Shown piece after piece: positions 1-64,000 of a stretch of DNA of 64,000 nt. The notes below the pieces were generated by a model. That model was not told the DNA's origin. It did not search any database and saw only the letters and a program-made list of their open reading frames with translations. Position 1 is the stretch's first letter, and the number at the start of each line of letters is the position of its first letter. Source of the DNA: Halolamina salifodinae (lineage in GTDB: Archaea; Halobacteriota; Halobacteria; Halobacteriales; Haloferacaceae); the NCBI RefSeq assembly GCF_017874235.1, contig NZ_JAGGLC010000003.1, forward strand, positions 124,001 to 188,000, given 5' to 3'. Position numbers and translations under genes: made by a program.

Positions 1-16
1 CGCTCCGCTTTCCGTG

Positions 17-601
17 ATGACTGACTCACCATCTGAGACCGACGACGCTCCCGAAACCGCCACGAGCGACGGCGACGACGAGTCGGAGATCGACCGCCGG
101 CGCCTGATCCGCTGGATCGCGGTGCTTGCCTTCGCGGTGCCAGTCGTCGTCGAGGCGCTGACGTTCGGCAACATCATCGGCGACGAACTGCTCCCCGGCG
201 GCGACGCGGCGACCGGCACACCGACCGAGACGGATCACCCGGACGCGGTCGGCGTCGACGACGAACTGCTCTCCGAGACGGCCGCCACGGAGACGGTCGC
301 GACCTCGGAGGTTCGGGAGAGCGACTCCGGCCGGACGTACGTGCTCAAAGTCGAGGTGACCAACGACACCGACGCGCCCGTCGAACTGCGCCTCCGGACA
401 CTCCGCCTGCGCGACGACTTGACCATCGACGGCGTCTCGAGTACGGGAACCGTCCAGCCCGGGTCGTCGAGTCCGGTCACGGCCGCCTGGTCGGTCCCGA
501 CCGACGCGACGCCCGCAGCGGTACAGGCCATCGCGATCCGCGACGGTGGGACGGTCGTCGACGAGTTCGTCCCGCTCTCGCGGCCGCCGATCGTCGGCTG
601 A
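17..601 (+). CDS. hypothetical membrane-anchored protein
   Basis: This is a 194-residue protein of unknown function. The N-terminus is acidic and Ser/Thr-rich, one hydrophobic segment spans about residues 30-52, and a Thr/Glu-rich linker leads to a beta-rich domain (about 95-194) that looks like an immunoglobulin-like fold exposed outside the cell. The ATG at 17 was preferred to the GTG one codon upstream. No enzyme motif is visible. It converges with the small membrane protein gene that ends at 634. The fold and location are inferred from sequence character only. Confidence 0.6.
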   Translation: MTDSPSETDDAPETATSDGDDESEIDRRRLIRWIAVLAFAVPVVVEALTFGNIIGDELLPGGDAATGTPTETDHPDAVGVDDELLSETAATETVATSEVRESDSGRTYVLKVEVTNDTDAPVELRLRTLRLRDDLTIDGVSSTGTVQPGSSSPVTAAWSVPTDATPAAVQAIAIRDGGTVVDEFVPLSRPPIVG

Positions 602-633
602 GCCGCGGCTGGATCGCTGCCGACTTTCGTCGC

Positions 634-861
634 CTACCGCCAACCGATCACGCTCTGGTAGGAGACGGCCAACAGGATCCCCGCGAAGACTGCCGGGAGC
701 AGGACCGACATGATCGGGCCGATGTCCGTGGCGACGTATCTGGCGACGGCGATCAGCAGGCCGAACATCCCGACCGTGACGAGAACCATGAACAGGAACC
801 GCAGCCACTGGCCGATGGGGTCTGGCCCGAGCCTGCCACCGCCACGGGACGCCGGGGACAT
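634..861 (-). CDS. small two-helix membrane protein
   Basis: This gene encodes 75 residues, with a short Gly/Arg-rich N-terminus and two hydrophobic segments at about residues 20-42 and 48-68. The frame stays open further upstream, but the ATG at 861 begins the part that looks like protein; the upstream extension overlaps the tRNA 3'-end copies and is low-complexity. The function is unknown. It is probably an integral membrane protein of a small haloarchaeal family. Confidence 0.55.
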   Translation of the reverse strand: MSPASRGGGRLGPDPIGQWLRFLFMVLVTVGMFGLLIAVARYVATDIGPIMSVLLPAVFAGILLAVSYQSVIGWR

Positions 862-952
862 GTCTGTTACGTTGATTGTGTGGCAGATAGGTGTTTCCCT
901 GGTAGCGTATGGCGTGGTGAGAGTTGGGGTGTGGCTTCTGGGGGATTGGTTC

Positions 953-974
953 GAGAGGAGGAGGGATTGTGAAC
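953..974 (-). repeat. partial copy of tRNA-Thr 3' end (att-like scar 1)
   Basis: The core GGAGGAGGGATT plus TGAAC repeats the T-arm/acceptor 3' end of the tRNA-Thr gene at 1113-1185, with one extra G in the T-loop region. Integrases often use tRNA 3' ends as attachment sites and leave such copies. No integrase gene is nearby, so this would be an old scar. Confidence 0.45.
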
Positions 975-998
975 TACGTCCGGACTCGCTACGCTTGG

Positions 999-1027
999 CA
1001 GAAGAGCCGGAGGAGGGATTGTGAACC
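999..1027 (-). repeat. partial copy of tRNA-Thr 3' end (att-like scar 2)
   Basis: CAGAAGAGCCGGAGGAGGGA, followed by TTGTGAAC, matches the 3' end of tRNA-Thr and its immediate downstream flank (CAGAAGAGCC at 1107-1116) almost exactly. It carries the same extra G as scar 1. The two copies and the intact gene lie in the same orientation at spacings of about 45 and 105 bases, which suggests successive attachment-site duplications. Confidence 0.55.
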
Positions 1028-1112
1028 ACGGTCGTTCCGCTCGCTATCGCTCGCTTCACTCCCTGGTACAAATCCCACGTGCCGCTCTTCGTCTCACTTC
1101 GTTCGACAGAAG

Positions 1113-1185
1113 AGCCGGAGGAGGGATTTGAACCCTCGACCTATTCCTTACGAAGGAATCGCTCTGCCAGCTGAGCTACCCCGGC
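1113..1185 (-). tRNA. tRNA-Thr (anticodon CGU)
   Basis: The minus strand folds as a full cloverleaf of 73 nt. Acceptor GCCGGGG pairs with CTCCGGC (one G-U), followed by discriminator U. The D-arm contains TAGCTCAG...CTGGCAGAGC. The anticodon stem ATTCC/GGAAT encloses the loop TTCGTAA, giving anticodon CGT, which reads ACG (Thr). The T-arm is GAGGG-TTCAAAT-CCCTC. CCA is not encoded and no intron is present. Confidence 0.95.
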
Positions 1186-1241
1186 GCGTCCATCCCCACG
1201 TACCGGCAACGCAGACATAAGGGTTCCGAAACCCGGCGCAG

Positions 1242-2276
1242 TCAGTCGATCCGGTCCAGCCGCGCGTCCAGACAGACGTTCAGTTCGTGGGGGGCGTAGG
1301 ACCGCACGACGCGCTCCTCCAACGTCGTCACTTCGTACTCGTCGCCGGCGGCGTCCTCGAGTGCCTCCCGGCCGCGCTCGAACGGATCGTCCTCGTGCTG
1401 GATGTCGTACAGATGCACCACCGCCGAATCGTTCGCGAACGCCACCGCGGCGTCGGCGAACTCCGCGGCGGTGTGGGGGAGGTTCATCACTAGCCGATCC
1501 GCCCAGTCGGCGTACTCGTCGGTCAACGCCCGGACGTCGCCGACGTGGGCCGTGATCCGGTCGGCGACGCCGTTGCGCTCGGCGTTCTCCCGGAGGTACT
1601 CGATGGCTTCGGGGTTGATGTCGCAGGCCACCACTTCGGCGCCCGCGTCGGCCATCGGGATGGCGTACGGGCCGGCGCCGGTGAACATATCCAGCGCGTG
1701 CTCGCCGGGTTCGACCTGCTCGACCACCCGATTTCGCTCGGTGGCGAGGCGCGGCGAGAAGTACACCTCCGACACGTCGACGGCGAACTCGTGGCCGTAC
1801 TCCCGGTGGACCGTCTCGGTCGGCGGGCGCTCCTCGCCCTCGTCGGCCAGCACCTCCCAGTCCCGGACCCGCGTCTCGCCTTTCACTTTCGAGTCGCGGT
1901 TGAGCACGCTCCGGACCGGGATATCCGACTCCATGATCGCCTCGGCGATCTCCGCGGCACGCTCGGGGCCGTCCTCGTCGACGAGCACCACGTCGCCCAG
2001 TCGCTCGTAGGTCGGCTCCTCGCCCAGTAGGTCCGCGGGCGTGCGCTGGGGGGTGCGTGCGGGCACGTCGTGGCGCTCGATCTCGAGATCCTCAGGCACC
2101 GCCTCGGGGTCCGTGACGGGGATGTACAGCTGTCCGTCGTCCTCGGCGGCTCCACTTGCCGCCGAGCCGTCCGAAACGTCGATGCCGAACTCCTGATCGA
2201 TCACGTCCGCCTCCGCGAGACGCTGTCGGGCCGTCTCGCCAGACTCGCGGGCGACGACGACGCAGGGCCGCTCCAT
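1242..2276 (-). CDS. trm5: tRNA (guanine-N1)-methyltransferase Trm5
   Basis: This 344-residue enzyme should methylate G37 of tRNA with S-adenosylmethionine, preventing frameshifting. The N-terminal part (1-150) matches the Trm5 D1/D2 layout. The Rossmann methyltransferase part starts near 170, with FSPRLATERNR, the SAM-binding loop DMFTGAGPY (196-204), the acidic strand end ACDINPEA and the catalytic-region motif NLPHTA (265-270), all typical of archaeal Trm5. The length fits the family. The gene stands alone, with btuD upstream on the same strand after a 43-base gap. A wyosine-pathway Trm5 paralogue (Taw22-like) cannot be excluded. Confidence 0.88.
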   Translation of the reverse strand: MERPCVVVARESGETARQRLAEADVIDQEFGIDVSDGSAASGAAEDDGQLYIPVTDPEAVPEDLEIERHDVPARTPQRTPADLLGEEPTYERLGDVVLVDEDGPERAAEIAEAIMESDIPVRSVLNRDSKVKGETRVRDWEVLADEGEERPPTETVHREYGHEFAVDVSEVYFSPRLATERNRVVEQVEPGEHALDMFTGAGPYAIPMADAGAEVVACDINPEAIEYLRENAERNGVADRITAHVGDVRALTDEYADWADRLVMNLPHTAAEFADAAVAFANDSAVVHLYDIQHEDDPFERGREALEDAAGDEYEVTTLEERVVRSYAPHELNVCLDARLDRID

Positions 2277-2319
2277 ATCGAACCTCGGCGCCCGGTGGGA
2301 GTAAGCGTGGCGGTCGGCC

Positions 2320-3570
2320 CTAGGCGAGCGCTTCCAGTAGCTCCGGCGCCGACGCGGCGACCCCCTCCTCGCCCCGGAGCGCCCGGTAGCGTTCGGCGGC
2401 AGCCTGTGAGACCGTCCGCTCGGCCAGCGACCGCTCCTCGACGCAGTAGACTGGCTTCCCGGACTCGGAAACCCGGTCGAGGACGGGCACGAGCCCCGAA
2501 GTCAGGTCCACGTCGGCGACGACGACGGCGCCGGCGGCCGCAGCGAGTTCGCCGACTCGGTCGAGCGCCGCCGAATCGACGCCGTCCAGCGCCCCCACGG
2601 CGACGGTATCCATCTCTAGGGCGTCCGCCACTGTGGCGTCGCTGTCGCCGGCGGCGACGGGACCGACCGTCGTTTCGACGCCCGCGCGGGAGAGTCGGGC
2701 CAGGAGCGGGCCGGCACGACCCCCGCCGGCGACGACGTGAACACGGTCGACGGATGGGATATCCGGCCCGCCGGCCGCGGCGGCGTCCTCGGGGAGGACA
2801 GTCACCCGGGGGCGGTCGGTGATTGGGTCGTCGGTAACTACTGTATCCACGTCGAACGCCCGGCGCAAGGTTGGTGTCGTGAGCACCGACTCGGGCGGGC
2901 CGTTGGCGATGACGCCGCCGCCAGCGACGACGACGATCCGGTCGCAGTACCGCGCTGCGGTGTCGAGGTCGTGGATGGCAGCGACGGCCGACCGGCCCTC
3001 CCGAACCAGTTCCGAGACGGTCTCGAACGTCCGGAGCCGGTGGTTCGGGTCGAGGCTGGCGGTCGGTTCGTCGAGCAGCAGCAGGGGGGTCTCCTGGGCC
3101 AGCGCGCGGGCGAGCAGCACTCGCGAGCGCTCGCCGCCGGAGATTTCGGTGATGGACCGACCCGCGAACTCGACGACCTCGGTGCGCTCCATCGCCCGCG
3201 TGACGGCGTCGTGGTCGGCTGCCTCCATCGCGCCGAACCGGGGGACGTGCGGGGTCCGGCCCATCTCGACGATCTCCCGGACGCTGAACGCAAAGGAGAC
3301 CGAGGTGTCCTGCGGGACGGTGGCGACCCGGCGCCCGACAGCTTTCGCCGAGAGACTGGCGACGGGGTCGCCGTCGACGAGCACTTGGCCGGCGTCGGGG
3401 GTGAGCGTCCCGCGCGCGGCGCGCAGGAGCGTCGTCTTCCCAGCACCGTTCGGGCCGACGAGGCCGACCAGTTCGCCCCGTTCGACGGTCAGGTCGACGC
3501 CGTCGAGCACCTCGGTGTCGCCGAGGTCGACTGATAGGTCGCTGACCGAGAGGACTGGCTGGTCGCTCAT
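2320..3570 (-). CDS. btuD: cobalamin-type ABC transporter ATP-binding protein with C-terminal extension
   Basis: This is the ATPase subunit of a vitamin B12/metal-chelate importer. Residues 1-240 form the nucleotide-binding domain: Walker [10 protein letters not shown] (39-47), Q-loop Gln87, signature ISGGERSR (143-150), Walker B LLLLDEP (163-169) and the H-loop IHDLD near 198. About 165 further residues (250-416) form an extra domain with a Rossmann-like alternation ([26 protein letters not shown]). Such an extension is absent from ordinary BtuD/FecE proteins (about 260 residues). The start codon overlaps the btuC stop (ATGA), so the two are translationally coupled. The substrate is inferred from cluster similarity. 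Confidence 0.82.
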
Positions 3571-4640
3571 AGCTCGTGGACCCTCCGTTTGCGCAGCAGG
3601 AACAGGAAAAAGGGCGCGCCGACGGCGGCCGTCACGATGCCCACCGGGAGCTCCTGGGGCCCGCTCCGGGCGGCGGTGTCGGCGGCGACGAGGAACGCCG
3701 ACCCGGCCAGCGCCGACGTGGGCAGCAGCACGCGGTGGTCCGGGCCCACGACGAGTCGAAGCACGTGGGGAACGATCAGGCCAACGAAGCCGATGACTCC
3801 CGAGACGGCGACGGCGGCGCCGGTGATCAGCGCCGAGATGGCGAGCAGCAGTTGTTTGGTGCGTTCGACCTCGATCCCGAGGCCGGCGGCCTCCTCCTCG
3901 CCCAGCAGCAGAACGTTCAGGTCCCGCGCGTACGCGAGCAGGACGGCGAAACAGGCGAGCACGAACAGCGGGAGCACCGGCACGCCGGCGACGGGGACGA
4001 AGTCGTCCCAGCCGGCGTTGTCCAGATGGCCCATCAGCCAGTACACCACCTCCCGCATGCTCTCGCCGGCGTTGAGCAGGAGGAACGAGGTGATCGCGCC
4101 GAGGAACGTCTGGACGGCGACGCCTGCGAGCAGCAGCGTCGCGACGGGCGTCTTCCCGCTCTCGGTCGCGATGGCGTAGACGCCGAAGGCGGTCACGAGC
4201 GCGCCTGCGAACGCGGTGGTTTCGAGGCCGAACCCGAACGGGAGTACCGCGGGAGCGACGATGGAGAGCACCGCGCCGACGGCCGCGCCCGAGGAGACGC
4301 CGACGATGGAGGGGTCGGCCATCGGGTTGCGGAAAAAGCCCTGCATCACCGCCCCGGCGGCGGCGAGCGCGAACCCGACGAGCGCCCCCAGCAGTATCCG
4401 CGGCAGGCGGACGCTCATCACGATGGCCCGATGGGACTGCTGCAGCGAGAACGAGAACGGGTGGCGCCAGGCGAAATCGCCGCCAGCGAAGGTGGGGACC
4501 ACGACCGCCTCGAGGATCGCCTTGAGGACGGTCTCGGCCGGAACCGGGACGGGGCCGATCCCGGCGCTGAGGACGACGACGGCGACGAGGGCGGCGCCGA
4601 GGACCGCCGACCAGCCGGCTGCTCGTCGAGCGGCGTGCAT
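3567..4640 (-). CDS. btuC: cobalamin-type ABC transporter permease (FecCD family)
   Basis: This is a 357-residue integral membrane permease of the BtuC/FecCD family with about ten helices. Recognisable motifs are [20 protein letters not shown] in the first third, [19 protein letters not shown] and the cytoplasmic coupling region GIEVERTKQ, then the conserved [13 protein letters not shown]. The ATG at 4640 was chosen because a TATA-like TATTTAC lies about 25 bases upstream, giving a leaderless transcript; the codon two triplets earlier is TTG. It pairs with btuD (4-base overlap) and the divergent btuF. Confidence 0.87.
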
Positions 4641-4698
4641 ATGCAAAGCTGAGTTGGGTTAGGTAAATACTTATTGCACTAGACGCCAGCTACGGGTG
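4641..4698. promoter_or_regulatory. divergent, overlapping btuC/btuF promoters
   Basis: The 58 bases between the two ATGs contain one AT-rich core, GGTAAATACTTATTGC (about 4660-4675). On the plus strand TACTTATTGC sits about 25 bases before the btuF ATG; on the minus strand AGTATTTACC sits about 25 bases before the btuC ATG. Both genes therefore appear leaderless, and their TATA boxes physically overlap, so one regulator bound here would control import genes on both strands. Confidence 0.55.
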
Positions 4699-5874
4699 AT
4701 GCGAACGTATGCGACGCTATTGATCGTACTGTGTACACTGCTCGCTGGGGTCGCCCCGGCCGGCGCCGTTTCGGCGCCAGGCGCGGCGACTGCCGCGGAC
4801 GCGGGCGCCGCTGACCACACGCTCCAGCCGGACGTGCCGGAGTGTTCCTACCCGTTCACCGCCACCGACGCGACCGGTGAGAACGTGACCGTCGAGGAGG
4901 CCCCCGAGACCGTGACCACGCTGGGCGCGAGCGCGTCCCAGACGATGTGGGATATCGGCGGCAAGGAACAGGTCGTCGGCCTCGGTACCCACTCCTACTA
5001 CCTCGCCGACGCCGAGAGTCGAACGAACGTCTCCGCGGCCGGCTTCGGCTACAGCACCGAGGCCGTCGTGGGTACGGAGGCCGACCTCGTGCTCGCGTCG
5101 AACATCGTCAGCGACGACACCGTGGCCGCGCTGCGGGACGCCGGCATGACGGTGTACAAGTTCCGTCCGGCAACGTCCGTCGAGGACGTGGCCAACAAGA
5201 CCACGCTGATCGGGAAGCTGACCGGCAACTGCGTGGGTGCCGCCGAGGCGAACGCGTGGATGAACGCCAACGTCGAGACTGCCGGGAACGTGACCGCCGA
5301 CGTCGAACAGCCCGAGGTGCTCGTGCCCCTCGGCGGGAGTTCCCTCGCCGGCGATGGGACGTTCATCAACGCCATGGTGACGACTGCCGGCGGCACCAAT
5401 CTCGCCGCCGACGCATTCGACAGCCCCTACCCGTACGGCGTCTCCGACGAGACGATCCTCGAACTCGATCCCGAGATGCTCGTACTCCAGGAGGGCTCCG
5501 AGAGCCTGATCAATCAGCAGCCCTACGCTGCGACGACTGCCGGGCAGAACAACGCCAGTGTCGTTGTGAACCCGAACTGGCTCAGCCAGCCGGCGCCGCG
5601 CTCGGTCGTGTTCGCGACCCGGAACCTCACCGACGGGTTCCACCCCGACGCGGCCGCGAACACCGAGTGGACCGCCCGGAGTGAGGTGACCGTCGATGTC
5701 GAGACGGCGACGCCGACCGAGGCCGTGACCGAGACGCCGACGCCCGAGTCGACTGCGACGCCCGAGTCCACCGAGACGACTGAGACCACGTCGACTGACA
5801 GCCCCGGCTTCGGCGGCCCCGCCGCCGTCGCCGCCCTCGGTGCCGGCGCGGCGCTGCTCGCCCGCCGGGACTGA
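4699..5874 (+). CDS. btuF: cobalamin-type ABC transporter substrate-binding protein, PGF-CTERM anchored
   Basis: This extracellular solute-binding protein has 391 residues. A Sec-type signal peptide covers about residues 1-24 (hydrophobic TLLIVLCTLLAGVAPAGA). Two lobes of the periplasmic-binding type III fold follow (TVTTLGASASQTMWDIG at the start of lobe 1; VLVPLGGSSLAGDGTFINAM in lobe 2). After a Thr/Glu-rich stalk, the end reads SPGFGGPAAVAALGAG...LLARRD, a PGF-CTERM sorting signal for archaeosortase processing and lipid anchoring. It is divergent from btuCD and almost certainly delivers substrate to it. Cobalamin specificity is inferred from family context, not proven. Confidence 0.82.
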   Translation: MRTYATLLIVLCTLLAGVAPAGAVSAPGAATAADAGAADHTLQPDVPECSYPFTATDATGENVTVEEAPETVTTLGASASQTMWDIGGKEQVVGLGTHSYYLADAESRTNVSAAGFGYSTEAVVGTEADLVLASNIVSDDTVAALRDAGMTVYKFRPATSVEDVANKTTLIGKLTGNCVGAAEANAWMNANVETAGNVTADVEQPEVLVPLGGSSLAGDGTFINAMVTTAGGTNLAADAFDSPYPYGVSDETILELDPEMLVLQEGSESLINQQPYAATTAGQNNASVVVNPNWLSQPAPRSVVFATRNLTDGFHPDAAANTEWTARSEVTVDVETATPTEAVTETPTPESTATPESTETTETTSTDSPGFGGPAAVAALGAGAALLARRD

Positions 5875-5919
5875 GCACCCACCAAAACCGCTTTCCCCGC
5901 GGACCGCCCAGTTTTTCGC

Positions 5920-6198
5920 ATGATCGAGAACATCGTCTACCCCGCCTACGTCGACGCGGCGTACAGCCGGTCGGAGGGGCGGCGAGTGCCGGAGGGCGAG
6001 GCCGTCGAGGAGCCGACGGTCGACGAGATCGCGAAGGCCGTCCAGCAGGTCGGCTACGACGCCGTCGTCGAGCGGGACAAGACCTACTCCCGCGAGTACG
6101 AGCAGCGCGGCCGCGTGCTCGTCCAGGGCGCCGACGACGCCTCGAAGAACGACCTCGTGCAGGCTATCGCGGCGTACGTCGCGATCCTGCGGGACTGA
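5920..6198 (+). CDS. srp19: signal recognition particle 19 kDa protein
   Basis: SRP19 binds the tips of helices 6 and 8 of 7S RNA and prepares it for SRP54 binding. The 92-residue product matches archaeal SRP19 in length and layout: the N-terminal [19 protein letters not shown] and the middle helix that recognises the tetraloops ([13 protein letters not shown]). The stop overlaps the gar1 ATG by one base (TGATG), so the two RNA-binding proteins are co-translated. Confidence 0.9.
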
Positions 6199-6425
6199 TG
6201 GAGCGCGTCGGCACGGTCTCCCGGACCGCACAAGGACTCGCCATCGCCCGCTGTCCGGGCGCTGAACACCCGCCCATCGGTCGCAGCGTCGTCGACGAGA
6301 ACCTCGACACCATCGGGCGAATCGTCGACGTGTTCGGGCCGGTCGAGCAGCCCTACGTGGCCGTGACGGCCAACGACCCTTCGCGGCTCACGTCGCTCGT
6401 AGGCCAGAAGCTCTACGCGCGTTGA
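6198..6425 (+). CDS. gar1: H/ACA ribonucleoprotein subunit Gar1
   Basis: Gar1 is the small beta-barrel subunit of the H/ACA pseudouridylation complex, which guides Cbf5 to target uridines in rRNA. The 75-residue product has the Gar1/Naf1 six-strand pattern: a first strand with VGTVSRTAQGLAIAR, then IGRSVVDENLDTIGRIVDVFGPVEQPYVAV, close to the family consensus. It overlaps the srp19 stop by one base, an arrangement frequent in haloarchaea. Confidence 0.88.
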   Translation: MERVGTVSRTAQGLAIARCPGAEHPPIGRSVVDENLDTIGRIVDVFGPVEQPYVAVTANDPSRLTSLVGQKLYAR

Positions 6426-6470
6426 GGCGCGACCACAACCGCCAAACCCCCCCCGAGCGAACGCCGGGTA

Positions 6471-7472
6471 ATGACTTCCCGCGCGTTTCGGGGGACGGCG
6501 TTTGCCGCCCTCCTCTTCCTCCTGGTCCAGTTGGGTGCGCTCGCGCTGATTCCCGCCTTCCAAGCCAACGGCTACCAGCAGTTCGAGAACCCACAGGACC
6601 CGACGAACAGTCTGGTGTACGTCGGCCTGATTCTCGTGATGACGGTGCTGATGCTCGCGGCGTTCAAGTACGGCTACGACTGGGTCGTCCGGGCGTTCGT
6701 CGTGTTCACCAGCGGCCTGCTCGCGTGGTACGTGCTGGGCGTGTTCCTGCCGGGCGTCGTCGCCATCCCGGCCTCGGCGCTCGTCGCAGTCGCGCTCTGG
6801 GTCTACCCGGAGTGGTACGTCATCGACGCCGCCGGCGTGGTGATGGGCGCGGGCGCGGCCGGCCTGTTCGGCATCAGCTTCGGCCTCCTGCCGGCAATTT
6901 TGCTGCTCGCGGTGCTCGCCGTCTACGACGCCATCTCGGTGTACGGCACCGAGCACATGCTGGACCTCGCGGAGGGCGTGATGGATCTCCGCATCCCGGT
7001 GGTGCTGGTGATCCCGCTCACGCTGGGCTACTCGATTCTCCCTGATGACGAGGAGGAAGATGGGGAGGCCGAAGAATCGGACGACGAATCCGCCGACGAG
7101 ACGGACAGCCACGACGAGGAGGCGTCGACGCCCGCCGACGAAGCGGCCGTCGAGGGCGAGGGAGAGGCAATCGACGAGCGTGATGCGTTCTTCATCGGCC
7201 TCGGCGACGCCGTGATGCCGACGGTGCTCGTCGCCAGCGCCGCGCAGTTCCTCGACGCCGGATCGCTCGGCTTCGCCCCGATTCCGGCGCTGAACGTCCC
7301 CGCGCTGACGGCGATGGTCGGGACGTTCGTCGGCCTGCTGATCCTGCTCCGGATGGTGTTCGCCGGGCGGGCCCACGCCGGCCTGCCGCTGCTCAACGGC
7401 GGCGCTATCGGCGGCTACCTGATCGGTGCGCTCGCAGTGGGCGTGCCGCTGACGACCGCGCTGGGGCTTTAA
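6471..7472 (+). CDS. presenilin/signal-peptide-peptidase family intramembrane protease
   Basis: This is a 333-residue GxGD aspartyl protease of family A22 that should cut within membrane helices. About nine hydrophobic segments are visible. The two catalytic aspartates are in VYD (Asp153) and GLGD (243-246, Asp246), and the PAL motif lies at 277-279 (NVPALTAM). Between the two catalytic helices there is a highly acidic insert of about 48 residues (191-238), corresponding to the loop cleaved on maturation in eukaryotic presenilins; whether this one is cleaved is unknown. It lies 45 bases after gar1. Confidence 0.85.
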   Translation: MTSRAFRGTAFAALLFLLVQLGALALIPAFQANGYQQFENPQDPTNSLVYVGLILVMTVLMLAAFKYGYDWVVRAFVVFTSGLLAWYVLGVFLPGVVAIPASALVAVALWVYPEWYVIDAAGVVMGAGAAGLFGISFGLLPAILLLAVLAVYDAISVYGTEHMLDLAEGVMDLRIPVVLVIPLTLGYSILPDDEEEDGEAEESDDESADETDSHDEEASTPADEAAVEGEGEAIDERDAFFIGLGDAVMPTVLVASAAQFLDAGSLGFAPIPALNVPALTAMVGTFVGLLILLRMVFAGRAHAGLPLLNGGAIGGYLIGALAVGVPLTTALGL

Positions 7473-7689
7473 GTACGGTTCGCGGTCGCAGTGGCGCGAA
7501 GCGGTCGCGCCTCCGTGCGCGACCCGGGCGCGAGGGATGAGCGACTGTATGGGAGCGAATCGGTTGGGGAGGCCGTGGCTGCGGTGCTGCGTTTTGCGGT
7601 CACAAGTGGCCGAGGGAACTCCGCGGTGCTGTTCGTGGTCTCAGAAACGATCCGTACCGCCGAAAACCGCCCTCCGAAGAAACAGACCG
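7473..7689. repeat. candidate haloarchaeal intergenic repeat
   Basis: These 217 bases hold no convincing gene. The part around 7510-7600 (GCGAGGGATGAGCGACTG, then GAGCGAATCGGTTGGGGAGG and GGCTGCGGTGCTG) resembles a repeat that I recall from many haloarchaeal intergenic regions; this is from memory and was not searched. A short hairpin GGCGCG/CGCGCC lies at about 7492-7510. Confidence 0.35.
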
Positions 7690-8175
7690 CTACTCCTCAC
7701 CGTCGACGTACTCATCGACGCCCTCCCGGACCATCACCGCCATCCCGGTTCCGAAGTCCCGCATCCCCTCCGCTGAAAGCTCCGCCCGCCCGACGCCCAG
7801 CAGCTCACCGCCTTCGTGGACCACCATCACTTCGTCGCCGGGGCGGATGTCGTCGCCGCACTCCTCGACGAACTTCGCGAACACGTTCTCGCCGTCGCGG
7901 ACGAACGGCTCGGACTCGTCGCCGACGACCACGCGATAGGCGGGGGCGTCGAGGTGGTCGTGGAGACGCCGCCCGCCCGCGAAGCCGAGCGTGAAGCGAC
8001 CGTCGGTGCCCATCGACGCCAGTCGGCCGTCCGGGGCGTGGATCTGGCTCGGCCGGCCGCCGGTGGAGTAGTCGATTTCGAGGTGGGCCTCCGCGGGGAA
8101 CAGCGCGTCGCCGGCGCCGCGGCCGAACTGGTAGTCGGCCGTGGTCCGCAGGTCCGCACGCGAGGTCTTGGCCAT
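7690..8175 (-). CDS. PUA domain protein
   Basis: This is a 161-residue protein whose second half (about 78-150) reads as a PUA RNA-binding domain: PSRIH-like region, FVRDGENVFAKFVEECGDDI, then RPGDEVMVVHEGGELLGVGRAELSAE. That pattern (xGxxVxxRFV... RPGDEVxVxxxxGxxLAVGxAxxSxxE) is the hallmark of PUA domains in archaeosine transglycosylases and related RNA enzymes. No catalytic domain is present. It probably binds structured RNA such as tRNA; the target is unknown. Confidence 0.72.
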   Translation of the reverse strand: MAKTSRADLRTTADYQFGRGAGDALFPAEAHLEIDYSTGGRPSQIHAPDGRLASMGTDGRFTLGFAGGRRLHDHLDAPAYRVVVGDESEPFVRDGENVFAKFVEECGDDIRPGDEVMVVHEGGELLGVGRAELSAEGMRDFGTGMAVMVREGVDEYVDGEE

Positions 8176-8238
8176 GGGCTATCGACGCGACTCGGTGGAA
8201 AAAGCGTCCCGGATGCTGCCCGGGGAGGTTCGATGCGA

Positions 8239-8631
8239 CTACTTCCCGCTAGCGCGGCGGAAGAAGGCGACGGCGGCGCCGAGCAGCGTGAGGTTCTGGA
8301 GGAACGACGTGAGTTCCTCGCCGCGGGAGTCCTCGTCGACGGCCCAGAAGTCGTGCATCAGGGGCGTGACGCCGGCGAAGAAGGCGCCGACGGCGCCCGC
8401 CGAAAGCTTCGGGAGCGTCCAGGACGCAATGCCGAGGCTCCCGCCGAGCAGCAGTCCGCTCGAAGCGGGAACGAGTCGGTCGGCCAGCGGAACGCCCTTC
8501 GCGTCGGCGTAGGCGATGCGTCCCTCGAGGTTCGTGAGGTTCAGTACAGCCAGTGCGGCAAGCCCGCTCGCAAAGAGAAGGCGGCCGAGGAGTGACGGCG
8601 CACGGCCGTCAGTCGTCTCAGTATCAGACAC
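8239..8631 (-). CDS. DoxX-like membrane protein
   Basis: This 130-residue protein has about four hydrophobic segments (LLGRLLFASGLAALAVLNL at the start) and a DoxX-like arrangement, including ADRLVPASSGLLLGGSLGI. The function is unresolved; DoxX proteins are small quinone- or thiosulfate-linked membrane proteins in some species. I chose the GTG at 8631 because the AT-rich box ATTAAAAG (8653-8661) sits about 26 bases upstream, implying a leaderless transcript starting at this codon. A GTG at 8652 would overlap the box. Confidence 0.6.
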   Translation of the reverse strand: MSDTETTDGRAPSLLGRLLFASGLAALAVLNLTNLEGRIAYADAKGVPLADRLVPASSGLLLGGSLGIASWTLPKLSAGAVGAFFAGVTPLMHDFWAVDEDSRGEELTSFLQNLTLLGAAVAFFRRASGK

Positions 8632-8661
8632 AGTAGAGCCGAATCGGTTCACGCTTTTAAT
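8632..8661 (-). promoter_or_regulatory. leaderless promoter of the DoxX-like gene
   Basis: ATTAAAAG at 8653-8661 (minus strand) is the best TATA-like sequence here, and its spacing of about 26 bases decides the GTG start at 8631. Confidence 0.45.
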
Positions 8662-8724
8662 CTCGTCCGTACCGGCCGCCGGCCAGCGAATCAGTCACCT
8701 GCAAAACTGATCAGCGCGAGGACC

Positions 8725-9222
8725 CTACAGTAGGAACTCCTCCTCGCGCTCGGACATGTCGTGGAACGCGTCGGCGGCCTCGACCAGTTCGTCGGCGGTC
8801 GAACTCTCGAAGGAGAACACCTCGATCCGGACGCCCTCGTGGCGCAGGTGCGAGCAGAGACGCGCGAAGTCGCCGTCGCCGCTGACCAGTACCAGGGTAT
8901 CGACCTTCTCGGCCAGCGTCACGGCGTCGAGCACGATACCCACGTCCCAGTCGGCCTTCTGGGAGCCGTCGCCGAACGTCTTGATCTCCTTGATCTTGGT
9001 CTCGAAGCCGATCTCCTCCAGCGCCTCGAAGAAGGACTCCTCGTTGGGCGATTCGGCACGGATCACGTACGCCAGCGCCCGCACGAGTTCGCGGTCCATC
9101 ACCGCCTTGTCCAGCAGGCCGGCGTAGTCGATGTTGCGAGAGTAGAGGCTCTGAGCGGTGTGATAGAGGTTCTGCGCGTCGGCGAGCACCGCGACGCGCT
9201 GGCCCTCGTGAATCTCGGTCAT
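8725..9222 (-). CDS. NYN domain (LabA/DUF88-type) ribonuclease-like protein
   Basis: This 165-residue single-domain protein has the PIN-like NYN fold. The acidic catalytic cluster is visible: Asp15 with Asn18 in LADAQNLY, Asp91 and Asp93 in KADWDVGIVLDA, and Asp116/Asp118 in SGDGDF (114-119). These residues coordinate metal in NYN/LabA proteins, which are predicted endoribonucleases or RNA-processing factors. The length matches stand-alone archaeal LabA-like proteins. It is a single-gene unit facing away from dapA. Confidence 0.82.
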   Translation of the reverse strand: MTEIHEGQRVAVLADAQNLYHTAQSLYSRNIDYAGLLDKAVMDRELVRALAYVIRAESPNEESFFEALEEIGFETKIKEIKTFGDGSQKADWDVGIVLDAVTLAEKVDTLVLVSGDGDFARLCSHLRHEGVRIEVFSFESSTADELVEAADAFHDMSEREEEFLL

Positions 9223-9486
9223 TATGGATTCGTTGCTCGTCTTCGCTTAAAAAGCACCGTCTCGGCCGAGACCGAGCCAGAAACGTTTTGTCCGTTGGCC
9301 ACTCGGTCTCACCCGTGACGCAGACGCTGGGGCTCGGCGGCGCCGCTTCGCGGAAAGCCCCGGCTGTCGCCTCCCGCTGTAGCAAACGCGGGAAACGCTG
9401 ATTTCTCCCGCTCTCGGCCGGTGTCGCGCCCGGTCGCTGGTGGACTCCGGATTGCACCGCGCAGCGACCGCTCCACACCACACCCA
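9223..9486. other. dapA upstream region with two hairpins
   Basis: The 264 bases between the divergent NYN and dapA genes contain no convincing gene. Two inverted repeats are visible: GGGGCT/AGCCCC enclosing GCGGCGCCGC (9329-9361), and GCGGGA/TCCCGC (9388-9411). No good TATA box stands out near the dapA ATG, so the transcript may begin upstream and carry these structures in its leader. Confidence 0.35.
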
Positions 9487-10446
9487 ATGACCACACCGTT
9501 CAGCGGGGTCTTCCCCGCCATGACCACTCCCTTCCGGGAGGACGAGAGTATCGATCACGACCGACTCGCCGCCGACGCCCAGCGCCTCGAAGCCGCCGGC
9601 GTGGACGGCCTCGTCCCCGTCGGCTCCACCGGCGAATCGGCGACGCTGACCCACGACGAACACGCCGAAGTCGTCGAGACCGTTGTCGACGCCGTCGAGG
9701 ACGTGTCCGTCATCGCCGGCGCCGGGTCGAACGCGACTCACGAGGCCGTCAGCCTCGCCGAGGACGCCGAGGAGGCCGGCGCCGACGCCATCCTGCTGAT
9801 TTCGCCGTACTACAACAAGCCCGAGGCCGCGGGCTACCTCGAACACTACCACACCATCGCCGACGCGGTCGATCTGCCACAGATCGTCTACAACGTCCCC
9901 TCGCGAACGGGCCGGAACGTCCCCGTCGACGTGGTCGCCGAACTCGCCGAACACCCGAACGTGCAGGGCTACAAGGCCGCCAGCGGCGACCTCGGCCGTG
10001 TTTCTGAAGTCATCGAGCGCACGCAGGACGAGGAGTTCTCGGTCCTCTCGGGCGACGACGGCCTCACGCTCCCCATCTGCTCGCTGGGCGGGACCGGGAC
10101 CATCAGCGTCGTCGGCAACGTCGAACCCGAGCGCACGGGCGCGCTCGTCGGCGCCGTCGCCGAGAACCAGAGGTTCTCGGCTGCCAACCAGAAATCTTCG
10201 ATTTCTGGTGACGTCGCGGAGGACGACATGGGCCGGGCCCGTGACCTCCACTACGAACTCGCGCCGCTGATCCGCGAACTGTTCACCGAGACCAACCCCA
10301 TTCCGGTGAAGGAGGCCATGGCCATCCGCGAGGATCACCCGCCGCACGTTCGCTCGCCGCTGACGCGCCTCTCCGAGGGGAAGCGTGAGGCGCTGGCCGA
10401 CGCGCTGGCCGACCTCGAGGACGGCACGCCGGAGGTGGACGCCTGA
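9487..10446 (+). CDS. dapA: 4-hydroxy-tetrahydrodipicolinate synthase with hairpin-derived insert
   Basis: DapA condenses pyruvate with aspartate semialdehyde, the first committed step of the diaminopimelate lysine pathway. The 319-residue TIM-barrel protein has the STGES loop (47-51), catalytic Tyr135 (YNVPSRTG) and the Schiff-base Lys163 in GYKAASG. Residues about 226-244, from ENQRFSAANQ through ISGDVA, interrupt a helical region near the C-terminal domain and have no counterpart that I know in DapA. They are encoded by two perfect hairpins (10160-10209), so an element appears to have inserted in frame. The ATG at 9487 is preferred; the frame upstream has no family similarity. Its stop overlaps the dapB start. 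Confidence 0.92.
   Translation: MTTPFSGVFPAMTTPFREDESIDHDRLAADAQRLEAAGVDGLVPVGSTGESATLTHDEHAEVVETVVDAVEDVSVIAGAGSNATHEAVSLAEDAEEAGADAILLISPYYNKPEAAGYLEHYHTIADAVDLPQIVYNVPSRTGRNVPVDVVAELAEHPNVQGYKAASGDLGRVSEVIERTQDEEFSVLSGDDGLTLPICSLGGTGTISVVGNVEPERTGALVGAVAENQRFSAANQKSSISGDVAEDDMGRARDLHYELAPLIRELFTETNPIPVKEAMAIREDHPPHVRSPLTRLSEGKREALADALADLEDGTPEVDA
10160..10213 (+). repeat. tandem-hairpin element E1, in frame inside dapA
   Basis: Two hairpins lie in tandem: CCGAGAACC-AGA-GGTTCTCGG (10160-10180) and ACCAGAAATC-TTC-GATTTCTGGT (10187-10209), separated by CTGCCA. Both stems are perfect and both loops are 3 bases. The reverse complement shares CGTCACCAGAAATC, then GATTTCTGGTTGGC, with element E2 at 32941; only the loop differs. 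The segment is about 54 bases (18 codons) and keeps the reading frame. Confidence 0.75.
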
Positions 10447-11228
10447 TGGCGGTCGAACCGGTCCGCCTCGTCGTCACCGGCGCCACCGGCCGGATGGGCG
10501 AGGAACTCATCGACACCGCGGGCGACCGCTCGGACGTCTCGGTCGTCGCCGCCATTTCGCGAACACCCGGCAACGTCGCCGCCGAAGCCGCGGTCGGCAC
10601 CCACCTCGACGCGACCCTCTCGGACGAGGAGCGCGTCGATGTCGTCGTCGACTTCACCGCCCCCGAGGCGACCGCCGAGTACGCCGAGATCGCTGCCCGG
10701 CACGGCGTCGCGTTCGTCACCGGGACGACCGGGCTGGAGGGCCACGACGCCGACCCGCTGGGCGCGCTCGACGCCGCCAGCGAATCCGTCCCGGTCCTAC
10801 ACGCCAGCAACTTCTCCCGCGGTATTGCCGCCCTTCGAGGGGCGATCCGGGAGGCAGCGGCCTCCCTCCCGGACTACGACGTGGAGGTCACCGAGACTCA
10901 CCACAACGACAAGCGCGACGCCCCAAGCGGCACCGCGCTCACGCTGATCGAGGACGTCGAGAGCGAGCGCCCGGACCTGACGGAGCGCCAGCACGGCCGC
11001 GAGGGCGAGCAGCCACGCGAACCCGGCGAAATCGGTGTCCACGCCCGCCGCGCCGGCGACGTGACCGGCGAGCACGAGGTGCTGTTCGCAGGCAACCGCG
11101 AGACTGTCTCGCTTTCCCACTCCGCGGGCGACCGCGGAGTGTTCGCTGAGGGCGCCCTCGACGCCGCCGCCGCCATCGCCGGTCGCGAGGCCGGCCGCTA
11201 CCAGTTCACTGACCTACTCCGAGACTGA
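10446..11228 (+). CDS. dapB: 4-hydroxy-tetrahydrodipicolinate reductase
   Basis: DapB reduces the DapA product with NAD(P)H. The 260-residue protein has the nucleotide-binding loop VTGATGRMGEEL (about 8-19), the VDFTAPEAT segment, the active-site HASNFSRGI region and the substrate-binding signature ETHHNDKRDAPSGTAL with catalytic His and Lys. The ATG overlaps the dapA stop by one base. A gap of 30 bases follows before dapD. Confidence 0.94.
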   Translation: MAVEPVRLVVTGATGRMGEELIDTAGDRSDVSVVAAISRTPGNVAAEAAVGTHLDATLSDEERVDVVVDFTAPEATAEYAEIAARHGVAFVTGTTGLEGHDADPLGALDAASESVPVLHASNFSRGIAALRGAIREAAASLPDYDVEVTETHHNDKRDAPSGTALTLIEDVESERPDLTERQHGREGEQPREPGEIGVHARRAGDVTGEHEVLFAGNRETVSLSHSAGDRGVFAEGALDAAAAIAGREAGRYQFTDLLRD

Positions 11229-11258
11229 TCCCCTACACAACCTGCCCCAAACCCACCA

Positions 11259-12092
11259 ATGAGCCTCGAAACCGAGATCGCTGACCTGTGGAACCGCTAC
11301 CAGAACGGACTCACCGCCGCCGACGCCGGCACGAGCGAACTGGAGACCCTCGACGCCTTCCTCGCCGCCCTCGAAGCCGGCGAGTACCGCGCCGCCGAGA
11401 AGGTCGGCCCCGCCGACTGGGAGGCCGTCGAGTGGGTCAAGCAGGGCGTCCTGCTCAACTTCGGCCTGCGCGAGACCGAGCCCCGAAGCTACGGCGGCGT
11501 CGACTACTACGACGTGCTCCCGCTCCGTGAGACCGACGACCTCGCGGACCGCGGCGCGCGCAACACGCCCGACGGCACCGTCCTCCGCCCCGGCTCCTAC
11601 CTCGGCGAGGACGTGATCATGATGTCGCCGAGTTTCGTCAACATCGGCGCCTACGTCGACGACGCCGCTCTCGTGGACTCCAACGACGTGGTCGGCTCCT
11701 GCGCCCAGATCGGCGCGGACGTGAAGCTCGGGGCAAACACCCTCATCGGCGGCGTGCTCGAACCCGTCGAGGACGCGCCGGTCGTCGTCGAGGACGGCGT
11801 CTCGCTGGGCGCTGGCTGCCGGGTCACCTCCGGATTCGTCGTCGGCGAGAACTCCGTCGTCGGCGAGAACACCCTCCTGACGCCCCGCATCCCGGTGTAC
11901 GACCTCGTGGAGGAAACCGTCCACTACGGCCGACTGCCGCCGGAGCGCCGCGCGTTCCAGCGCTACGTCGAATCCTCCGTTTCGGACGAGGAGCTAATCC
12001 CGGGCAAGGCCTACAAGCCGGCCGTCGTCGCCACCAGCCTCGAACAGGAGACGCTCGAAGCGACCCAGCGCGAGGGCGCGCTGCGGGAATGA
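11259..12092 (+). CDS. dapD: 2,3,4,5-tetrahydropyridine-2,6-dicarboxylate N-succinyltransferase
   Basis: DapD succinylates tetrahydrodipicolinate, which fixes this operon as the succinylase variant of the pathway. The 277-residue protein has an N-terminal helical domain and a left-handed beta-helix with hexapeptide repeats (RPGSYLGEDVIMMSPSFVNI, then AYVDDAALVDSNDVVGSCAQI and GANTLIGGVLEP). The stop overlaps the lysA start (ATGA). Confidence 0.93.
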   Translation: MSLETEIADLWNRYQNGLTAADAGTSELETLDAFLAALEAGEYRAAEKVGPADWEAVEWVKQGVLLNFGLRETEPRSYGGVDYYDVLPLRETDDLADRGARNTPDGTVLRPGSYLGEDVIMMSPSFVNIGAYVDDAALVDSNDVVGSCAQIGADVKLGANTLIGGVLEPVEDAPVVVEDGVSLGAGCRVTSGFVVGENSVVGENTLLTPRIPVYDLVEETVHYGRLPPERRAFQRYVESSVSDEELIPGKAYKPAVVATSLEQETLEATQREGALRE

Positions 12093-13402
12093 GCGCCGAC
12101 GAGGGCGACGGATCGGCCGACGACCGCGCCGCCGCCGAAGGCGGGCCGACAGTCCGCCGACTCGCGGACTGGGACCGCAAGACGCTCCGTAGTCTCGCCG
12201 ACGAGCACGGGACGCCGCTGTACGTGTTCGACCCGGCGCGAGTCCGCGAGAACTGTCGCCGCCTCGAGAACGCGTTCCCCGACGCCGAGATCCAGTACGC
12301 CGCGAAGGCCCACACGGCCCGGGAAACCCTCCAGACAGCCCACGACGAGGGGCTGGCCATCGAGTGTGCCTCCGCCGGGGAGGTCCGGCGCGCGCTCCGG
12401 GCCGGAATCCCCGGCCAACACGTCACCTACACCGCAGTCAATCCGCCCGCGGCGGATCTGGACTACGTCGTCGACGCATGGCGCGAGCACCCCGACCTTA
12501 CCATCACCGCCGGCGCCGCGGACACCATCGACCGCCTCGAAGAGCGGGGCTTCGACGGCCGCCTGCGTCTGCGGATCAACCCCGGCGTCGGCGCCGGCCA
12601 CCACGAGAAGGTGGTAACTGGGGGTCACCCGAAGTTCGGCGCCGGCCTCGACCGAGCGCCGGATCTCGCGGCCCGGATCGCCGAGTCGTTCGCGTTCGCG
12701 GGCATCCACGCCCACGCTGGCTCCGGAATCTCGGGCGACGACCTCGAAGACCACCGCGAACTGGTTCGCCGGATGGGCGACCTCGCCCGCGACCTCGAGT
12801 CCTCCGGCATCCCTGTCGAGACGGTCGACGTGGGTGGTGGCTTCGGCGTCCCGTACCGCGAGGACGCCCCCGCACTGAACCTCGACGCCGTCGCCGACGC
12901 GACCCGAGAAGCCCTGGGGCAGATCGAGGGCCAGTTGGCCATCGAACCCGGGCGCTACGTCGTCGCCGACGCGGGCGTCCTGCTGACCCGGGTGAACACC
13001 GTGAAGGAAGCCCCCGAGATGGTCGTCGGCGGCGTCGACGCCGGGATGACGACGCTGCTGCGACCGGCGATGTACGACGCGTATCACGCGGTTCGGAACC
13101 TTGAGCAGGGAGCGAGCGACCGAGACGCGGTCGGCGTCACCATCGCGGGGCCGGTCTGTGAGACCGCGGATCTGCTCTGTGAGAACCGGCCGCTTCCCCG
13201 GCCTGCGCGCGGTGACCTGCTCGCGGTCGGCAACGCCGGCGCGTACGGCTACGAGATGGCGTCGACGTACAACTCCCGGCCGCGACCCGCCGAGGTCACC
13301 CTCGCTGGCGAGACGCTGCGGCGCGCCGAGACGCTCGCGGACGTGAGCCGCCTCGATGCGCCGGAACCCACAACTCCCCGGAGCCACGAGGACCAGCCAT
13401 GA
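12089..13402 (+). CDS. lysA: diaminopimelate decarboxylase
   Basis: LysA decarboxylates meso-diaminopimelate to lysine using pyridoxal phosphate. This 437-residue alanine-racemase-fold enzyme shows the PLP lysine (YAAKAHT, Lys73), HAHAGSGIS, the glycine loop DVGGGFGVPY, EPGRYVVADAG and the active-site cysteine region GPVCETADLL. A 20-residue acidic N-terminal tail precedes the domain. The enzyme that makes the last product is encoded before dapF and dapE, so operon order is not pathway order. It overlaps dapD and dapF by 4 bases each. Confidence 0.94.
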   Translation: MSADEGDGSADDRAAAEGGPTVRRLADWDRKTLRSLADEHGTPLYVFDPARVRENCRRLENAFPDAEIQYAAKAHTARETLQTAHDEGLAIECASAGEVRRALRAGIPGQHVTYTAVNPPAADLDYVVDAWREHPDLTITAGAADTIDRLEERGFDGRLRLRINPGVGAGHHEKVVTGGHPKFGAGLDRAPDLAARIAESFAFAGIHAHAGSGISGDDLEDHRELVRRMGDLARDLESSGIPVETVDVGGGFGVPYREDAPALNLDAVADATREALGQIEGQLAIEPGRYVVADAGVLLTRVNTVKEAPEMVVGGVDAGMTTLLRPAMYDAYHAVRNLEQGASDRDAVGVTIAGPVCETADLLCENRPLPRPARGDLLAVGNAGAYGYEMASTYNSRPRPAEVTLAGETLRRAETLADVSRLDAPEPTTPRSHEDQP

Positions 13403-14397
13403 CCGAGGTGCCGTTCGAGAAGTACGACGGTGCGGGCAACGACTTCGTCGTGGTCGATTCGGAGGCCGACCCCGTCGAGGACCGCGCGGCGTTCGCCCGG
13501 ATCCACTGCGACCGCGAGGCCGGCGTCGAGAACGCGGCCGGCGCCCGCCACGGCGCCGACGGCGTGCTGTTCCTCTCACTGGACGAGGGCGCCGACCCCG
13601 CCGAAGTGACGATGACGCTCGTCCAGCCTGACGGCTCCATCGCCGAGATGTGTGGCAACGGCGCGCGCTGTGTCGCGGCGTGGGCCGCCGACCGGTCCGG
13701 CCTGTCGACGTTCGACATCGACACGCCCGCTGGCACCCGCCGCGCCGTCGTCGATAGCGACGAGATTGCGGTGGAGATGGGCGAACCGACGTTCGCCCCC
13801 CAAAATGTCCCGCTCGCGGGCGACGACCCCTTGATCGACGCGACGCTCGACGAACTCGCGGACACCCCCGCAGTGGGCCACCGAGTGACCGTCGTGAACA
13901 CCGGCGTTCCCCACGCCGTCGTGTTCGTTAACGACGTGGACGCGGTCGACATCGACGCCGTTGCGCCGCCGATCCGGCACGCCGCGGCGTTCCCGGAGGG
14001 CGCGAACGTGACGTTCGCTTCGGTGAGTGCGGACCGAGCAGGCGCACTCGACGCTGCCCCCGATGGCGACGGCTTCCGCCAGCGCACGTTCGAGCGCGGT
14101 GTCGAGGGCGAGACCCGGGCCTGCGGCACCGGCGCCGTTGCCGTCGCCGCCGCGGCGAAGCGACTCGGCCGACTCCCCGACGGCGCCGCCGACTCGGAGT
14201 GGATCACCGTCTCGCCGCCGGGGGGCGACCTCGGCGTCGCCGTACCGGACGACGAGCCAGCACGGCTTCGCGGCCCGGCCGAGAAGCGCTTCGACGGACA
14301 GCTCTCTGTTCCCGAGGACGACCGTATCGCCGGCGTCACCGGCGAGGCGGCGCTGGGTGCCGACCGGCTGAACGAGGATCCGGGGAGCGAGCGATGA
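13399..14397 (+). CDS. dapF: diaminopimelate epimerase
   Basis: DapF converts LL- to meso-diaminopimelate without cofactor, using two cysteines. Both are present: Cys85 in MCGNGARC and Cys242 in ACGTGAV. The N-terminal FEKYDGAGNDFVVVD also matches. At 332 residues it is longer than bacterial DapF (about 275); the extra length is mostly an acidic C-terminal tail after residue 290 and small loops. The stop overlaps the dapE start (ATGA). Confidence 0.94.
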   Translation: MTEVPFEKYDGAGNDFVVVDSEADPVEDRAAFARIHCDREAGVENAAGARHGADGVLFLSLDEGADPAEVTMTLVQPDGSIAEMCGNGARCVAAWAADRSGLSTFDIDTPAGTRRAVVDSDEIAVEMGEPTFAPQNVPLAGDDPLIDATLDELADTPAVGHRVTVVNTGVPHAVVFVNDVDAVDIDAVAPPIRHAAAFPEGANVTFASVSADRAGALDAAPDGDGFRQRTFERGVEGETRACGTGAVAVAAAAKRLGRLPDGAADSEWITVSPPGGDLGVAVPDDEPARLRGPAEKRFDGQLSVPEDDRIAGVTGEAALGADRLNEDPGSER

Positions 14398-15722
14398 GCT
14401 TCGACCCGGTCGACTTTCTCGAAAACGCGGTACAGGACGACTCCACTGAGGAGGTGAGCGGAACGCGTGACCTCCTGCTCGCGGCACTGCGCGAAGCGGG
14501 CCACGACCCGCACGTCGACGTCGACGAGTGGAACTCGTCTGCTGGCCAGAACGCGCCGCGTTCTGGCGAGGTTGCCAAGAATCGAAGGTTCTCGGCTACC
14601 CGCGGGAAGGCAAAGCCTTCCTGCGACGCCGCCGGGAACGTCCGTGTCAGCCGTGGATCCGGATCGCCACATCTCGTCTTCAACACCCACATCGACACCG
14701 TCGCGCCCCACATACCCTTCGAGCGCGACGACGATGCGGGGCGGATCCGCGGCCGGGGCTCCTGCGACGCGAAGGGCCCGCTCGCCGCGTTGCTCTCGGC
14801 GTTCATCGACGCCGACTGGGACGGCGACGGAACGCTCACGCTCGCGGTCACGCCCGACGAGGAGGTACTCTCGACGGGCGCTCACGCGCTGATGACCGGC
14901 GACATCGCTCCCGGCGGCCCGGGCGAGCCAGGCGCGAATGTCGATCCGCTCCCTGAGGCCGACCCAGCGCCGGACGCCTACATCGTCGGCGAACCGACGG
15001 GGCTGGATGTCTGTACCGCCGCCCGCGGGCGGTTCGAAGGCACAATCGAGATCGAGGGCGTCGCGGCCCACGCCGCCAGTCCCGAGTCGGGGGTCAACGC
15101 CGTCTCCGCCGCCGGGCGACTGCTCGGTGCGCTGGAGACGTTCGACAACGTCGACGCCCACCCGCAGTTGGGCGAGGCGACGCTCGTCCCCACGGGTATC
15201 ACGGGTGGCGAGTCGACGAATCAGGTCCCTGCTGGCTGTGAGATAACGATTGACCGGCGGAGCGTTCCCCCAGAGACCGCTGAGGGGGTCCGCTCGGCGC
15301 TAGCTACCCGCCTCGAGGCGACGCTGGCTGGCGACGCCCCCGAGGGCATCCCCCGGGCCGGCGACGACGCGTCGGTCTCGGTCTCGCTGACCGAGCGCGA
15401 GACGCCGTTTCTGGAAGCGTTCGCGACCGATACCGACGAGCCGGTGGTCTCGGCGCTCGCGGATGCTGCGAAGCAGGTCGGCGAGGCCCGAGAACTCGGC
15501 GAGCATGGAGCGGTTCGTCCGTTCGGCGCGGCGACGGAGGCATCGTACTTCGCCCCGGCGCCGACGGTGGTGTTCGGGCCGGGCCACCTCGCCGACGAGG
15601 AGGGGGCGGTCGCCCACGCCGAGCGCGAGTACGTCGACGTGGCGTCGGTTCGTGCGGCGGCGACGGCCGTTCGCGCGGCGACAGAGCGGCTGTTGGGTGC
15701 CGAGGGCGCGCTCGCGCGCTGA
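14394..15722 (+). CDS. dapE: succinyl-diaminopimelate desuccinylase with hairpin-derived insert
   Basis: DapE removes the succinyl group to give LL-diaminopimelate. This is a 442-residue M20-family zinc enzyme with ligands in NTHIDTV (His99, Asp101), GSCDAKG (Asp125), and catalytic Glu156/Glu157 in TPDEEV. Residues about 47-79, from NSSAGQNAPRSG through KAKPSCDA, split the early DEW...GNV strand region and are not part of the M20 fold as I know it. They are encoded by three consecutive hairpins at 14545-14625. The ATG at 14394 overlaps the dapF stop. It is the last gene of the operon; no N-succinyl-DAP aminotransferase is encoded here. Confidence 0.9.
   Translation: MSFDPVDFLENAVQDDSTEEVSGTRDLLLAALREAGHDPHVDVDEWNSSAGQNAPRSGEVAKNRRFSATRGKAKPSCDAAGNVRVSRGSGSPHLVFNTHIDTVAPHIPFERDDDAGRIRGRGSCDAKGPLAALLSAFIDADWDGDGTLTLAVTPDEEVLSTGAHALMTGDIAPGGPGEPGANVDPLPEADPAPDAYIVGEPTGLDVCTAARGRFEGTIEIEGVAAHAASPESGVNAVSAAGRLLGALETFDNVDAHPQLGEATLVPTGITGGESTNQVPAGCEITIDRRSVPPETAEGVRSALATRLEATLAGDAPEGIPRAGDDASVSVSLTERETPFLEAFATDTDEPVVSALADAAKQVGEARELGEHGAVRPFGAATEASYFAPAPTVVFGPGHLADEEGAVAHAEREYVDVASVRAAATAVRAATERLLGAEGALAR
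14545..14625 (+). repeat. tandem-hairpin element E3, in frame inside dapE
   Basis: Three hairpins follow each other, all with 3-base loops: GCCAGAACGC-GCC-GCGTTCTGGC (14545-14567), CCAAGAATC-GAA-GGTTCTCGG (14575-14595, with two wobble-compatible pairs) and CGCGGGAAGGC-AAA-GCCTTCCTGCG (14601-14625, one G-T). The second shares GGTTCTCGGCT with E1 in dapA and is read in the same frame there (RFSA). The first is a compensatory variant of the E1/E2 stem CCAGAAATC/GATTTCTGG. Confidence 0.72.
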
Positions 15723-15764
15723 CCGGCCACCCGTTTTTTGGCCGAGTACCGCGTTCGCTCGGCT

Positions 15765-16202
15765 ATGGAACCGTCCGTCGACGGCCCACGGCTGGGACGG
15801 CTTGGGGTGCTCGTCGGCGCCTCGACGCTCTCGCTGACCGCGAGTTTCGTCGGGGTCGTCGCGCTCGCCTCCGGGGAGGCCCGGGGCACGACGGCGCGCA
15901 TTCCGGTCTACGTCACGGCGACTGCCGTCGTGTTCGTCGCCGGGGTCGTCCTCTTCGAGGAGTCCCGCCATCGAGGACGAAGCGCACTAATCGGCTCGAC
16001 GCTGGTGGCGGCGGCGACGCTGTTCGTCGCAGGGTTCGGAGGCGAGGGCGTCGTTTACGCGCTCTCGAACCCCGCGGCGGTGTTCGAAGTGCAGCTATTG
16101 GGTTACCTCGTTTCAGCGGCGCTGCTGGGGACTGGCGTGGGCTACTGGACGTGGCGCAACTGGGAGCTGCTCCGCGTCGCGGGCATCGCCGACGCGCTCT
16201 GA
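15765..16202 (+). CDS. four-helix membrane protein
   Basis: This is a 145-residue integral membrane protein of unknown function with four hydrophobic segments: about 15-37, 47-64, 76-92 and 108-128. It lies 42 bases after dapE; a T-rich run TTTTTT at 15734 may end the dap transcript. The ATG at 15765 is the first codon of the part that looks like protein. It is probably a conserved haloarchaeal membrane protein. Confidence 0.6.
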   Translation: MEPSVDGPRLGRLGVLVGASTLSLTASFVGVVALASGEARGTTARIPVYVTATAVVFVAGVVLFEESRHRGRSALIGSTLVAAATLFVAGFGGEGVVYALSNPAAVFEVQLLGYLVSAALLGTGVGYWTWRNWELLRVAGIADAL

Positions 16203-16315
16203 GCGCGCGGTGGAGGAGTCCTGAAACGCCCGAGATTGGCAGAATTTCTGACCCGTGCTGCCCGTGCAGGATTTACTGCGGGTTGCTTATGTGGGTGGCG
16301 CTGATCTGTGGACGT

Positions 16316-17113
16316 ATGGGTGAGGATGGAGTAGCGACCCCGAACGGGCGACCAGTGCTGGGGACACTGCTCGACCCGTCGGGAGACACGCAGGCCCGGG
16401 AGCTTTCCCTCGCGCTGGCCAGATCGGCCGGTGCGCCGGTTCGCTTCCTCTCGCCGCTCAGGGCGCCCGACACGCAGTGTGCGACGGCCGCCCCGGCGAA
16501 CGGGCCACCGGTCCGAATCGCCAGCACCGAGACCGCCGAACAGGCCGGCCAGTCCGCTGCCGCGGTCGTCTGTGAGGAGGCTGCCGAGGTCGACGCCGAC
16601 GTGATCACCGTCGAGCGCCCACCCTCGGAGTCGCCGGGCGCGGGGATCCGCCGGGGGACCACGGATCGCATCGTCGCGAACAGCCCGGTCGACACCGTCG
16701 TCGCCAACGGCTGTGGCGAACTGGACGATCTGGCGTCGATCCTGGTCCCGGTCGCCGGCGGCCCGCACACCGAACTCACGGTTCGGGTCGCCCGCGCCCT
16801 CGCGGCGCATACGGACGCGTGGATCGAACTGTTCACCGTCGTACCGAAGAATCCGAGCGCCGAGCGGCGCTCTGGGGGTGCCGAGCATCTCGCGGCCGCA
16901 CGCCGGTTCCTCGATGGGTTCGAGTCGTTCGACACCTGGCTCTACGAGGCCGACGATCCGGCGACGGCTATCGCCGAGCAGTCGACGTACTACGACGCCA
17001 TCGTGATGGGGGCGCCGACGAAAGGGCGCCTCGAACGGATGGTGTTCGGCTCGACACCCGACAGCGTCGACGAGAGCGTCGATATCCCGGTCGTGACCGC
17101 GACATCGAAGTAG
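16316..17113 (+). CDS. tandem universal stress protein (UspA) domain protein
   Basis: This 265-residue protein has two UspA-like halves. The second half (about 142-263) is clear: ILVPVAGGPHTELTVRVARALAA at its start and the terminal ATP-loop remnant MGAPTKGRLERMVFGSTPDSV. The first half keeps the fold pattern but lacks an obvious GxxGSVS loop. The ATG at 16316 has the TATA-like TTGCTTATG about 27 bases upstream, fitting a leaderless transcript. Tandem Usp proteins are common in haloarchaea, often beside transporters; none is adjacent here. Confidence 0.78.
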   Translation: MGEDGVATPNGRPVLGTLLDPSGDTQARELSLALARSAGAPVRFLSPLRAPDTQCATAAPANGPPVRIASTETAEQAGQSAAAVVCEEAAEVDADVITVERPPSESPGAGIRRGTTDRIVANSPVDTVVANGCGELDDLASILVPVAGGPHTELTVRVARALAAHTDAWIELFTVVPKNPSAERRSGGAEHLAAARRFLDGFESFDTWLYEADDPATAIAEQSTYYDAIVMGAPTKGRLERMVFGSTPDSVDESVDIPVVTATSK

Positions 17114-17116
17114 TTT

Positions 17117-17359
17117 CTAGCCGAGGAACAGGTCGACCATGGTCCCGGTGCTCTGGCCGCGATAGAGCTCCGAGTAGCCGCAGTTCGCGCAGGTCACGAC
17201 CTTGAAGCTCCGGTTCTGGATGTCGAACATCTTCGAGAGGCCGGTGCCGCTGGTCGCGATCTCGTCGATCTCGGTCTCGCTGTGGCCACACTTCGGGCAG
17301 CCGTCGTCGTCGCCCGCGCGAGCGCTTCGGTCGTCGTCAGCCGCGGTTGGAGGGCACAT
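17117..17359 (-). CDS. zinc-ribbon protein (DUF2082-like)
   Basis: This 80-residue protein carries one four-cysteine zinc ribbon: CPKCG (Cys21, Cys24) and CANCGYSELY (Cys57, Cys60). The ending VTCANCGYSELYRG, then VDLFLG, fits the small nucleic-acid-binding Zn-ribbon family (DUF2082). It converges with the UspA gene, with 3 bases between the stops, and its start faces the next plus-strand gene. Confidence 0.72.
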   Translation of the reverse strand: MCPPTAADDDRSARAGDDDGCPKCGHSETEIDEIATSGTGLSKMFDIQNRSFKVVTCANCGYSELYRGQSTGTMVDLFLG

Positions 17360-17443
17360 GCGGTCAGGTGTTTCCCCGGATCCAGCAAAAAGCTACCTCC
17401 AGTCGCCGAAACGACTATCGGCGATGGGGCCGGTCTCCCGATC

Positions 17444-17686
17444 ATGCCCGCCGCGAGTGCGCTGCTGGTCCTCCTGATCGTGCTCTCGATCCTTGGAACG
17501 ATGGGGCTCTGGTACGCCATCGACAGCGAAACCGCCGGTTCGGAGACGCTCTCACGCGCCGACGCCGAACGCGTGGCACGGCAGGACAGCACGGACCAGA
17601 GGCAAGAGGAGGACGACCGGGACGCGTCCGACGACTGGGGGAGCGACGCCGAGTGGGGAGTAGACGAAGCCACCGACCGCCGGTAG
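17444..17686 (+). CDS. small single-pass membrane protein
   Basis: This is an 80-residue protein with one hydrophobic N-terminal segment (about 4-24, SALLVLLIVLSILGTMGLWY) and a very acidic, soluble tail. The function is unknown. The ATG at 17444 was chosen because the helix begins right after it; the open frame upstream overlaps the zinc-ribbon gene on the other strand. It converges with purB, 9 bases away. Confidence 0.6.
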   Translation: MPAASALLVLLIVLSILGTMGLWYAIDSETAGSETLSRADAERVARQDSTDQRQEEDDRDASDDWGSDAEWGVDEATDRR

Positions 17687-17695
17687 CGCCGGCCG

Positions 17696-19084
17696 CTAGT
17701 CGAGTTCGTTGACCAGTTCGTCGGCGACGCCCGTGTAGCCTGCGGGTGTGAGTGCGCGGAGTTCCTCGCGCACGCTCTCGTCGACATCGAGGTCGTCGAA
17801 CAGATCCCGGAAGTCCGCGAGGGTCACGCGCTGACCCCGCGTGAGTTCCTTCACGCGCTCGTAGGCCGCCGTGTCGCCCTCGCGCCGGAGGATCGTCTGG
17901 ACGGCTTCGCCGATGATCTCGGGGGTGTTCTCCAGTTCCTCACGCATCACCTGCTCGTTGGGGACGACTTTCCCGAGGCCGGCCGTCGTCTTGCGGTAGC
18001 CGATGAGGCAGTGGGCGAACGCGGCGCCGACGTTGCGCTTGACCGTGGAGTCCGAGAGGTCCCGCTGGAGTCGCGAGGAGGTGACGTACTCCCGGAGGAA
18101 CGTGAGGTCCGAGTTGGCCTTCGAGAGGTTCCCCTCGCTGTTCTCGAAGTCGATTGGGTTGACCTTGTGGGGCATCGTCGACGACCCCGTCTCGGTGGAT
18201 TCGCTTTCCTGCCCGAGGTAGCGGTCCGAGACGTAGCGCCAGATGTCCCGGTCCAGATCGAGCAGGATGTTGTTCACGCCGGCGAGCGCGTCGAACAGCG
18301 CCGCGAGGTCGTCAGAGGGGTTGATCTGGGTCGCGAGCGGGGTGTGTTCGAGGCCGAGACTGTGCACGAAGTCCTCCGAGAACGCCCGCCAGTCCACGTC
18401 TGGGTAGGCGGCGACATGGGCGGCGTAGGTGCCGGAGGCGCCCGCGAGCTTTCCGGACAGGTCGTCCGCGGCCGCACGGACTCGCGCCTCGGCGCGCCCG
18501 AGACGGGCCGCGAACACGGCCATCTCCTTCCCGAACGTCGTCGGGGTCGCCGGCTGGCCGTGAGTGCGCGCGAGCATCGGCACGCCCCGGGAGTCCTGCG
18601 CCATCTCGGTGAGTGCGTCGCGGATCGCCGAAATCTCGGGCAGGAGCATGTCCTCGACGGCGCCTTTCGCGTTCAGTCGGTTCGCGAGGTTGTTCACGTC
18701 CTCGCTGGTGAGGCCGAAGTGGATCCACGGATGCAGCCGTTCGGGCGTCTCGGTCCGGAGGAAATACTCGACGGCCTTCACGTCGTGGCGCGTGGCCGAG
18801 AACTCCTCGGTGCCCTCGGTCTCGATCTGTTTGACCAACGCGGCGTCGTCGGCGTCGAACTCGTCGACGACCTCACGCAGGTGCGTTCGCTCGGCGGGCC
18901 CGACCTCACAGTCGACGCCGTCGGCGTCCGACAGCGCGAGCAGGTACTCCACCTCGACGCGCAGGCGTGCCTCGATCAGGGCGGCCTCGCTGGCGTACGG
19001 CACGAGATCCGCGGTCTTGCCGGCGTACCGGCCGTCCAGCGGCGAGACGGCCGCGAGCGGCGACTCCCGGGACAGATCGTTCAT
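17696..19084 (-). CDS. purB: adenylosuccinate lyase
   Basis: PurB acts twice in purine synthesis, splitting fumarate from SAICAR and from adenylosuccinate. The 462-residue protein belongs to the fumarase/aspartase superfamily. The signature GSSTMPHKVNPIDFEN is present, as are TSEDVNNLANR and ARTHGQPATPTTFGKEMA, where the catalytic His lies. The gene is divergent from purN-purH across a 178-base spacer with repeated ACGTTCGG boxes, so the two are probably co-regulated. Confidence 0.95.
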   Translation of the reverse strand: MNDLSRESPLAAVSPLDGRYAGKTADLVPYASEAALIEARLRVEVEYLLALSDADGVDCEVGPAERTHLREVVDEFDADDAALVKQIETEGTEEFSATRHDVKAVEYFLRTETPERLHPWIHFGLTSEDVNNLANRLNAKGAVEDMLLPEISAIRDALTEMAQDSRGVPMLARTHGQPATPTTFGKEMAVFAARLGRAEARVRAAADDLSGKLAGASGTYAAHVAAYPDVDWRAFSEDFVHSLGLEHTPLATQINPSDDLAALFDALAGVNNILLDLDRDIWRYVSDRYLGQESESTETGSSTMPHKVNPIDFENSEGNLSKANSDLTFLREYVTSSRLQRDLSDSTVKRNVGAAFAHCLIGYRKTTAGLGKVVPNEQVMREELENTPEIIGEAVQTILRREGDTAAYERVKELTRGQRVTLADFRDLFDDLDVDESVREELRALTPAGYTGVADELVNELD

Positions 19085-19262
19085 GCCCGACGCTCGCCGG
19101 GGGAGTCACAAAACCCTGCCGGAGCCGACCGGTGGCAGGTCGCACCTCCGTGCATACGTTCGGCCAACTTCGGCCTGAACCGGGCCGGATGTGTGCCCGA
19201 ACGTGCGTACTGGGGCTCGCGTGATCGCAACGCTCTTTGCACGTTCGGCCCGCCCATCGCAC
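19085..19262. promoter_or_regulatory. purB/purN-purH divergent promoter region with repeated ACGTTCGG boxes
   Basis: Three copies of ACGTTCGG occur in this spacer: 19156-19163 (plus), 19197-19204 (inverted, CCGAACGT) and 19241-19248 (plus). The first two form a long imperfect inverted repeat, TGCATACGTTCGG against CCGAACGTGCGTAC. A TATA-like GGGTTTTGTG lies about 25 bases before the purB ATG. A shared purine-responsive operator is plausible; the regulator is not identified. Confidence 0.5.
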
Positions 19263-20876
19263 ATGAAGATCGCCGGCATCGCGGGCAACCGCGGCCGAAA
19301 CCTTCTGCACATTGCGGACATTTCGCCCGGCGGCGCCGAGCTCTCGGTCGTCGTCGCGAACAAGGAGAACGCGCCCGTCCTCGACGCCGCCGCGGAGCGC
19401 GACATTCCCGCCGTCGCCGTCGAGCGCGCCGAGGGGGAGTCCCGTGCGGACCACGAGGCCAGCATCCTCGAGGCACTGGCCGACCACGAGTTCGATCTGG
19501 TCTGTCTGGACGGGTTCATGCGCGTCCTGACCCCCGAATTCCTCGACAGCGTCGAGACGGTGCTCAACGTCCACCCGTCGCTGCTGCCCGCGTTCCCCGG
19601 CGCCGACGCCCACGGGCAGGTAGTCGACTCCGGCGTTCGAACGACGGGTGCGACCATCCACGTCGCCACGGAAGCCGTCGACGAGGGCCCCATCGTCACC
19701 CAGGAGTCGGTCCCGGTGTTCGAGGACGACGACGAGGACTCGCTGAAGGAGCGCGTGCTCCACGAGGCGGAGTTCGAGGCGTACCCGCGAGCGATTCGGT
19801 GGTTCGCTGAGGGCGCAGTCGATATCGAGCGTGACGAGCAGGGTCGCCCCGTCGACGTGACTGTCGACGCCGACACGGGCGGGGACCTGCCGGCGCGCCG
19901 CACAATCTCGAACCGCCGGGAGGACTCGCTGCGATACGGCGAGAACCCCCATCAGGACGCGGCGGTGTACGCCGCCGACGCGAGCGAGGAGCCAAGCGTC
20001 GTCCACGCGCCCCAACGCAACGAGGGTGCGAAGGCCCTCTCGTACAACAACTACAACGACGCCGACGGCGCGCTGAACCTCATCAAGGAGTTCGAGGAGC
20101 CAGCGGCCGCGGTGATCAAGCACACCAACCCCGCCGGCTGTGCGACCGCCGACACGCTCGCCGACGCCTACCGCGACGCGCTGGCGACCGACGCCAAGTC
20201 CGCCTTCGGCGGCATCGTCGCGCTGAACCGCGAGTGCGACGCGGAGACGGCGACCGAAATCGTCGACTCGTTCAAGGAGGTCGTCGTCGCGCCGGGCTAC
20301 ACCGACGACGCGCTGGACGTGCTGACCGAGAAGAAAAATCTGCGCGTGCTCGACGTGGGCGGCCGCACGGACGGCACGCTCGGCCCCGAGGACCGCACCG
20401 AGCGCTTCACGGAAAAGGCGCTCGTGGGCGGGCGACTCGTACAGGAGCGCGACCGCTCGACGCTCACGCGCGAGGATCTCGAAGTCGTCACCGAGCGCGA
20501 ACCCACCGACGAACAGATCGAGTCGATGCTGTTCGCGTGGAAGGTGCTCAAACACGTCAAGTCCAACGGCATCCTGATCGCCTCGGGCACCGAGACGGTC
20601 GGGGTCGGGATGGGGCAGGTCTCCCGCGTCGACGCGGTGACGCTGGCGGCGATGAAGGCCGAGAAGGACGCCGAGGGGAAGTCCGCCGAGGGCGCCGTCG
20701 TCGCCTCGGACGCCTTTTTCCCGTTCCCGGACGCCGTCGAGGAGGCCGCCGAGGCGGGCGTCGAGGCGGTGATTCAGCCCGGTGGCTCCGTCAACGACGA
20801 CGACGTGATCGAGGCCGCGAACGATCTGGGGCTGGCGATGGTGATGACCGGCCAGCGCGCGTTCCGGCACGACTGA
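19263..20876 (+). CDS. PurN-PurH fusion: GAR and AICAR transformylase
   Basis: This 537-residue fusion supplies both formyl-transfer steps of purine synthesis. Residues 1-180 are the PurN domain (IAGIAGNRGRNL, catalytic region NVHPSLLPAFPGADAHGQ, ATIHVATEAVDEGPI). From about 205 on it is the AICAR transformylase part of PurH (REDSLRYGENPHQ, LSYNNYNDADGALNLI, KHTNPAGC, HVKSNGILIASG). The IMP cyclohydrolase (MGS) domain normally at the PurH N-terminus is absent, so ring closure must be done by another enzyme, such as archaeal PurO. The ATG at 19263 fits the family N-terminus. Confidence 0.93.
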   Translation: MKIAGIAGNRGRNLLHIADISPGGAELSVVVANKENAPVLDAAAERDIPAVAVERAEGESRADHEASILEALADHEFDLVCLDGFMRVLTPEFLDSVETVLNVHPSLLPAFPGADAHGQVVDSGVRTTGATIHVATEAVDEGPIVTQESVPVFEDDDEDSLKERVLHEAEFEAYPRAIRWFAEGAVDIERDEQGRPVDVTVDADTGGDLPARRTISNRREDSLRYGENPHQDAAVYAADASEEPSVVHAPQRNEGAKALSYNNYNDADGALNLIKEFEEPAAAVIKHTNPAGCATADTLADAYRDALATDAKSAFGGIVALNRECDAETATEIVDSFKEVVVAPGYTDDALDVLTEKKNLRVLDVGGRTDGTLGPEDRTERFTEKALVGGRLVQERDRSTLTREDLEVVTEREPTDEQIESMLFAWKVLKHVKSNGILIASGTETVGVGMGQVSRVDAVTLAAMKAEKDAEGKSAEGAVVASDAFFPFPDAVEEAAEAGVEAVIQPGGSVNDDDVIEAANDLGLAMVMTGQRAFRHD

Positions 20877-20996
20877 CGGTCCGTTTCGGGCCGTTCTGGC
20901 TCGGTGCGCGAGTTCTTCTCACGGCCACGTTCGTGGATAGAGGGTCTGCCTCCGCCGGTGGGTTTATGCTCCCCTGTGCAATCCATCAAGCCGTCC

Positions 20997-21842
20997 ATGC
21001 GAGAGCTCCTTACGATGTGGCGCGACACGAGAATGATCATGCTCACCGCGGTGGTGGCGGCGGTGTACGCGGCGGTACTCATCCCGTTCAACGCCATCGT
21101 CATCATCCCCGGCCTCACCAGCGTTCGCCCGGCGAACGTGTTCCCGGTCATCTTCGGCATCATGTTCGGGCCGGCCGCGGCCTGGGGCAGCGCCATCGGC
21201 AACCTCATCAGCGACATTTTCAGCGGCCAGTTCGGCGCCGGGAGCCTCGGCGGCTTCGTCGGCAACTTCGCGTTCGGCTTCGTCTCCTACCGGCTGTGGG
21301 GCAACCTCGGCGCGCTCTCCAGCGGCGAGGAGCCCGACTTCCGCGGGAACTCGGGGCGTCAGCTCGTCGAGTACGTCATCATCGCCGTCGTCGGCTCGAC
21401 GGCGTGTGCGGCCATCATCGCCTGGTGGCTCGACATCCTCGGCCTGTTCCCGTTCTCGGTGTTCGCGACCATTGTCACGATCAACAACACGCTCGCCTCG
21501 GCGGTGCTCGGGCCGCCGCTGCTCTACCTCGTCTACCCGCGGATCAAGGAGATGGGCCTGCTCTACCCCGACGTGCTCCGCAGCGAGGACTACGACACCA
21601 GTGCCGGCGCGCGCTCGACGCTCGGCGGCTACGGCGTCGCCGCGACGGCGATCCTCTGGGTCGTCATCGGCGTCGCCATCGGCGTGGGCGTCGAAGGGTT
21701 CGGCTTCTTCGTCTCGATGGGGTCGGTGTTCAATCAGGGCGGCTCCACCATCCAGATGGCGCTTGGCGCGGTCGGCTTCCTCAGCCTGTTCGCGTTCAGC
21801 TTCCTGGCGCGTGAGCGCTTCTCCCAGATCCGCCGGAACTGA
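20997..21842 (+). CDS. ECF transporter S component (QueT-like)
   Basis: This is a 281-residue membrane protein with six to seven helices, the substrate-binding subunit of an energy-coupling-factor importer. The motif RPANVFPVIFGIMFGPAAAW, followed by GSAIGNLISDIF, is reminiscent of the QueT group of S components. The ATG at 20997 has TTTATGC about 28 bases upstream. The two-domain ATPase and EcfT follow directly, making a dedicated three-gene system. The substrate is not known. ahcY converges from the other side, but co-location alone does not show that the ligand is related to methionine or queuosine. Confidence 0.75.
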   Translation: MRELLTMWRDTRMIMLTAVVAAVYAAVLIPFNAIVIIPGLTSVRPANVFPVIFGIMFGPAAAWGSAIGNLISDIFSGQFGAGSLGGFVGNFAFGFVSYRLWGNLGALSSGEEPDFRGNSGRQLVEYVIIAVVGSTACAAIIAWWLDILGLFPFSVFATIVTINNTLASAVLGPPLLYLVYPRIKEMGLLYPDVLRSEDYDTSAGARSTLGGYGVAATAILWVVIGVAIGVGVEGFGFFVSMGSVFNQGGSTIQMALGAVGFLSLFAFSFLARERFSQIRRN

Positions 21843-21887
21843 CCGGAAGGGTAACGCATAACCGCGACCCTCCCACTTCTCGAACCG

Positions 21888-23711
21888 ATGACTTCCAGTG
21901 ACGGTATCGCGGCGCGACTCCGGGACGTCGTCTTCTCCTACGACCGGGGCGCGGATCTCGATACCGCCGACCTGTCCGCCGACGCCGATCCCGACGACCG
22001 CGAGGGGCCGGTGCTCCGGGGGCTCGACCTCGACGTGCCCGCCGGCTCCTTCACCGTCGTGATGGGCGCCAGCGGCGGCGGCAAGTCGACGATGCTGCGC
22101 ACGCTCAACGCCATCATCCCCGACTTCATCGACGGCTCGTTCCGGGGCGAGGTCAACGTACTCGGCCGCGATGCCACCCAGACCCGGGTCAGCGAGATGG
22201 CCCACGACGCCGGGATGGTGCTGCAGGACTACGAGTCACAGCTGTTCGGGACCAGCGTCGAGGCCGAAGTCGCCTTCGGCCCCGAGAACCTCGCGGTCCC
22301 GCCGGAGGATATCGGCCCGCGGATCGACGAGTCGCTCTCCCTCGTGGGGCTCCCGGACCTCGACCGACGGCGGGAGCCTTCGGGACTCTCCGGCGGCCAG
22401 AAACAGCGCCTCGTCTTCGCTGGTGTCGCCGCCACGCGACCCGACCTGCTCGTCCTCGACGAGCCGACCTCCGACCTCGACCCCAAAGGCACTCGCGACA
22501 TCGTCGACGTGGTCACCCGCCTCTCCGAGCAGGAGGGGCAGGGCTGGAGCGGCCCGGAGACAATCGTCATGGTGACCCACAAGATCGAGGAGGCGCTGTT
22601 AGCCGACCGCGCGGTGCTGCTGAAAGGCGGGAAGGCGTTCCGCTCCGGCCCGCTGCAGGAGGTGTTCACCGACGTTGAAGCGCTCCGCGAGGCGCGCGTC
22701 GCGGTACCGCCGCTTGTCGAGGCGTTCGACGCACTCGGCTGGCCCGACGAGGACCTGCCACTGGTCCCGAAAACGGCCGCCGAGCAGGTTCGCGCGAGCG
22801 ATCTGACCTACACGGGCCCGAAGAACCCCGAGCAGGCGCCTGCGGGGACGGGTGCCGAAACGGGCGAGATGCTGTTCGAACTCAACGACGTGGAGTACGC
22901 CTACGAGACCGACCGTGGCCCCGTCACCGCCGTCGACGGCGTCGATATGGCCGTCAGGGAGGGCGAAGTGGTCGCGCTCGTGGGCCACAACGGGTCCGGG
23001 AAGACCACCCTCGCGAAGCACTTCAACGGCCTCCACGCGGCCGACGCCGGCGACGTGACCTACAAGGGGCGGTCGGTGCCGGACTACCGGATGTCCGAGA
23101 TCGGCCGCGAGGTCGGCTACGTGTTCCAGAACCCCGACCACCAGATCTTCGCCGACACCGTGCGCGAGGAGGTCGCGTTTGGCCCCGAGAACTTCGGACT
23201 CGAGGGCGAAGAACTGGACCGGCGGGTCGACCACGCGCTCGAAACGGTCGAACTCGACGGCCTCGACGATGAGGACCCGTTCTCGTTCTCGAAGGGCCAG
23301 CGCCAGCGGGTCGCGCTCGCGGGCATCCTCGCGACCGACCCCGAGGTGATCGTCTTCGACGAGCCGACGACCGGCCTCGACGCCGCCCAGCAGCGCCAGT
23401 TCATGGACCTCGTGGGGAAACTCAACCGCGAGGAGGGGCTGACCGTGGTGATGGTGACCCACGACATGGCGACGGTGGCGCGCTACGCGCCGCGGACCGT
23501 CGTCATGCAGGACGGCCGTGTGGCCTACGACCGCGCGACCCGCGACCTGTTCGCCGACGAGTCGCTGCTGGCGCAGTACGACCTCGTCGCACCGCACCCG
23601 ACGGAGTTAGCCAACCACGTCCGCGACGACGACGATGCGCCGGCGCTCACTGCCGAGGAACTGGTGACCGCGCTCGGCGGTGAGGGTGTCTACAGCGGAG
23701 GTGAACAGTGA
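21888..23711 (+). CDS. ECF transporter ATPase, two fused nucleotide-binding domains
   Basis: This 607-residue protein fuses EcfA1 and EcfA2. Domain 1 has Walker A GASGGGKST (about 59-67), signature LSGGQKQRL and LVLDEPTSDLDP. Domain 2, from about 325, has GHNGSGKTT, the variant signature FSKGQRQRV and IVFDEPTTGLDA. A linker of about 60 residues separates them. ECF modules usually use two separate ATPases; the fusion fixes a 1:1 ratio. It starts 45 bases after the S component and its stop overlaps the ecfT start. Confidence 0.92.
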   Translation: MTSSDGIAARLRDVVFSYDRGADLDTADLSADADPDDREGPVLRGLDLDVPAGSFTVVMGASGGGKSTMLRTLNAIIPDFIDGSFRGEVNVLGRDATQTRVSEMAHDAGMVLQDYESQLFGTSVEAEVAFGPENLAVPPEDIGPRIDESLSLVGLPDLDRRREPSGLSGGQKQRLVFAGVAATRPDLLVLDEPTSDLDPKGTRDIVDVVTRLSEQEGQGWSGPETIVMVTHKIEEALLADRAVLLKGGKAFRSGPLQEVFTDVEALREARVAVPPLVEAFDALGWPDEDLPLVPKTAAEQVRASDLTYTGPKNPEQAPAGTGAETGEMLFELNDVEYAYETDRGPVTAVDGVDMAVREGEVVALVGHNGSGKTTLAKHFNGLHAADAGDVTYKGRSVPDYRMSEIGREVGYVFQNPDHQIFADTVREEVAFGPENFGLEGEELDRRVDHALETVELDGLDDEDPFSFSKGQRQRVALAGILATDPEVIVFDEPTTGLDAAQQRQFMDLVGKLNREEGLTVVMVTHDMATVARYAPRTVVMQDGRVAYDRATRDLFADESLLAQYDLVAPHPTELANHVRDDDDAPALTAEELVTALGGEGVYSGGEQ

Positions 23712-24493
23712 GCGATTCCACCTCGCTGTACGTCGACGGCGACTCGCTGCTGCACCGGCTGGACCCGCGCTCGAAGCTCGCGCTCTCGCTGGCGCTGTTC
23801 GTGCCAGCGTACGTGTTCGGCCGGCCGGAGTACATCGCTATCCCGCTGGTCGTCGCGTTCGCTGGGCTGCTGGCAGGCGGCGGCTGGCGCAACCTCAAGC
23901 GCATCTGGTTCATCCTCGTGGCGCTGTTCGTCGTGGGGCTGGTGCTCTGGCCGAACTTCGTCGAGCCGAGCGGCCCGACGCTTGTCGACGCCGGACCCAT
24001 ACTGCTGACACTGGACCAACTCCTGTTCGCGTTGGGGCGCTCGCTCCGCATCGCGACGTTTGTCGTCACGGGGTTGGCGTACATCTCGACGACGGCCAAC
24101 GAGGAACTGGTCCGCGGGATGCGCGGGCTGGGGATCCCCTACGCGTTCTGTTTCGCCGTGGGGACCGCGCTGCGCCTGTTCCCAACCTTCCTCGGCGCCG
24201 CCGGCACCGTCCGGCAGGCACAGGAGGCCCGGGGACTGGATCTCTCGGCCAGCAACCCCATCGAGCGCATCCGGAACTTCGTGCCGCTACTGATCCCGGT
24301 GTTCATGACCGCGTTCAGAAACGTCGAGACCCAGTCGATGGCCTTGGAGGCCCGCGGGTTCGACACGCGTCGGGAACGGACGTTCTACCGCGAGTCCGCC
24401 TTTGCTGTTCGGGACTGGGCCGCAGTCGCGCTCGCCGTCGCGGTGGTCGTCGGCGCAGTTGCGCTCTCCTCGACGGGCGTCGGCACGTTCTGA
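23708..24493 (+). CDS. ecfT: ECF transporter transmembrane component EcfT
   Basis: EcfT couples the ATPases to the S component. The 261-residue protein has about five to six helices, beginning with LHRLDPRSKLALSLALFVPA, and the two Ala-Arg-Gly coupling motifs EARGLDLS and EARGFDTR. It starts with GTG, overlapping the ATPase stop (GTGA). It converges with ahcY, whose stop lies 6 bases beyond. Confidence 0.9.
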   Translation: MSDSTSLYVDGDSLLHRLDPRSKLALSLALFVPAYVFGRPEYIAIPLVVAFAGLLAGGGWRNLKRIWFILVALFVVGLVLWPNFVEPSGPTLVDAGPILLTLDQLLFALGRSLRIATFVVTGLAYISTTANEELVRGMRGLGIPYAFCFAVGTALRLFPTFLGAAGTVRQAQEARGLDLSASNPIERIRNFVPLLIPVFMTAFRNVETQSMALEARGFDTRRERTFYRESAFAVRDWAAVALAVAVVVGAVALSSTGVGTF

Positions 24494-24499
24494 ACCGGC

Positions 24500-25741
24500 T
24501 CAGAACGCGCTGCCTTCGTTGCGCCAGTCCTCCGCGTACGCGACCTGTTTCTCGGTGACGGCGTCGGTGTCGATATCGAGCGTCTCGAGCTTTCGCTCAG
24601 CCATCTGGCGGTCGAGGCGGTCGGGGATGGCGTACAGCCCCGGCCCGAGGTCGTGGTCCCGGGTCAGCAGATCGTCGGCGGCGACGAACATCATCGCGTG
24701 GGTGGTGTCGATGATCTCTGCGGGGTGGCCGTCGCTGGCCGGGCCGGTGAGGTTCACCAGCCGGCCGTCCGCGAGGAGGTTCAGGTGGCGGCCGTCGGGC
24801 GTCGTGTACCGGGTGATCCCCTCGCGTGGCTCGCTGACCGATTCGGCGTACTCCGCGAGCCCGTCGAGGTCGATTTCCACGTCGAAGTGGCCGGCGTTGG
24901 CCAACTGGGCCCCGTCCTGCATCGCCTCGAAGTGCTCGCGCCGGATCACGTCGCGGGTGCCCGTGCTGGTGATGAAGATGTCGCCGATTTCGGCGGCCTC
25001 GGGCATCGACAGCACGCGGTGGCCGTCCATGTGGGCTTGCAGCGCTTTCCGCGGTTCGACCTCCGTGACGACCGTCTGGGCGCCGAGGCCGCGGGCCTTT
25101 CGAGCGATGCCGCGGCCGCAGTAGCCGTAGCCGGCGACGACGACCGTCTGGCCGGTGATCACGGTGTTGGTCGTGATGGAGACGTTCACCAGCGCGGACT
25201 CGCCGGTGCCGTGGACGTTGTCGAAGAAATGCTTCATCGGCGTGTCGTTCACGCTGTAGACGGGGAACTCCAGCACGCCGTCACGCTCCATCGCCTCCGC
25301 GCGGGTGATGCCGGCGGTGGTCTGCTCGCCGCCGCCGAGGATCTGCTTCGCAATCTCTGGGTGCTCGTCGTGGACCTTCGCGATCAGTTCACAGCCGTCG
25401 TCGAGCAGGAAGTCCGGTTCGCGCTCCAGCAGTTCGTGCTGAGCCTCGTCGAACTCCGCGTCGGACATCCCCTCGCGCACGAACGCGGTGATCCCCGGCT
25501 GATCGTCGAGATACTGGACCACATCGCCGTGGGTCGACTGTGGCTCGGAGGCGGTGAACAGCACCTCCGCGCCCGCGCGGGCCAGCGTCTCGACCAGACA
25601 GCCCGAAACCGCCTCCATGTGGGTCGCGAGGCCGATGGTGTAGCCCGCGAGCGGTTCCTCGTCGTCGTACTCGTCGCCGAGGGACTGGAGCACCGGCGTA
25701 TACTCCCGCGCCCACGACAGCGGATCGTCAGTGGTTGACAC
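24500..25741 (-). CDS. ahcY: adenosylhomocysteinase
   Basis: AhcY hydrolyses S-adenosylhomocysteine to adenosine and homocysteine, relieving inhibition of methyltransferases. The 413-residue protein shows the NAD-binding loop VVAGYGYCGRGIA, TEVEPRKALQAHMDG, STGTRDVI and the C-terminal YAIPDRLDRQMA region. The start is the GTG at 25741: a TATA-like CTTTATC lies at 25764-25770, about 25 bases upstream, so the message is leaderless. The next gene is divergent. Confidence 0.93.
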   Translation of the reverse strand: MSTTDDPLSWAREYTPVLQSLGDEYDDEEPLAGYTIGLATHMEAVSGCLVETLARAGAEVLFTASEPQSTHGDVVQYLDDQPGITAFVREGMSDAEFDEAQHELLEREPDFLLDDGCELIAKVHDEHPEIAKQILGGGEQTTAGITRAEAMERDGVLEFPVYSVNDTPMKHFFDNVHGTGESALVNVSITTNTVITGQTVVVAGYGYCGRGIARKARGLGAQTVVTEVEPRKALQAHMDGHRVLSMPEAAEIGDIFITSTGTRDVIRREHFEAMQDGAQLANAGHFDVEIDLDGLAEYAESVSEPREGITRYTTPDGRHLNLLADGRLVNLTGPASDGHPAEIIDTTHAMMFVAADDLLTRDHDLGPGLYAIPDRLDRQMAERKLETLDIDTDAVTEKQVAYAEDWRNEGSAF

Positions 25742-25869
25742 GGCTGGGGTTTTGCGCGGGAGGCGATAAAGCGACCGGAGGCGGCCGACGTGGCTAGCGG
25801 AGTGTGGGAGTGGGTGGGCGCTCCTCGGATCCCCAACAGCTTTGCCCAACCGACCGGTCAGTCGGCTAC
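25742..25869. promoter_or_regulatory. ahcY/esterase divergent promoters with TetR-type palindrome
   Basis: On the minus strand CTTTATC at 25764-25770 is the ahcY TATA-like box. Just before the plus-strand ATG at 25870 lies AACCGACCGGTCAGTCGG (25848-25865), which contains the perfect palindrome GACCGGTC and the inverted arms CCGAC/GTCGG. This GACCGGTC-type arrangement resembles operators of TetR-family repressors. No tetR gene is in the window. Confidence 0.45.
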
Positions 25870-27153
25870 ATGACCTCCTCCCGAGACGTCCGAACCCTCG
25901 ACGCGCTTCGAGATCACGCGACCGTGCTAGCCGGGGATTCCGCGGCCGATCTTGAGCCTGTCGCCGACGCGCTAGCCGACAGCACCGTGGTCGGCATGGG
26001 CGAGGCAACCCACGGCACACACGAACACTTCCGGCTGAAAGCGGCCCTGTTCCGCCGGCTCGTCGAAGATCACGGGTTCCGGTTGTTCGGCTTGGAGGCC
26101 AACTACTCCGAGACGCTGGCGGTGGATCGCTACGTTCGCGGTGCCGACGACGCCCCCGACTCGGCAGCCGACGCGCTGGCGGCGACGTACTTCTGGCCGT
26201 GGTACGTGGCCGAACTCCGGGATCTGGTGGAATGGATGCGGGCGTTCAACGAGGGCCGGTCTCGGGAAGAGCAGGTGCGCTTCTTTGGCTTCGACTCACA
26301 GCACGTCGTCGGCGGGGCGAAGGCACTCCAGCCGTTCCTCGCGGATGCGGACACGGAGTTGCTGGCGGAGCATCGCGAGACTCTGGAAATGATGGCGGAC
26401 TGGGGGCTGGATCACGAACACGACGACGAGATACTGGACCCGCGGATCGACCACGCGAGGGCGTCCGTCGACGCCCTCCGCGAGCGACTCGACGAACGGC
26501 GGGGCGAGTACGTCGACGCGACCTCGGAGCGGGCCGTTCAGCGCGCGGAACTCCACCTCGCGACCATGGCTGACACGGTGGAGATGCGCGACGCTGACTC
26601 GGTCGTCGAGGGAGGCCGTATCCGGAACCGCGCGATGGCCGACGGCGTCGACCGGCTGCTCGACGCGAGCCGCCACGATCGGATCGCGGTCTGGGCACAC
26701 AACACCCACGTCCAGCGCGTGCCGTCCGAACTGGACGGGGAGGAAGTCAAGCAGACGGGGCAGCATCTCGCCGACCGCTACGGCGACGACTACGCCGCGC
26801 TGGGGTTCTCCTTCACCGGGGGCTCGTTCCAAGCAATGGCGCAGGACGACGACGAGTTCGGCCTCCGAGATTGCTCCGTTGAAGCGGCCTCGGAAGGCTC
26901 GATCGGCGCGACGCTCGCCCGGATCGACGGCTCGCCACTGTTCCTCGACGTTCGGGACGCCACAGACGACACCCCACTCGACAGTTTCCTTCGCACGGGG
27001 CGACTGTTCCGCAGCTTCGGCGGTGGCTACCCCCGAAACGAGTTCGAACCCGAGATGGTGCTCACCGACGCCTTCGACGCGCTGATCCACACCGATGAAA
27101 CCACGCGAGCGGTCCCACTCGGCCACCCAAGCGAGATCGACAGTTGGGGGTAG
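25870..27153 (+). CDS. erythromycin esterase family protein
   Basis: This 427-residue protein belongs to the EreA/EreB-like superfamily, whose best-known members open macrolide lactone rings using a metal-independent histidine mechanism. The key motif GEATHGTHEHFRLKA (catalytic His) is present, followed by GLEANYSET and the central WPWYVAELRDLVEWMRAFN, with GFDSQHV and WAHNTHVQR further on. The cellular role in archaea is not established; the superfamily also includes succinoglycan-related proteins. A TetR-like palindrome directly precedes the ATG. Confidence 0.85.
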   Translation: MTSSRDVRTLDALRDHATVLAGDSAADLEPVADALADSTVVGMGEATHGTHEHFRLKAALFRRLVEDHGFRLFGLEANYSETLAVDRYVRGADDAPDSAADALAATYFWPWYVAELRDLVEWMRAFNEGRSREEQVRFFGFDSQHVVGGAKALQPFLADADTELLAEHRETLEMMADWGLDHEHDDEILDPRIDHARASVDALRERLDERRGEYVDATSERAVQRAELHLATMADTVEMRDADSVVEGGRIRNRAMADGVDRLLDASRHDRIAVWAHNTHVQRVPSELDGEEVKQTGQHLADRYGDDYAALGFSFTGGSFQAMAQDDDEFGLRDCSVEAASEGSIGATLARIDGSPLFLDVRDATDDTPLDSFLRTGRLFRSFGGGYPRNEFEPEMVLTDAFDALIHTDETTRAVPLGHPSEIDSWG

Positions 27154-27218
27154 GGCCGGTTCCGGCAACCCCGCGCTCGTCCGAAACGGCCAAACGCCCA
27201 CCGGTCGCAACGTCGCCC

Positions 27219-29792
27219 ATGCAGTACCACGAGGCCGCGAACTTCCTGTTCGACCTCCGGCGGTTCGGCGTGGACCCCGGGGTCGAGTCCGTACGGGACC
27301 TGCTCGCGGCGGTCGACGCAGGCTTGCCGGCACAAGGAGCCGGCGAGGACCCCCACGCCGGGTCGGGGCCCGCCTACGTCCAGGTCGCCGGCACCAACGG
27401 GAAGGGGAGCACCGCGCGCATGGTCGAGTCAGCGCTCCGGCAGGCCGGCCTCTCGGTGGGGCTCTACAGCTCACCCCACCTCGAGGCGATGGCCGAGCGC
27501 ATCCGCGTCGACGGCCGGGCGATCCCCCGCTCCGCGGTCGCCGCGTTCGTCGAGCAGGCCAAACCGTGGCTGGTCGACCGCGCCGCCGAGGGCGCGCCGC
27601 TGACGTTCTTCGAAGTCGTCACCGCGATGGGGATCTGGCAGTTCGAGCGCCGGGACGTCGACGTGGCCGTCCTCGAAGTCGGCCTCGGCGGCGAACTCGA
27701 CGCCACCTCCGTCGTCGATCCGGTCGCGAGCGCGGTCACGAACGTCTCGCTGGAACACACCAGCGTTCTCGGCGAGACTGTCGAGGAGATCGCGGAGACG
27801 AAAACCCACGTGGCTCCGGAGGGCCGCCGCCTCGTGACCGGCACGGAGGGCGCGGCCCTCTCGACGGTCCGGGACGTTGCGGGTCGCGTCGGCGCCAGCG
27901 GCGTGATCACTGTCGGCACCGACGACTGGAAGGGCGAGGGGGCGACCGAGGACGTAGATCACGCTGGCGGCGGATCTGCCGCCAGCGGCGCGCATCCGGA
28001 CGTGACTGTCGCCTACGAGGGCCGGGTGAGCCACCAGCAGGCCGCGGTCAGCGTGGCGGCCGACGACTGGGCCGTCGACGCCCAGATCCCGCTGCTCGGC
28101 GAGCATCAGGCGATGAACGCCGGGATCGCCTGCGTGCTGGCCCGGCAGGTCGGTGAGGCGCTCGACGTCCAGGTCGGCACTGACGAACTGGCCCGCGGCC
28201 TCGCCCGCGCGGACTGGCCCGGCCGCTTCGAGGTGATGGCGCAGGCGCCGCTGACGGTGCTCGACGGCGCGCACAACCCCGAGGCCTGCGAGACGGTCTC
28301 AGGGACGCTCTCGACGTTCGACTACGACGACTGCCACCTCGTCGTCGCCGCGATGCACGACAAGGACACCGCCGCGATGGCGGCGGCGCTGCCCGACGAC
28401 GCGACGGTGACGACCTGTGCGCCCTCCATCGACCGCGCGGAGGACCCCGAGGTGCTCGGCCGCACGTTCGAGGAAGCCGACTACGACGCGGTGACGGTGA
28501 CGGGATCGGTCGCGAACGCGCTCTCGCTGGCGCGCGAGGCCGCCGACGAGGAGGACGCGGTTCTGGTTACTGGCTCGCTCTACGCCATCGCCGAGGCCCG
28601 AGCAACGTGGACCCGACTCCAGATCCCCAAACGGGTCGACTCCGTCGACGACGCCGAGAGCGTCCTGCGGGAGGCGCAGGTCTCAGAGCCCGGGATCTGG
28701 CGGATGCGCGGGAAGGCCGACCACCGCGTGCTCCACACCCGGGTCCAGGAGCGCCAGGCCGAGTATCTCAAACAGGAGATGCTTTCCCTCGACGGCGAGT
28801 GCTCGGCGTCGGCGCTCCGCACCGGCGGCGAGCTCCACGACGTGGTGCTCTCGGGGACGATGGCGCAGTTCAAACGCCTCGCCGAGAAGCTTCAGGGCCA
28901 GCCCTGGGGGCTCTCGGAACTTGGCGAAGAGATCCGGGCGCGGTTGGGGATCCAGCACAGCGAACCGGACCGGAATCTCCCGTGGCCCCAGGACCGAACC
29001 GTCGTGATGGGGATCCTGAACGTCACGCCCGACTCGTTCCACGACGGCGGCCGGTACGAGCGGATCAAGGATGCCGTTGCACGAGCGGAGGCGATGATCG
29101 ACGCCGGCGCCGACGTGATCGACGTGGGTGGCGAAAGCACCCGGCCGGGCGCCGACCCCGTCGAGATCGAGGAGGAACTCGACCGGGTGGTCCCGGTCGT
29201 CGAAGAACTGGCCGATCTGGAGGTCCCCATCTCGGTCGACACACGCCGACCCGAGGTGGCTCGCGCAGTCATCGACGCCGGCGCCGACGTGCTCAACGAC
29301 GTTGAGGGGCTGCAGGACCCAGAAATGCGCCGCGTCGCCGCCGAGACGGGCGTGCCGGTCGTGCTGATGCACTCCATCGAGGCGCCGGTCGACCCCGAGA
29401 ACGAGATCCACTACGACGACGTGGTCGAGGAGACGATCCGCGAACTCGGCGACCGCCTGCTGGCCGCCGAGAAGGCCGGCGTCGACCGCGAGCAGGTGAT
29501 CATCGACCCCGGAATCGGCTTCGGGAAGACCGCACGCGAGGGGTTCGAACTGCTCGACCGCCTCGCGGAGTTCGAGGCGCTGGGCTGTCCGCTGCTGTTC
29601 GGCCACTCCCACAAGTCGATGTTCGGACTGACGGGCGAGCAGGCCGGCGCCGCGCCGAACTCCACCATCGCCGCCACCGCCATCGCGGCGCGCAACGGCG
29701 CCGATATCATCCGCGTCCACGACGTGGCCGAGAACGTCGCCGCGGTGAACGTCGCCGACGCGGCCGCGGATCCGGAGGGGTTCGAACCGTGA
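27219..29792 (+). CDS. folCP: FolC-FolP fusion: folylpolyglutamate synthase / dihydropteroate synthase
   Basis: This 857-residue bifunctional folate enzyme has a FolC half (about 1-430) with the ATP-binding loop VAGTNGKGSTARMVE, the ligase motif EVGLGGELDATSVV and DGAHNPEA. A helical linker with LKQEMLSLDGECSASALRTG follows. The FolP half (about 595-857) has MGILNVTPDSFHDGG, VIDVGGESTRPGA, DPGIGFGKT and GHSHKSMFG, all dihydropteroate synthase signatures. The fusion is known in haloarchaea. A short Gly/Ala segment near residue 250 is encoded by a perfect 9-bp hairpin. The stop overlaps the GTG of the next gene. Confidence 0.92.
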   Translation: MQYHEAANFLFDLRRFGVDPGVESVRDLLAAVDAGLPAQGAGEDPHAGSGPAYVQVAGTNGKGSTARMVESALRQAGLSVGLYSSPHLEAMAERIRVDGRAIPRSAVAAFVEQAKPWLVDRAAEGAPLTFFEVVTAMGIWQFERRDVDVAVLEVGLGGELDATSVVDPVASAVTNVSLEHTSVLGETVEEIAETKTHVAPEGRRLVTGTEGAALSTVRDVAGRVGASGVITVGTDDWKGEGATEDVDHAGGGSAASGAHPDVTVAYEGRVSHQQAAVSVAADDWAVDAQIPLLGEHQAMNAGIACVLARQVGEALDVQVGTDELARGLARADWPGRFEVMAQAPLTVLDGAHNPEACETVSGTLSTFDYDDCHLVVAAMHDKDTAAMAAALPDDATVTTCAPSIDRAEDPEVLGRTFEEADYDAVTVTGSVANALSLAREAADEEDAVLVTGSLYAIAEARATWTRLQIPKRVDSVDDAESVLREAQVSEPGIWRMRGKADHRVLHTRVQERQAEYLKQEMLSLDGECSASALRTGGELHDVVLSGTMAQFKRLAEKLQGQPWGLSELGEEIRARLGIQHSEPDRNLPWPQDRTVVMGILNVTPDSFHDGGRYERIKDAVARAEAMIDAGADVIDVGGESTRPGADPVEIEEELDRVVPVVEELADLEVPISVDTRRPEVARAVIDAGADVLNDVEGLQDPEMRRVAAETGVPVVLMHSIEAPVDPENEIHYDDVVEETIRELGDRLLAAEKAGVDREQVIIDPGIGFGKTAREGFELLDRLAEFEALGCPLLFGHSHKSMFGLTGEQAGAAPNSTIAATAIAARNGADIIRVHDVAENVAAVNVADAAADPEGFEP
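27963..27986 (+). repeat. 9-bp perfect hairpin inside folCP
   Basis: GCTGGCGGC-GGATCT-GCCGCCAGC encodes a glycine/alanine-rich stretch (AGGGSAASG) in the FolC half. The arms are perfect but the loop is 6 bases, so membership in the 3-base-loop hairpin family is doubtful. Confidence 0.4.
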
Positions 29793-30538
29793 GCGACGAC
29801 GGTGGGGAGGGTGGTGACAGGAACGTGGACGGAAGCGAGGAGTTCGGCCCGTTCGAGGCTGTCTACGCCCATCCTGTGGGCCAGTCGACGGCCGCACGGC
29901 AGGTCAAAACCGCCGCGGAGTTCGGCTTCGAGGGCGTCGTCGTCCGCACGCGCGAGGCCGAGTACGACCCTGGGGAACTCGCCGGGCGCCACAACATCGA
30001 CGTGGTTCGGGGCGTCGAAATCGACGCGCAGGACCCGGAGCGCGCGAGCGGCGCCATCGGGAACCACCGGAGCGAGTGCGTCGTGCTGCTGGTCCACGGC
30101 GGCACGGACGCACTCAACCGCTTCGCAGTCGAGCAGGACCGCGTCGACGTGCTTACGAAGCCGTTCGACGGCGAGGGTGACGTGAACCACGTGCTGGTGA
30201 AGGAGGCAGTCGCCCACGACGTGCGCATCGAGTTCGACCTCGGCCCAGTGTTACGCGACGACGGCGGGACACGGGTGCGACGGCTCCGAAAGCTCCGAAA
30301 GCTCCGGGAGCTGATCGACTACTACGACGCGCCGTACGTGGTGAGCGCGACGCCTGCGTCACACCTCCGGCTGCGCGCGCCCCGAGAGCTGGCGGCGGTG
30401 GGCGAACAGATCGGCCTCGGTGCCGACGGTGTCCGCGAGGGACTGGCCGAGTGGGGCCGGCTTGCGGCGCGCAATCGGGAGCGCCTGTCCGAGTCGTTCA
30501 TCTCCCCGGGCGTCAAACGTGGACGGGAAGAAGAATGA
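29789..30538 (+). CDS. rnp3: RNase P protein component 3 (Rpp30)
   Basis: Rpp30 is a TIM-barrel protein that, paired with Pop5, activates RNase P RNA for tRNA 5'-end maturation. The 249-residue product has the family pattern: FGFEGVVVRTRE, VVRGVEIDAQDPE, VDVLTKPF, NHVLVKEAVAHDVRIEFDL and YDAPYVVSATPASHLRLRAPRE split over the barrel. The N-terminus has an acidic extension of about 18 residues. KLR is repeated three times (about 169-177) by a 9-base tandem repeat. It starts with GTG overlapping folCP and is co-transcribed with pop5 two genes later. Confidence 0.9.
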   Translation: MSDDGGEGGDRNVDGSEEFGPFEAVYAHPVGQSTAARQVKTAAEFGFEGVVVRTREAEYDPGELAGRHNIDVVRGVEIDAQDPERASGAIGNHRSECVVLLVHGGTDALNRFAVEQDRVDVLTKPFDGEGDVNHVLVKEAVAHDVRIEFDLGPVLRDDGGTRVRRLRKLRKLRELIDYYDAPYVVSATPASHLRLRAPRELAAVGEQIGLGADGVREGLAEWGRLAARNRERLSESFISPGVKRGREEE

Positions 30539-31137
30539 AGCGCTCTATCGAGGACCACGCCGCCCGCTTCTCCGCGGTCGCCGCGGAGTACGACGAACAG
30601 CAGGACAGCGACGAGTACGGCGCCTGTGCGTCGCTGGTGATCGAGGGAGCCGACCCCGGACCGGAGGAGACGGTGCTCGATCTGGGCACCGGCACGGGCG
30701 CCATCGCGCTCGCACTCGCACCCGACGCGGGTCGCGTGCTCGGCCGGGACATCAGCGAGGGGATGCTCGCGGAGGCCCGCCAGAAGGCCGAGGCCGGCGG
30801 CCACGAAAACGTCAGCTTCGGCGAGGGCCGATTCCGCACGCCGAACGTCGACGCGGACGTCGACGTGGTGGTCTCGAACTTCGCGATGCACCACCTCGCG
30901 GACGAGGAGAAGCGCGAGGCTATCGAGACAATCGCCGCGCTCGAACCGCGGCGGTTCGTGCTTGGCGACGTGATGCTCTCTGCGGCGATTCCCGAGGGTG
31001 AGGAGCAGTATTCGCCCGAGGTCGACGACCCCGCGACCGTCGGCGTGCTACTCGAGACCCTGACCGACGCCGGATTCTCCGTTTCGAATGTGACGCTCGT
31101 GAGCGACCAGTACGGGGTGCTCGTCGCCGACCGATGA
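30535..31137 (+). CDS. class I SAM-dependent methyltransferase
   Basis: This 200-residue methyltransferase has motif I VLDLGTGTGAIALALAP (about 41-57), motif II GRDISEGMLAEAR and VVVSNFAMHHLAD in the motif IV position. The target is unknown; the HH pair and small size fit small-molecule or UbiE-like enzymes. Its position between the two RNase P protein genes is conserved in haloarchaea, to my recollection, which hints at an RNA or translation role. The ATG overlaps the rnp3 stop, and its own stop overlaps the pop5 ATG. Confidence 0.82.
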   Translation: MKRSIEDHAARFSAVAAEYDEQQDSDEYGACASLVIEGADPGPEETVLDLGTGTGAIALALAPDAGRVLGRDISEGMLAEARQKAEAGGHENVSFGEGRFRTPNVDADVDVVVSNFAMHHLADEEKREAIETIAALEPRRFVLGDVMLSAAIPEGEEQYSPEVDDPATVGVLLETLTDAGFSVSNVTLVSDQYGVLVADR

Positions 31138-31613
31138 AGCACCTCCCCAAGCATCTCCAGCCACGCTGGCGCTACCTCGCCGTCGCGGTGGAGACCTGGC
31201 CCGACGCCGATATCGGCCGCCGGGCGTTCCAGCGCGAACTCTGGTACGCCGGGCAGAACCTGCTCGGGGACCCGGGCAGCGCCGACGCCGACCTCCGCCT
31301 CCTGCGCTACGACGTTGCGGAGGGGACCGGCGGCGCCATCGTCCGAGTCCGCCGGGGCGAGGTCGAGGCCGCGCGTGCAGCGTTGGCCTGCGTCGACGAG
31401 GTGAACGGCCACCCCATCGGGCTCCGGCTTACCGGCGTCTCGGGCAGCGTCGACGCCGCTTCGGAAAGCTATTTAGGCGATCCAGCCGGCAGTTCGACAC
31501 AGGAAGAGGTCACGTTCGAGGGTGCCGACCATCCGGCTCACCGCCGGGACGGCGCCGTCGACGTCGAGACGCCGACGGGGTGGCTCGGCGCGACCGTTCA
31601 CGACTGCGAGTAA
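31134..31613 (+). CDS. rnp2: RNase P protein component 2 (Pop5)
   Basis: Pop5 forms a heterotetramer with Rpp30 and contacts the catalytic core of RNase P RNA. The 159-residue product begins MKHLPKHLQPRWRYLAVAVE and has the central LWYAGQNLLGDPGSADADLR, typical of archaeal Pop5. Its C-terminal tail (125-159) is longer than in most Pop5 proteins. It starts 4 bases inside the methyltransferase gene. A TATA-like TATTTAGG at 31469-31476 lies inside it. Confidence 0.9.
   Translation: MKHLPKHLQPRWRYLAVAVETWPDADIGRRAFQRELWYAGQNLLGDPGSADADLRLLRYDVAEGTGGAIVRVRRGEVEAARAALACVDEVNGHPIGLRLTGVSGSVDAASESYLGDPAGSSTQEEVTFEGADHPAHRRDGAVDVETPTGWLGATVHDCE
31466..31480 (+). promoter_or_regulatory. possible internal psmA promoter
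   Basis: AGCTATTTAGGCGAT inside rnp2 is the most AT-rich spot here and resembles a haloarchaeal TATA box. A transcript starting about 25 bases later would carry a psmA leader of roughly 120 bases. Confidence 0.3.
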
Positions 31614-31615
31614 TC

Positions 31616-32392
31616 ATGCAAGGACAACAACAGCAGGCCTACGACCGCGGTATCACTATCTTCTCGCCCGACGGGCGGCTCTACCAGGTCGAGTACGCTC
31701 GCGAGGCGGTCAAGCGCGGCAGCCCCAGCGTCGGCGTCCGGACCCCGGAGGGCGTCGTGCTGGCGGCGGACAAGCGCCGCCGCTCTGAGATGATCGAGCC
31801 GGATTCGGTGGAGAAGCTCCACAAGGCCGACGGCCACATCGGCATCGCCAGCGCCGGCCACGTCGCCGACGCACGGAAACTGATCGACGTGGCCCGGCGG
31901 GAGGCCCAGACCAACCGACTGCGCTACGGCGAGCCGATCACCGTCGAGACGCTGGCGAAGACGGTGACGGACTTCGTCCAGCAGTACACCCAGTACGGCG
32001 GCGCGCGGCCGTTCGGCGTCTCGCTGATCGTCGGCGGCGTCACGAACGGGCGCCCGCGCCTGTTCGAGTGTGACCCCAGCGGCACGCCCTACGAGTGGCA
32101 GGCGCTCTCCGTGGGCGCGAACCGCTCGGAGATCCGGGACCACCTCGAAGCCGAGTACGAGGAGGAGATGACCCTGGAGGACGGCGTCGACCTCGCGCTC
32201 TCGGCGCTCACGGTCGTCGACGACGAGGAGATGACCCCCGAGGGCGTCGACCTCGCCACCATCGACGTCGAGACCGAGGAGTACGTTCAGTTGCCCGATG
32301 AGGAGATCGAGGCGCACCTCGCGGAGCGCGACCTGCTGGCCGAGGACGAACCCGAGGACGACGAAGACGCGGAAGAAGGCAGCGAGGAGTAA
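31616..32392 (+). CDS. psmA: proteasome subunit alpha
   Basis: PsmA forms the outer heptameric rings of the 20S proteasome and controls access to the catalytic chamber. The 258-residue protein has the alpha N-terminal signature (YDRGITIFSPDG, RLYQVEYA) that makes the gate, VGVRTPEGVVLAADKR, and the conserved GARPFGVSLIVGG. The last 25 residues are a strongly acidic tail, usual for haloarchaea. It directly follows the RNase P genes, the classical archaeal link between the RNA-processing and proteasome clusters. Confidence 0.95.
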   Translation: MQGQQQQAYDRGITIFSPDGRLYQVEYAREAVKRGSPSVGVRTPEGVVLAADKRRRSEMIEPDSVEKLHKADGHIGIASAGHVADARKLIDVARREAQTNRLRYGEPITVETLAKTVTDFVQQYTQYGGARPFGVSLIVGGVTNGRPRLFECDPSGTPYEWQALSVGANRSEIRDHLEAEYEEEMTLEDGVDLALSALTVVDDEEMTPEGVDLATIDVETEEYVQLPDEEIEAHLAERDLLAEDEPEDDEDAEEGSEE

Positions 32393-32399
32393 GGCGGCG

Positions 32400-32810
32400 A
32401 TGGAGTACGAACTCCGCGAGTCGCCGCCGACGGTCAGTCGATTTCTGGAACTCCGCGCCGCCGCGGGAATGAGCGAGCGCTCGCGCGAAGGAGTGGAACG
32501 AGGACTGCCGAACAGCGTGTACGCCGTCTCGGTCGTCGACGATGCCGGCGAGACGGTCGGGATGGCCCGAATCGTCGGCGATGGTGGCGCCGTGTTTCAC
32601 ATCTGCGACATGGTCGTCCACCCCGATCATCAGGGACAGGGGCTGGGAAGCCGGATGATGGACGCGTTGATGGACTGGATCGGCGAGAACGCCCCTTCGC
32701 AGGCGTACGTGAACCTTCTGGCGGACGTGGATGGTTTCTACGAGCAGTGGGGGTTCGAGCGGAGTGCGCCGGCGTCGAAGGGGATGTACTACCGCGTGTC
32801 CGAGGCGTAG
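32400..32810 (+). CDS. GNAT family N-acetyltransferase
   Basis: This 136-residue acetyltransferase has the acetyl-CoA pyrophosphate loop HPDHQGQGLGSRMM (about 78-91), preceded by FHICDMVV, and a C-terminal YEQWGFERSAPASKGMYYRV. The last segment with GMYYR fits GNATs acting on small molecules or protein termini. It starts 7 bases after psmA, so it is probably co-transcribed. The substrate is unknown. Confidence 0.85.
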   Translation: MEYELRESPPTVSRFLELRAAAGMSERSREGVERGLPNSVYAVSVVDDAGETVGMARIVGDGGAVFHICDMVVHPDHQGQGLGSRMMDALMDWIGENAPSQAYVNLLADVDGFYEQWGFERSAPASKGMYYRVSEA

Positions 32811-32843
32811 CCATCGCTGGGTGGATGGTTTTCGGAGAAATGG

Positions 32844-32867
32844 TCACGGCGCAATCGCGCGCCGTGA
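32844..32867. terminator. strong hairpin between convergent genes
   Basis: TCACGGCGC-AATCGC-GCGCCGTGA has a perfect 9-bp stem. It could bound the transcripts from either side. Its flanks (GGTCACG, GCCGTGATTC, TTCAGTAC) match the ends of the repeat units that follow, so it may be a third, shortened unit. Confidence 0.4.
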
Positions 32868-32875
32868 TTCATTAG

Positions 32876-32942
32876 TTCAGTACACGATCACGGCATAGGC
32901 TCCGAGCAGCCGACACAGGGTCGGCTGCTGGTCACGTGCCGT
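32876..32942 (-). repeat. repeat unit R1
   Basis: The unit begins TTCAGTACACGATCACGGCA and ends GGTCACGTGCCGT, enclosing the hairpin AGCAGCCGAC-ACAGG-GTCGGCTGCT (32905-32929). R2 shares both outer parts (CAGTACACGA-C-CACGGCATAGGC; GGTCACG-GCCGT), while the hairpin in the middle differs in sequence but not in position. Confidence 0.6.
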
Positions 32943-32995
32943 CACCAGAAATCTCCGATTTCTGGTTGGCTAACGGGAGCTTCGCTCCCGTGAAC
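32941..32995. repeat. tandem-hairpin element E2, intergenic
   Basis: ACCAGAAATC-TCC-GATTTCTGGT (32944-32966) and ACGGGAGC-TTC-GCTCCCGT (32973-32991) are separated by TGGCTA. It is homologous to the reverse complement of E1 in dapA over CGTCACCAGAAATC and GATTTCTGGTTGGC. It interrupts a repeat joint that is intact at 33065-33082, which outlines an insertion of about 52-55 bases. Confidence 0.72.
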
Positions 32996-33002
32996 GTGAT
33001 CG

Positions 33003-33068
33003 GTCAGTACACGACCACGGCATAGGCGCCGTACTCGCGACACGGAGGTCGCTCGAGGTCACGAGCCG
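33003..33068 (-). repeat. repeat unit R2
   Basis: The second copy of the unit. It has the shared ends GTCAGTACACGACCACGGCA and GGTCACGAGCCGT, with a different, shorter inner hairpin (GCGAC/GTCGC). It runs directly into GTGATCGGTCAGTAC at the 3' end of the HTH gene, so that short sequence occurs at each unit boundary. Confidence 0.6.
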
Positions 33069-33075
33069 TGATCGG

Positions 33076-33423
33076 TCAGTACTCCTCGTACGCCAGCGTC
33101 ATCAACCAGTTCGAGAACGCCTCGGACTGGGGATCGACCTCCTCTTCGCCGATGAAGGGGGTCAGCATGTCCCCGGCCATCAGCAGCGAGAACTCCAGGT
33201 CACGGGTCCGGGGTTTCAGCAGATACGTGTTGTGCCCGCTGTACACCGCTTCCTCGCGCTGGATCAGGTCCTGTTCGGCGAGGGATTCCGCGATGCGGCT
33301 TCCCTTGCGCGAGGAGATGTCCAGTTCCTTCCAGAAGTCGCTCTGGTAGATCCCGCCGGAATCCCGGACAAGCTCCAGCGCACGCCGCTCGTCTTCGCTG
33401 AGGTCGAACTCGGCCGCGCTCAT
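33076..33423 (-). CDS. winged-helix transcriptional regulator
   Basis: This 115-residue protein has an N-terminal winged helix (about 8-75): LSEDERRALELVRDSGG, then SDFWKELDISSRKGSRIAESL as helix-turn-helix and the wing around REEAVYSGHNTYLL. The remainder is a short helical tail. It resembles small MarR/Lrp-like archaeal regulators. The target is unknown. Its 3' end abuts the repeat array; its start faces the glutaredoxin gene divergently, 86 bases away. Confidence 0.75.
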   Translation of the reverse strand: MSAAEFDLSEDERRALELVRDSGGIYQSDFWKELDISSRKGSRIAESLAEQDLIQREEAVYSGHNTYLLKPRTRDLEFSLLMAGDMLTPFIGEEEVDPQSEAFSNWLMTLAYEEY

Positions 33424-33509
33424 ACAGAACGGTTCACGGGCCGAGGGTTAAAGGCTACCGTCCCCGCGGCGCAACCGTTATCCGCGCCAGCGCCCTACTC
33501 CCTACCGAC

Positions 33510-33851
33510 ATGAGCTCCCAGAGCGAACTTACCGAAGAGGACGTCCGTGAGCGGGTCGAAGCCGCTATCGACGAGAACGAGGTCGTCCTGTTCATGAAGG
33601 GGAACCGGCTGATGCCCCAGTGTGGCTACTCCCAGCGCGCGGTTCAGCTGATTTCGCAGTACCGCGCGGAGTTCGAGACCATCGACGTACTGCCGGCGCT
33701 TGGGCTGTACCGGTCGGTGCTCGAGGAGGAGTCCGACTGGGAGACGATCCCACAGACGTTCGTCGATGGCGAGTTCGTCGGCGGGAGCGACATTCTTGCG
33801 GAGCTCGAGGAGCGCGACGAGCTCGCCGAGACCGTCCGCGTCGACGCCTGA
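33510..33851 (+). CDS. monothiol glutaredoxin family protein
   Basis: This 113-residue thioredoxin-fold protein has the monothiol active site CGYS (MPQCGYSQRAV), a variant of the usual CGFS, and the downstream TIPQTFVDGEFVGGSDIL loop that binds glutathione in classical members. CGFS proteins carry and deliver Fe-S clusters. Haloarchaea use gamma-glutamylcysteine instead of glutathione. A HesB/IscA-type carrier is encoded about 700 bases away, which fits an Fe-S role. Confidence 0.85.
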   Translation: MSSQSELTEEDVRERVEAAIDENEVVLFMKGNRLMPQCGYSQRAVQLISQYRAEFETIDVLPALGLYRSVLEEESDWETIPQTFVDGEFVGGSDILAELEERDELAETVRVDA

Positions 33852-33962
33852 ACCGCGGGCAACAACAGCTAAAAGCCTCGCCCGCCTACTAACCGACGTA
33901 CTTGCGGCTCCGCGGCCCGCCGGCCGCGGTACTCCCACACCAACCCACCCATCACCCCACAA

Positions 33963-34523
33963 ATGAATGGTCGCGTATTCCGACTCCACTCGACCCTCGA
34001 ACTGCCGCTCGAAGATCTCGAAGAGTTCCTCGAAGATCCCGAGCTCCCGCCCGAACTCGACGACGTCGAGCTCACGCGGCGCAACAACACGCTCATCCTG
34101 AAAGCGGTCGCCGAAGAGGCCGACATCGGGAAGTACACGCCCACGGCACAGCTGAAAGCCAGCGTTTCCGAGACACGCGTCTACGAGGAAGAGCCACCCA
34201 AGACCGCCCCTACCTGGGGCGAGGAGGAAGAGGAGGAGATCCCCTCCGAACTCGTGGAGTTCGCCTGCTTCAAGGGCGACCGCGAGACGGTGCTCCAGAA
34301 CAGCGCGCTGCGCTTCCCGATGTTCCTCGTGCTGCGCGAACTCGCGCTCATCTCCGAGAAGGGCACCCTGACTGCCGTCCTCGAGAAGGACAGCGATCTC
34401 CAGGCGGTCCGCATCGTCGAGGGCGAGGAGCTCCCCGCGAGCGTCGAAGTCGTCGAGAACCCACGGCAGGGCAACGGCGAGGACGGCGGCGTCAACTGGC
34501 GGGACAACGAGTTCATCAGCTAA
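33963..34523 (+). CDS. conserved haloarchaeal hypothetical protein
   Basis: This is a 186-residue acidic soluble protein without membrane segments or recognisable catalytic motif. It begins MNGRVFRLHSTLELPLEDLE, continues with a repeated Glu-rich helix and a second domain around VEFACFKGDRETVLQNSALR. I recall similar proteins only from haloarchaea. It lies between the glutaredoxin and HesB genes; a link with Fe-S biology would be guesswork. Confidence 0.6.
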   Translation: MNGRVFRLHSTLELPLEDLEEFLEDPELPPELDDVELTRRNNTLILKAVAEEADIGKYTPTAQLKASVSETRVYEEEPPKTAPTWGEEEEEEIPSELVEFACFKGDRETVLQNSALRFPMFLVLRELALISEKGTLTAVLEKDSDLQAVRIVEGEELPASVEVVENPRQGNGEDGGVNWRDNEFIS

Positions 34524-34564
34524 TCCGCACCCCCTTCTGCTGACTGCGGCCCGCCGCGGGCCGA

Positions 34565-34915
34565 CTACCTGAACGAGAGGCCACAGCCACACTGCTCCTC
34601 GGCGTTCGGGTTCTCGACTTTGAACCCCTTCCCGTGTGCCGACTGGGTCACGTCGATATCGGTCCCCTCGACGTAGGCCACGGCTGCCGGGTCAACGAAC
34701 ACCCGGACGCCGTGGCGGTTGTCGACGACATCATCTTCCGCGGGCGAGGCAGCCAGCCCGAATCTGTAGGAGAGCCCCGCACAGCCGCCACGCTCCACGG
34801 CGACGCGCAGGCCGGCTGTCGACGGGTCGTACCCCTCGTCGTCGAGAATCGACGCGATCCGGTCGTCTGCCCGGTTCGAGAGCGTGATCACAGGCTTCGA
34901 GGATTGCTCGCTCAT
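34565..34915 (-). CDS. HesB/IscA/ErpA-type iron-sulfur carrier
   Basis: This 116-residue A-type carrier has the three conserved cysteines: GGCAGLSYRF in the middle and the C-terminal CGCGLSF. The VFVDPAAVAYVEGTDIDV segment is also typical. Such proteins receive Fe-S clusters and pass them to apo-enzymes. It converges with the hypothetical gene ending at 34523 and is probably functionally linked to the monothiol glutaredoxin. Confidence 0.9.
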   Translation of the reverse strand: MSEQSSKPVITLSNRADDRIASILDDEGYDPSTAGLRVAVERGGCAGLSYRFGLAASPAEDDVVDNRHGVRVFVDPAAVAYVEGTDIDVTQSAHGKGFKVENPNAEEQCGCGLSFR

Positions 34916-35088
34916 CTTCCGACCCCCGTCGCCCCAGCGCTAGAACCGCCGCCGCGACGCGCGAACACGCGGCCGGCCGCTGTCGTCTCCGAATACATCG
35001 AGTACGACAGCTACCGAACCGACGGGGAAAAGTGCGACGGCTGGCCCGGATCCGAAGCTTCTCGTCGCCGCGCCCGAGAGTCGACGCT

Positions 35089-35565
35089 ATGAGCGACGAC
35101 GCGCCGGGGGACGAGAGCCTCCCGGAGGCTGACGATCCTGGCCACGCCCTGCCGGAGGAGGAACTCCAGTACCCGACGATCACTGTCGAGGAGGGAGAGA
35201 TCGAACCGGACGGCTCGTTCGACCTCTCGACCGAGACCGACCGGGAGGAGATGCGCGAGGTGGCAGAAGCCATCGCCGGCGCGCTGGCCAGTCACGACCT
35301 CGGCATCGAGACCGACGAAGGAGTCACCACCCTCGGCGTCGGCCCGAAGGCCGTCGACCTCTCGTTCGACCCCGACGAGAGCCATCGTGGGGAGTTGGAA
35401 ATCTCGTTCCGTCTGCCCGCGAAGGCGATGTTCGTCGACGACGGCTCCGGCGAGACGGTCGGGTCCCGCGGCGACGCCGGCTTCGTCCCCGAGTCGATGC
35501 TGACCAACGACGAGGGCCGATTCCGGTGTTACAGCTGGGTCGACGACCCGGAATCGCCGGAGTGA
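35089..35565 (+). CDS. hypothetical acidic protein
   Basis: This is a 158-residue soluble protein with a disordered acidic N-terminus (1-40). The compact domain from about 45 on includes EEMREVAEAIAGALASHDLG, then VTTLGVGPKAVDLSFDPDESHRG and a C-terminal FRCYSW. No motif points to a function. Similar short proteins occur in haloarchaea by my recollection. Confidence 0.55.
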   Translation: MSDDAPGDESLPEADDPGHALPEEELQYPTITVEEGEIEPDGSFDLSTETDREEMREVAEAIAGALASHDLGIETDEGVTTLGVGPKAVDLSFDPDESHRGELEISFRLPAKAMFVDDGSGETVGSRGDAGFVPESMLTNDEGRFRCYSWVDDPESPE

Positions 35566-35648
35566 GGTGACTGTCGAGGGGCGGGGAGCGGGCCGGCGAC
35601 CGGCTGACACAAGAACTTTGAAGGTCCGTAATTACATCTAATTAGACG

Positions 35649-36617
35649 ATGAGCGAGTTCCCCGACTACCTGGACGTCGACTACACCGGCGGCGAGGGCG
35701 AGTCCCCCGAGGACTACCCGAGCCTCCAGCACAAGATCGAGAAGGCCATCGAGGTCACCCGGACGGGCCTCGAGGAGTACGAGAACCCCGCGATCATGTG
35801 GACCGGCGGGAAGGACTCCACGCTCACGCTCTACTTCGTGAAGGAGGTCGCCGAGAAACACGGTCTCGAGATGCCGCCCGCGGTGTTCCTCGATCACTAC
35901 CAGCACTTCGACGAACTGATCGACTTCGTCGAGCACTGGGCCGACGAGTGGGACCTCGACGTGCACTTCGCGCGCAACGAGGATATCGGTGCATACGTCG
36001 AGGAGCACGACCTCACGCCGGGCGACGAGATCGAGATCTCGGAACTGAACGAGCAGAACCGTCATCACATCCGGAATATCCTCGAGTACGAGGAGGACAC
36101 GTTCCCGTTCCTGCTCGACACCTACGTCGGCAACCACCTGCTGAAGACGGTGCCGCTGAACAACGCCATCGAGGAGCTGGACATCGACGGCATCGTCTCC
36201 GGCGTCCGCTGGGACGAGCAGGAAGCCCGCGCCGACGAGACGTTCTTCAGCCCGCGCCACGACCCGGAGATCTACCCGCCCCACGACCGCATTCAGCCGA
36301 TCCTGCAGTTCGACGAGCGCGCGGTCTGGGACTGCTTCTGGCACTACGTCGTGCCCGATACCGTCGAGGCCTACCCCGAGGAGGGCTACGTCCCCGACGA
36401 CGCCGACGACCTGCCCAACGGCCTCACCCAGGACGACATCCCGGTCTCGCCCAAGTACTTCGCCGGCTTCCGCTCGCTGGGCTCGGAGGTCTCCACCGAG
36501 AAGAGCGAGGACGAGCCTGCGTGGCACCAGGACCTCGAGAACACGACCGAACGCGCCGGGCGTGCCCAGGACAAGGAGGACCTCATGGAGCGCCTCCGTG
36601 ACCTGGGCTACATGTAG
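35649..36617 (+). CDS. phosphoadenosine phosphosulfate reductase family PP-loop protein
   Basis: This 322-residue protein has the ATP-pyrophosphatase loop TGGKDSTLTLYFV (about 52-64), then VFLDHYQHFDELIDFVEHW and GIVSGVRWDEQEARADE (SGxRxxE-like), as in CysH/CysD-type enzymes. It lacks the C-terminal ECG(L)H cysteine of classical PAPS reductases, so adenylyl transfer or another PP-loop reaction is as likely as reduction. It is a single gene; an AT-rich box TAATTACATCTAATTA lies about 20 bases upstream. Confidence 0.78.
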   Translation: MSEFPDYLDVDYTGGEGESPEDYPSLQHKIEKAIEVTRTGLEEYENPAIMWTGGKDSTLTLYFVKEVAEKHGLEMPPAVFLDHYQHFDELIDFVEHWADEWDLDVHFARNEDIGAYVEEHDLTPGDEIEISELNEQNRHHIRNILEYEEDTFPFLLDTYVGNHLLKTVPLNNAIEELDIDGIVSGVRWDEQEARADETFFSPRHDPEIYPPHDRIQPILQFDERAVWDCFWHYVVPDTVEAYPEEGYVPDDADDLPNGLTQDDIPVSPKYFAGFRSLGSEVSTEKSEDEPAWHQDLENTTERAGRAQDKEDLMERLRDLGYM

Positions 36618-36789
36618 CGTCGGGGGACCCGACTGCCGTCCCCGATTCGGACGGAAGCGCCGTCGACGACGCCGATTTTTGCCCGTCTGTGAACCACTAT
36701 CGGCCGACTGCTTGTAGAAGATAATTTCAAATTTTCTCAATACGTATATTTAAGATATATTTTTCCTATCTCGAACGGTTTGAGACAAC
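36618..36789 (+). promoter_or_regulatory. AT-rich promoter region of the 45-aa peptide gene
   Basis: The stretch 36718-36766 is far richer in A+T than anything around it (TACGTATATTTAAGATATAT at 36741-36760) and supplies a strong TATA element. An inverted repeat, TCTCGAA-CGG-TTTGAGA (36769-36785), covers the expected transcription start just before the ATG and could be an operator. Confidence 0.55.
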
Positions 36790-36927
36790 ATGGAATCCAA
36801 CAGTTCGAGCATGGCGGCGTACCTCGCGGAGCACCCGAAGATGGTCGGCGTCCTGTTCACGATGCTGCTGTTGCTCTCTCAGAGCGGCACTGTCGCCGGG
36901 GCACAGGGCTCCACTGTCGGGCCCTGA
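36790..36927 (+). CDS. small hydrophobic peptide, DUF7503-like
   Basis: This gene encodes 45 residues. It starts MESNSSSMAAYLAEHPKMVG, then has one hydrophobic segment (about 20-30, VLFTMLLLLSQSG) and ends AQGSTVGP. I recall this pattern (YLAEHP, GVLFTMLLLLSQ, terminal GP) as a haloarchaeal small-protein family (DUF7503). The product should sit in or on the membrane. Its stop lies 6 bases from the stop of the convergent CHAT protease gene, and it has an unusually strong AT-rich promoter. No role is known. Confidence 0.75.
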   Translation: MESNSSSMAAYLAEHPKMVGVLFTMLLLLSQSGTVAGAQGSTVGP

Positions 36928-36933
36928 GAGCGC

Positions 36934-38976
36934 CTACTCGAACAGGTCGACCGAGTTGGTCCACCGGAGATCACCGTCGACGATCATCGGGACTCGCTCG
37001 GAGCGGAGCGTTTCCTCGAACGTCTCCCGATCGACCCGATAGCTCGCCATCTCGCCGACCGCGAGATACTGCCGCCCGCTCTCCTCGACGTAGGGATGGG
37101 TCATCGTCCCGAGGTCGAACCGCGAACTGGGGTACTCCTGATAGGTGAACGTGGCGTGGTCGGGCCCGCGCCCCTCACACCTGAGCAGCAGCGGCGTCCC
37201 CGAGTCCGACTGCGAGACCGTCACCCGGCCGTCGCCGACGATGACGTAGTCCCGCCGCGAGATGCGGGTGCGCTGGATCACGTCGAGTGCGCCGTGGAAG
37301 TCGAAGCCGATGTCGAGTAAGTGCGCCAGATGCCGGCCGGTCTCGGTCGCCCGCGCGTTGCCCACGGCCGTCAGCGTGACCACGCCCCCGAACGCGCCCG
37401 CGTTCACGAGCGCCTGCCCCTGTTCGTGGGAGCGACAGCCGTTCAGCAGGAACGCTTCCACGCCCGTCGACTCGAGCGTCGCGAGGTCGAGATAGCCGTC
37501 GCGACACTGGACGCCCTCGTCCTCGACGTGGCCGACGTAGTGGAGGAAGCTGGTGTCCTCGGCCAGCACCTCCCGGAGTTCCGCCGTCGTGAGGTCGTCG
37601 TGCCGACGCACTTCGAAGCTGAGCATGTCCAGGAAGCCGTACAGCTCATCGTCGAGTTCGTCGAGCATCTCCGCGTCGTTGCAGACCAGCGTGACCGTGG
37701 TCGTCCCGTCCTCGTCTGGCTGCCGGTCCAGCCGCCGGCGGTAGGCGTCGACGGTCGGTTTCGAGGCACCCATCGGGAACCCCTCGCCGACCCAGACGTG
37801 CCCGTACGTGTCCGTCGGTACCGGGGAGACGATGGCGCCCTCGTCGGCGTTCTGGGTCTCCTCGGTCGCGGGCCCGCGGAAGAACTCCCCGAGGTCGTCG
37901 TCCCCGGTATCAACGGGGTCGGCCCCCGTCGGCGCCGGCGACCGGACTGCCGCGAGATCGTTGACGACGTACGGGAGGATCGCGGCGTTCCGGGCTTCTG
38001 GCTCGACATCGGCGGTCAGGTGCCAGTCGAGCAGATCCGCGGTTTTCTCGGTCGGGATCGAAAGGTACGCCGCGGTCCGGTCGGCGATTGGGAGGTCGTA
38101 CCACCGCTCGGGGTGGATCTCGGTTCGCGCGGCCAGCTGCTCGTGCTCGGCGAGTTTCACGGGATAGCGCCCCTCGGTCCGGGTCACGCAGTCGAGCAGG
38201 AAGCAGTGGTGCAGCGTCTCGGCGACTGCCGTCGGCAGGTCGCCGGTGAGGGGGAACGACCCGCCGCCGGCGACGACCCGCGGGTCGCCGACGCCCGTGA
38301 CGATCTCGGCGCCGAGGTAGTACGAAAGCGGCGCGACCGTGAACACGCTCTCGTAGTCCTCGGGTACCTCGATCCTGATCCCGGTGTCGGGCCGTTCGAG
38401 CCCCTCGGCGTCGAACTCGTCGCCGACGACGAGCCGTGGCGGGTGGCCCCGCAGCGTCGGGAAGGAGCGCTCCGGCGAGGTAGTCTGCAGCGCCGAGCCG
38501 AACAGCGAGAGCCCCCGGGCGACTCCCGCGGGCGTCTCCGGTACCGTAACCGTCCCGGCCGGTCGCTGGTGGAGCGATCGGGCGCCGACAGTGACGGATC
38601 CGGGGTCGTCGAACTGCACCAGCGTGCGGTTCCCCTCGGTCTCGATGGCGGCGGGACCGTCGAACCGGAGATAGAGCTTCATCGGCGTGTTCGTCGCCTC
38701 GAAAAACGTCGTCCCGGCGAGGTGCTGCTCGCCGCCGGCGACGAGTTCGCGGAACCCGCCGTCCTCGTCCCGGAGGTGGTAGTCGACGACGGTCGGCAGG
38801 CAGAGCTGATCAGTCTGGATCTCGACGGCGGCGTCGAGGGGTGCGGGGAAGGAGTCGGTCGAGGCGGGCGCCGGCTCGATGGGGGCGTCCTCGGTGCCGA
38901 TGTCGAGGACGTACTCGACCTCCTCCAAGCTGTCGAGCAGCCTGAGCCCCCGGTCGACGGCCTCGAACCGGATCAC
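36934..38976 (-). CDS. CHAT-domain (caspase-like) protease
   Basis: This is a 680-residue protein. The C-terminal third is a CHAT domain: FLHYVGH with His483, DGYLDLATL, then FLLNGCRSHEQGQALVNAGA with Cys514 and GGVVTLTAVGNARATETGRHLAHLL, the usual arrangement of a caspase-type His/Cys dyad. The N-terminal 400 residues form a large uncharacterised region without TPRs or membrane helices. CHAT proteases act in proteolytic signalling, for example with type III-E CRISPR and gasdermins. The start is a GTG at 38976 in a GC-rich tract without a clear TATA box. It converges with the small hydrophobic peptide gene. Confidence 0.78.
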   Translation of the reverse strand: MIRFEAVDRGLRLLDSLEEVEYVLDIGTEDAPIEPAPASTDSFPAPLDAAVEIQTDQLCLPTVVDYHLRDEDGGFRELVAGGEQHLAGTTFFEATNTPMKLYLRFDGPAAIETEGNRTLVQFDDPGSVTVGARSLHQRPAGTVTVPETPAGVARGLSLFGSALQTTSPERSFPTLRGHPPRLVVGDEFDAEGLERPDTGIRIEVPEDYESVFTVAPLSYYLGAEIVTGVGDPRVVAGGGSFPLTGDLPTAVAETLHHCFLLDCVTRTEGRYPVKLAEHEQLAARTEIHPERWYDLPIADRTAAYLSIPTEKTADLLDWHLTADVEPEARNAAILPYVVNDLAAVRSPAPTGADPVDTGDDDLGEFFRGPATEETQNADEGAIVSPVPTDTYGHVWVGEGFPMGASKPTVDAYRRRLDRQPDEDGTTTVTLVCNDAEMLDELDDELYGFLDMLSFEVRRHDDLTTAELREVLAEDTSFLHYVGHVEDEGVQCRDGYLDLATLESTGVEAFLLNGCRSHEQGQALVNAGAFGGVVTLTAVGNARATETGRHLAHLLDIGFDFHGALDVIQRTRISRRDYVIVGDGRVTVSQSDSGTPLLLRCEGRGPDHATFTYQEYPSSRFDLGTMTHPYVEESGRQYLAVGEMASYRVDRETFEETLRSERVPMIVDGDLRWTNSVDLFE

Positions 38977-39138
38977 GGCGCGCTCACCGTGTGCCGCGCC
39001 GCGGCCGCGTTCACTCCCTGGGGGGTCTCGGCTGGGCGGTGCATACCTCCCGTTGGCTCAGCGCCGGCAAAAACTGCGCGGTGGGGGCACCGGCGTCGAA
39101 CCGGAGGCGGTATGTTCCCGGCCCGACTCCGGCCGGAC

Positions 39139-39849
39139 ATGACCTGGGTGTGCCTCTTCTCGGGCGGCAAGGACTCCGCGTGGGCGCTCTACCGCGCCCA
39201 GCAGGAGGGGCTGGACGTCGGCCGACTCCTGACTGTCCACCCCGCGGGCGACTCGTACATGTACCACACGCCCGCGACGCATCTGGCGGGGCTCGCCGCC
39301 GAGAGCATCGGCCTCCCGCTGACGGAGATCGAACCAGACGACTTCGGCGCCGACGACGTCGTCGACGCCGGCGCGCAGGGTGACGCCGAACTGGAGCCGC
39401 TGGAGGCCGCGCTTCAGGCGATGGCCGACGATCCGGCGTTCGACCTCACGGGCGTCACTGCCGGCGCCGTCGAGAGCGAGTTCCAGACCGCCCGAATCGA
39501 GGGGCTCTGTGACCGCCTCGGGATCGACCTGTTCGCGCCGCTCTGGCAGCGCGACCCCGAGACGCTCGCCGAGGAGATGTTGGCGGCCGGCTTCGAGATC
39601 AGGATCGTACAGGTCGCGGCCGCGGGGCTGGACGAGTCGTGGCTGGGCCGCACGCTCGACGCCGATGCGCTCGCGGAACTCCGGGAGCTGAACGATCAGT
39701 ACGGCGTCCACGTGCTCGGCGAAGGCGGGGAGTTCGAGACGTTCGTTGTCGGCGGCCCGCACATGGATCGCCGGGTCGGGTTGGACCTGCGTAGCGAGTG
39801 GGAGGGATCACGGGGCCACGTCGTCGTCGAAGACGCCTGGCTGGAGTGA
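39139..39849 (+). CDS. dph6: diphthine--ammonia ligase
   Basis: Dph6 amidates diphthine on elongation factor 2, the last step of diphthamide formation, using ATP. The 236-residue PP-loop protein begins MTWVCLFSGGKDSAWALYRA and has VTAGAVESEFQTARIEGLCD, LFAPLWQRD and the family signature GEGGEFETFVVGGP. An alternative ATG 27 bases upstream would add nine residues; the MTWV start fits the family better. It is divergent from the CHAT gene. Confidence 0.9.
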   Translation: MTWVCLFSGGKDSAWALYRAQQEGLDVGRLLTVHPAGDSYMYHTPATHLAGLAAESIGLPLTEIEPDDFGADDVVDAGAQGDAELEPLEAALQAMADDPAFDLTGVTAGAVESEFQTARIEGLCDRLGIDLFAPLWQRDPETLAEEMLAAGFEIRIVQVAAAGLDESWLGRTLDADALAELRELNDQYGVHVLGEGGEFETFVVGGPHMDRRVGLDLRSEWEGSRGHVVVEDAWLE

Positions 39850-39891
39850 GTCGGCGACCTCCGGGCGCTCGGGCTCCGCTTCGGACGCAGC

Positions 39892-41790
39892 CTACTCCTC
39901 TCGCGTCCAGGCCGCGAAGTCCCAGCCGTTGAAGTAGTCCTCGCTCGGGCCGCTGATGTCGCTGGCGTAGCCGATGGTGTCCGCCGGGAACGAGAGCATC
40001 CCCATCGGCTGGTCCTGTGCGATATGCTCGAAGATCTTCGTGAGCGTCTCCTGAAGCGCCTCCTCGCTCTCGGCGCCGCGCGCTTCTGCGAACAGCCCCT
40101 CGGCGTCCCAGTCAGGGTAGTAGCCGTAGGGGTTGTACGCGTCGTCTTCGACGAAGAAGATGCTCGCAGTCGTGGGGTTGAGCGGGTAGGTGTTGAGCCC
40201 CCAGACGATCTCCATGTCCCAAGAGTTGGCGCTCGTGACCTCGCGCGGCCCGGCGTTGAACGAGCCGTTGGACCACTCGTACTCCTCGGGGTTCTCGGGG
40301 AGTTCCTGTTGCCAGTAGTTCGTGTTGAACGTCGTCGTGTCGATGGCTTCGGGGTGGACGACGATGCCGGCGTTCTCCTCGATCTCGCGGGCGATGAACC
40401 CGGCTTTCGAGCGCTCGAGTTCGTCGCCGGCGCCGTAGTAGAGGTCGATCTCACACTGCGCGCCGCTGGGGTTCAGCAGGTACTCGTCGCCGTACTCGTA
40501 GTCGGTGTCGGCGATGGCCTCGCGGATCCGGCTCCGCGTCGCCTCACGGCCGTAGAGGTCGCCGGTCCCGTACTTCGGGATGTCGGCGTCCTCGGGGTAC
40601 CAGCGAGACCAGCGGGGCTGCCAGGTGTACTCGACGTTGGCGTAGCCCCGTTGGACGCCCTGTACGATGCTCCCCTTGTCGACGGCGCAGGCGAGGCCCT
40701 GCCGGAACTTCGTCTCCCGGAACAGGTTGCCCGGGCCGGCGCTCCAGCCGTTGTCCCGCATGTTGTAGGTCAGGACGTCGTTGTACGGCTGCGGAACGAC
40801 CTTCACGTCGACGCCGTCGAGTTCCTCGGTCCGGGCGACCTGACTCGGCGGGACGCCGGCGCTGTCGGTCTCGCCGGTTTCGAGTGCGCCCAGCCGCGCG
40901 GCCTGCTCCTTGACGACCGAGGACTCCAGCCGTTCGAAGTACGGCGCGTTCCCGAACAGCTGGGGCACGTCGTCGGCCTCGCGGAGGTAGTACTCCTCGT
41001 TGCGGACGAACGAGCGCTCGCTGCCACGGTTCCACTCCTTCAGGGTGTAGGCGCCGAGGTTGCCGGCAAAGGAGAGGTTCAGCAGTTCCTGATCGCGCTG
41101 CAGCCCCTGGGCGTCCTTCGACTCCACGTACGGTTCGAGGAGGCCCTTCGGGATGGGGTAGAGCAGCGGGTCCTGCGTCTCGGGGTAGAGCAGGTTCGCC
41201 TCGGGCAGCGTAATCTGGAACTCGAACTCGCCGGTCTGTTCGACGGACACCTCGCTAGGCCACGAGGAGGCCTGTGCCGTCGCCGCCCAGTCGGACTGGT
41301 GGACCGCCCGGACCTGGTAGACGAAGTCCTCGGCGGTCACCTGCCCGTAGGGCTCGCTGAACCGGAGGTTCTCACGGAGCACCGCAGTCCACGTCTTTCC
41401 ACCGTCGTCGGTCGATAGCTCGTAGAGCTGACTGAACGACTCGTTGCCCCGTCGGTAGGCGTAGCCGGCGTCCAGCGCGTAGCTGATGATGGTGCCTGCG
41501 GTGCCCTCACGGTTGTACAGCGGGTTCAGCGTGTTCACTCGCCCGGATGTCACCGTGCGGTAGGTGCCGCTGACCTCGGGGAGCGAGTCGCGTTCGGTGC
41601 CGGTTGGCTCGGCCGTCCCGAAGGCGTTCTCCTCGGTCTGGGTCGCCGTCGACTGGGCGTCGCCGCCCTCGTCGCCGCCGGTACAGCCGGCCAGCCCAGC
41701 GGCGCCAGCCACTCCGAGCGCCTGAAGCCATCGTCGTCGAGTCGTCGCCGCGCCGTCGCTGCCTTGCGGCCGCTCAATCGAACGTTTCAC
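39892..41790 (-). CDS. ABC transporter substrate-binding lipoprotein (family 5, peptide type)
   Basis: This is a 632-residue extracellular solute-binding protein. The N-terminus has a twin-arginine motif (TTRRRWLQALG) followed by lipobox LAGC, so it is exported folded through Tat and lipid-anchored. The mature part has the SBP_bac_5 layout (NTLNPLYNREGTAGTII, AVLRENLRFSEPYGQVTAEDFVYQ, FRQGLACAVDK, ADTDYEYGDEYLLNPSG). The GTG at 41790 is chosen because TCTTTTGTATTC lies about 25 bases upstream. No permease or ATPase gene is adjacent, so its membrane partners are elsewhere. Confidence 0.85.
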   Translation of the reverse strand: MKRSIERPQGSDGAATTRRRWLQALGVAGAAGLAGCTGGDEGGDAQSTATQTEENAFGTAEPTGTERDSLPEVSGTYRTVTSGRVNTLNPLYNREGTAGTIISYALDAGYAYRRGNESFSQLYELSTDDGGKTWTAVLRENLRFSEPYGQVTAEDFVYQVRAVHQSDWAATAQASSWPSEVSVEQTGEFEFQITLPEANLLYPETQDPLLYPIPKGLLEPYVESKDAQGLQRDQELLNLSFAGNLGAYTLKEWNRGSERSFVRNEEYYLREADDVPQLFGNAPYFERLESSVVKEQAARLGALETGETDSAGVPPSQVARTEELDGVDVKVVPQPYNDVLTYNMRDNGWSAGPGNLFRETKFRQGLACAVDKGSIVQGVQRGYANVEYTWQPRWSRWYPEDADIPKYGTGDLYGREATRSRIREAIADTDYEYGDEYLLNPSGAQCEIDLYYGAGDELERSKAGFIAREIEENAGIVVHPEAIDTTTFNTNYWQQELPENPEEYEWSNGSFNAGPREVTSANSWDMEIVWGLNTYPLNPTTASIFFVEDDAYNPYGYYPDWDAEGLFAEARGAESEEALQETLTKIFEHIAQDQPMGMLSFPADTIGYASDISGPSEDYFNGWDFAAWTREE

Positions 41791-41987
41791 AGTACGCGGG
41801 ATACGCGGTGGGAATACAAAAGACTTCTTTGATGCGCAATGGTAATCTGCGGTTCTCGGGACCTCTGGCGCCCCATTTGTGTTGTTTACAGTTAACATGC
41901 AACGGGAATCGAGTGACCCCCGACCACTGACCTCGGCGGCCGGGGGCGCCGGGCGTGTTTAACTATGGTCGGGTCTAAGCCGGCCGC
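41791..41987. promoter_or_regulatory. divergent spacer with TGTTnACnGTnAACA palindrome
   Basis: This spacer separates the lipoprotein and acyl-CoA dehydrogenase genes. It contains the lipoprotein TATA-like box (41812-41824, minus strand), the palindrome TGTTTACAGTTAACA (41883-41897) and, 25-30 bases before the plus-strand ATG, GTTTAACTATGG (about 41957-41968). The palindrome is a good operator candidate for either gene. Confidence 0.45.
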
Positions 41988-43127
41988 ATGGATTTCGCGC
42001 TGACCGAGCACCGACGCGCCCTCCAGTCGGAGGCTCGCGAGTTCGCCGAGACGGAGATTCGTCCCCGGGCGATCGAGTTGGACCGAGAGGAGGCGTACCC
42101 CGAGGAGATTCTCGACGCGCTGGGCGACCAGCGCTACGCCGGCCTGACGCTGCCCGAGACGTACGGCGGCCGTGGCGAGGGGCTGGTCGAACTGGTACTG
42201 GTGATCGAGGAGCTATCGGCGGCGCTGATGCCCGTCGCGAGCACGCTCGCGCTGCATCTCGGCGTCGCCACGGTGATCGAACGGTTCGGCACCGACGCCC
42301 AGCGCGAGCGTTTCCTCCCCGAGATGGCGACGTTCGACACAGTCGGCGCACTCGGCCTGAGCGAGGAAAACGCCGGTAGTAACAAACTGGAGATGGGGAC
42401 CACCGCCGAACGCGACGGCGATGGCTGGCGACTCGACGGCCACAAACAGTGGGTCACGAACTTCCTCGACGCCGACTACGTGCTCACCTACGCCAAGACC
42501 GGCCCGGACGCCGACGCACCGCACAACGTGACTGCCTTCCTCGTCCCGACGGAGGCGTTCGACGTCGACCGCGTCTGGGAGACACTGGCCGCCCGCCCGG
42601 TGAAGTCGCCGCGGGTCTCGCTCGACTCGGTCCACGTGCCCGACGAGCAACGCGTCGGCGAGGTTGGTGAGGCGTACGTCCAGCGCGGCGAGATTCACAC
42701 CGGCGTGAACGTCCCGGCCCGCGGCGTCGGCATCGCCCGGGCCGCGCTCGCGGACACGGTCGCGTACACGACCGAGCGCGAGCAGTACGGCCGCTCGCTC
42801 AGCGAGAATCAGGGGCTGCGCTGGGAGTTGGGCAAGATGGCCGAGCGCGTCGACGCTGCGCGCCTGCTAACGCTCCGGGCGGCCGACCGCGCCGACAGGG
42901 GCGCGGAAATGGGCCGAGCGTTCAGCATGGCCAAGATCAACGCCACGCAGGCCGCCGTCGACAACGCCAACGACGCCGTCCAGTTCCACGGCGGCGTCGG
43001 CCACACGACGGACCACCACGTCGAGCGCTACCTCCGGGACGCGAAGCTACTCACCATCGCCGGCGGCCCCAACGAGGGCCACAAGGACACGCTCGCGGCA
43101 GAAACGATCGCCGACTACTCGCCCTGA
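41988..43127 (+). CDS. acyl-CoA dehydrogenase
   Basis: This 379-residue flavoenzyme of the ACAD family should catalyse the alpha,beta-dehydrogenation of an acyl-CoA. Visible motifs are GLTLPETYGGRGEG, GALGLSEENAGSN (flavin/substrate loop), DGHKQWVTN, the helix DTVAYTTEREQYGRSLSENQ and the C-terminal DAVQFHGGVGHTTDHHVERYLRDAK, split across the domain. The chain length specificity cannot be told. Its 3' end overlaps the convergent zinc-protein gene by 13 bases. Confidence 0.9.
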   Translation: MDFALTEHRRALQSEAREFAETEIRPRAIELDREEAYPEEILDALGDQRYAGLTLPETYGGRGEGLVELVLVIEELSAALMPVASTLALHLGVATVIERFGTDAQRERFLPEMATFDTVGALGLSEENAGSNKLEMGTTAERDGDGWRLDGHKQWVTNFLDADYVLTYAKTGPDADAPHNVTAFLVPTEAFDVDRVWETLAARPVKSPRVSLDSVHVPDEQRVGEVGEAYVQRGEIHTGVNVPARGVGIARAALADTVAYTTEREQYGRSLSENQGLRWELGKMAERVDAARLLTLRAADRADRGAEMGRAFSMAKINATQAAVDNANDAVQFHGGVGHTTDHHVERYLRDAKLLTIAGGPNEGHKDTLAAETIADYSP

Positions 43128-43348
43128 TACAGCGGCGACTCCGTGTCGGTACAGTCGGGGCTCCCACAGACGCCCGCCTCGTCGCCCGCGCGCTCGACGC
43201 CCGAGGCTAACTGGGGTAGCTCCCACGTCGCCTCGTGACCCGTCTCGGTCCGGTGGTCCTCGATGAACGACCGCGCCGACCCGAGGCCGTCGAACGTCTC
43301 CGTCAGGCCACACTCGGGGCAGTCGACGGTGACTCGCTGCTGACTCAT
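43115..43348 (-). CDS. small zinc-binding protein
   Basis: This 77-residue protein has two CxxC pairs: CPECG (about 10-14) near the start and CGSPDC near the end, with histidines in EDHRTETGHEATW between. It is probably a zinc-ribbon or C2H2-type fold. The function is unknown. The last 13 bases overlap the acyl-CoA dehydrogenase gene on the opposite strand. The frame is open further upstream, but the ATG at 43348 begins the zinc motif region. Confidence 0.65.
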   Translation of the reverse strand: MSQQRVTVDCPECGLTETFDGLGSARSFIEDHRTETGHEATWELPQLASGVERAGDEAGVCGSPDCTDTESPLYQGE

Positions 43349-43474
43349 TACCCGACCTACCGGCGCTGGCCACTTAGCGCCCGCGGCCTCGGTCCCGACC
43401 ACGATCTGCGACGACCGCCACCCGCGAACGTATTCGGCACAACCGGGAGGCCGGCGCCGAAGCGAGCCGTACGC

Positions 43475-43843
43475 ATGCCGCACACCAGCGTCGACGCCGA
43501 GCGCGCGTACGGAGACGCCCGATTCACGGCCCGGGAACTGTTCCGGACCGAGCGCAGCAAGACCGTCTGTGGCTACTTCGAACCCGGCCAGTTCATCCCG
43601 GTCCACGCGCCCGACAGCGACGTGACCGTCGTCGTCCAGTCGGGCCACGGCGTCGTCCGCGAGGGCGAGCAGACCCACGAAGTCAGTCCGGGATCGGTCG
43701 TCACGGTGCCCGCTGGGGAGGACCGCGGCGTCAAAGCCGGCGACGAGCGACTGGAGACGGTCCTCGTGACGGCGCCGCCGCCGACCGACGCCGAGCACGA
43801 ACCGGTTCGAAACGGACTCAAAAACGACGAGTTCGAGCCGTAG
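43475..43843 (+). CDS. cupin domain protein
   Basis: This 122-residue single cupin barrel has motif 1 around FIPVHAPDSDVTVVVQSGHG and motif 2 around VSPGSVVTVPAGEDRGVKAG. A metal site is only partly recognisable (His in VHAPDSD), so it may be a regulatory or binding cupin rather than an oxygenase. It stands alone between the zinc protein and the haem-copper operon, and converges with the latter. Confidence 0.78.
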   Translation: MPHTSVDAERAYGDARFTARELFRTERSKTVCGYFEPGQFIPVHAPDSDVTVVVQSGHGVVREGEQTHEVSPGSVVTVPAGEDRGVKAGDERLETVLVTAPPPTDAEHEPVRNGLKNDEFEP

Positions 43844-44578
43844 CTACCCGTCGTCGATTATCGCCAGCCGACGGGTGTAGCGCCGGACCATCCCCCCGTC
43901 CTCGTCCTGCAGGCGGACGGTGAACCGTTTCTCCCCGGCGACGGTCTGGATGTTCTCGTCGTGGACGGTGAACTCGTAGGGCGGATCATCGTCGACGAGC
44001 AGTCGACTGTCGCCGCTTCGAACCTCGATTCGGTCCACGGCGTCGGTCTCGCTCAGGTGGCAGTGGACCGAGGTCCCGTTCTGTGTCGTCGACTTCGTAC
44101 AGAGCAGGTCCGGGCTCACGTCCGGGCTGTTCGACCCGAGCGCACTCTGGAAGTCGACGACCATCGGGCCCGCGGGGAACGTTCCCAGCACGATCACGAA
44201 CGCCAAGAAGGCCGCCAACATTCCGTTGGGTAGTCGTTTCCCGAGGTCCTGTTTCGCGCCGGTCGAGCGCCGCCAGCGGAACGCCAGCGGGAGGACGACG
44301 AGGTGGTGGATCGGCCCGTAGACGATCAGCGCGAACCCGTAGGCCATCGGGTACTGCAGCAGCGTCAGTTCCGGGTTGTACGAGTAGAGGACGTTCGCCC
44401 CGGCCCAGAGGAAGAAGCCGAAAAACAGCAGGCCGCCGGCTTTCAGCACCCGCCAACTCGGGGAGTTGGCGTAGTAGACCGTTTTCAGCGTGCTCCAGGC
44501 GCTACTGACGAGGCTACGGACGCTGACCGACGGCTCCTCGGGGCTCGGCCGGTCGCCGCCGACGGAGTCGTCGGACAT
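43844..44578 (-). CDS. membrane protein at the end of the haem-copper operon
   Basis: This 244-residue protein has three to four hydrophobic segments in the first 140 residues (LKAGGLLFFGFFLWAGANVL; MAYGFALIVYGPIHHLVVLP; MLAAFLAFVIVLGTF) and an extracellular beta-rich tail with two cysteines (LLCTKS, VHCHLS). The ATG at 44578 is used; a GTG two codons upstream overlaps the ctaB stop. The IHHL histidines and operon position suggest an assembly or accessory role for the terminal reductase, which is inference. Confidence 0.65.
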   Translation of the reverse strand: MSDDSVGGDRPSPEEPSVSVRSLVSSAWSTLKTVYYANSPSWRVLKAGGLLFFGFFLWAGANVLYSYNPELTLLQYPMAYGFALIVYGPIHHLVVLPLAFRWRRSTGAKQDLGKRLPNGMLAAFLAFVIVLGTFPAGPMVVDFQSALGSNSPDVSPDLLCTKSTTQNGTSVHCHLSETDAVDRIEVRSGDSRLLVDDDPPYEFTVHDENIQTVAGEKRFTVRLQDEDGGMVRRYTRRLAIIDDG

Positions 44579-44580
44579 CG

Positions 44581-45636
44581 TCACTCACCCTTCCCCGGCC
44601 GGTCGTGTTCACGGGCCATCCTGAGTTGGAACGCGGCCACGCCCGCCGCGATCCGGTCGGTGACTGGGCGCCACTCGCCGCCCACCGAGGCCGGCACGCC
44701 CCGGAGCGACGGCTGGGCGGCCCACATCCCGACGAACAGCGCCGGCAGCGCAGCCAGCGTGAGTAGCTGACTCCACGGCGTCAGATCCGGGAGCACGCCG
44801 CCGGCGCCCCACGCGACGAACAACACGGCGAGATAGAGGTTCGACGTGAAGAACGCCCGAACTGCCGTGCGCTCGCTGCCGGTCCGGAGGAACGGCCGGA
44901 ACCCCAGCACGAACAGCACGCTCCCGGCGACGGCGGTGACGGCGTAGGGTGGCTCGGCGAAGGGGATGACGGCGAGGACGGTGGCAACCGTCGACCAGAC
45001 GGCGTAGCGGATCCCGCGCTGGACCTGCGCCGTCGACGCCACCACCGGAAGCGTCGGGATGTCGACCGAGGCGAACTCCTCGCGGTAGACGTACGCCAAC
45101 GCCCACGCGTGGGCAGGCGTCCACGCGAAGACGACCAGCGCCATCACGAGCGGCGCCGCCGTCAGCGGTCGCACCGCGGTCCAGCCGGCCAGCACGGGAA
45201 ACGATCCGGCTGAGCCGCCGAGGACGACGCCGAGCCAATGGCGTCGCTTGAGCGCGACCGTGTACAGGCCGACGTACGACGCGAAGCCGAGCAGCATGAA
45301 CGCGACTGACTGCGCGGGCAACAGCGCGAGACCGACAGCGGTTCCGACGACCACGAGAGTCGTCGCGAACGCGGCGGCGACGCGGTGATCGAGGCGACCG
45401 CTGGGCAGCGGTCGGTCGGCGGTTCGCTCCATATGCTGGTCGAGGTTGCGGTCGTACCAGCAGTTCCACGCCGCCGCGCTGGCGGCGATGCAGGCGCCGG
45501 CGACGACGAAGCCGGCGACTGTCGCCGCCGACGCGCCGCCGGCCGCCAGCAGCGAGAACGCGCCGGTGACACAGAGCAGCGTCACGATACGGGGCTTGAC
45601 CAGCGACCAGAGGTGTGCAGGGAGTTCGGTGTCCAT
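44581..45636 (-). CDS. ctaB: haem O synthase (protohaem IX farnesyltransferase)
   Basis: CtaB adds a farnesyl group to protohaem, supplying haem O/A to haem-copper enzymes. The 351-residue UbiA-family protein has about nine helices and the prenyl-diphosphate motif NCWYDRNLDQHMERTADRPL, which is diagnostic for CtaB/CyoE. The second motif region is YTVALKRRHWLGVVLGGSAG. It starts 3 bases after the subunit I gene, in the order small subunit, II, I, ctaB, membrane protein. Confidence 0.92.
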   Translation of the reverse strand: MDTELPAHLWSLVKPRIVTLLCVTGAFSLLAAGGASAATVAGFVVAGACIAASAAAWNCWYDRNLDQHMERTADRPLPSGRLDHRVAAAFATTLVVVGTAVGLALLPAQSVAFMLLGFASYVGLYTVALKRRHWLGVVLGGSAGSFPVLAGWTAVRPLTAAPLVMALVVFAWTPAHAWALAYVYREEFASVDIPTLPVVASTAQVQRGIRYAVWSTVATVLAVIPFAEPPYAVTAVAGSVLFVLGFRPFLRTGSERTAVRAFFTSNLYLAVLFVAWGAGGVLPDLTPWSQLLTLAALPALFVGMWAAQPSLRGVPASVGGEWRPVTDRIAAGVAAFQLRMAREHDRPGKGE

Positions 45637-45639
45637 GGG

Positions 45640-47403
45640 TCAGGGACCGATCTGCCAGATAGTCGAGAGCAGGTACCAGTTCAGCGCCCAGAGCGTGACG
45701 AACGCCCCGAGGAACACGAGACAGAGCACGAACGTCCCGCGCATGCTGTAGGCGTGGGTCGCCTTCGACCCGCCGCCGTCGAATCGGTGATCCGACGAGG
45801 ATCGCGAACCGTCGGTTCGCTCACCGCCGTCGGCGGCCGCCCGGTCCACGTCGCCGACCGGGCCGCCCTCGAAGGCGTCGCCGAACACGAGCGACCAGAG
45901 CGCGACGACGACGAACAGCGCGCCCCCGAGGATCGAGAGCAGCGCGGCGATGCCGAACACCGCGAAGAACGGCTTGGCGGGCGAGAAGCTGAACGCCGTC
46001 CCGGGGATATCCATCACCGAGGGGTGCCGACGGGGCACGCCGAACAGGATGCCGACGTACATCATCATCAGCACCGTCAGCCCCATCGCGCCGCCGTAGA
46101 GGTACGGCTGGATCTTCGCGAGCAGGCCCGGCGACCAGTCACGGCCGAACACGAGCCTGAGGACGTAGTAGCCCAGCCCCATGAACGCCAGCGTCGTCCC
46201 GGTGGCGACGGTAGCGTGGAAGTGCCCGACCGTCGCGAGGGTGTTGTGCCAGGTCATGTTGAGCTGCATCTGACCCATCATGACGCCGGTGATGCCCCCG
46301 AGGAAGCCAAACAGGATGATGCTCAGGATCGTCGCCGAAAAGCCCGGATCGTCCCACGGACTGCTCCAGAGCCAGCCGAACAGGCCGCCGGCTTTCCCTT
46401 TCGCGCGGCGACCCACTTCGAGGCCGGCCGGGATGGCGAAGGCGTGGATCATGCTCGCGATGACGGCGCCGTAGGCGGCGTAGGAGGTGTTCCACATCCG
46501 CCAGCCGGCCGAGACCACGGGGTCGGACATCAGGTGGTGGGCCGCCCCGAGGTTGATGAAAAAGAGGTAGAGCACGAACGCGCCCCGCGAGACTTTCTGG
46601 CTCGCGACTTCGGCGCCGCCGATGACGTGGGTCAGGAAGTACCAGACGGTGATCATCGCCAGCAGATTGATCTGCTGGGTCCCGTGGCCGATGATCCAGT
46701 ACATCTGCCGGTAGAACGCCGGGTCGATGCTCTCGAAGTAGCCCACGCGCCAGAGCAGCGTCGGGACGTAGGTGATCACCCCGCCCAGCAGCGCCTCGAG
46801 CGCGACGATGCTCGTGATGAACGCGCCGAAGGTCACGAGCGGGAGCGTCTTCCTCGGGTTCTCCTGCTGGTGGTTCCAGATCGTCGCGAGGAAGGGTACG
46901 GCGGCGACGATGGCGCCGACGACGAACACGCTCGCGCCGAGGTAGAACTGCCAACTCGAGGGCAGCGGGACGTACGACGTGAGCAGCGGCGCCTGATTCG
47001 GGTACTCGGTCAGCAGGATGGCGGCGTTGACGAGCACGGCGCCCCCGGCCATGATCACCCAGCCGACCTTCGCGACGCTGGGCAGCGAGAGCCGTCGGCC
47101 GAGGACGAACGGGCCGCCCACGTAGAGGATCGCGATCTCCATGAACACCATCCAGAAGATCAGCAGGTTCCAGGCGTGGACGCTGAGGTAGGTGTAGAAA
47201 TCGCCGGCCGGGAGCAGCCCGATCACCTCCCAGCGGGTCATCGCGACCGTCAGCGCGAACACGCCCCCGACCGCGAGCGCGAGGATGGCGGTCAGGCCGT
47301 ACAGCTTCACCATGTCCTCGGCGGACTTATGGATGGTGAGGCCGGTGACGCTACACTCGCGGAAGCCGTCGTCGTCGTACTCGTAGGTGCTGAATCCGAA
47401 CAT
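45640..47403 (-). CDS. haem-copper oxidoreductase subunit I, tyrosine-less (possible NO reductase)
   Basis: This 587-residue protein has about 13-14 helices. Low-spin haem ligands are His76 (SVHAWN) and His396, the active-site haem ligand is His394 (GHFHAT) and CuB ligands are His240, His289 and His290 (GAAHHL). In oxygen reductases His240 would begin HPxxY with a tyrosine cross-linked at +4; here it reads HGTQQIN, with Gln244 at that place, and helix VII has no cbb3-type tyrosine either. The enzyme therefore resembles quinol- or CuA-dependent NO reductases (eNOR-like) more than an oxidase. A hydrophilic linker (about 520-540) is encoded by three hairpins. Confidence 0.85.
   Translation of the reverse strand: MFGFSTYEYDDDGFRECSVTGLTIHKSAEDMVKLYGLTAILALAVGGVFALTVAMTRWEVIGLLPAGDFYTYLSVHAWNLLIFWMVFMEIAILYVGGPFVLGRRLSLPSVAKVGWVIMAGGAVLVNAAILLTEYPNQAPLLTSYVPLPSSWQFYLGASVFVVGAIVAAVPFLATIWNHQQENPRKTLPLVTFGAFITSIVALEALLGGVITYVPTLLWRVGYFESIDPAFYRQMYWIIGHGTQQINLLAMITVWYFLTHVIGGAEVASQKVSRGAFVLYLFFINLGAAHHLMSDPVVSAGWRMWNTSYAAYGAVIASMIHAFAIPAGLEVGRRAKGKAGGLFGWLWSSPWDDPGFSATILSIILFGFLGGITGVMMGQMQLNMTWHNTLATVGHFHATVATGTTLAFMGLGYYVLRLVFGRDWSPGLLAKIQPYLYGGAMGLTVLMMMYVGILFGVPRRHPSVMDIPGTAFSFSPAKPFFAVFGIAALLSILGGALFVVVALWSLVFGDAFEGGPVGDVDRAAADGGERTDGSRSSSDHRFDGGGSKATHAYSMRGTFVLCLVFLGAFVTLWALNWYLLSTIWQIGP
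45789..45836 (-). repeat. three adjoining hairpins in the subunit I linker
   Basis: GATCC-GACGA-GGATC (45789-45803), GCGAACC-GTC-GGTTCGC (45804-45820) and CCGCC-GTC-GGCGG (45824-45836) follow each other in DNA that encodes a non-membrane Ser/Asp/Arg-rich loop near the C-terminus. Two have 3-base loops, as in E1-E3, but the stem sequences are not clearly related. Confidence 0.4.
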
Positions 47404-48408
47404 CTAGACCACCTCCACGACGCCCTTCATCCCGACGCCGAGATGGGGCTCGCAGTAGTACTTGTACACGCCGCTGGTCTCGAACGTGTGCTCGACGCTG
47501 AACCCCTCGTTCTCGATGGGTTCGTGGCCGCCCCAGTTCGCGCCGTCGGGCTGGGAGTCGACCAGCACGTTGTGGTTGTTCGACGCCCACTCGAACGTCA
47601 CCGCCGTCCCCTGTGAGACGGAGACTGCGGGCGGGTCGAAGGCGTACGGGCCGCCGTTGCCCTCGGCGCCGACCGTGACGGTGACCTGATCGGAGCCGGT
47701 CTCGTCGACGGTCGTCCCGTCGTAGTTTCCGGTCGCGCCGCCGGTGTCGTCACCGGTGAACCAGCCGCCGTAATCGGCGCCGCCGTTGCCGCCGGATTCG
47801 CCGTTGCCGCCCGACTCGCCGCCGCTCTGCGCCGGCGGCGTCACGGCCGACTCGTCGTAGTCCTGGACGAGGAACTTCCCGTGCATCGAGCGGTGGCCCT
47901 CGCCACAGAACTCGTTGCAGACGACGTGGTAGGTGCCGGGGTCGTCGAACGTCATCTCCAGCACCCACTCGTAGCCCGGCAGGATCTGCAGCGAGATCTG
48001 TTGGCTCAGGTTGTCCGCGTTGCGCACCGAGAAGCCGTGCTGGACGTCGTAGGAGCCAAGGTGGAACCGGTAGGTCTCGCCGGGCTTGAGCACCGCCGGA
48101 AGCCCGTCCCAGCCCCACTGGAGCGCGCCGACGTACACGTCGTTTTCGGCGGGAACGAGTAGCTCCTCGCTGTCGACGCTCAGCGTGCCCGCGGACTGCT
48201 TGTAGTTCTGGATCTTCTGCTGGAGTGCCTGGGTGGAGACCTGGTAGGTCTGGCCGGTCTGGTTCTGCCCGCCGAACTCCGTCCAGCCGAGCATCCAGCC
48301 GAACAGCGTCAGCGCCCAGGCGCCGCTGATCCCCAGCCAGATCGACTCGCGGCGGTTGATCCGCTCGCTCCACCAGTTGCCGTCGGGTGAGTCCAGGGGT
48401 GAGTCCAT
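47404..48408 (-). CDS. CuA subunit II fused to a halocyanin-like cupredoxin
   Basis: This 334-residue subunit II has one N-terminal helix (about 24-44) and the CuA domain with His124 (VQHGF) and CNEFCGEGHRSM (Cys164, Cys168, His172, Met175), so the dinuclear copper site is complete. After a Gly/Ser/Asn-rich linker (193-235) comes a second cupredoxin with a type 1 copper site: His279 (NNHNV) and CEPHLGVGM (Cys319, His322, Met327). The extra domain is probably a built-in electron donor. The stop is adjacent to the ATG of subunit I (TAGATG on the minus strand). Confidence 0.9.
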   Translation of the reverse strand: MDSPLDSPDGNWWSERINRRESIWLGISGAWALTLFGWMLGWTEFGGQNQTGQTYQVSTQALQQKIQNYKQSAGTLSVDSEELLVPAENDVYVGALQWGWDGLPAVLKPGETYRFHLGSYDVQHGFSVRNADNLSQQISLQILPGYEWVLEMTFDDPGTYHVVCNEFCGEGHRSMHGKFLVQDYDESAVTPPAQSGGESGGNGESGGNGGADYGGWFTGDDTGGATGNYDGTTVDETGSDQVTVTVGAEGNGGPYAFDPPAVSVSQGTAVTFEWASNNHNVLVDSQPDGANWGGHEPIENEGFSVEHTFETSGVYKYYCEPHLGVGMKGVVEVV

Positions 48409-48414
48409 CAGTGA

Positions 48415-48558
48415 TCACCCCACCGGCACCGTCAGGACGTCGACGACTCCCCAGACGACGTAGGCCAGCATCCAGAAGATGATGGCTGCCAGCGCGAGCA
48501 GCCAGATGCTGTCCAGCAACTGCTGTGGCCACGGCGTTCGCTCTGTATCAGTCGCCAT
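48415..48558 (-). CDS. small single-helix subunit of the haem-copper complex
   Basis: This 47-residue peptide starts MATDTERTPWPQQL and has one hydrophobic helix (about 17-39, IWLLALAAIIFWMLAYVVWG). Its position immediately upstream of subunit II (6-base gap) matches the small CbaD-like subunits in archaeal ba3-type clusters. It is the first gene of the operon. The ATG at 48558 is used because upstream codons extend into a basic, unlikely leader. Confidence 0.75.
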   Translation of the reverse strand: MATDTERTPWPQQLLDSIWLLALAAIIFWMLAYVVWGVVDVLTVPVG

Positions 48559-48654
48559 ACCCGATACACGCCGGAACAACCCCGTCAACCTACTCCCGAA
48601 CGTATTCGCCGTCGGCGATAGTCGCCGACCCGGACGCGACAAGAGTACGGCGTG

Positions 48655-49623
48655 TTACTCCTCGGCGTCCGCGATTTCGGAGTGGGCGCCCACGAGCGCC
48701 CCCGAAAGGTCGAGCCCCTCGACGTAGCTCGATTCGTCGACGATGGACTCCAGAAGCGCCGAGTCGACGACGGTGGCGTCCTCGAACACCACGCTATGGT
48801 CGAGTTCGCTGTCCTCGACGGTCGCGCCGGACATCACGTGGACGTTCTCGCCCAACTCGGCGTCGACGGTGGCGTCGTCGGCGATCAGGTTCTCGCCGCC
48901 GAGTTTCCACGCGACGGCTTCGAGGTAGCTCTCGGGCGTCCCGATGTCGAACCAGGCGCCGTCGAAGGTAAAGGCGTGGACGGCCTCGCGTGACTGGAGC
49001 CACTGGATGAACCAGCCGGGCTCGTCGGGGTTGTTCTCGCCGGCGAGATACGTCTCGAACTCCGGCAGCGTCCCCTGTGGGAACGCATAGCAGGCGATGG
49101 AGACCAGCGTGCTTTTCGGGTGCTCGGGCTTCTCCTGGAAGTCGACGATGCAGTCGCCGTCCAGATCCACGAGGCCGTAGGAGGAGGCTCGCTCCTTCGA
49201 CCCCACGTCGTAGGCCGCGATGCAGGGCGTGCCCTTCCCCTGGAAGAAGTCGCCGAACTCAGCGAGGTCGAAGGAGATGAGGTTGTCGCCGGCGACGACG
49301 AGCAGGTCGTCGTCGACGTTCTCGCGGTCGATGAGTTGGGCCAGCGCGCCGACGACGCCGAACTTCTCGTCCTCGTCGACGGTCTCCTCGACGGAGATGA
49401 CGGGCTTTTCGAACTCGCTGTCCGCGAGATACGCCTCGAAATCGTCGGCGAAGCGCTCGTTGGTCGAGACGTACACCTCGTCGACGCGCTCGTCGGCTTC
49501 GAGGTCGGCGAACACGTCGTCGATGACGGTTCCCTCGCCGACGGGGAGGAACATCTTCGGGCGGTTGCGGGTGATGGGCCAGAGGCGCGTCGCGTAGCCG
49601 CCCGCGAGAACGATTGCCTTCAT
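48655..49623 (-). CDS. sugar-1-phosphate nucleotidylyltransferase
   Basis: This 322-residue nucleotide-sugar pyrophosphorylase has the NTP loop LAGGYATRLWPITRNRPKMF at the N-terminus, the Mg/sugar site VVAGDNLISFD, EKPEHPKS and FDIGTPESYLEA. A C-terminal hexapeptide-like segment follows (DATVDAELGENVHVMSGATV). It resembles AglF/RfbA-like enzymes that make UDP- or dTDP-sugars for S-layer N-glycans or polysaccharide. No other glycan gene is adjacent, so the sugar is open. Confidence 0.88.
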   Translation of the reverse strand: MKAIVLAGGYATRLWPITRNRPKMFLPVGEGTVIDDVFADLEADERVDEVYVSTNERFADDFEAYLADSEFEKPVISVEETVDEDEKFGVVGALAQLIDRENVDDDLLVVAGDNLISFDLAEFGDFFQGKGTPCIAAYDVGSKERASSYGLVDLDGDCIVDFQEKPEHPKSTLVSIACYAFPQGTLPEFETYLAGENNPDEPGWFIQWLQSREAVHAFTFDGAWFDIGTPESYLEAVAWKLGGENLIADDATVDAELGENVHVMSGATVEDSELDHSVVFEDATVVDSALLESIVDESSYVEGLDLSGALVGAHSEIADAEE

Positions 49624-49721
49624 AACGTCCCCGTTCCGGGGGGACTGGTAAACCCTTTTTCCATTGAGACGGCCGCCGGCGGCGGGAAAAGCGGTTTGTC
49701 ACCGGACCGCTAAGGAGCAGT

Positions 49722-50009
49722 ATGGAGACGACTACCCGCCAGCGCATCGTCGACGCCCTCCGCGAGGGGCCGGCGACGCCCCGAGAGCTCTCGAAACGGC
49801 TCGGCGTCCCCACGAGCGTCGTCTACGACCACGCCCAGCACGTCGCCAAGAGTCTGGAGAACGAGGACGAACAGCTACTGGTCGCGCCCCCGGAGTGCAA
49901 GGAGTGTGGCTTCACGGGGTTCGACGACCCGCTCTCGGCGCCGAGCCGGTGTCCCGAGTGCAAGTGTGAACGGCTGACCGAGCCGCAGTTGGTCGTGGAG
50001 TCGCCGTAG
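49722..50009 (+). CDS. HTH and zinc-ribbon transcriptional regulator
   Basis: This 95-residue protein has a winged helix (about 5-55: RQRIVDALREGPATPRELSK, then VPTSVVYDHAQHVAKSL), followed by a four-cysteine ribbon CKECGFTGF...CPECKCE. Archaeal proteins of this design are predicted transcription factors. It lies between divergent sugar transferase and plus-strand DHH genes. The target is unknown. Confidence 0.8.
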   Translation: METTTRQRIVDALREGPATPRELSKRLGVPTSVVYDHAQHVAKSLENEDEQLLVAPPECKECGFTGFDDPLSAPSRCPECKCERLTEPQLVVESP

Positions 50010-50056
50010 CGACTGCCGACGGTAAGGCTTTCCCGCGCTCCCTTCCTCTCCCGACT

Positions 50057-51610
50057 ATGGTTACCCGGCTGGTGTTGGGCTGTGGCGGGGTCGGTTTCGA
50101 CCTCCTCCAGTGGCTGGGCGACGGCGCGTCGACGGTCGTCACTGACGAGCCGACCCGCGCCGAGAGCCTCCGCGAAGCGAACGTCGCCGCTGTGGAGGGC
50201 GACCCCACCGACCCAGTCGCCTACGAACCCGACGCCGACGTGATACTCGTCGCCGCCGACGACCCCGAGCGCAACCGTGAGGTCGCTGGGGCGGCCCGCG
50301 AGGCGTTCCCCGACGCGATGCTGGTGGTCTACGCCGGCGAGGACCCCGCCCGCGAGACCGTCGACGCCATCGAGGCGACGGCCGACCGGGTCATCGACCC
50401 CACTACCGCGCTCGCCGAGCGCGTGCTGGACCGAACGGTTGGTTTCGAGAGCGAGCGCGCACGCGGCCTGCGACAGGCACTGTTGGCCGCCGAGGAGCCA
50501 GTCGCCGTCGTCGCCCACGACAACCCGGACCCGGACGCTATCGCCAGCGCGGTGGCGCTCTGTCGCCTCGCCGACCGCATCGGGGTCGAGGCCGAACCCT
50601 GTTACCACGGCGAGATCAGCCACCAGGAGAACCGAGCGCTGGTCAATCTGCTCGAACTGCCGCTGCGGGAGCTCGAGATCGGTGAAATCGAGGAGTACGG
50701 CGGCATCGCGCTCGTCGATCACTCTCGGCCGGGCATCAACGACAGCCTGCCTGCGGACACCGAGATCGACGTGGTGATCGACCACCACCCGCCGCGGGGC
50801 CCTGTCGACGGGGAGTTCGTCGACCTGCGCAGCGGCGTCGGCGCCACGAGCACGCTGCTCGCTGAGTATCTCGAGCGGTTCGACGTGACCGCCGACACGA
50901 CGACCGCGACGGCGCTTCTCTACGGCATTCAGATCGACACCAAGGAGTTCACTCGCGAGGCCTCACAAGCCGACTTCGCGGCGGCGGCCTCGCTGATCCC
51001 CGCGGTCGATTCCGACACGCTCTCCCGGGTCGAGTCGCCCAGCGTCTCGCTGGAGACGCTCTCGGTGCTCGCGGCGGCCATCGAGAAACGCACCGTCCGC
51101 AACGGGGCACTCTCGACCTGTGTCGGCGAGATCCGGGACCGCGACGCGCTGGCCCAAGCCGCCGAGCGCTTGCTGGACATGGAGGGCGTCCAGATCACGC
51201 TGGTCTATGGCTTCATGGAGGACACTATCTACGTCTCCGGCCGCGCCCGCGGTTCGGATCTGGACCTCGGGGAGACGCTCCGGGACGCGTTCGGCGCTAT
51301 CGGCGACGCCGGCGGCCACGCGGACATGGCCGGCGCCCAGATCCCGCTGGGGATCCTCGGCGAGACCGGCCCGGAGCTAACCGGATCGTTGACCGAAGTG
51401 GTCTGGGAAGTCGTCGACGAGCGGTTCTTCGACGCACTCTCGGACGCGCCCGACGCGCCGACGGCTGACGAGGGACTGGAGTACGACTACGCGCCCGAGG
51501 GCGCCGCGTCGCTGGCGTACCCCTCCAGGGGCGGGCTGAGCGACGCGCTGGTCGTCGACGAGGAGTCGGCCGACCGCGAGACGACCGACGACGGGACGGA
51601 CACCACCTGA
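50057..51610 (+). CDS. DHH family phosphoesterase with N-terminal RCK/TrkA domain
   Basis: This is a 517-residue protein. The first 115 residues form a Rossmann RCK_N domain (LVLGCGGVGFDLLQWL). The DHH domain follows, with AHDNPDPDAIASAVAL, ALVDHSRPG and VIDHHPPRG as its metal motifs, then DHHA1 with GGHADMAGAQIPLG near 420. DHH/DHHA1 proteins hydrolyse c-di-AMP or nanoRNA, and RCK domains bind c-di-AMP or NAD in potassium channels, so a nucleotide-second-messenger role is a reasonable inference. The C-terminal tail is acidic. Confidence 0.87.
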   Translation: MVTRLVLGCGGVGFDLLQWLGDGASTVVTDEPTRAESLREANVAAVEGDPTDPVAYEPDADVILVAADDPERNREVAGAAREAFPDAMLVVYAGEDPARETVDAIEATADRVIDPTTALAERVLDRTVGFESERARGLRQALLAAEEPVAVVAHDNPDPDAIASAVALCRLADRIGVEAEPCYHGEISHQENRALVNLLELPLRELEIGEIEEYGGIALVDHSRPGINDSLPADTEIDVVIDHHPPRGPVDGEFVDLRSGVGATSTLLAEYLERFDVTADTTTATALLYGIQIDTKEFTREASQADFAAAASLIPAVDSDTLSRVESPSVSLETLSVLAAAIEKRTVRNGALSTCVGEIRDRDALAQAAERLLDMEGVQITLVYGFMEDTIYVSGRARGSDLDLGETLRDAFGAIGDAGGHADMAGAQIPLGILGETGPELTGSLTEVVWEVVDERFFDALSDAPDAPTADEGLEYDYAPEGAASLAYPSRGGLSDALVVDEESADRETTDDGTDTT

Positions 51611-51654
51611 CCCGGACCTGACCCTTTTTCGTCGGCCGGCCCCAACGCCGCGTA

Positions 51655-52452
51655 ATGAGTGCCAAAGCGCGGGTCAAGGAGTACATGACCCGGGAGGTGG
51701 CGACCGTCGAGGCCGAGGACACGGTAGCCGACGTGGCTCGCCGCATCGTCGAGAGCGACCACAACGGCTTCCCGGTCGTCGACGGCCGGAAAGTCGAGGG
51801 GTTCGTCTCCGCGCGGGACCTGCTGCTGTCCGACGAGGACGCCCCGATTTTCACCGTGATGGTCGAGGATATCGTCGTCGCCCACCCGGAGATGGACGTG
51901 ACCGACGCCGCGCGCGTGATCCTGCGCTCGGGGATCCAGAAGCTCCCGGTCGTCGACGACGCCGGCAACCTCGCGGGGATCATCTCCAACACCGACGTGG
52001 TGCGCAGCCAAATCGAGCGCGCCACCCCCGAGAAGGTGGGGGAACTGATGGAGACGCTCCAACATATCCACGACGTGCGGGTGCGCCAGGAGCGCCGGAA
52101 GGTCCGCCTCGAGGACCTCGTGCCCACGCAGGACCGCGTCTACGCCGACGAACTCGAGGGGCGGCGCTACGAACTCGAACACGGCCTCGCGGAGCCGCTG
52201 GTGGTCATCGCCAACGCCACGGGGGACTCGGAACGACTGCTGCTGACTGACGGCCACCACCGCGCACTGGCGGCCGACCGCCTCGGCGTCGAGGAGACCG
52301 ACGCCTACGTCATCGTCGTCGAGGCCGACGAGCCAGTGACGCTGGGGATGGAGCGCACCGCGGAGAAGGAAGGGCTCGACTCCATCGACGACGTGGCGGT
52401 CGTCGACTACGCCCGTCACCCGCTGATCGAGACGACCAAACGCCTGCAGTAG
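51655..52452 (+). CDS. CBS-pair protein with ParB/Srx-like domain
   Basis: This 265-residue protein has two CBS domains in the first 125 residues (VKEYMTREVATVEAEDTVAD; VEDIVVAHPEMDVTDAARVI), which usually bind adenosyl ligands. A ParB/sulfiredoxin-like domain follows (about 145-235), with VRLEDLVPTQDRVYADELEG and the signature LLTDGHHRALAADRLG. It follows the DHH gene by 44 bases and may share its transcript; together they suggest nucleotide sensing. The biochemical activity is unknown. Confidence 0.83.
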   Translation: MSAKARVKEYMTREVATVEAEDTVADVARRIVESDHNGFPVVDGRKVEGFVSARDLLLSDEDAPIFTVMVEDIVVAHPEMDVTDAARVILRSGIQKLPVVDDAGNLAGIISNTDVVRSQIERATPEKVGELMETLQHIHDVRVRQERRKVRLEDLVPTQDRVYADELEGRRYELEHGLAEPLVVIANATGDSERLLLTDGHHRALAADRLGVEETDAYVIVVEADEPVTLGMERTAEKEGLDSIDDVAVVDYARHPLIETTKRLQ

Positions 52453-52518
52453 CCCCGGTCCGCCGAAGGAACTGTCTCCCTCCGGCAGCTATTCGTCCCC
52501 GCCGGCACGTCTCCGCCC

Positions 52519-53634
52519 ATGAGCGACGCCGACAGCTTCGAGCGCCGGACCCGCGACGCCCAGCAGCGCCTGCGCGACCGCGGCGACGCCGGCCTCGTCC
52601 TGTTCCCCAGCCGGAACCTCCGCTATCTCGCGGGCTACGCCGAGGAGCCAGCCGAACGCCACCTGCTGCTGTTCGTCCCCGCCGAGGGCGACCCCGTCTT
52701 CTTCGTGCCGGCGCTCTCGGGCGAACAGATCCACGACGCCTCGTGGGTCGCCGACGTGCGCACGTGGGCGGACGCCGAGAACCCCGTCCCCCGAATCGCC
52801 GCCATCGCCGAGGAACTCGACCTCGCCGGGGGCCACCTGCTCGTCGACGACACCATGTGGGCGCTGTTCACCCAGGACCTCCGCAGCGCCCTCCCAGAGT
52901 CAACCTTCGGCCTCGCCAGCGAGGTGGTCGGCGACCTCCGCGTGCGGAAGGACGAGGCCGAACTCGACGCCATGCGCCGGGCCGGTGCCGTCGCCGACGA
53001 GACGGTCCGGGACCTCCGGACGATGGGCGAGGAAGTGCTGGGGCTCACGGAGGCCGAACTCGCCGCGGAGATCGAGGAACTGCTCGAAGCCAACGGCGGC
53101 ACGGGGGTCTCCTTCGCGACCATCGTCGGCGCCGGCCCGAACGGCGCGAAGCCGCACCATCACCACAGCGACCGGGAGATAACCCCCGGCGAGCCAGTCG
53201 TACTGGACTTCGGCACCCGCGTCGATGGGTACCCGTCTGACCAGACTCGTACCCTCGTCTTCGGCGGCGAACCGAGCGAGGCGGTCCAGGAGGTCCACGA
53301 AGTCGTCGAAGAAGCTCAGCAGGCCGGCGTCGAGGCCGTCGAGCCGGGTGTCACGGCGGAGGCCGTCGACGCCGCCGCTCGCGAGGTCATCGAAGACGCG
53401 GGCTACGGCGAGGAGTTCATCCACCGCACCGGCCACGGTGTCGGCCTCGACGTGCACGAGGAGCCGTACATCGTCGAGGGCAACGACCGGGAACTGGAGC
53501 CGGGGATGGTGTTCAGCGTCGAACCGGGAATCTACCTCCCCGGTGAGTTCGGCGTCCGCATCGAGGATCTGGTCGTGGTCACCGAGGACGGCTGTGAGCG
53601 CCTGAACGAGACGGATCGGGGCTGGCGCTGTTGA
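52519..53634 (+). CDS. Xaa-Pro peptidase (M24 family)
   Basis: This 371-residue metallopeptidase has a creatinase-like N-terminal domain (1-135, FPSRNLRYLAGYAEEP) and the pita-bread catalytic domain. Metal ligands are in LDFGTRVDGYPSDQTRTL (two Asp), HRTGHGVGLDVHE (His), EPGIYLPGEFG (Glu) and GVRIEDLVVV (Glu). It should release N-terminal residues before proline. The length is normal. Confidence 0.9.
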   Translation: MSDADSFERRTRDAQQRLRDRGDAGLVLFPSRNLRYLAGYAEEPAERHLLLFVPAEGDPVFFVPALSGEQIHDASWVADVRTWADAENPVPRIAAIAEELDLAGGHLLVDDTMWALFTQDLRSALPESTFGLASEVVGDLRVRKDEAELDAMRRAGAVADETVRDLRTMGEEVLGLTEAELAAEIEELLEANGGTGVSFATIVGAGPNGAKPHHHHSDREITPGEPVVLDFGTRVDGYPSDQTRTLVFGGEPSEAVQEVHEVVEEAQQAGVEAVEPGVTAEAVDAAAREVIEDAGYGEEFIHRTGHGVGLDVHEEPYIVEGNDRELEPGMVFSVEPGIYLPGEFGVRIEDLVVVTEDGCERLNETDRGWRC

Positions 53635-53667
53635 GCCAGTCGACGCTGTCCGCCCAGCCGCCGGGAG

Positions 53668-53952
53668 TCAGATGAGGTCGTCCGGATCGTGCTGTTCGGC
53701 CATGCGTTCGGCCTCGGCGGCGTACTGTTCGAGTTTGTCCTCGTCGGTCTCGCCGAGGTTGCCGGGGTCGGCGTCGATGGCTGCGGTGGTGTCCCGCCGG
53801 TCGTCGAAGGAGGTCAGTGCGCGCTCCTTTCTGAGGTAGCGCTCGCCGTCCGGCGTGGCGTAGACGAGGATCACGATGTTCTGTTCGTCGTCGGAGTAGG
53901 TACGCTCGACGAGCCAGACCTGGACGCTTTCGCCGGTATCGTTCTCGGTCAT
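53668..53952 (-). CDS. small conserved hypothetical protein
   Basis: This 94-residue acidic soluble protein reads SVQVWLVERTYSDDEQNIVI, LVYATPDGERYLRKERALTS near the middle and a helical tail ending DPDDLI. No metal or catalytic motif is evident. By recollection, similar proteins are widespread in haloarchaea. It converges with the Xaa-Pro peptidase gene and lies downstream of the metal exporter on the same strand. Confidence 0.6.
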   Translation of the reverse strand: MTENDTGESVQVWLVERTYSDDEQNIVILVYATPDGERYLRKERALTSFDDRRDTTAAIDADPGNLGETDEDKLEQYAAEAERMAEQHDPDDLI

Positions 53953-53994
53953 GAGTGATCTGAGGGGTGGCTCCCGGAAAACGGTTCAGGCCGC

Positions 53995-55212
53995 TCAGAG
54001 CACGCCGAAGCCGAACATCGGGCCGTAGAGCAGATGCAGGCCGACGCCGACGATCAGTGCCGGAATCGTGGTGTAGATGCTGGCGACGATGGCGGCGGTC
54101 TTGTCGATGGCCAGCAGCGGGAACAGCGCGTCGCCGTCCTGACTGATCGCGTTGGCCGTCAGCGCCGAGAACGGGATCGCACCCTCGGCGTAGGCGGTCG
54201 CGAGCACGATCTGGGGGCCACAGCCGGGGATCACGCCGATCAGCGCGCCGCCGATGGGTGCGAGCACGCCCGCGGCGGCCGCGGCCGCGGCGACATCGAT
54301 GCCGGTGAACACGATGCCGTACTCGTAGAGCAGGTAGGCGGCGATCACCCAGACGGTGACGAAGGAGGTCTCCATCGCGGCGTGTAGCAGCGTCTCGCGG
54401 GCGTTCTCGAACGTGTCCTCGGCCTCGCCGATGGCGCCGTGGCCGAGGTGGTGTCGGCCCACGAAGTAGAGGTAAAAGGAGAGCGTGGTCCCCACGAGGC
54501 CGACGACGGTGAATGCGCCCGCGAAGTTCGTGCCGAGGCTGAGCGCGATTTCGGGCGCGCCGCGGGCGAGGAACGCGATCCCGATCACCAGCCCCGCGGC
54601 GGCCGCGAGCCACCAGCCCCAGAGCGCGGCGTTGCTCAGATGCCAGAGCGCCCCCGTGGCCTCCCGGGAGACTGCCTCGCCGCCGTCCGCGGCCTCCTCG
54701 ACGTCCGCGACGGCGGCCTCCTCGTAGTGGTGGACGCCGCTCCCGGTCGGGACACGGTGGGCGGCCGTCGACGTGGCCCGGCTGACCTCCGAGACGGCGG
54801 CGTCGACGCGCCCGACGCCGAGGCCGAAGCGGTCGATGGCGTAGCCGAACAGCGTGCCCGCGACCAGCGCGGCGGCGTAGGCGTAGAGCCCCGCCTCGGG
54901 CGCCAGCGCGATGATCACGAACACCGAGTCGCCGGCGGTGGCCACCAGCGTGGCCACCACGGTGCCGAAGCTGATCGACCCGCGGACGTACAGCGGCATC
55001 ATCACGATGGCGCCGCCACAGCCCGGGGTGAGCCCCATCAGCGCGCCGATCAGCGGCTGGGCGCGCTCGTGGTCCTCGATGGCGGCGATCAGTCGCCCCC
55101 CGGTTCGGTATTGGACGTAGCTAAACAGCAGTACCGTCACCGCGACGAAGGCGCTCACCTGCAGGAACCCGTCCCGCACGGAGACGAGGAAGATATCGAG
55201 GATCTCGGACAT
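53995..55212 (-). CDS. putative heavy-metal/manganese exporter (10-TM, ArsP_2-like)
   Basis: This 405-residue membrane protein has about ten helices in two related halves. Each half carries a Pro-Gly-Cys-Gly motif: GLTPGCGGAIVMMPLYVRGS near residue 55 and GVIPGCGPQIVLATAYAEG near 325. This fits the putative 10-TM metal exporter family (PF11449). A cytoplasmic loop of about 70 residues (148-215) divides the halves. The perfect palindrome TTAGACGCGTCTAA between its TATA-like box and ATG suggests control by a DtxR/SirR-type metal sensor, in keeping with manganese export. Confidence 0.78.
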   Translation of the reverse strand: MSEILDIFLVSVRDGFLQVSAFVAVTVLLFSYVQYRTGGRLIAAIEDHERAQPLIGALMGLTPGCGGAIVMMPLYVRGSISFGTVVATLVATAGDSVFVIIALAPEAGLYAYAAALVAGTLFGYAIDRFGLGVGRVDAAVSEVSRATSTAAHRVPTGSGVHHYEEAAVADVEEAADGGEAVSREATGALWHLSNAALWGWWLAAAAGLVIGIAFLARGAPEIALSLGTNFAGAFTVVGLVGTTLSFYLYFVGRHHLGHGAIGEAEDTFENARETLLHAAMETSFVTVWVIAAYLLYEYGIVFTGIDVAAAAAAAGVLAPIGGALIGVIPGCGPQIVLATAYAEGAIPFSALTANAISQDGDALFPLLAIDKTAAIVASIYTTIPALIVGVGLHLLYGPMFGFGVL

Positions 55213-55256
55213 AATTAGACGCGTCTAAATCAAGAGTTGTGTTGTGGCTACTTATA
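55213..55256 (-). promoter_or_regulatory. exporter promoter with DtxR-like operator
   Basis: On the minus strand GATATAAGTAG (about 55246-55256) is a TATA-like box. The expected start falls in or next to the perfect 14-bp palindrome TTAGACGCGTCTAA (55215-55228), which has the TTAGnC--GnCTAA shape of DtxR/SirR/IdeR operators. Confidence 0.6.
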
Positions 55257-55327
55257 TCTCCCGACGGGGGCAACTCTCGGCGGCGCCGCTAATCGAGGTC
55301 GCAAACGGTGGAGAGAACGGGGCGGCC

Positions 55328-56194
55328 TCAGTCGTCTTCGACGGGTCGTCGGGGCACGATTGTCGGTCCCTCGGGGCCGAAGCCGACCTCGGCTTCGACG
55401 CCGAACACGTCCTCCAGCAGGTCCGGCGTGACCACCTCGTCGGGGGGGCCCCACTCGTAGGGAGTGCCGTCACGCAGCGCGATGAGGTTGTCTGCGAACC
55501 GGGCTGCCTGCCCGATGTCGTGGAGGACCACGCAGACCGTCACGCCGCGCTCCTCGTTGAGTTCGCGGGCCGCGCGCAGCACGCGAAGCTGGTGGTGCAG
55601 GTCGAGGAACGTCGTCGGCTCGTCGAGCAGTAGCGCATCGGTCTCCTGGGCGAACGTCATGGCGAGCCACGCAAGCTGTTGCTGGCCGCCCGAGAGCCCG
55701 CCGACCGGGCGGTCGGCGATGTCGTCGACGCCGACACGTTCGAGCGCGCGGTCGATGGCGCGCTCGTCGCCCTCGCTCAGCGAGTCGAAGAAGCCACGGT
55801 GGGGGTAGCGCCCGTGGGCTGCAAGCTCCCGGACCGTCGTCGACGCCGGCGCGGTGTTCTGCTGGGAGAGCAGGCCGAGCTGTTGGGCGAGTTCGGTCGT
55901 GCCGTACTGCTTGACGTCCCGGCCGTCGAAGTAGACGGTGCCGTCCTCGGGGTTGAGTTCGGCGTTCATCGACTTCAGCAGCGTCGACTTCCCGGAGCCG
56001 TTCGGGCCGACCAGCGCGGTCACCTCGCCGGCGGGGACGGTCAGCCGGTCGAGTTCGACCACCGGCTTACCCGGCTCGTAGGACAGCGTGAGCTCTTTGG
56101 CCTCCAGTTCGGGCGGCTCGCCGTCGACGTCGATGGCGTCGCCGCTCGGTCCCGCGATGCTGTCCGTCGAGTCAGGGGTGTCGCCTTTGCTCAT
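55328..56194 (-). CDS. iron/siderophore-type ABC transporter ATP-binding protein
   Basis: This 288-residue ATPase of the FecE/BtuD class has Walker A GPNGSGKST (about 63-71), signature LSGGQQQLAWLA, Walker B ALLLDEPTTFLD and the H-loop VLHDIGQAA. The 30-residue N-terminal tail is acidic. Unlike the BtuD homologue at 2320-3570 it has no C-terminal extension. It overlaps the permease stop (ATGA). A DtxR-like box before the permease gene points to an iron-chelate substrate. Confidence 0.87.
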   Translation of the reverse strand: MSKGDTPDSTDSIAGPSGDAIDVDGEPPELEAKELTLSYEPGKPVVELDRLTVPAGEVTALVGPNGSGKSTLLKSMNAELNPEDGTVYFDGRDVKQYGTTELAQQLGLLSQQNTAPASTTVRELAAHGRYPHRGFFDSLSEGDERAIDRALERVGVDDIADRPVGGLSGGQQQLAWLAMTFAQETDALLLDEPTTFLDLHHQLRVLRAARELNEERGVTVCVVLHDIGQAARFADNLIALRDGTPYEWGPPDEVVTPDLLEDVFGVEAEVGFGPEGPTIVPRRPVEDD

Positions 56195-57348
56195 AGTTCA
56201 CCGACCTCGGTTTTGCGCATCAGGTAGAGGAAGTACGGGCCGCCGACCAGCCCCGTGACGATGCCGACCGGGAGTTGGGTGCCCGGCACGGCCAGCCGTG
56301 CGCCCACGTCGGCGACGGCCACCAGCGCGGGCCCGGCGAAGACGCTCCCGAGCACCACGCGCTTGTAGTCCGAGCCGACAAGCTGTCGGACCATGTGGGG
56401 AACGATCAGGCCGACGAAGCTCACGATGCCGGCGACGGCGATGGCCGTCCCGGCCGCAAGCACCGCGACCGCCGAGAGCAGGAACCGAACGCGCTCGACG
56501 GACATCCCCAGCGAACGCGCGGTGCGCTCGCCGAGCAACAGGACGTTGAGTTGCCGGGCGCCCAGCAGCGTCAGCGGCACCGTAAACAGCACCGTCCACG
56601 GGAGCGCGATCCGGACCTGCTCCCAGTCGACGCCGGTCAGCGAGCCCGTGGTCCACGAAATCGCGGACTGAACGACGCCCAGATCCTCCGTGAAGAAAAA
56701 CAGGCCCGTCTGCATCGAGCCAAACACTGTCGAGACGATGACGCCCGCGAGCACCAGCCGAACCGGGTTCGTGCCGCCCTTCCACGCGATGGCGTAGACG
56801 AGCGCGAACGCGATGGCGCCGCCGCCCGCCGCGATCAGCGGGAGGAAGGTCGCGAGCCCGGAGAACACCACGAGCGTGAGCAGGATTGCCAGCCCAGCCC
56901 CCGCGGAGACCCCGAGAATGAACGGCGAGGCGAGTTCGTTGCGCGTGACCGCCTGAAACACCGCCCCGGAGATGGCGAGGTTCGTCCCCACCAGCACAGC
57001 GACGAGCACCCGCGGCAGGCGAAGCCCCCAGACGATCAGGCTCTCCCGCGCGAGGTCGACCGGCGCCGTCGAGAAGCCGAGCAGGCGTGCGACCTCCGTC
57101 CCCAGCCAGTCGCCGAGCAGCAGACGAAGCGGATACTGGGGGTTCGTCCAGACGGCGGGGTCGAACACCGCGGCCCAGGCGTCGGCGATGGACATCGTGT
57201 ACGTGCCGAAGCTGACCTGCACGAGGCCGGCGGCGGCGACGATGGCACAGCTCCCGAGAATCAGGCCGGCAAGCCGCGCGTCGATCCACGAAACGGCTGA
57301 CCGAAGCTCCGGGACGACCTCCCCCGTCTCACTCGCCACGGTGATCAC
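56191..57348 (-). CDS. iron/siderophore-type ABC transporter permease (FecCD family)
   Basis: This 385-residue permease has about ten helices. Family motifs include LRLPRVLVAVLVGTNLAISG, GVSAGAGLAILL, LGMSVERVRFLLS (coupling region) and [16 protein letters not shown]. The start is the GTG at 57348; an ATG at 57361 is out of frame. It is the first gene of a two-gene operon with the ATPase; the substrate-binding protein is not encoded in this window. Confidence 0.87.
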   Translation of the reverse strand: MITVASETGEVVPELRSAVSWIDARLAGLILGSCAIVAAAGLVQVSFGTYTMSIADAWAAVFDPAVWTNPQYPLRLLLGDWLGTEVARLLGFSTAPVDLARESLIVWGLRLPRVLVAVLVGTNLAISGAVFQAVTRNELASPFILGVSAGAGLAILLTLVVFSGLATFLPLIAAGGGAIAFALVYAIAWKGGTNPVRLVLAGVIVSTVFGSMQTGLFFFTEDLGVVQSAISWTTGSLTGVDWEQVRIALPWTVLFTVPLTLLGARQLNVLLLGERTARSLGMSVERVRFLLSAVAVLAAGTAIAVAGIVSFVGLIVPHMVRQLVGSDYKRVVLGSVFAGPALVAVADVGARLAVPGTQLPVGIVTGLVGGPYFLYLMRKTEVGEL

Positions 57349-57391
57349 CCGCGCGTTCCATATGGTTTAGGCAGGCCCAAACCCGGATAAG
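57349..57391 (-). promoter_or_regulatory. permease promoter with DtxR-like operator
   Basis: TTTAGGCAGGCCCAAA (57366-57381) is a near-perfect inverted repeat (one mismatch) of the TTTAGGC--GCCTAAA type bound by DtxR/IdeR/SirR iron regulators. A TATA-like GCTTATCC (57384-57391, minus strand) lies just upstream, so bound repressor would block initiation. Confidence 0.6.
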
Positions 57392-57415
57392 CGTAGCGGT
57401 CCGAGCCGGCTGCCC

Positions 57416-57895
57416 CTACTCGGTGAAGGGGACCACCTCGGCGCCCGCTGTGTCTCGGAGCCGTGCCGGCTCGATCTCCCACATCGACGTTGGTGTGCCT
57501 GCAGCAGCCCAGACCGTCTCGGACTCGCGCAGCGCCGGATCCAGCAGCGTGGGGAGATCGGTCTCGTGGCAGATCGGCGGGACGCCGCCGATGGCCCACC
57601 CGGTCGCCTCGCGCACGTCCTCGGGGTCGGCCATCGAGACGGCGCTCTCGTCGACGCCGGCCCACGCCGCGAGTGCCGCCTCGTCGACGCGCTCGGCGCC
57701 CGAGGTGAGACAGAGCACCGGGTCGCCGTCGACCGAGAGCACGAGGCTGTTGACGATCTGGGCGATGTCACAGCCCACCGCCGCCGCGGCGTCGGCGGCC
57801 GTTGGCGTCCCCTCCTCGGGGAACTCGACGGGGTCGATAGACAGGCCGTAGCGCTCCTCGGCGATGTCGGCGAACTCGGCGACGCGTCCGTGCAT
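57416..57895 (-). CDS. YbaK/EbsC family aminoacyl-tRNA deacylase
   Basis: This 159-residue single-domain protein of the YbaK/ProX superfamily removes mischarged amino acids from tRNA (for example Cys-tRNA-Pro). It shows VEFPEEGTPTAADAAAAVG, IVNSLVLSVDGDPVLCLTSG with the active-site strand, ATGWAIGGVPPICH (GGVPP motif) and a C-terminal DTAGAEVVPFTE. The exact tRNA target is not predictable. It is a single-gene unit. Confidence 0.85.
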   Translation of the reverse strand: MHGRVAEFADIAEERYGLSIDPVEFPEEGTPTAADAAAAVGCDIAQIVNSLVLSVDGDPVLCLTSGAERVDEAALAAWAGVDESAVSMADPEDVREATGWAIGGVPPICHETDLPTLLDPALRESETVWAAAGTPTSMWEIEPARLRDTAGAEVVPFTE

Positions 57896-57976
57896 ACCCG
57901 TTGCTGGCCCGGGTGGGTCATCTGTCTAACGGGGCCGCCGACAGATTCATAACGGATAATCGTGTTACTAGTGAAC

Positions 57977-58378
57977 ATGCCACAAGAAACGGACGATTCG
58001 ACCGACTCGCAGGTGCAGGCACTCGAACACGCCTGTCGGGGTGTCGTCGGCGACCGGCTCCGGAGCGTGAGCGTCGACGGCCCCGACCACAGCGGCACGC
58101 TCTACCGACGCAGCGACCTCCCGGCCCGGGCTGACGCCCCCGTCCACGAGGCCATGGCTGACGGCGCGTCCTGCCAGTCGCCGGTGCTTACCGACGGCGG
58201 CCGACCGTCGCCGCCGTCCGCTGGCGCCGATGGCGGGCGAACTGTCTGTGCGTTCGAGAACGGCTACGTCGCCCGGATCCAGGTCGGCGACACCAGCGTC
58301 GTCGCCACCACGGACGGGATCAAGATGGATCGCGATACGGAGCTCTCGGCGGCGGTTCGGGGCGTTCTGCGCGAGTAA
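57977..58378 (+). CDS. conserved haloarchaeal hypothetical protein
   Basis: This 133-residue soluble protein begins MPQETDDSTDSQVQALEHAC and contains a conserved-looking domain ending FENGYVARIQVGDTSVVATT, then DGIKMDRDTELSAAVRGVLRE. There is no catalytic motif. It resembles haloarchaeal DUF7522-type proteins by recollection. An AT-rich TTCATAACGGATAAT lies 20-30 bases before the ATG, fitting a leaderless promoter. It converges with the nuo operon. Confidence 0.6.
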   Translation: MPQETDDSTDSQVQALEHACRGVVGDRLRSVSVDGPDHSGTLYRRSDLPARADAPVHEAMADGASCQSPVLTDGGRPSPPSAGADGGRTVCAFENGYVARIQVGDTSVVATTDGIKMDRDTELSAAVRGVLRE

Positions 58379-58394
58379 AAAGGGATGTCGCCGG

Positions 58395-59875
58395 TCAGGC
58401 GAACAGCGCCGTCGCGGCCTCCTGTGCGGTCTCGATCACCGGCCCGAAGCCGGGGAGGAGGACCACGGTACCGACCAGCGCGATAGCCAGTGCGGCGTAG
58501 AGGGCCGTCGGGGCCCCGCTCAGGTCGTGGTCGCCCTCCTCGAACCACAGCGCCCGCACGACGCGGGAGTAGTAGTACAGCGAGAGCGAACTGTTGATCA
58601 CGGCGATCACCGCCAGCCACCAGAGGCCGGCGTCGACGGCGCCCGCAAAGAGGAACAGCTTCGAGAAGAAGCCGCCCAGCGGCGGGACGCCCGCCAGTGA
58701 GAACAGGAACGCCGTCATCGCCACCGCGGCGAACGGCTTCTCGGCGCCCAGTCCGTTGTAGTCCTCGAACCGGCGCCCGACGCCCCAGTTCTCGGCCAGC
58801 GCCACGAACAGGAACGCGCCCGTGTTCATGAACCCGTAGACGAACAGGTGGGCCATCGCGGCGCCCATCACGTCGCCGTTGGTGCTGGCCTCGGCCGACA
58901 GCGCCGCGAGGCCGATCAGCACGTAGCCCGCGTGCCCGATGGAGGAGTACGCGAGCATCCGCTTGACTTTGTCCTGGGTGGCCGCGGCGAAGTTACCGAG
59001 CACCATCGTCGCCACCGCGAGGATCTGGAACAGCAGCGCCCAGTCGATGCCGGCGCTCGTCGCGGCCCCCAGCGGGAAGCCGACGACGAACACGCGGAAC
59101 GCCAGCGCGAAGCCGGCGGCCTTCGACGCCGAGGAGAGGAACGCCGAGACCGGCGCGGGTGCCCCCTCGTAGGCCTCGGGCGCCCAGAAGTGGAACGGCA
59201 CCGAGGCGGTCTTGTACGCGACGCCGCCGGCGATCATCAGCACGCCGACGCCGGCGATACCGGTCCGCTCACCGAGACCGGACTCGAACGCCGCCGCGAT
59301 GTCGGGTAGCAGCAGCGACCCGGTCGCGGCGTAGACGAGCGAGATGCCGAACACGAAGATGGCCGAGGAGAGCGCGCCGATCAGGAAGTACTTCAGCCCT
59401 GCTTCGGTGCTCCCGCGGTCCTGTTTGAGGAACGCCACCAGCGCGTAGGACGGTAGGCTCGCGAGCTCGAGGGCGACAAAGGCCGTCGCCAGCGAGTTCG
59501 CGCTCGCCATCACCGACATCCCCGTCGCCGCCAGCAGCACGAGACCGTACAGTTCGCCCCGCTTGCCGTCGATGGGGTCGTAGTCGTGGGCGCCGAGCGT
59601 CACGAGGACCGTCACCGCCGCGAACAGCGCGGTGAAAAACAGCGACATGCCGTCGACGACGACGGCGCCGCTGAACTCGGACATGCCGGCCACGAGGCCG
59701 GTGTCGGCCGTCAGGAACCAGCCTGCGGTCCCCAGCGACGCCAGCGCGCCGACCACGGAGATGCCCGTGAGCACGCCCGCACCGCCGTCGTCGGTCCGCA
59801 GACTGTCGTAGAGCAACACCGCAAGCGCCGTGAGCCCCAGCAGGTAGGTCGGCGTCATGGGCGGTGCCGTCACCA

Positions 59876-59876
<1 letters not shown>
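58395..59876 (-). CDS. nuoN: complex I subunit N (NuoN-like)
   Basis: NuoN is one of three antiporter-like proton-pumping subunits of complex I. The 493-residue product has about 14 helices and the conserved lysine/glutamate features: LELASLPSYALVAF (TM5 Glu), GLKYFLIGALSSAIF, TASVPFHFWAPEAYEGAP and KVKRMLAYSSIGHAGYVLIG. It is the last gene of the nuo operon and overlaps nuoM by one base. In haloarchaea this complex lacks NuoEFG and takes electrons from a donor other than NADH. Confidence 0.93.
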
Positions 59877-61405
<1,529 letters not shown>

Positions 61406-63466
61406 TCAGAACCACCCCCCGTAGACCGCGAACCCGACGAGCAACACCGTCAGCCCGAGGGTGAGCATCGCGGCGTAGTGAGTCACCAGCCCGTCCTGCA
61501 CTCGCTTCAGCCGCGAGCCACCGAACAGGCTCACGCTCGAGACGCCGTTGACGACGCCGTCGACGACCGCCTGGTCGAACACGTCAGCGACCTTCGACAG
61601 CGGCAGCACGACGTTCTCGGCGAGCCAGACCTGGTACTCGTCCTGGTAGTAGTTGTTGTACAGCACCCCACGTAGGCTCCCCAGCTTCTCGGTGTGGGGT
61701 TCGGGATCGGCGCCGCCGTAGAGGACGTACGCCGAGCCAGCGCCCACCAGCGCGAGCGCCAGCGAGAGGCCCCCGGCGAGGTACGACGGCACGTCGGCCG
61801 CGTGGATCCCGCCGAACTCCTCCAGCAGGTGGTGGTACTGCTCGACGGAAACCGACTCGGGCGCACCCGAGAGCCACATGTTGAGCAGTTCGATATCGTG
61901 CATCCCCGTGAGGTCGGCGACGGGGGTCATGTTGACCAGGCCGACGGTCGTCGCGAGGATCCCGAGCACGATCAGCGGGAGCTTCACGTTCCAGCCGCCC
62001 TCGGCGGCCTCGCGGGCCGTCTCGGAGCGGGGCTCGCCGTGGAAGGTGAGCATCACCATCCGGAACGTGTAGAAGCCGGTGAACAGCACCGCGAGCAGGC
62101 CCATCCCGTAGGCGACCAGCAGCGCGGTGCCGAGGCCGCTCGTGGTGCCGAGTCCGTGGACGAGTGCCTCGTACAGCACCTCGTCTTTGGACCAGAAGCC
62201 GGCGAAGGGAACGATGCCCGCGAGCGCGAGCGAGCCAGCGAGGAACGTGTAGTAGGTGACGGGCATCCTCTCCTTCAGGCCGCCCATCTCCCACATGTCC
62301 TCGTTGTGGTGCATCGCGATGATCACCGACCCGGCGCCGAGGAACAGCAGCGCCTTGAAGAAGGCGTGGGTGAGCAGGTGGAACGTCCCGGCGACGTAGC
62401 CACCGGCCCCCAGCCCCAGCATGATGTAGCCGTACTGGGAGATGGTCGAGTAGGCGAGCACCTGCTTGATCTCGTCTTTCACGAGGCCCATCGACGCCGC
62501 GAACAGCGCGGTGAACGCGCCGACAAGCGCGATGATCGCCAGCGCCGTCGGCGAGAGCGCGTAGAACCCGTACATCCGGGCGACGAGGTAGACCCCGGCG
62601 GCCACCATCGTCGCCGCGTGGATCAGCGCCGAGACGGGGGTCGGGCCCTCCATCGCGTCGGGCAGCCACGTGTGTAGCGGGAACTGGGCGGACTTGCCGA
62701 TCACGCCACCCAGCACCAGCAGACCGATGACGGTGAACCACGCCGCCGGCTCGAGGCCGAGGAACGTGTTGACCGTCGCTTCGCCTGCCAGTGCGTGCTC
62801 GGCGATGCGCGGGAAGGAGTGCTCCCCGGCGAACTTCGCCGTCCCGAACGTCGCGAAGACGGCGACGACGCCGATCAGGAAGAAGTAGTCACCGAACCGG
62901 GTGACCAGGAACGCCTTCTTGGCGGCGCTCGGCGGCCCCTCACGGCGGAACCAGAAGCCGATGAGGAGGTACGAGCAGAGCCCCACCAGTTCGAAGAACA
63001 TGAACGCCATGAGCAGGTTGTCCGCGAGGACGAACCCGAGCATGGAGGCGGTGAACAGGCCGAGGCCGGCGTAGTACCGGGGGAGGCCCGTCTCGCCCTC
63101 GTCGTTCATGTAGCCAAGCGAGAACACGTGGACCAGCAGCGCGACCAGCGAGACGATGAGCAGCATCATCGCCGACAGCGGGTCGAGCAGCATACCGAAC
63201 GACAGCGTGAGCGGTTCGCTCAGGCTGCCGGTGGCCGCCTCGCCGGCGGCCCACGTGTAGAACGTCTCGTTGTACGTCTCGCCGCCGCTAACCGTGAGGA
63301 ACACCCATGCCGAGAGCAGCAGCGACCCGCCGGTCGCCGCGATCCCGGGGAGCGCGCCCCCCTTGGGCAGCAGGTCCCGCCCGGAGAGGGCGACACCGAC
63401 CGCGAGACAGAACGAGAGGAACGGTAACACCGCGATCGCCAGCGCATAGTCGAAAGCTCCTGCCAT
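61406..63466 (-). CDS. nuoL: complex I subunit L (NuoL-like)
   Basis: The largest antiporter-like subunit, with 686 residues and about 16 helices. It shows LDPLSAMMLLIVSLVALLVH, FFELVGLCSYLLIGFW, KSAQFPLHTWLPDAMEGPTP and KDEIKQVLAYSTISQYGYIM. The C-terminal region contains the long amphipathic lateral helix (around 560-650) that links the pump modules, and it ends with an additional helix. It starts right after nuoK. Confidence 0.94.
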   Translation of the reverse strand: MAGAFDYALAIAVLPFLSFCLAVGVALSGRDLLPKGGALPGIAATGGSLLLSAWVFLTVSGGETYNETFYTWAAGEAATGSLSEPLTLSFGMLLDPLSAMMLLIVSLVALLVHVFSLGYMNDEGETGLPRYYAGLGLFTASMLGFVLADNLLMAFMFFELVGLCSYLLIGFWFRREGPPSAAKKAFLVTRFGDYFFLIGVVAVFATFGTAKFAGEHSFPRIAEHALAGEATVNTFLGLEPAAWFTVIGLLVLGGVIGKSAQFPLHTWLPDAMEGPTPVSALIHAATMVAAGVYLVARMYGFYALSPTALAIIALVGAFTALFAASMGLVKDEIKQVLAYSTISQYGYIMLGLGAGGYVAGTFHLLTHAFFKALLFLGAGSVIIAMHHNEDMWEMGGLKERMPVTYYTFLAGSLALAGIVPFAGFWSKDEVLYEALVHGLGTTSGLGTALLVAYGMGLLAVLFTGFYTFRMVMLTFHGEPRSETAREAAEGGWNVKLPLIVLGILATTVGLVNMTPVADLTGMHDIELLNMWLSGAPESVSVEQYHHLLEEFGGIHAADVPSYLAGGLSLALALVGAGSAYVLYGGADPEPHTEKLGSLRGVLYNNYYQDEYQVWLAENVVLPLSKVADVFDQAVVDGVVNGVSSVSLFGGSRLKRVQDGLVTHYAAMLTLGLTVLLVGFAVYGGWF

Positions 63467-63467
63467 C

Positions 63468-63770
63468 TTACCACCTCATCTCCTGCGGGACTGTCACGTC
63501 CACGTCCTTGAAGTTACGATACAGTACGAGGATGATGCCGATACCGACGGCCACTTCGGCCGCCGCAAGCGCCATCACGAACAGGCTGAACGTCTGCCCG
63601 GTGAGGTTCCCCCACTGGGCGCTGAAGGCGATGAAGTTGATGTTCGCCGCGTTGAGCATCAGCTCCACCGACATCAGGAAGAACAGCGCGTTCTCCCGGG
63701 TCAACAGCCCGTAGAGGCCGATGGAGAAGACGGCCGCCGAGAGCACGAGGTAGTACTCGACCGGGACCAT
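63468..63770 (-). CDS. nuoK: complex I subunit K (NuoK-like)
   Basis: This 100-residue protein has three helices: YYLVLSAAVFSIGLYGLLTR, ALFFLMSVELMLNAANINFI (with the conserved glutamate in VELMLNA) and LFVMALAAAEVAVGIGIILV (second conserved Glu). Both glutamates lie on the central proton path. Its length and motifs are standard for NuoK. The ATG overlaps the stop of the preceding gene. Confidence 0.95.
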   Translation of the reverse strand: MVPVEYYLVLSAAVFSIGLYGLLTRENALFFLMSVELMLNAANINFIAFSAQWGNLTGQTFSLFVMALAAAEVAVGIGIILVLYRNFKDVDVTVPQEMRW

Positions 63771-63997
63771 CAGCTCTCCACCTCCTCGTCGTCGCCGGAC
63801 TCCGCCCGGCGTTCCGAGGCCTCGCCATCGACGGGCCGACCACCGTCGGTCAGCGCCGTCACCGGCCCGTCGCCCTCGGTCTCACGGCTCGCCAGCGTCA
63901 CGGCAGCGACGGTGGCGGCCACGAGCACGAAGCCGACGGTTTCGAACGTCGCGAGGAACCCCTCGACGCCGACGGCGGACTCGGCGTGCAGATCCAT
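63770..63997 (-). CDS. nuoJ2: complex I subunit J, C-terminal part (split NuoJ2)
   Basis: This 75-residue protein has one helix (about 17-35, FETVGFVLVAATVAAVTLAS) and an acidic tail. It corresponds to the C-terminal end of NuoJ; in haloarchaea nuoJ is commonly split in two genes, and the larger first part should lie just outside the window. The ATG at 63997 is complete, so the gene is not truncated by the window edge. It overlaps nuoK by one codon-base stop/start. Confidence 0.78.
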   Translation of the reverse strand: MDLHAESAVGVEGFLATFETVGFVLVAATVAAVTLASRETEGDGPVTALTDGGRPVDGEASERRAESGDDEEVES

Positions 63998-64000
63998 CAG

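Follow-up and report, generated by a model that had tools for sequence, protein, structure and literature searches.

The pair of hairpins that lengthens dapA in this DNA is probably a copy of a palindromic element dispersed throughout the haloarchaea, which carries no gene of its own, would spread as single-stranded DNA and, inside genes, would be filtered by selection. This copy (E1) had been singled out in a sequence-only reading of the window, i.e., the whole 64,000-nucleotide stretch analysed here, as a small mobile palindrome able to enter genes with the reading frame kept. The observation was confirmed and its interpretation supported by exact empty sites, many copies, co-varying stems and 14 host genes; to it the analysis adds the spread across the order, the unit of 57 bp, a reading frame common to the inserts and a rule for the loops (GNA or TNC). 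As regards mobility, the presence or absence of the element between species is established, and the movement itself, like the way of moving, is what we infer from that distribution. Rickettsia and other bacteria are known to have palindromic inserts that lengthen proteins in frame, and the haloarchaeal element is their archaeal counterpart, occurring in most haloarchaeal genomes searched and showing empty, single and double alleles of one gene within one genus. Because this allele series between congeners is exact, the spread of REP-like DNA without a known transposase and the gain of protein loops become testable in a genetically tractable group. The sequence-only reading knew of no description in haloarchaea, and none was found in the open-licence text of PMC, a search that could miss one published elsewhere; words starting with "halo" are absent from the accessible portions of the RepRanger paper (PMC12306157) and of a hairpin survey of 118,019 genomes (PMC13155455).

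Occupied and empty sites

E1 (positions 10156–10212, minus strand, 84.5 bits with the covariance model R1) is one 57-bp unit, GTC-hairpin-TGCCA-hairpin-GAC, located in the gene for 4-hydroxy-tetrahydrodipicolinate synthase (dapA, 9487–10446, plus strand; PF00701, TIGR00674). The model places it on the minus strand, on which the spacer reads TGGCA, and dapA reads it on the plus strand as VAENQRFSAANQKSSISGD. The two hairpins, GCCGAGAACC-aga-GGTTCTCGGC (10159–10181) and ACCAGAAATC-ttc-GATTTCTGGT (10187–10209), each consist of a 10-bp stem and a 3-nt loop and are separated by the 5-nt spacer TGCCA (10182–10186), common to the family. Both are perfect and in frame in the DapA ORF, as originally described, the first being one pair longer than was then reported. 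The 57 nt fold as DNA with -20.2 kcal/mol (z = -7.4), a value equalled by none of 200 shuffles. The sequence CAGAAATCNNNGATTTCTG, with up to three mismatches, occurs at exactly two places in the window (chance mean 0.03), E1 and E2, the latter being an array outside genes (32938–32998, plus strand) with hairpins at 32944–32966 (10 bp) and 32973–32991 (8 bp); the match noticed earlier between E2 and the reverse complement of E1 lies at 32940–32970, the loop excepted. E2 is surrounded (32860–33090) by another family of repeats outside genes, about 70 nt long (...GGTCAGTACACGACCACGGCATAGGC...), which recurs at G000:C3:100163-100529, G005:C1:1036135-1036450 and G006:C1:61650-61880.

The 19-residue insert was found in 2 of 28 inspected DapA orthologues, those of the window's own genome (G000) and of the congener G005, a rarity that the sequence-only reading had anticipated. 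The set comprises 27 of 30 fetched loci that were aligned (L079, L091 and L097 were not extracted) plus the congener G003, compared by eye; 25 of the 27 aligned proteins lack the 19 residues, and G003 likewise. The dapA gene of G003 (G003:C1:1395745-1396643) is split over two reading frames. The empty site in G002 reads GGCGCC-GTCGCCGAG-GACGAC, the filled one in the window GGCGCC-GTC[hairpin-TGCCA-hairpin]GAC-GTCGCGGAG-GACGAC. The unit of G005 has stems and spacer identical to those of the window and different loops (AGA/AAA, TTC/GAA), within flanks that differ by 5–23% in 60-nt windows; the inversion of a loop (TTC in G000, GAA in G005) is a single case. By alignment to 2yxg, the insert falls at LEGDFEKAR. 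The AlphaFold model of DapA (12 sequences from the 30 fetched loci) has a mean pLDDT of 59.6 and, since this value drops below 50 from residue 190 on, is uninformative on the insert.

The seven genomes of the genus display a series of rlmE alleles, with no unit in five of them, one 51-nt unit in G002 and two units (108 nt) in G000; the empty site of G004 reads GAACTCGAC-GCCGAG, against GAACTCGAC-GTC...GAC-GCCGAG in G002. The cleanest site is an IS605-like end, empty in L111 (GCGGGT-GGGGCTT) and filled in L166 (GAGGGT-GTC...GAT-GGGGCTT) by exactly 57 nt, with flanks nearly alike and at most one repeated base. Among the loci examined, six such ends, which we take to be IS605-like, are filled and three are empty. 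They are one case of complementary flanks around an array; flank palindromes as a general target were considered and discarded, as flanks complementary over at least 8 nt occur in 14 of 121 arrays (against 2 of 121 control pairs), a minority.

A second gene of the window, dapE (succinyl-diaminopimelate desuccinylase, 14394–15722, plus strand; NF006402; first base inferred from an in-frame ATG), contains a partly decayed 105-nt array (14520–14624, minus strand), probably the E3 of the sequence-only reading, which adds 35 residues, VDEWNSSAGQNAPRSGEVAKNRRFSATRGKAKPSC, at a site empty in G001, G005 and G006. In-frame inserts with an empty orthologue were also found in an FAD/NAD oxidoreductase (G000:C3:96194), in an ATP-grasp ORF (G000:C3:194088-194150; VRGSDAPASQPEARSGSGD), in dapF of G005 (a comparably long but unrelated insert occupies this site in G001) and in a glyoxalase-like ORF of G001, at a site variable in length anyway. 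The repeats found at the edges of the inserts, i.e., GACG at rlmE, GTCGC at dapA and GACAGCGAGG at G000:C3:96194, might represent short duplications of the target. MITEs are defined by terminal inverted repeats of 15–30 bp recognised by a transposase; the element differs from them in having two separate hairpins and in showing no fixed-length target duplication at rlmE, dapA and the IS605-like site.

In a tree built from the dapA and rlmE regions, G000 pairs with G001 (support 0.70; 0.985 for the dapA region alone) and G005 with G006 (1.00). Both genomes with a filled dapA, G000 and G005, thus have a sister without the unit (G001 and G006, respectively); for rlmE, filled in G000 and G002, close relatives are likewise empty. 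Units must therefore often be lost precisely or enter one and the same site repeatedly. The two filled dapA genes of G000 and G005 would reflect either two entries at a single site or frequent precise loss.

Architecture of the unit and its distribution

The general unit is GTC-hairpin-TGGCA-hairpin-GAC, which measures 57 bp, or 19 codons, when both stems have 10 bp. Single units occur as well as head-to-tail series (GAC-GTC), so that along an array the spacers alternate between a 5-nt TGGCA-like and a 6-nt GACGTC-like one; arrays of one to five hairpins are found in the window's own genome. In the flanks of 121 arrays, the left 3 nt are GTC in 56 and the right are GAC, AAC or GAT in 85. The stem letters come from a small set (ACCAGAAATC, ACCAGAACGC, ACCAGAAGCC, GACGAGAATC, GACGAGAGCC, GCCGAGAACC and others), the outer portion being fairly constant and the inner tip variable.

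The stems co-vary. In 33 units, both sides have changed at 12 of 20 pairs, against at most 6 in slid controls, a lenient test given that the units had been picked for perfect stems. When stems were anchored only on the outer 3' arm and the spacer (n = 117, a set biased by the many loci that had been fetched via a perfect palindrome), 94 were perfect, 13 had one mismatch, one had two and nine had four or more. The third pair from the loop in these anchored stems is A-T in 57, C-G in 36, G-C in 14 and another in one; at the second and third pairs, both sides depart from the commonest pair in 37 and 50 cases, with 4 and 1 non-Watson-Crick pairs, respectively. In 800 kb sampled blind to the element, seven of nine anchors were perfect and the other two look like chance. 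The loops are GNA or TNC in 84 of 139 cases, against 10.1% for trinucleotides of the background and 35 of 217 for triloop hairpins standing alone, and are closed by a C-G pair in 132 of 139, compared with 98 of the 217; in other genera the corresponding figures are 74 and 122 of 123. DNA mini-hairpins with a GNA loop (C-GNA-G) are described as extraordinarily stable in the passage available from PMC4686876. Since GNA/TNC loops closed by C-G are those of an ultra-stable DNA mini-hairpin, folded single-stranded DNA is likely to be the working form of the element. RNA folds of the element are also very stable compared with shuffles (z about -7), and an RNA form may exist as well.

Further copies with co-varying stems, which the sequence-only reading had expected, are numerous. 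With up to two mismatches allowed, ACCAGAAATCNNNGATTTCTGGT (the second hairpin) occurs 38 times in the window's own genome and the reversed control pattern not once, and an exact copy of CCAGAAATCNNNGATTTCTGG is present in all seven genomes of the genus. R1 (E ≤ 0.01) matches 131 of 146 genomes of the order, belonging to 53 of 56 genera, copies per genome being counted on both strands among at most 36 scored candidates. Among named organisms, hits were obtained in Halolamina pelagica, Halolamina rubra, Haladaptatus sp. DYF46 and Halocatena pleomorpha. In a phylum-wide sample, 21 genomes of the same order match and at least three do not, while outside the order 4 of at most 124 match, all in family f24. 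Three genomes of this family (G197, G206 and G213, with loci L195, L196 and L197) are AT-richer and carry serial triloop hairpins (ATC-ttc-GAT type) with other spacers, possibly the same kind of element. The element pattern was found in two Halocatena plasmids; one exact pattern had no match in viral contigs, and none in phages. The blind 800 kb sample, 200 kb per genome, contains 16 places, seven in G000, six in G005, two in G006 and one in G001.

This distribution bears on an account without any mobility, in which hairpins would arise repeatedly in place by fold-back synthesis and resemble each other through the repetitive codon usage of haloarchaea (GTC GAC GAG). The first arm does sometimes resemble the target (GCCGAG in dapA; GAGGGAC/GAGGAC at G000:C3:96194); the outer stem letters, the TGGCA spacer and the order of the hairpins are nevertheless common to dispersed copies and across genera, and R1 matches far fewer genomes outside the order, which makes this account very improbable.

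Copies inside genes and their reading frame

The 16 places of the unbiased 800 kb comprise seven in genes (dapA twice, dapE, dapF, the oxidoreductase, the glyoxalase and the ATP-grasp ORF) and nine outside. The nine outside genes, together with the fact that RNA folding is no less stable than DNA folding when measured against shuffles, would suit a functional RNA or a protein-binding site (terminator, mRNA processing, etc.) maintained by selection, with coding copies as accidents. We regard this as improbable, in that presence varies between sister species, 7 of the 16 copies lie in genes, the loop rule suits DNA mini-hairpins and, in the window, no Rfam family except a tRNA reaches its gathering score.

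In total, 14 host genes have an in-frame array matched by R1, with empty orthologues for seven of them: dapA, dapE, dapF, rlmE, truA and the genes for a uracil-DNA glycosylase, an ABC ATPase, a DUF58 protein, the ATP-grasp ORF, the oxidoreductase and the glyoxalase, besides ORFs in L014, L048 and L050. The set was drawn from surveys none of which looked for a frame; frame-directed peptide searches of L001, L158 and L192 were not counted, with the exception of L001, the G000 copy of rlmE. Among 130 arrays, a set drawn largely by one hairpin, both flanks are coding-like by codon use in only 11, a score under which four hosts (dapE, dapF, the glyoxalase and the ATP-grasp ORF) went unnoticed until compared with empty orthologues. 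R1 (E ≤ 0.01) does not match two further pairs of hairpins that lie in coding-like sequence around G001:C1:1057142 and 1116507.

Coding units add about 16–38 residues, nearly always in one and the same of the six frames. This frame is clearly used in 13 of the 14 host genes, ending in ANQxxxxSGD or a variant (L014 is too decayed to call), and in all seven in-gene copies of the unbiased sample. Its peptide is a hydrophilic linker, V-DES-x-LSSANQ-x-x-x-SGD, free of the FLV- or FWL-rich peptides of the other frames. Stop codons occur in this frame in one of 33 units and in the other five in 4, 5, 12, 7 and 33; with three of those five largely open, avoidance of stops cannot be the whole reason for the choice. 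Array lengths are multiples of three in 5 of 10 cases within genes and in 34 of 63 elsewhere, hence no more often in genes, a comparison in which the edges of decayed arrays are hard to call, and the argument on the frame is based on the translated inserts. A 57-nt modular unit with strong hairpins might also be cut from the mRNA or bypassed, leaving the extra codons (peptide VAENQRFSAANQK) untranslated. This is extremely unlikely, as nearly all coding copies use one of the six frames, stop-free in 32 of 33 units, and a single stop-free frame only makes sense with translation.

The exceptions to the shared frame are TnpB ORFs (OrfB_IS605; L171, L172, L176 and L181, from four genera), which read another one. 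In these ORFs the unit follows the zinc-ribbon region, as RRHQNSKSSGWRTRRFASRQ in L171. Two units are found in one DDE transposase ORF of Haladaptatus sp. DYF46 (L110, 1631–1691 and 1873–1935), and the second, in opposite orientation, truncates it (DVTRNL and then a stop). The frame pattern and its exceptions are the outcome expected of a selection filter after blind insertion. In G000 and G005, dapA, dapE and dapF lie close together in one lysine-synthesis cluster and each is hit in one or both species, either by chance or as a hot spot.

Mode of spread and known relatives

The main rival, which we consider unlikely, is a REP/RAYT-type system in which non-autonomous hairpins are mobilised in trans, on single strands, by an IS200/IS605 (Y1, TnpA) transposase. 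Several features point in that direction, i.e., hairpins with DNA-friendly loops, arrays in IS605-like ends, units in TnpB ORFs that match OrfB_IS605, arrays beside a Y1 transposase gene at two places in other genera (G158:C5 and G045:C106) and Y1_Tnp in five of the seven genomes of the genus. The Y1 transposase does not track the element, though: of 18 genomes that contain the element 10 have Y1_Tnp, as do 3 of 7 without the element (G086, G097 and G107, where R1 found none), and Y1_Tnp was not found in the element-rich G018, G078, G113, G119, G053 and G161, of which G113, G053 and G161 are incomplete (63–77%). R1 gave no match at E ≤ 0.01 in the surroundings of 10 tnpA loci from the genus (8 intact, 2 broken; of 19 match rows), and no constant tetranucleotide precedes the insert at the empty sites read. 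A partnership with the Y1 transposase is accordingly not supported. As for a REPtron, i.e., a Y1 gene flanked by palindromes, none was found at these 10 loci, against the two cases of adjacency in other genera.

In the explanation preferred here, that of a dispersed element without a gene of its own, spread would need no protein encoded by the element. What spreads would be single-stranded DNA, laid bare during replication or repair and folded back into C(GNA)G mini-hairpins; template switching would copy the element, keeping the arms complementary and redrawing the tips, and the copied hairpin strand would be captured at a break. Selection would then remove inserts that break proteins, leaving the hydrophilic, stop-free linker frame. 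The step of copying via a folded strand during replication or repair, with template switching that keeps the arms complementary, is by itself plausible, at somewhat less than an even chance. More doubtful, and put forward tentatively, is a transposase-free class of mobile DNA whose twin C(GNA)G hairpins, in single-stranded form, would use template switching for their own copying and repair, redrawing tips and loops, and would regularly add 19 residues to essential enzymes of archaea in a single, pre-adapted frame.

Among known repeats, the element resembles CGTC-REPs and Rickettsia palindromic elements. In the passages on CGTC-REPs in Di Nocera et al. (2013; PMC3733652), these have an unpaired CGTC (or TGTC/CCTC) at one end, 8–9-bp stems with A-T at the first and second positions and 4–5-nt loops, form head-to-head dimers mostly with spacers of 20–100 bp, rarely cluster, occur in five bacterial phyla without a dedicated transposase and have some copies in genes, including tRNA pseudouridine synthase genes. 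Short palindromes, an unpaired CGTC head (the haloarchaeal A1 consensus nnCGTC precedes the first stem), a short tail, heterogeneous stems and copies in genes (here truA) are shared features; as regards a dedicated transposase, Y1_Tnp does not track the haloarchaeal element. Unlike in CGTC-REPs, the haloarchaeal stems mostly have 10 bp and start with AC or GA, the loops have 3 nt (GNA/TNC), and the hairpins are tail-to-tail, 5 nt apart, with heads sharing GACGTC and with arrays being common; the CCA of the CGTC-REP tail is held by the spacer TGCCA/TGGCA on one strand only. The element is therefore outside the stem, loop and dimer definition of that group. The same passages place some Rickettsia palindromic elements among the CGTC-REPs and report the in-frame insertion of Rickettsia palindromic elements in genes of probably working proteins (PMC3733652). 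The analogy with the latter, drawn in the sequence-only reading, holds for behaviour, namely in-frame insertion in 14 predicted-functional host genes, and not for the structural definition of the group that takes in some of them; the host domain differs (archaea here).

Enterobacterial BIMEs, too, are mosaics of hairpins in alternating orientation, separated by short spacers of defined types; unlike the haloarchaeal arrays, they use GTAG-type REPs with a RAYT partner and lie outside genes.

In Haloquadratum walsbyi, PATEs and SMR-A have been described as small mobile repeats without a transposase, SMR-A being about 110 bp long with terminal inverted repeats and entering near-terminal palindromes of IS605-type elements, and PATE ends resembling IS605 ends (PMC3119063, in the portion available). 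Similarly to SMR-A, some haloarchaeal units sit in IS605-like ends; unlike PATEs, the unit ends in GTC/GAC and the IS605-like sequence lies outside it. An identity of SMR-A (HqIRS42/43/55) with the twin hairpins is not supported. A dispersed repeat of about 117 bp found in a probable H. walsbyi genome (G010:C3; eight copies in 400 kb, e.g., L204:3506-3624), which may or may not be HqIRS42/43/55, is built differently, with inverted terminal ends AGTGATTAGT...ACTAATCACT and no hairpin array. In 400 kb of this probable H. walsbyi genome, R1 itself matches two places at E ≤ 0.01.
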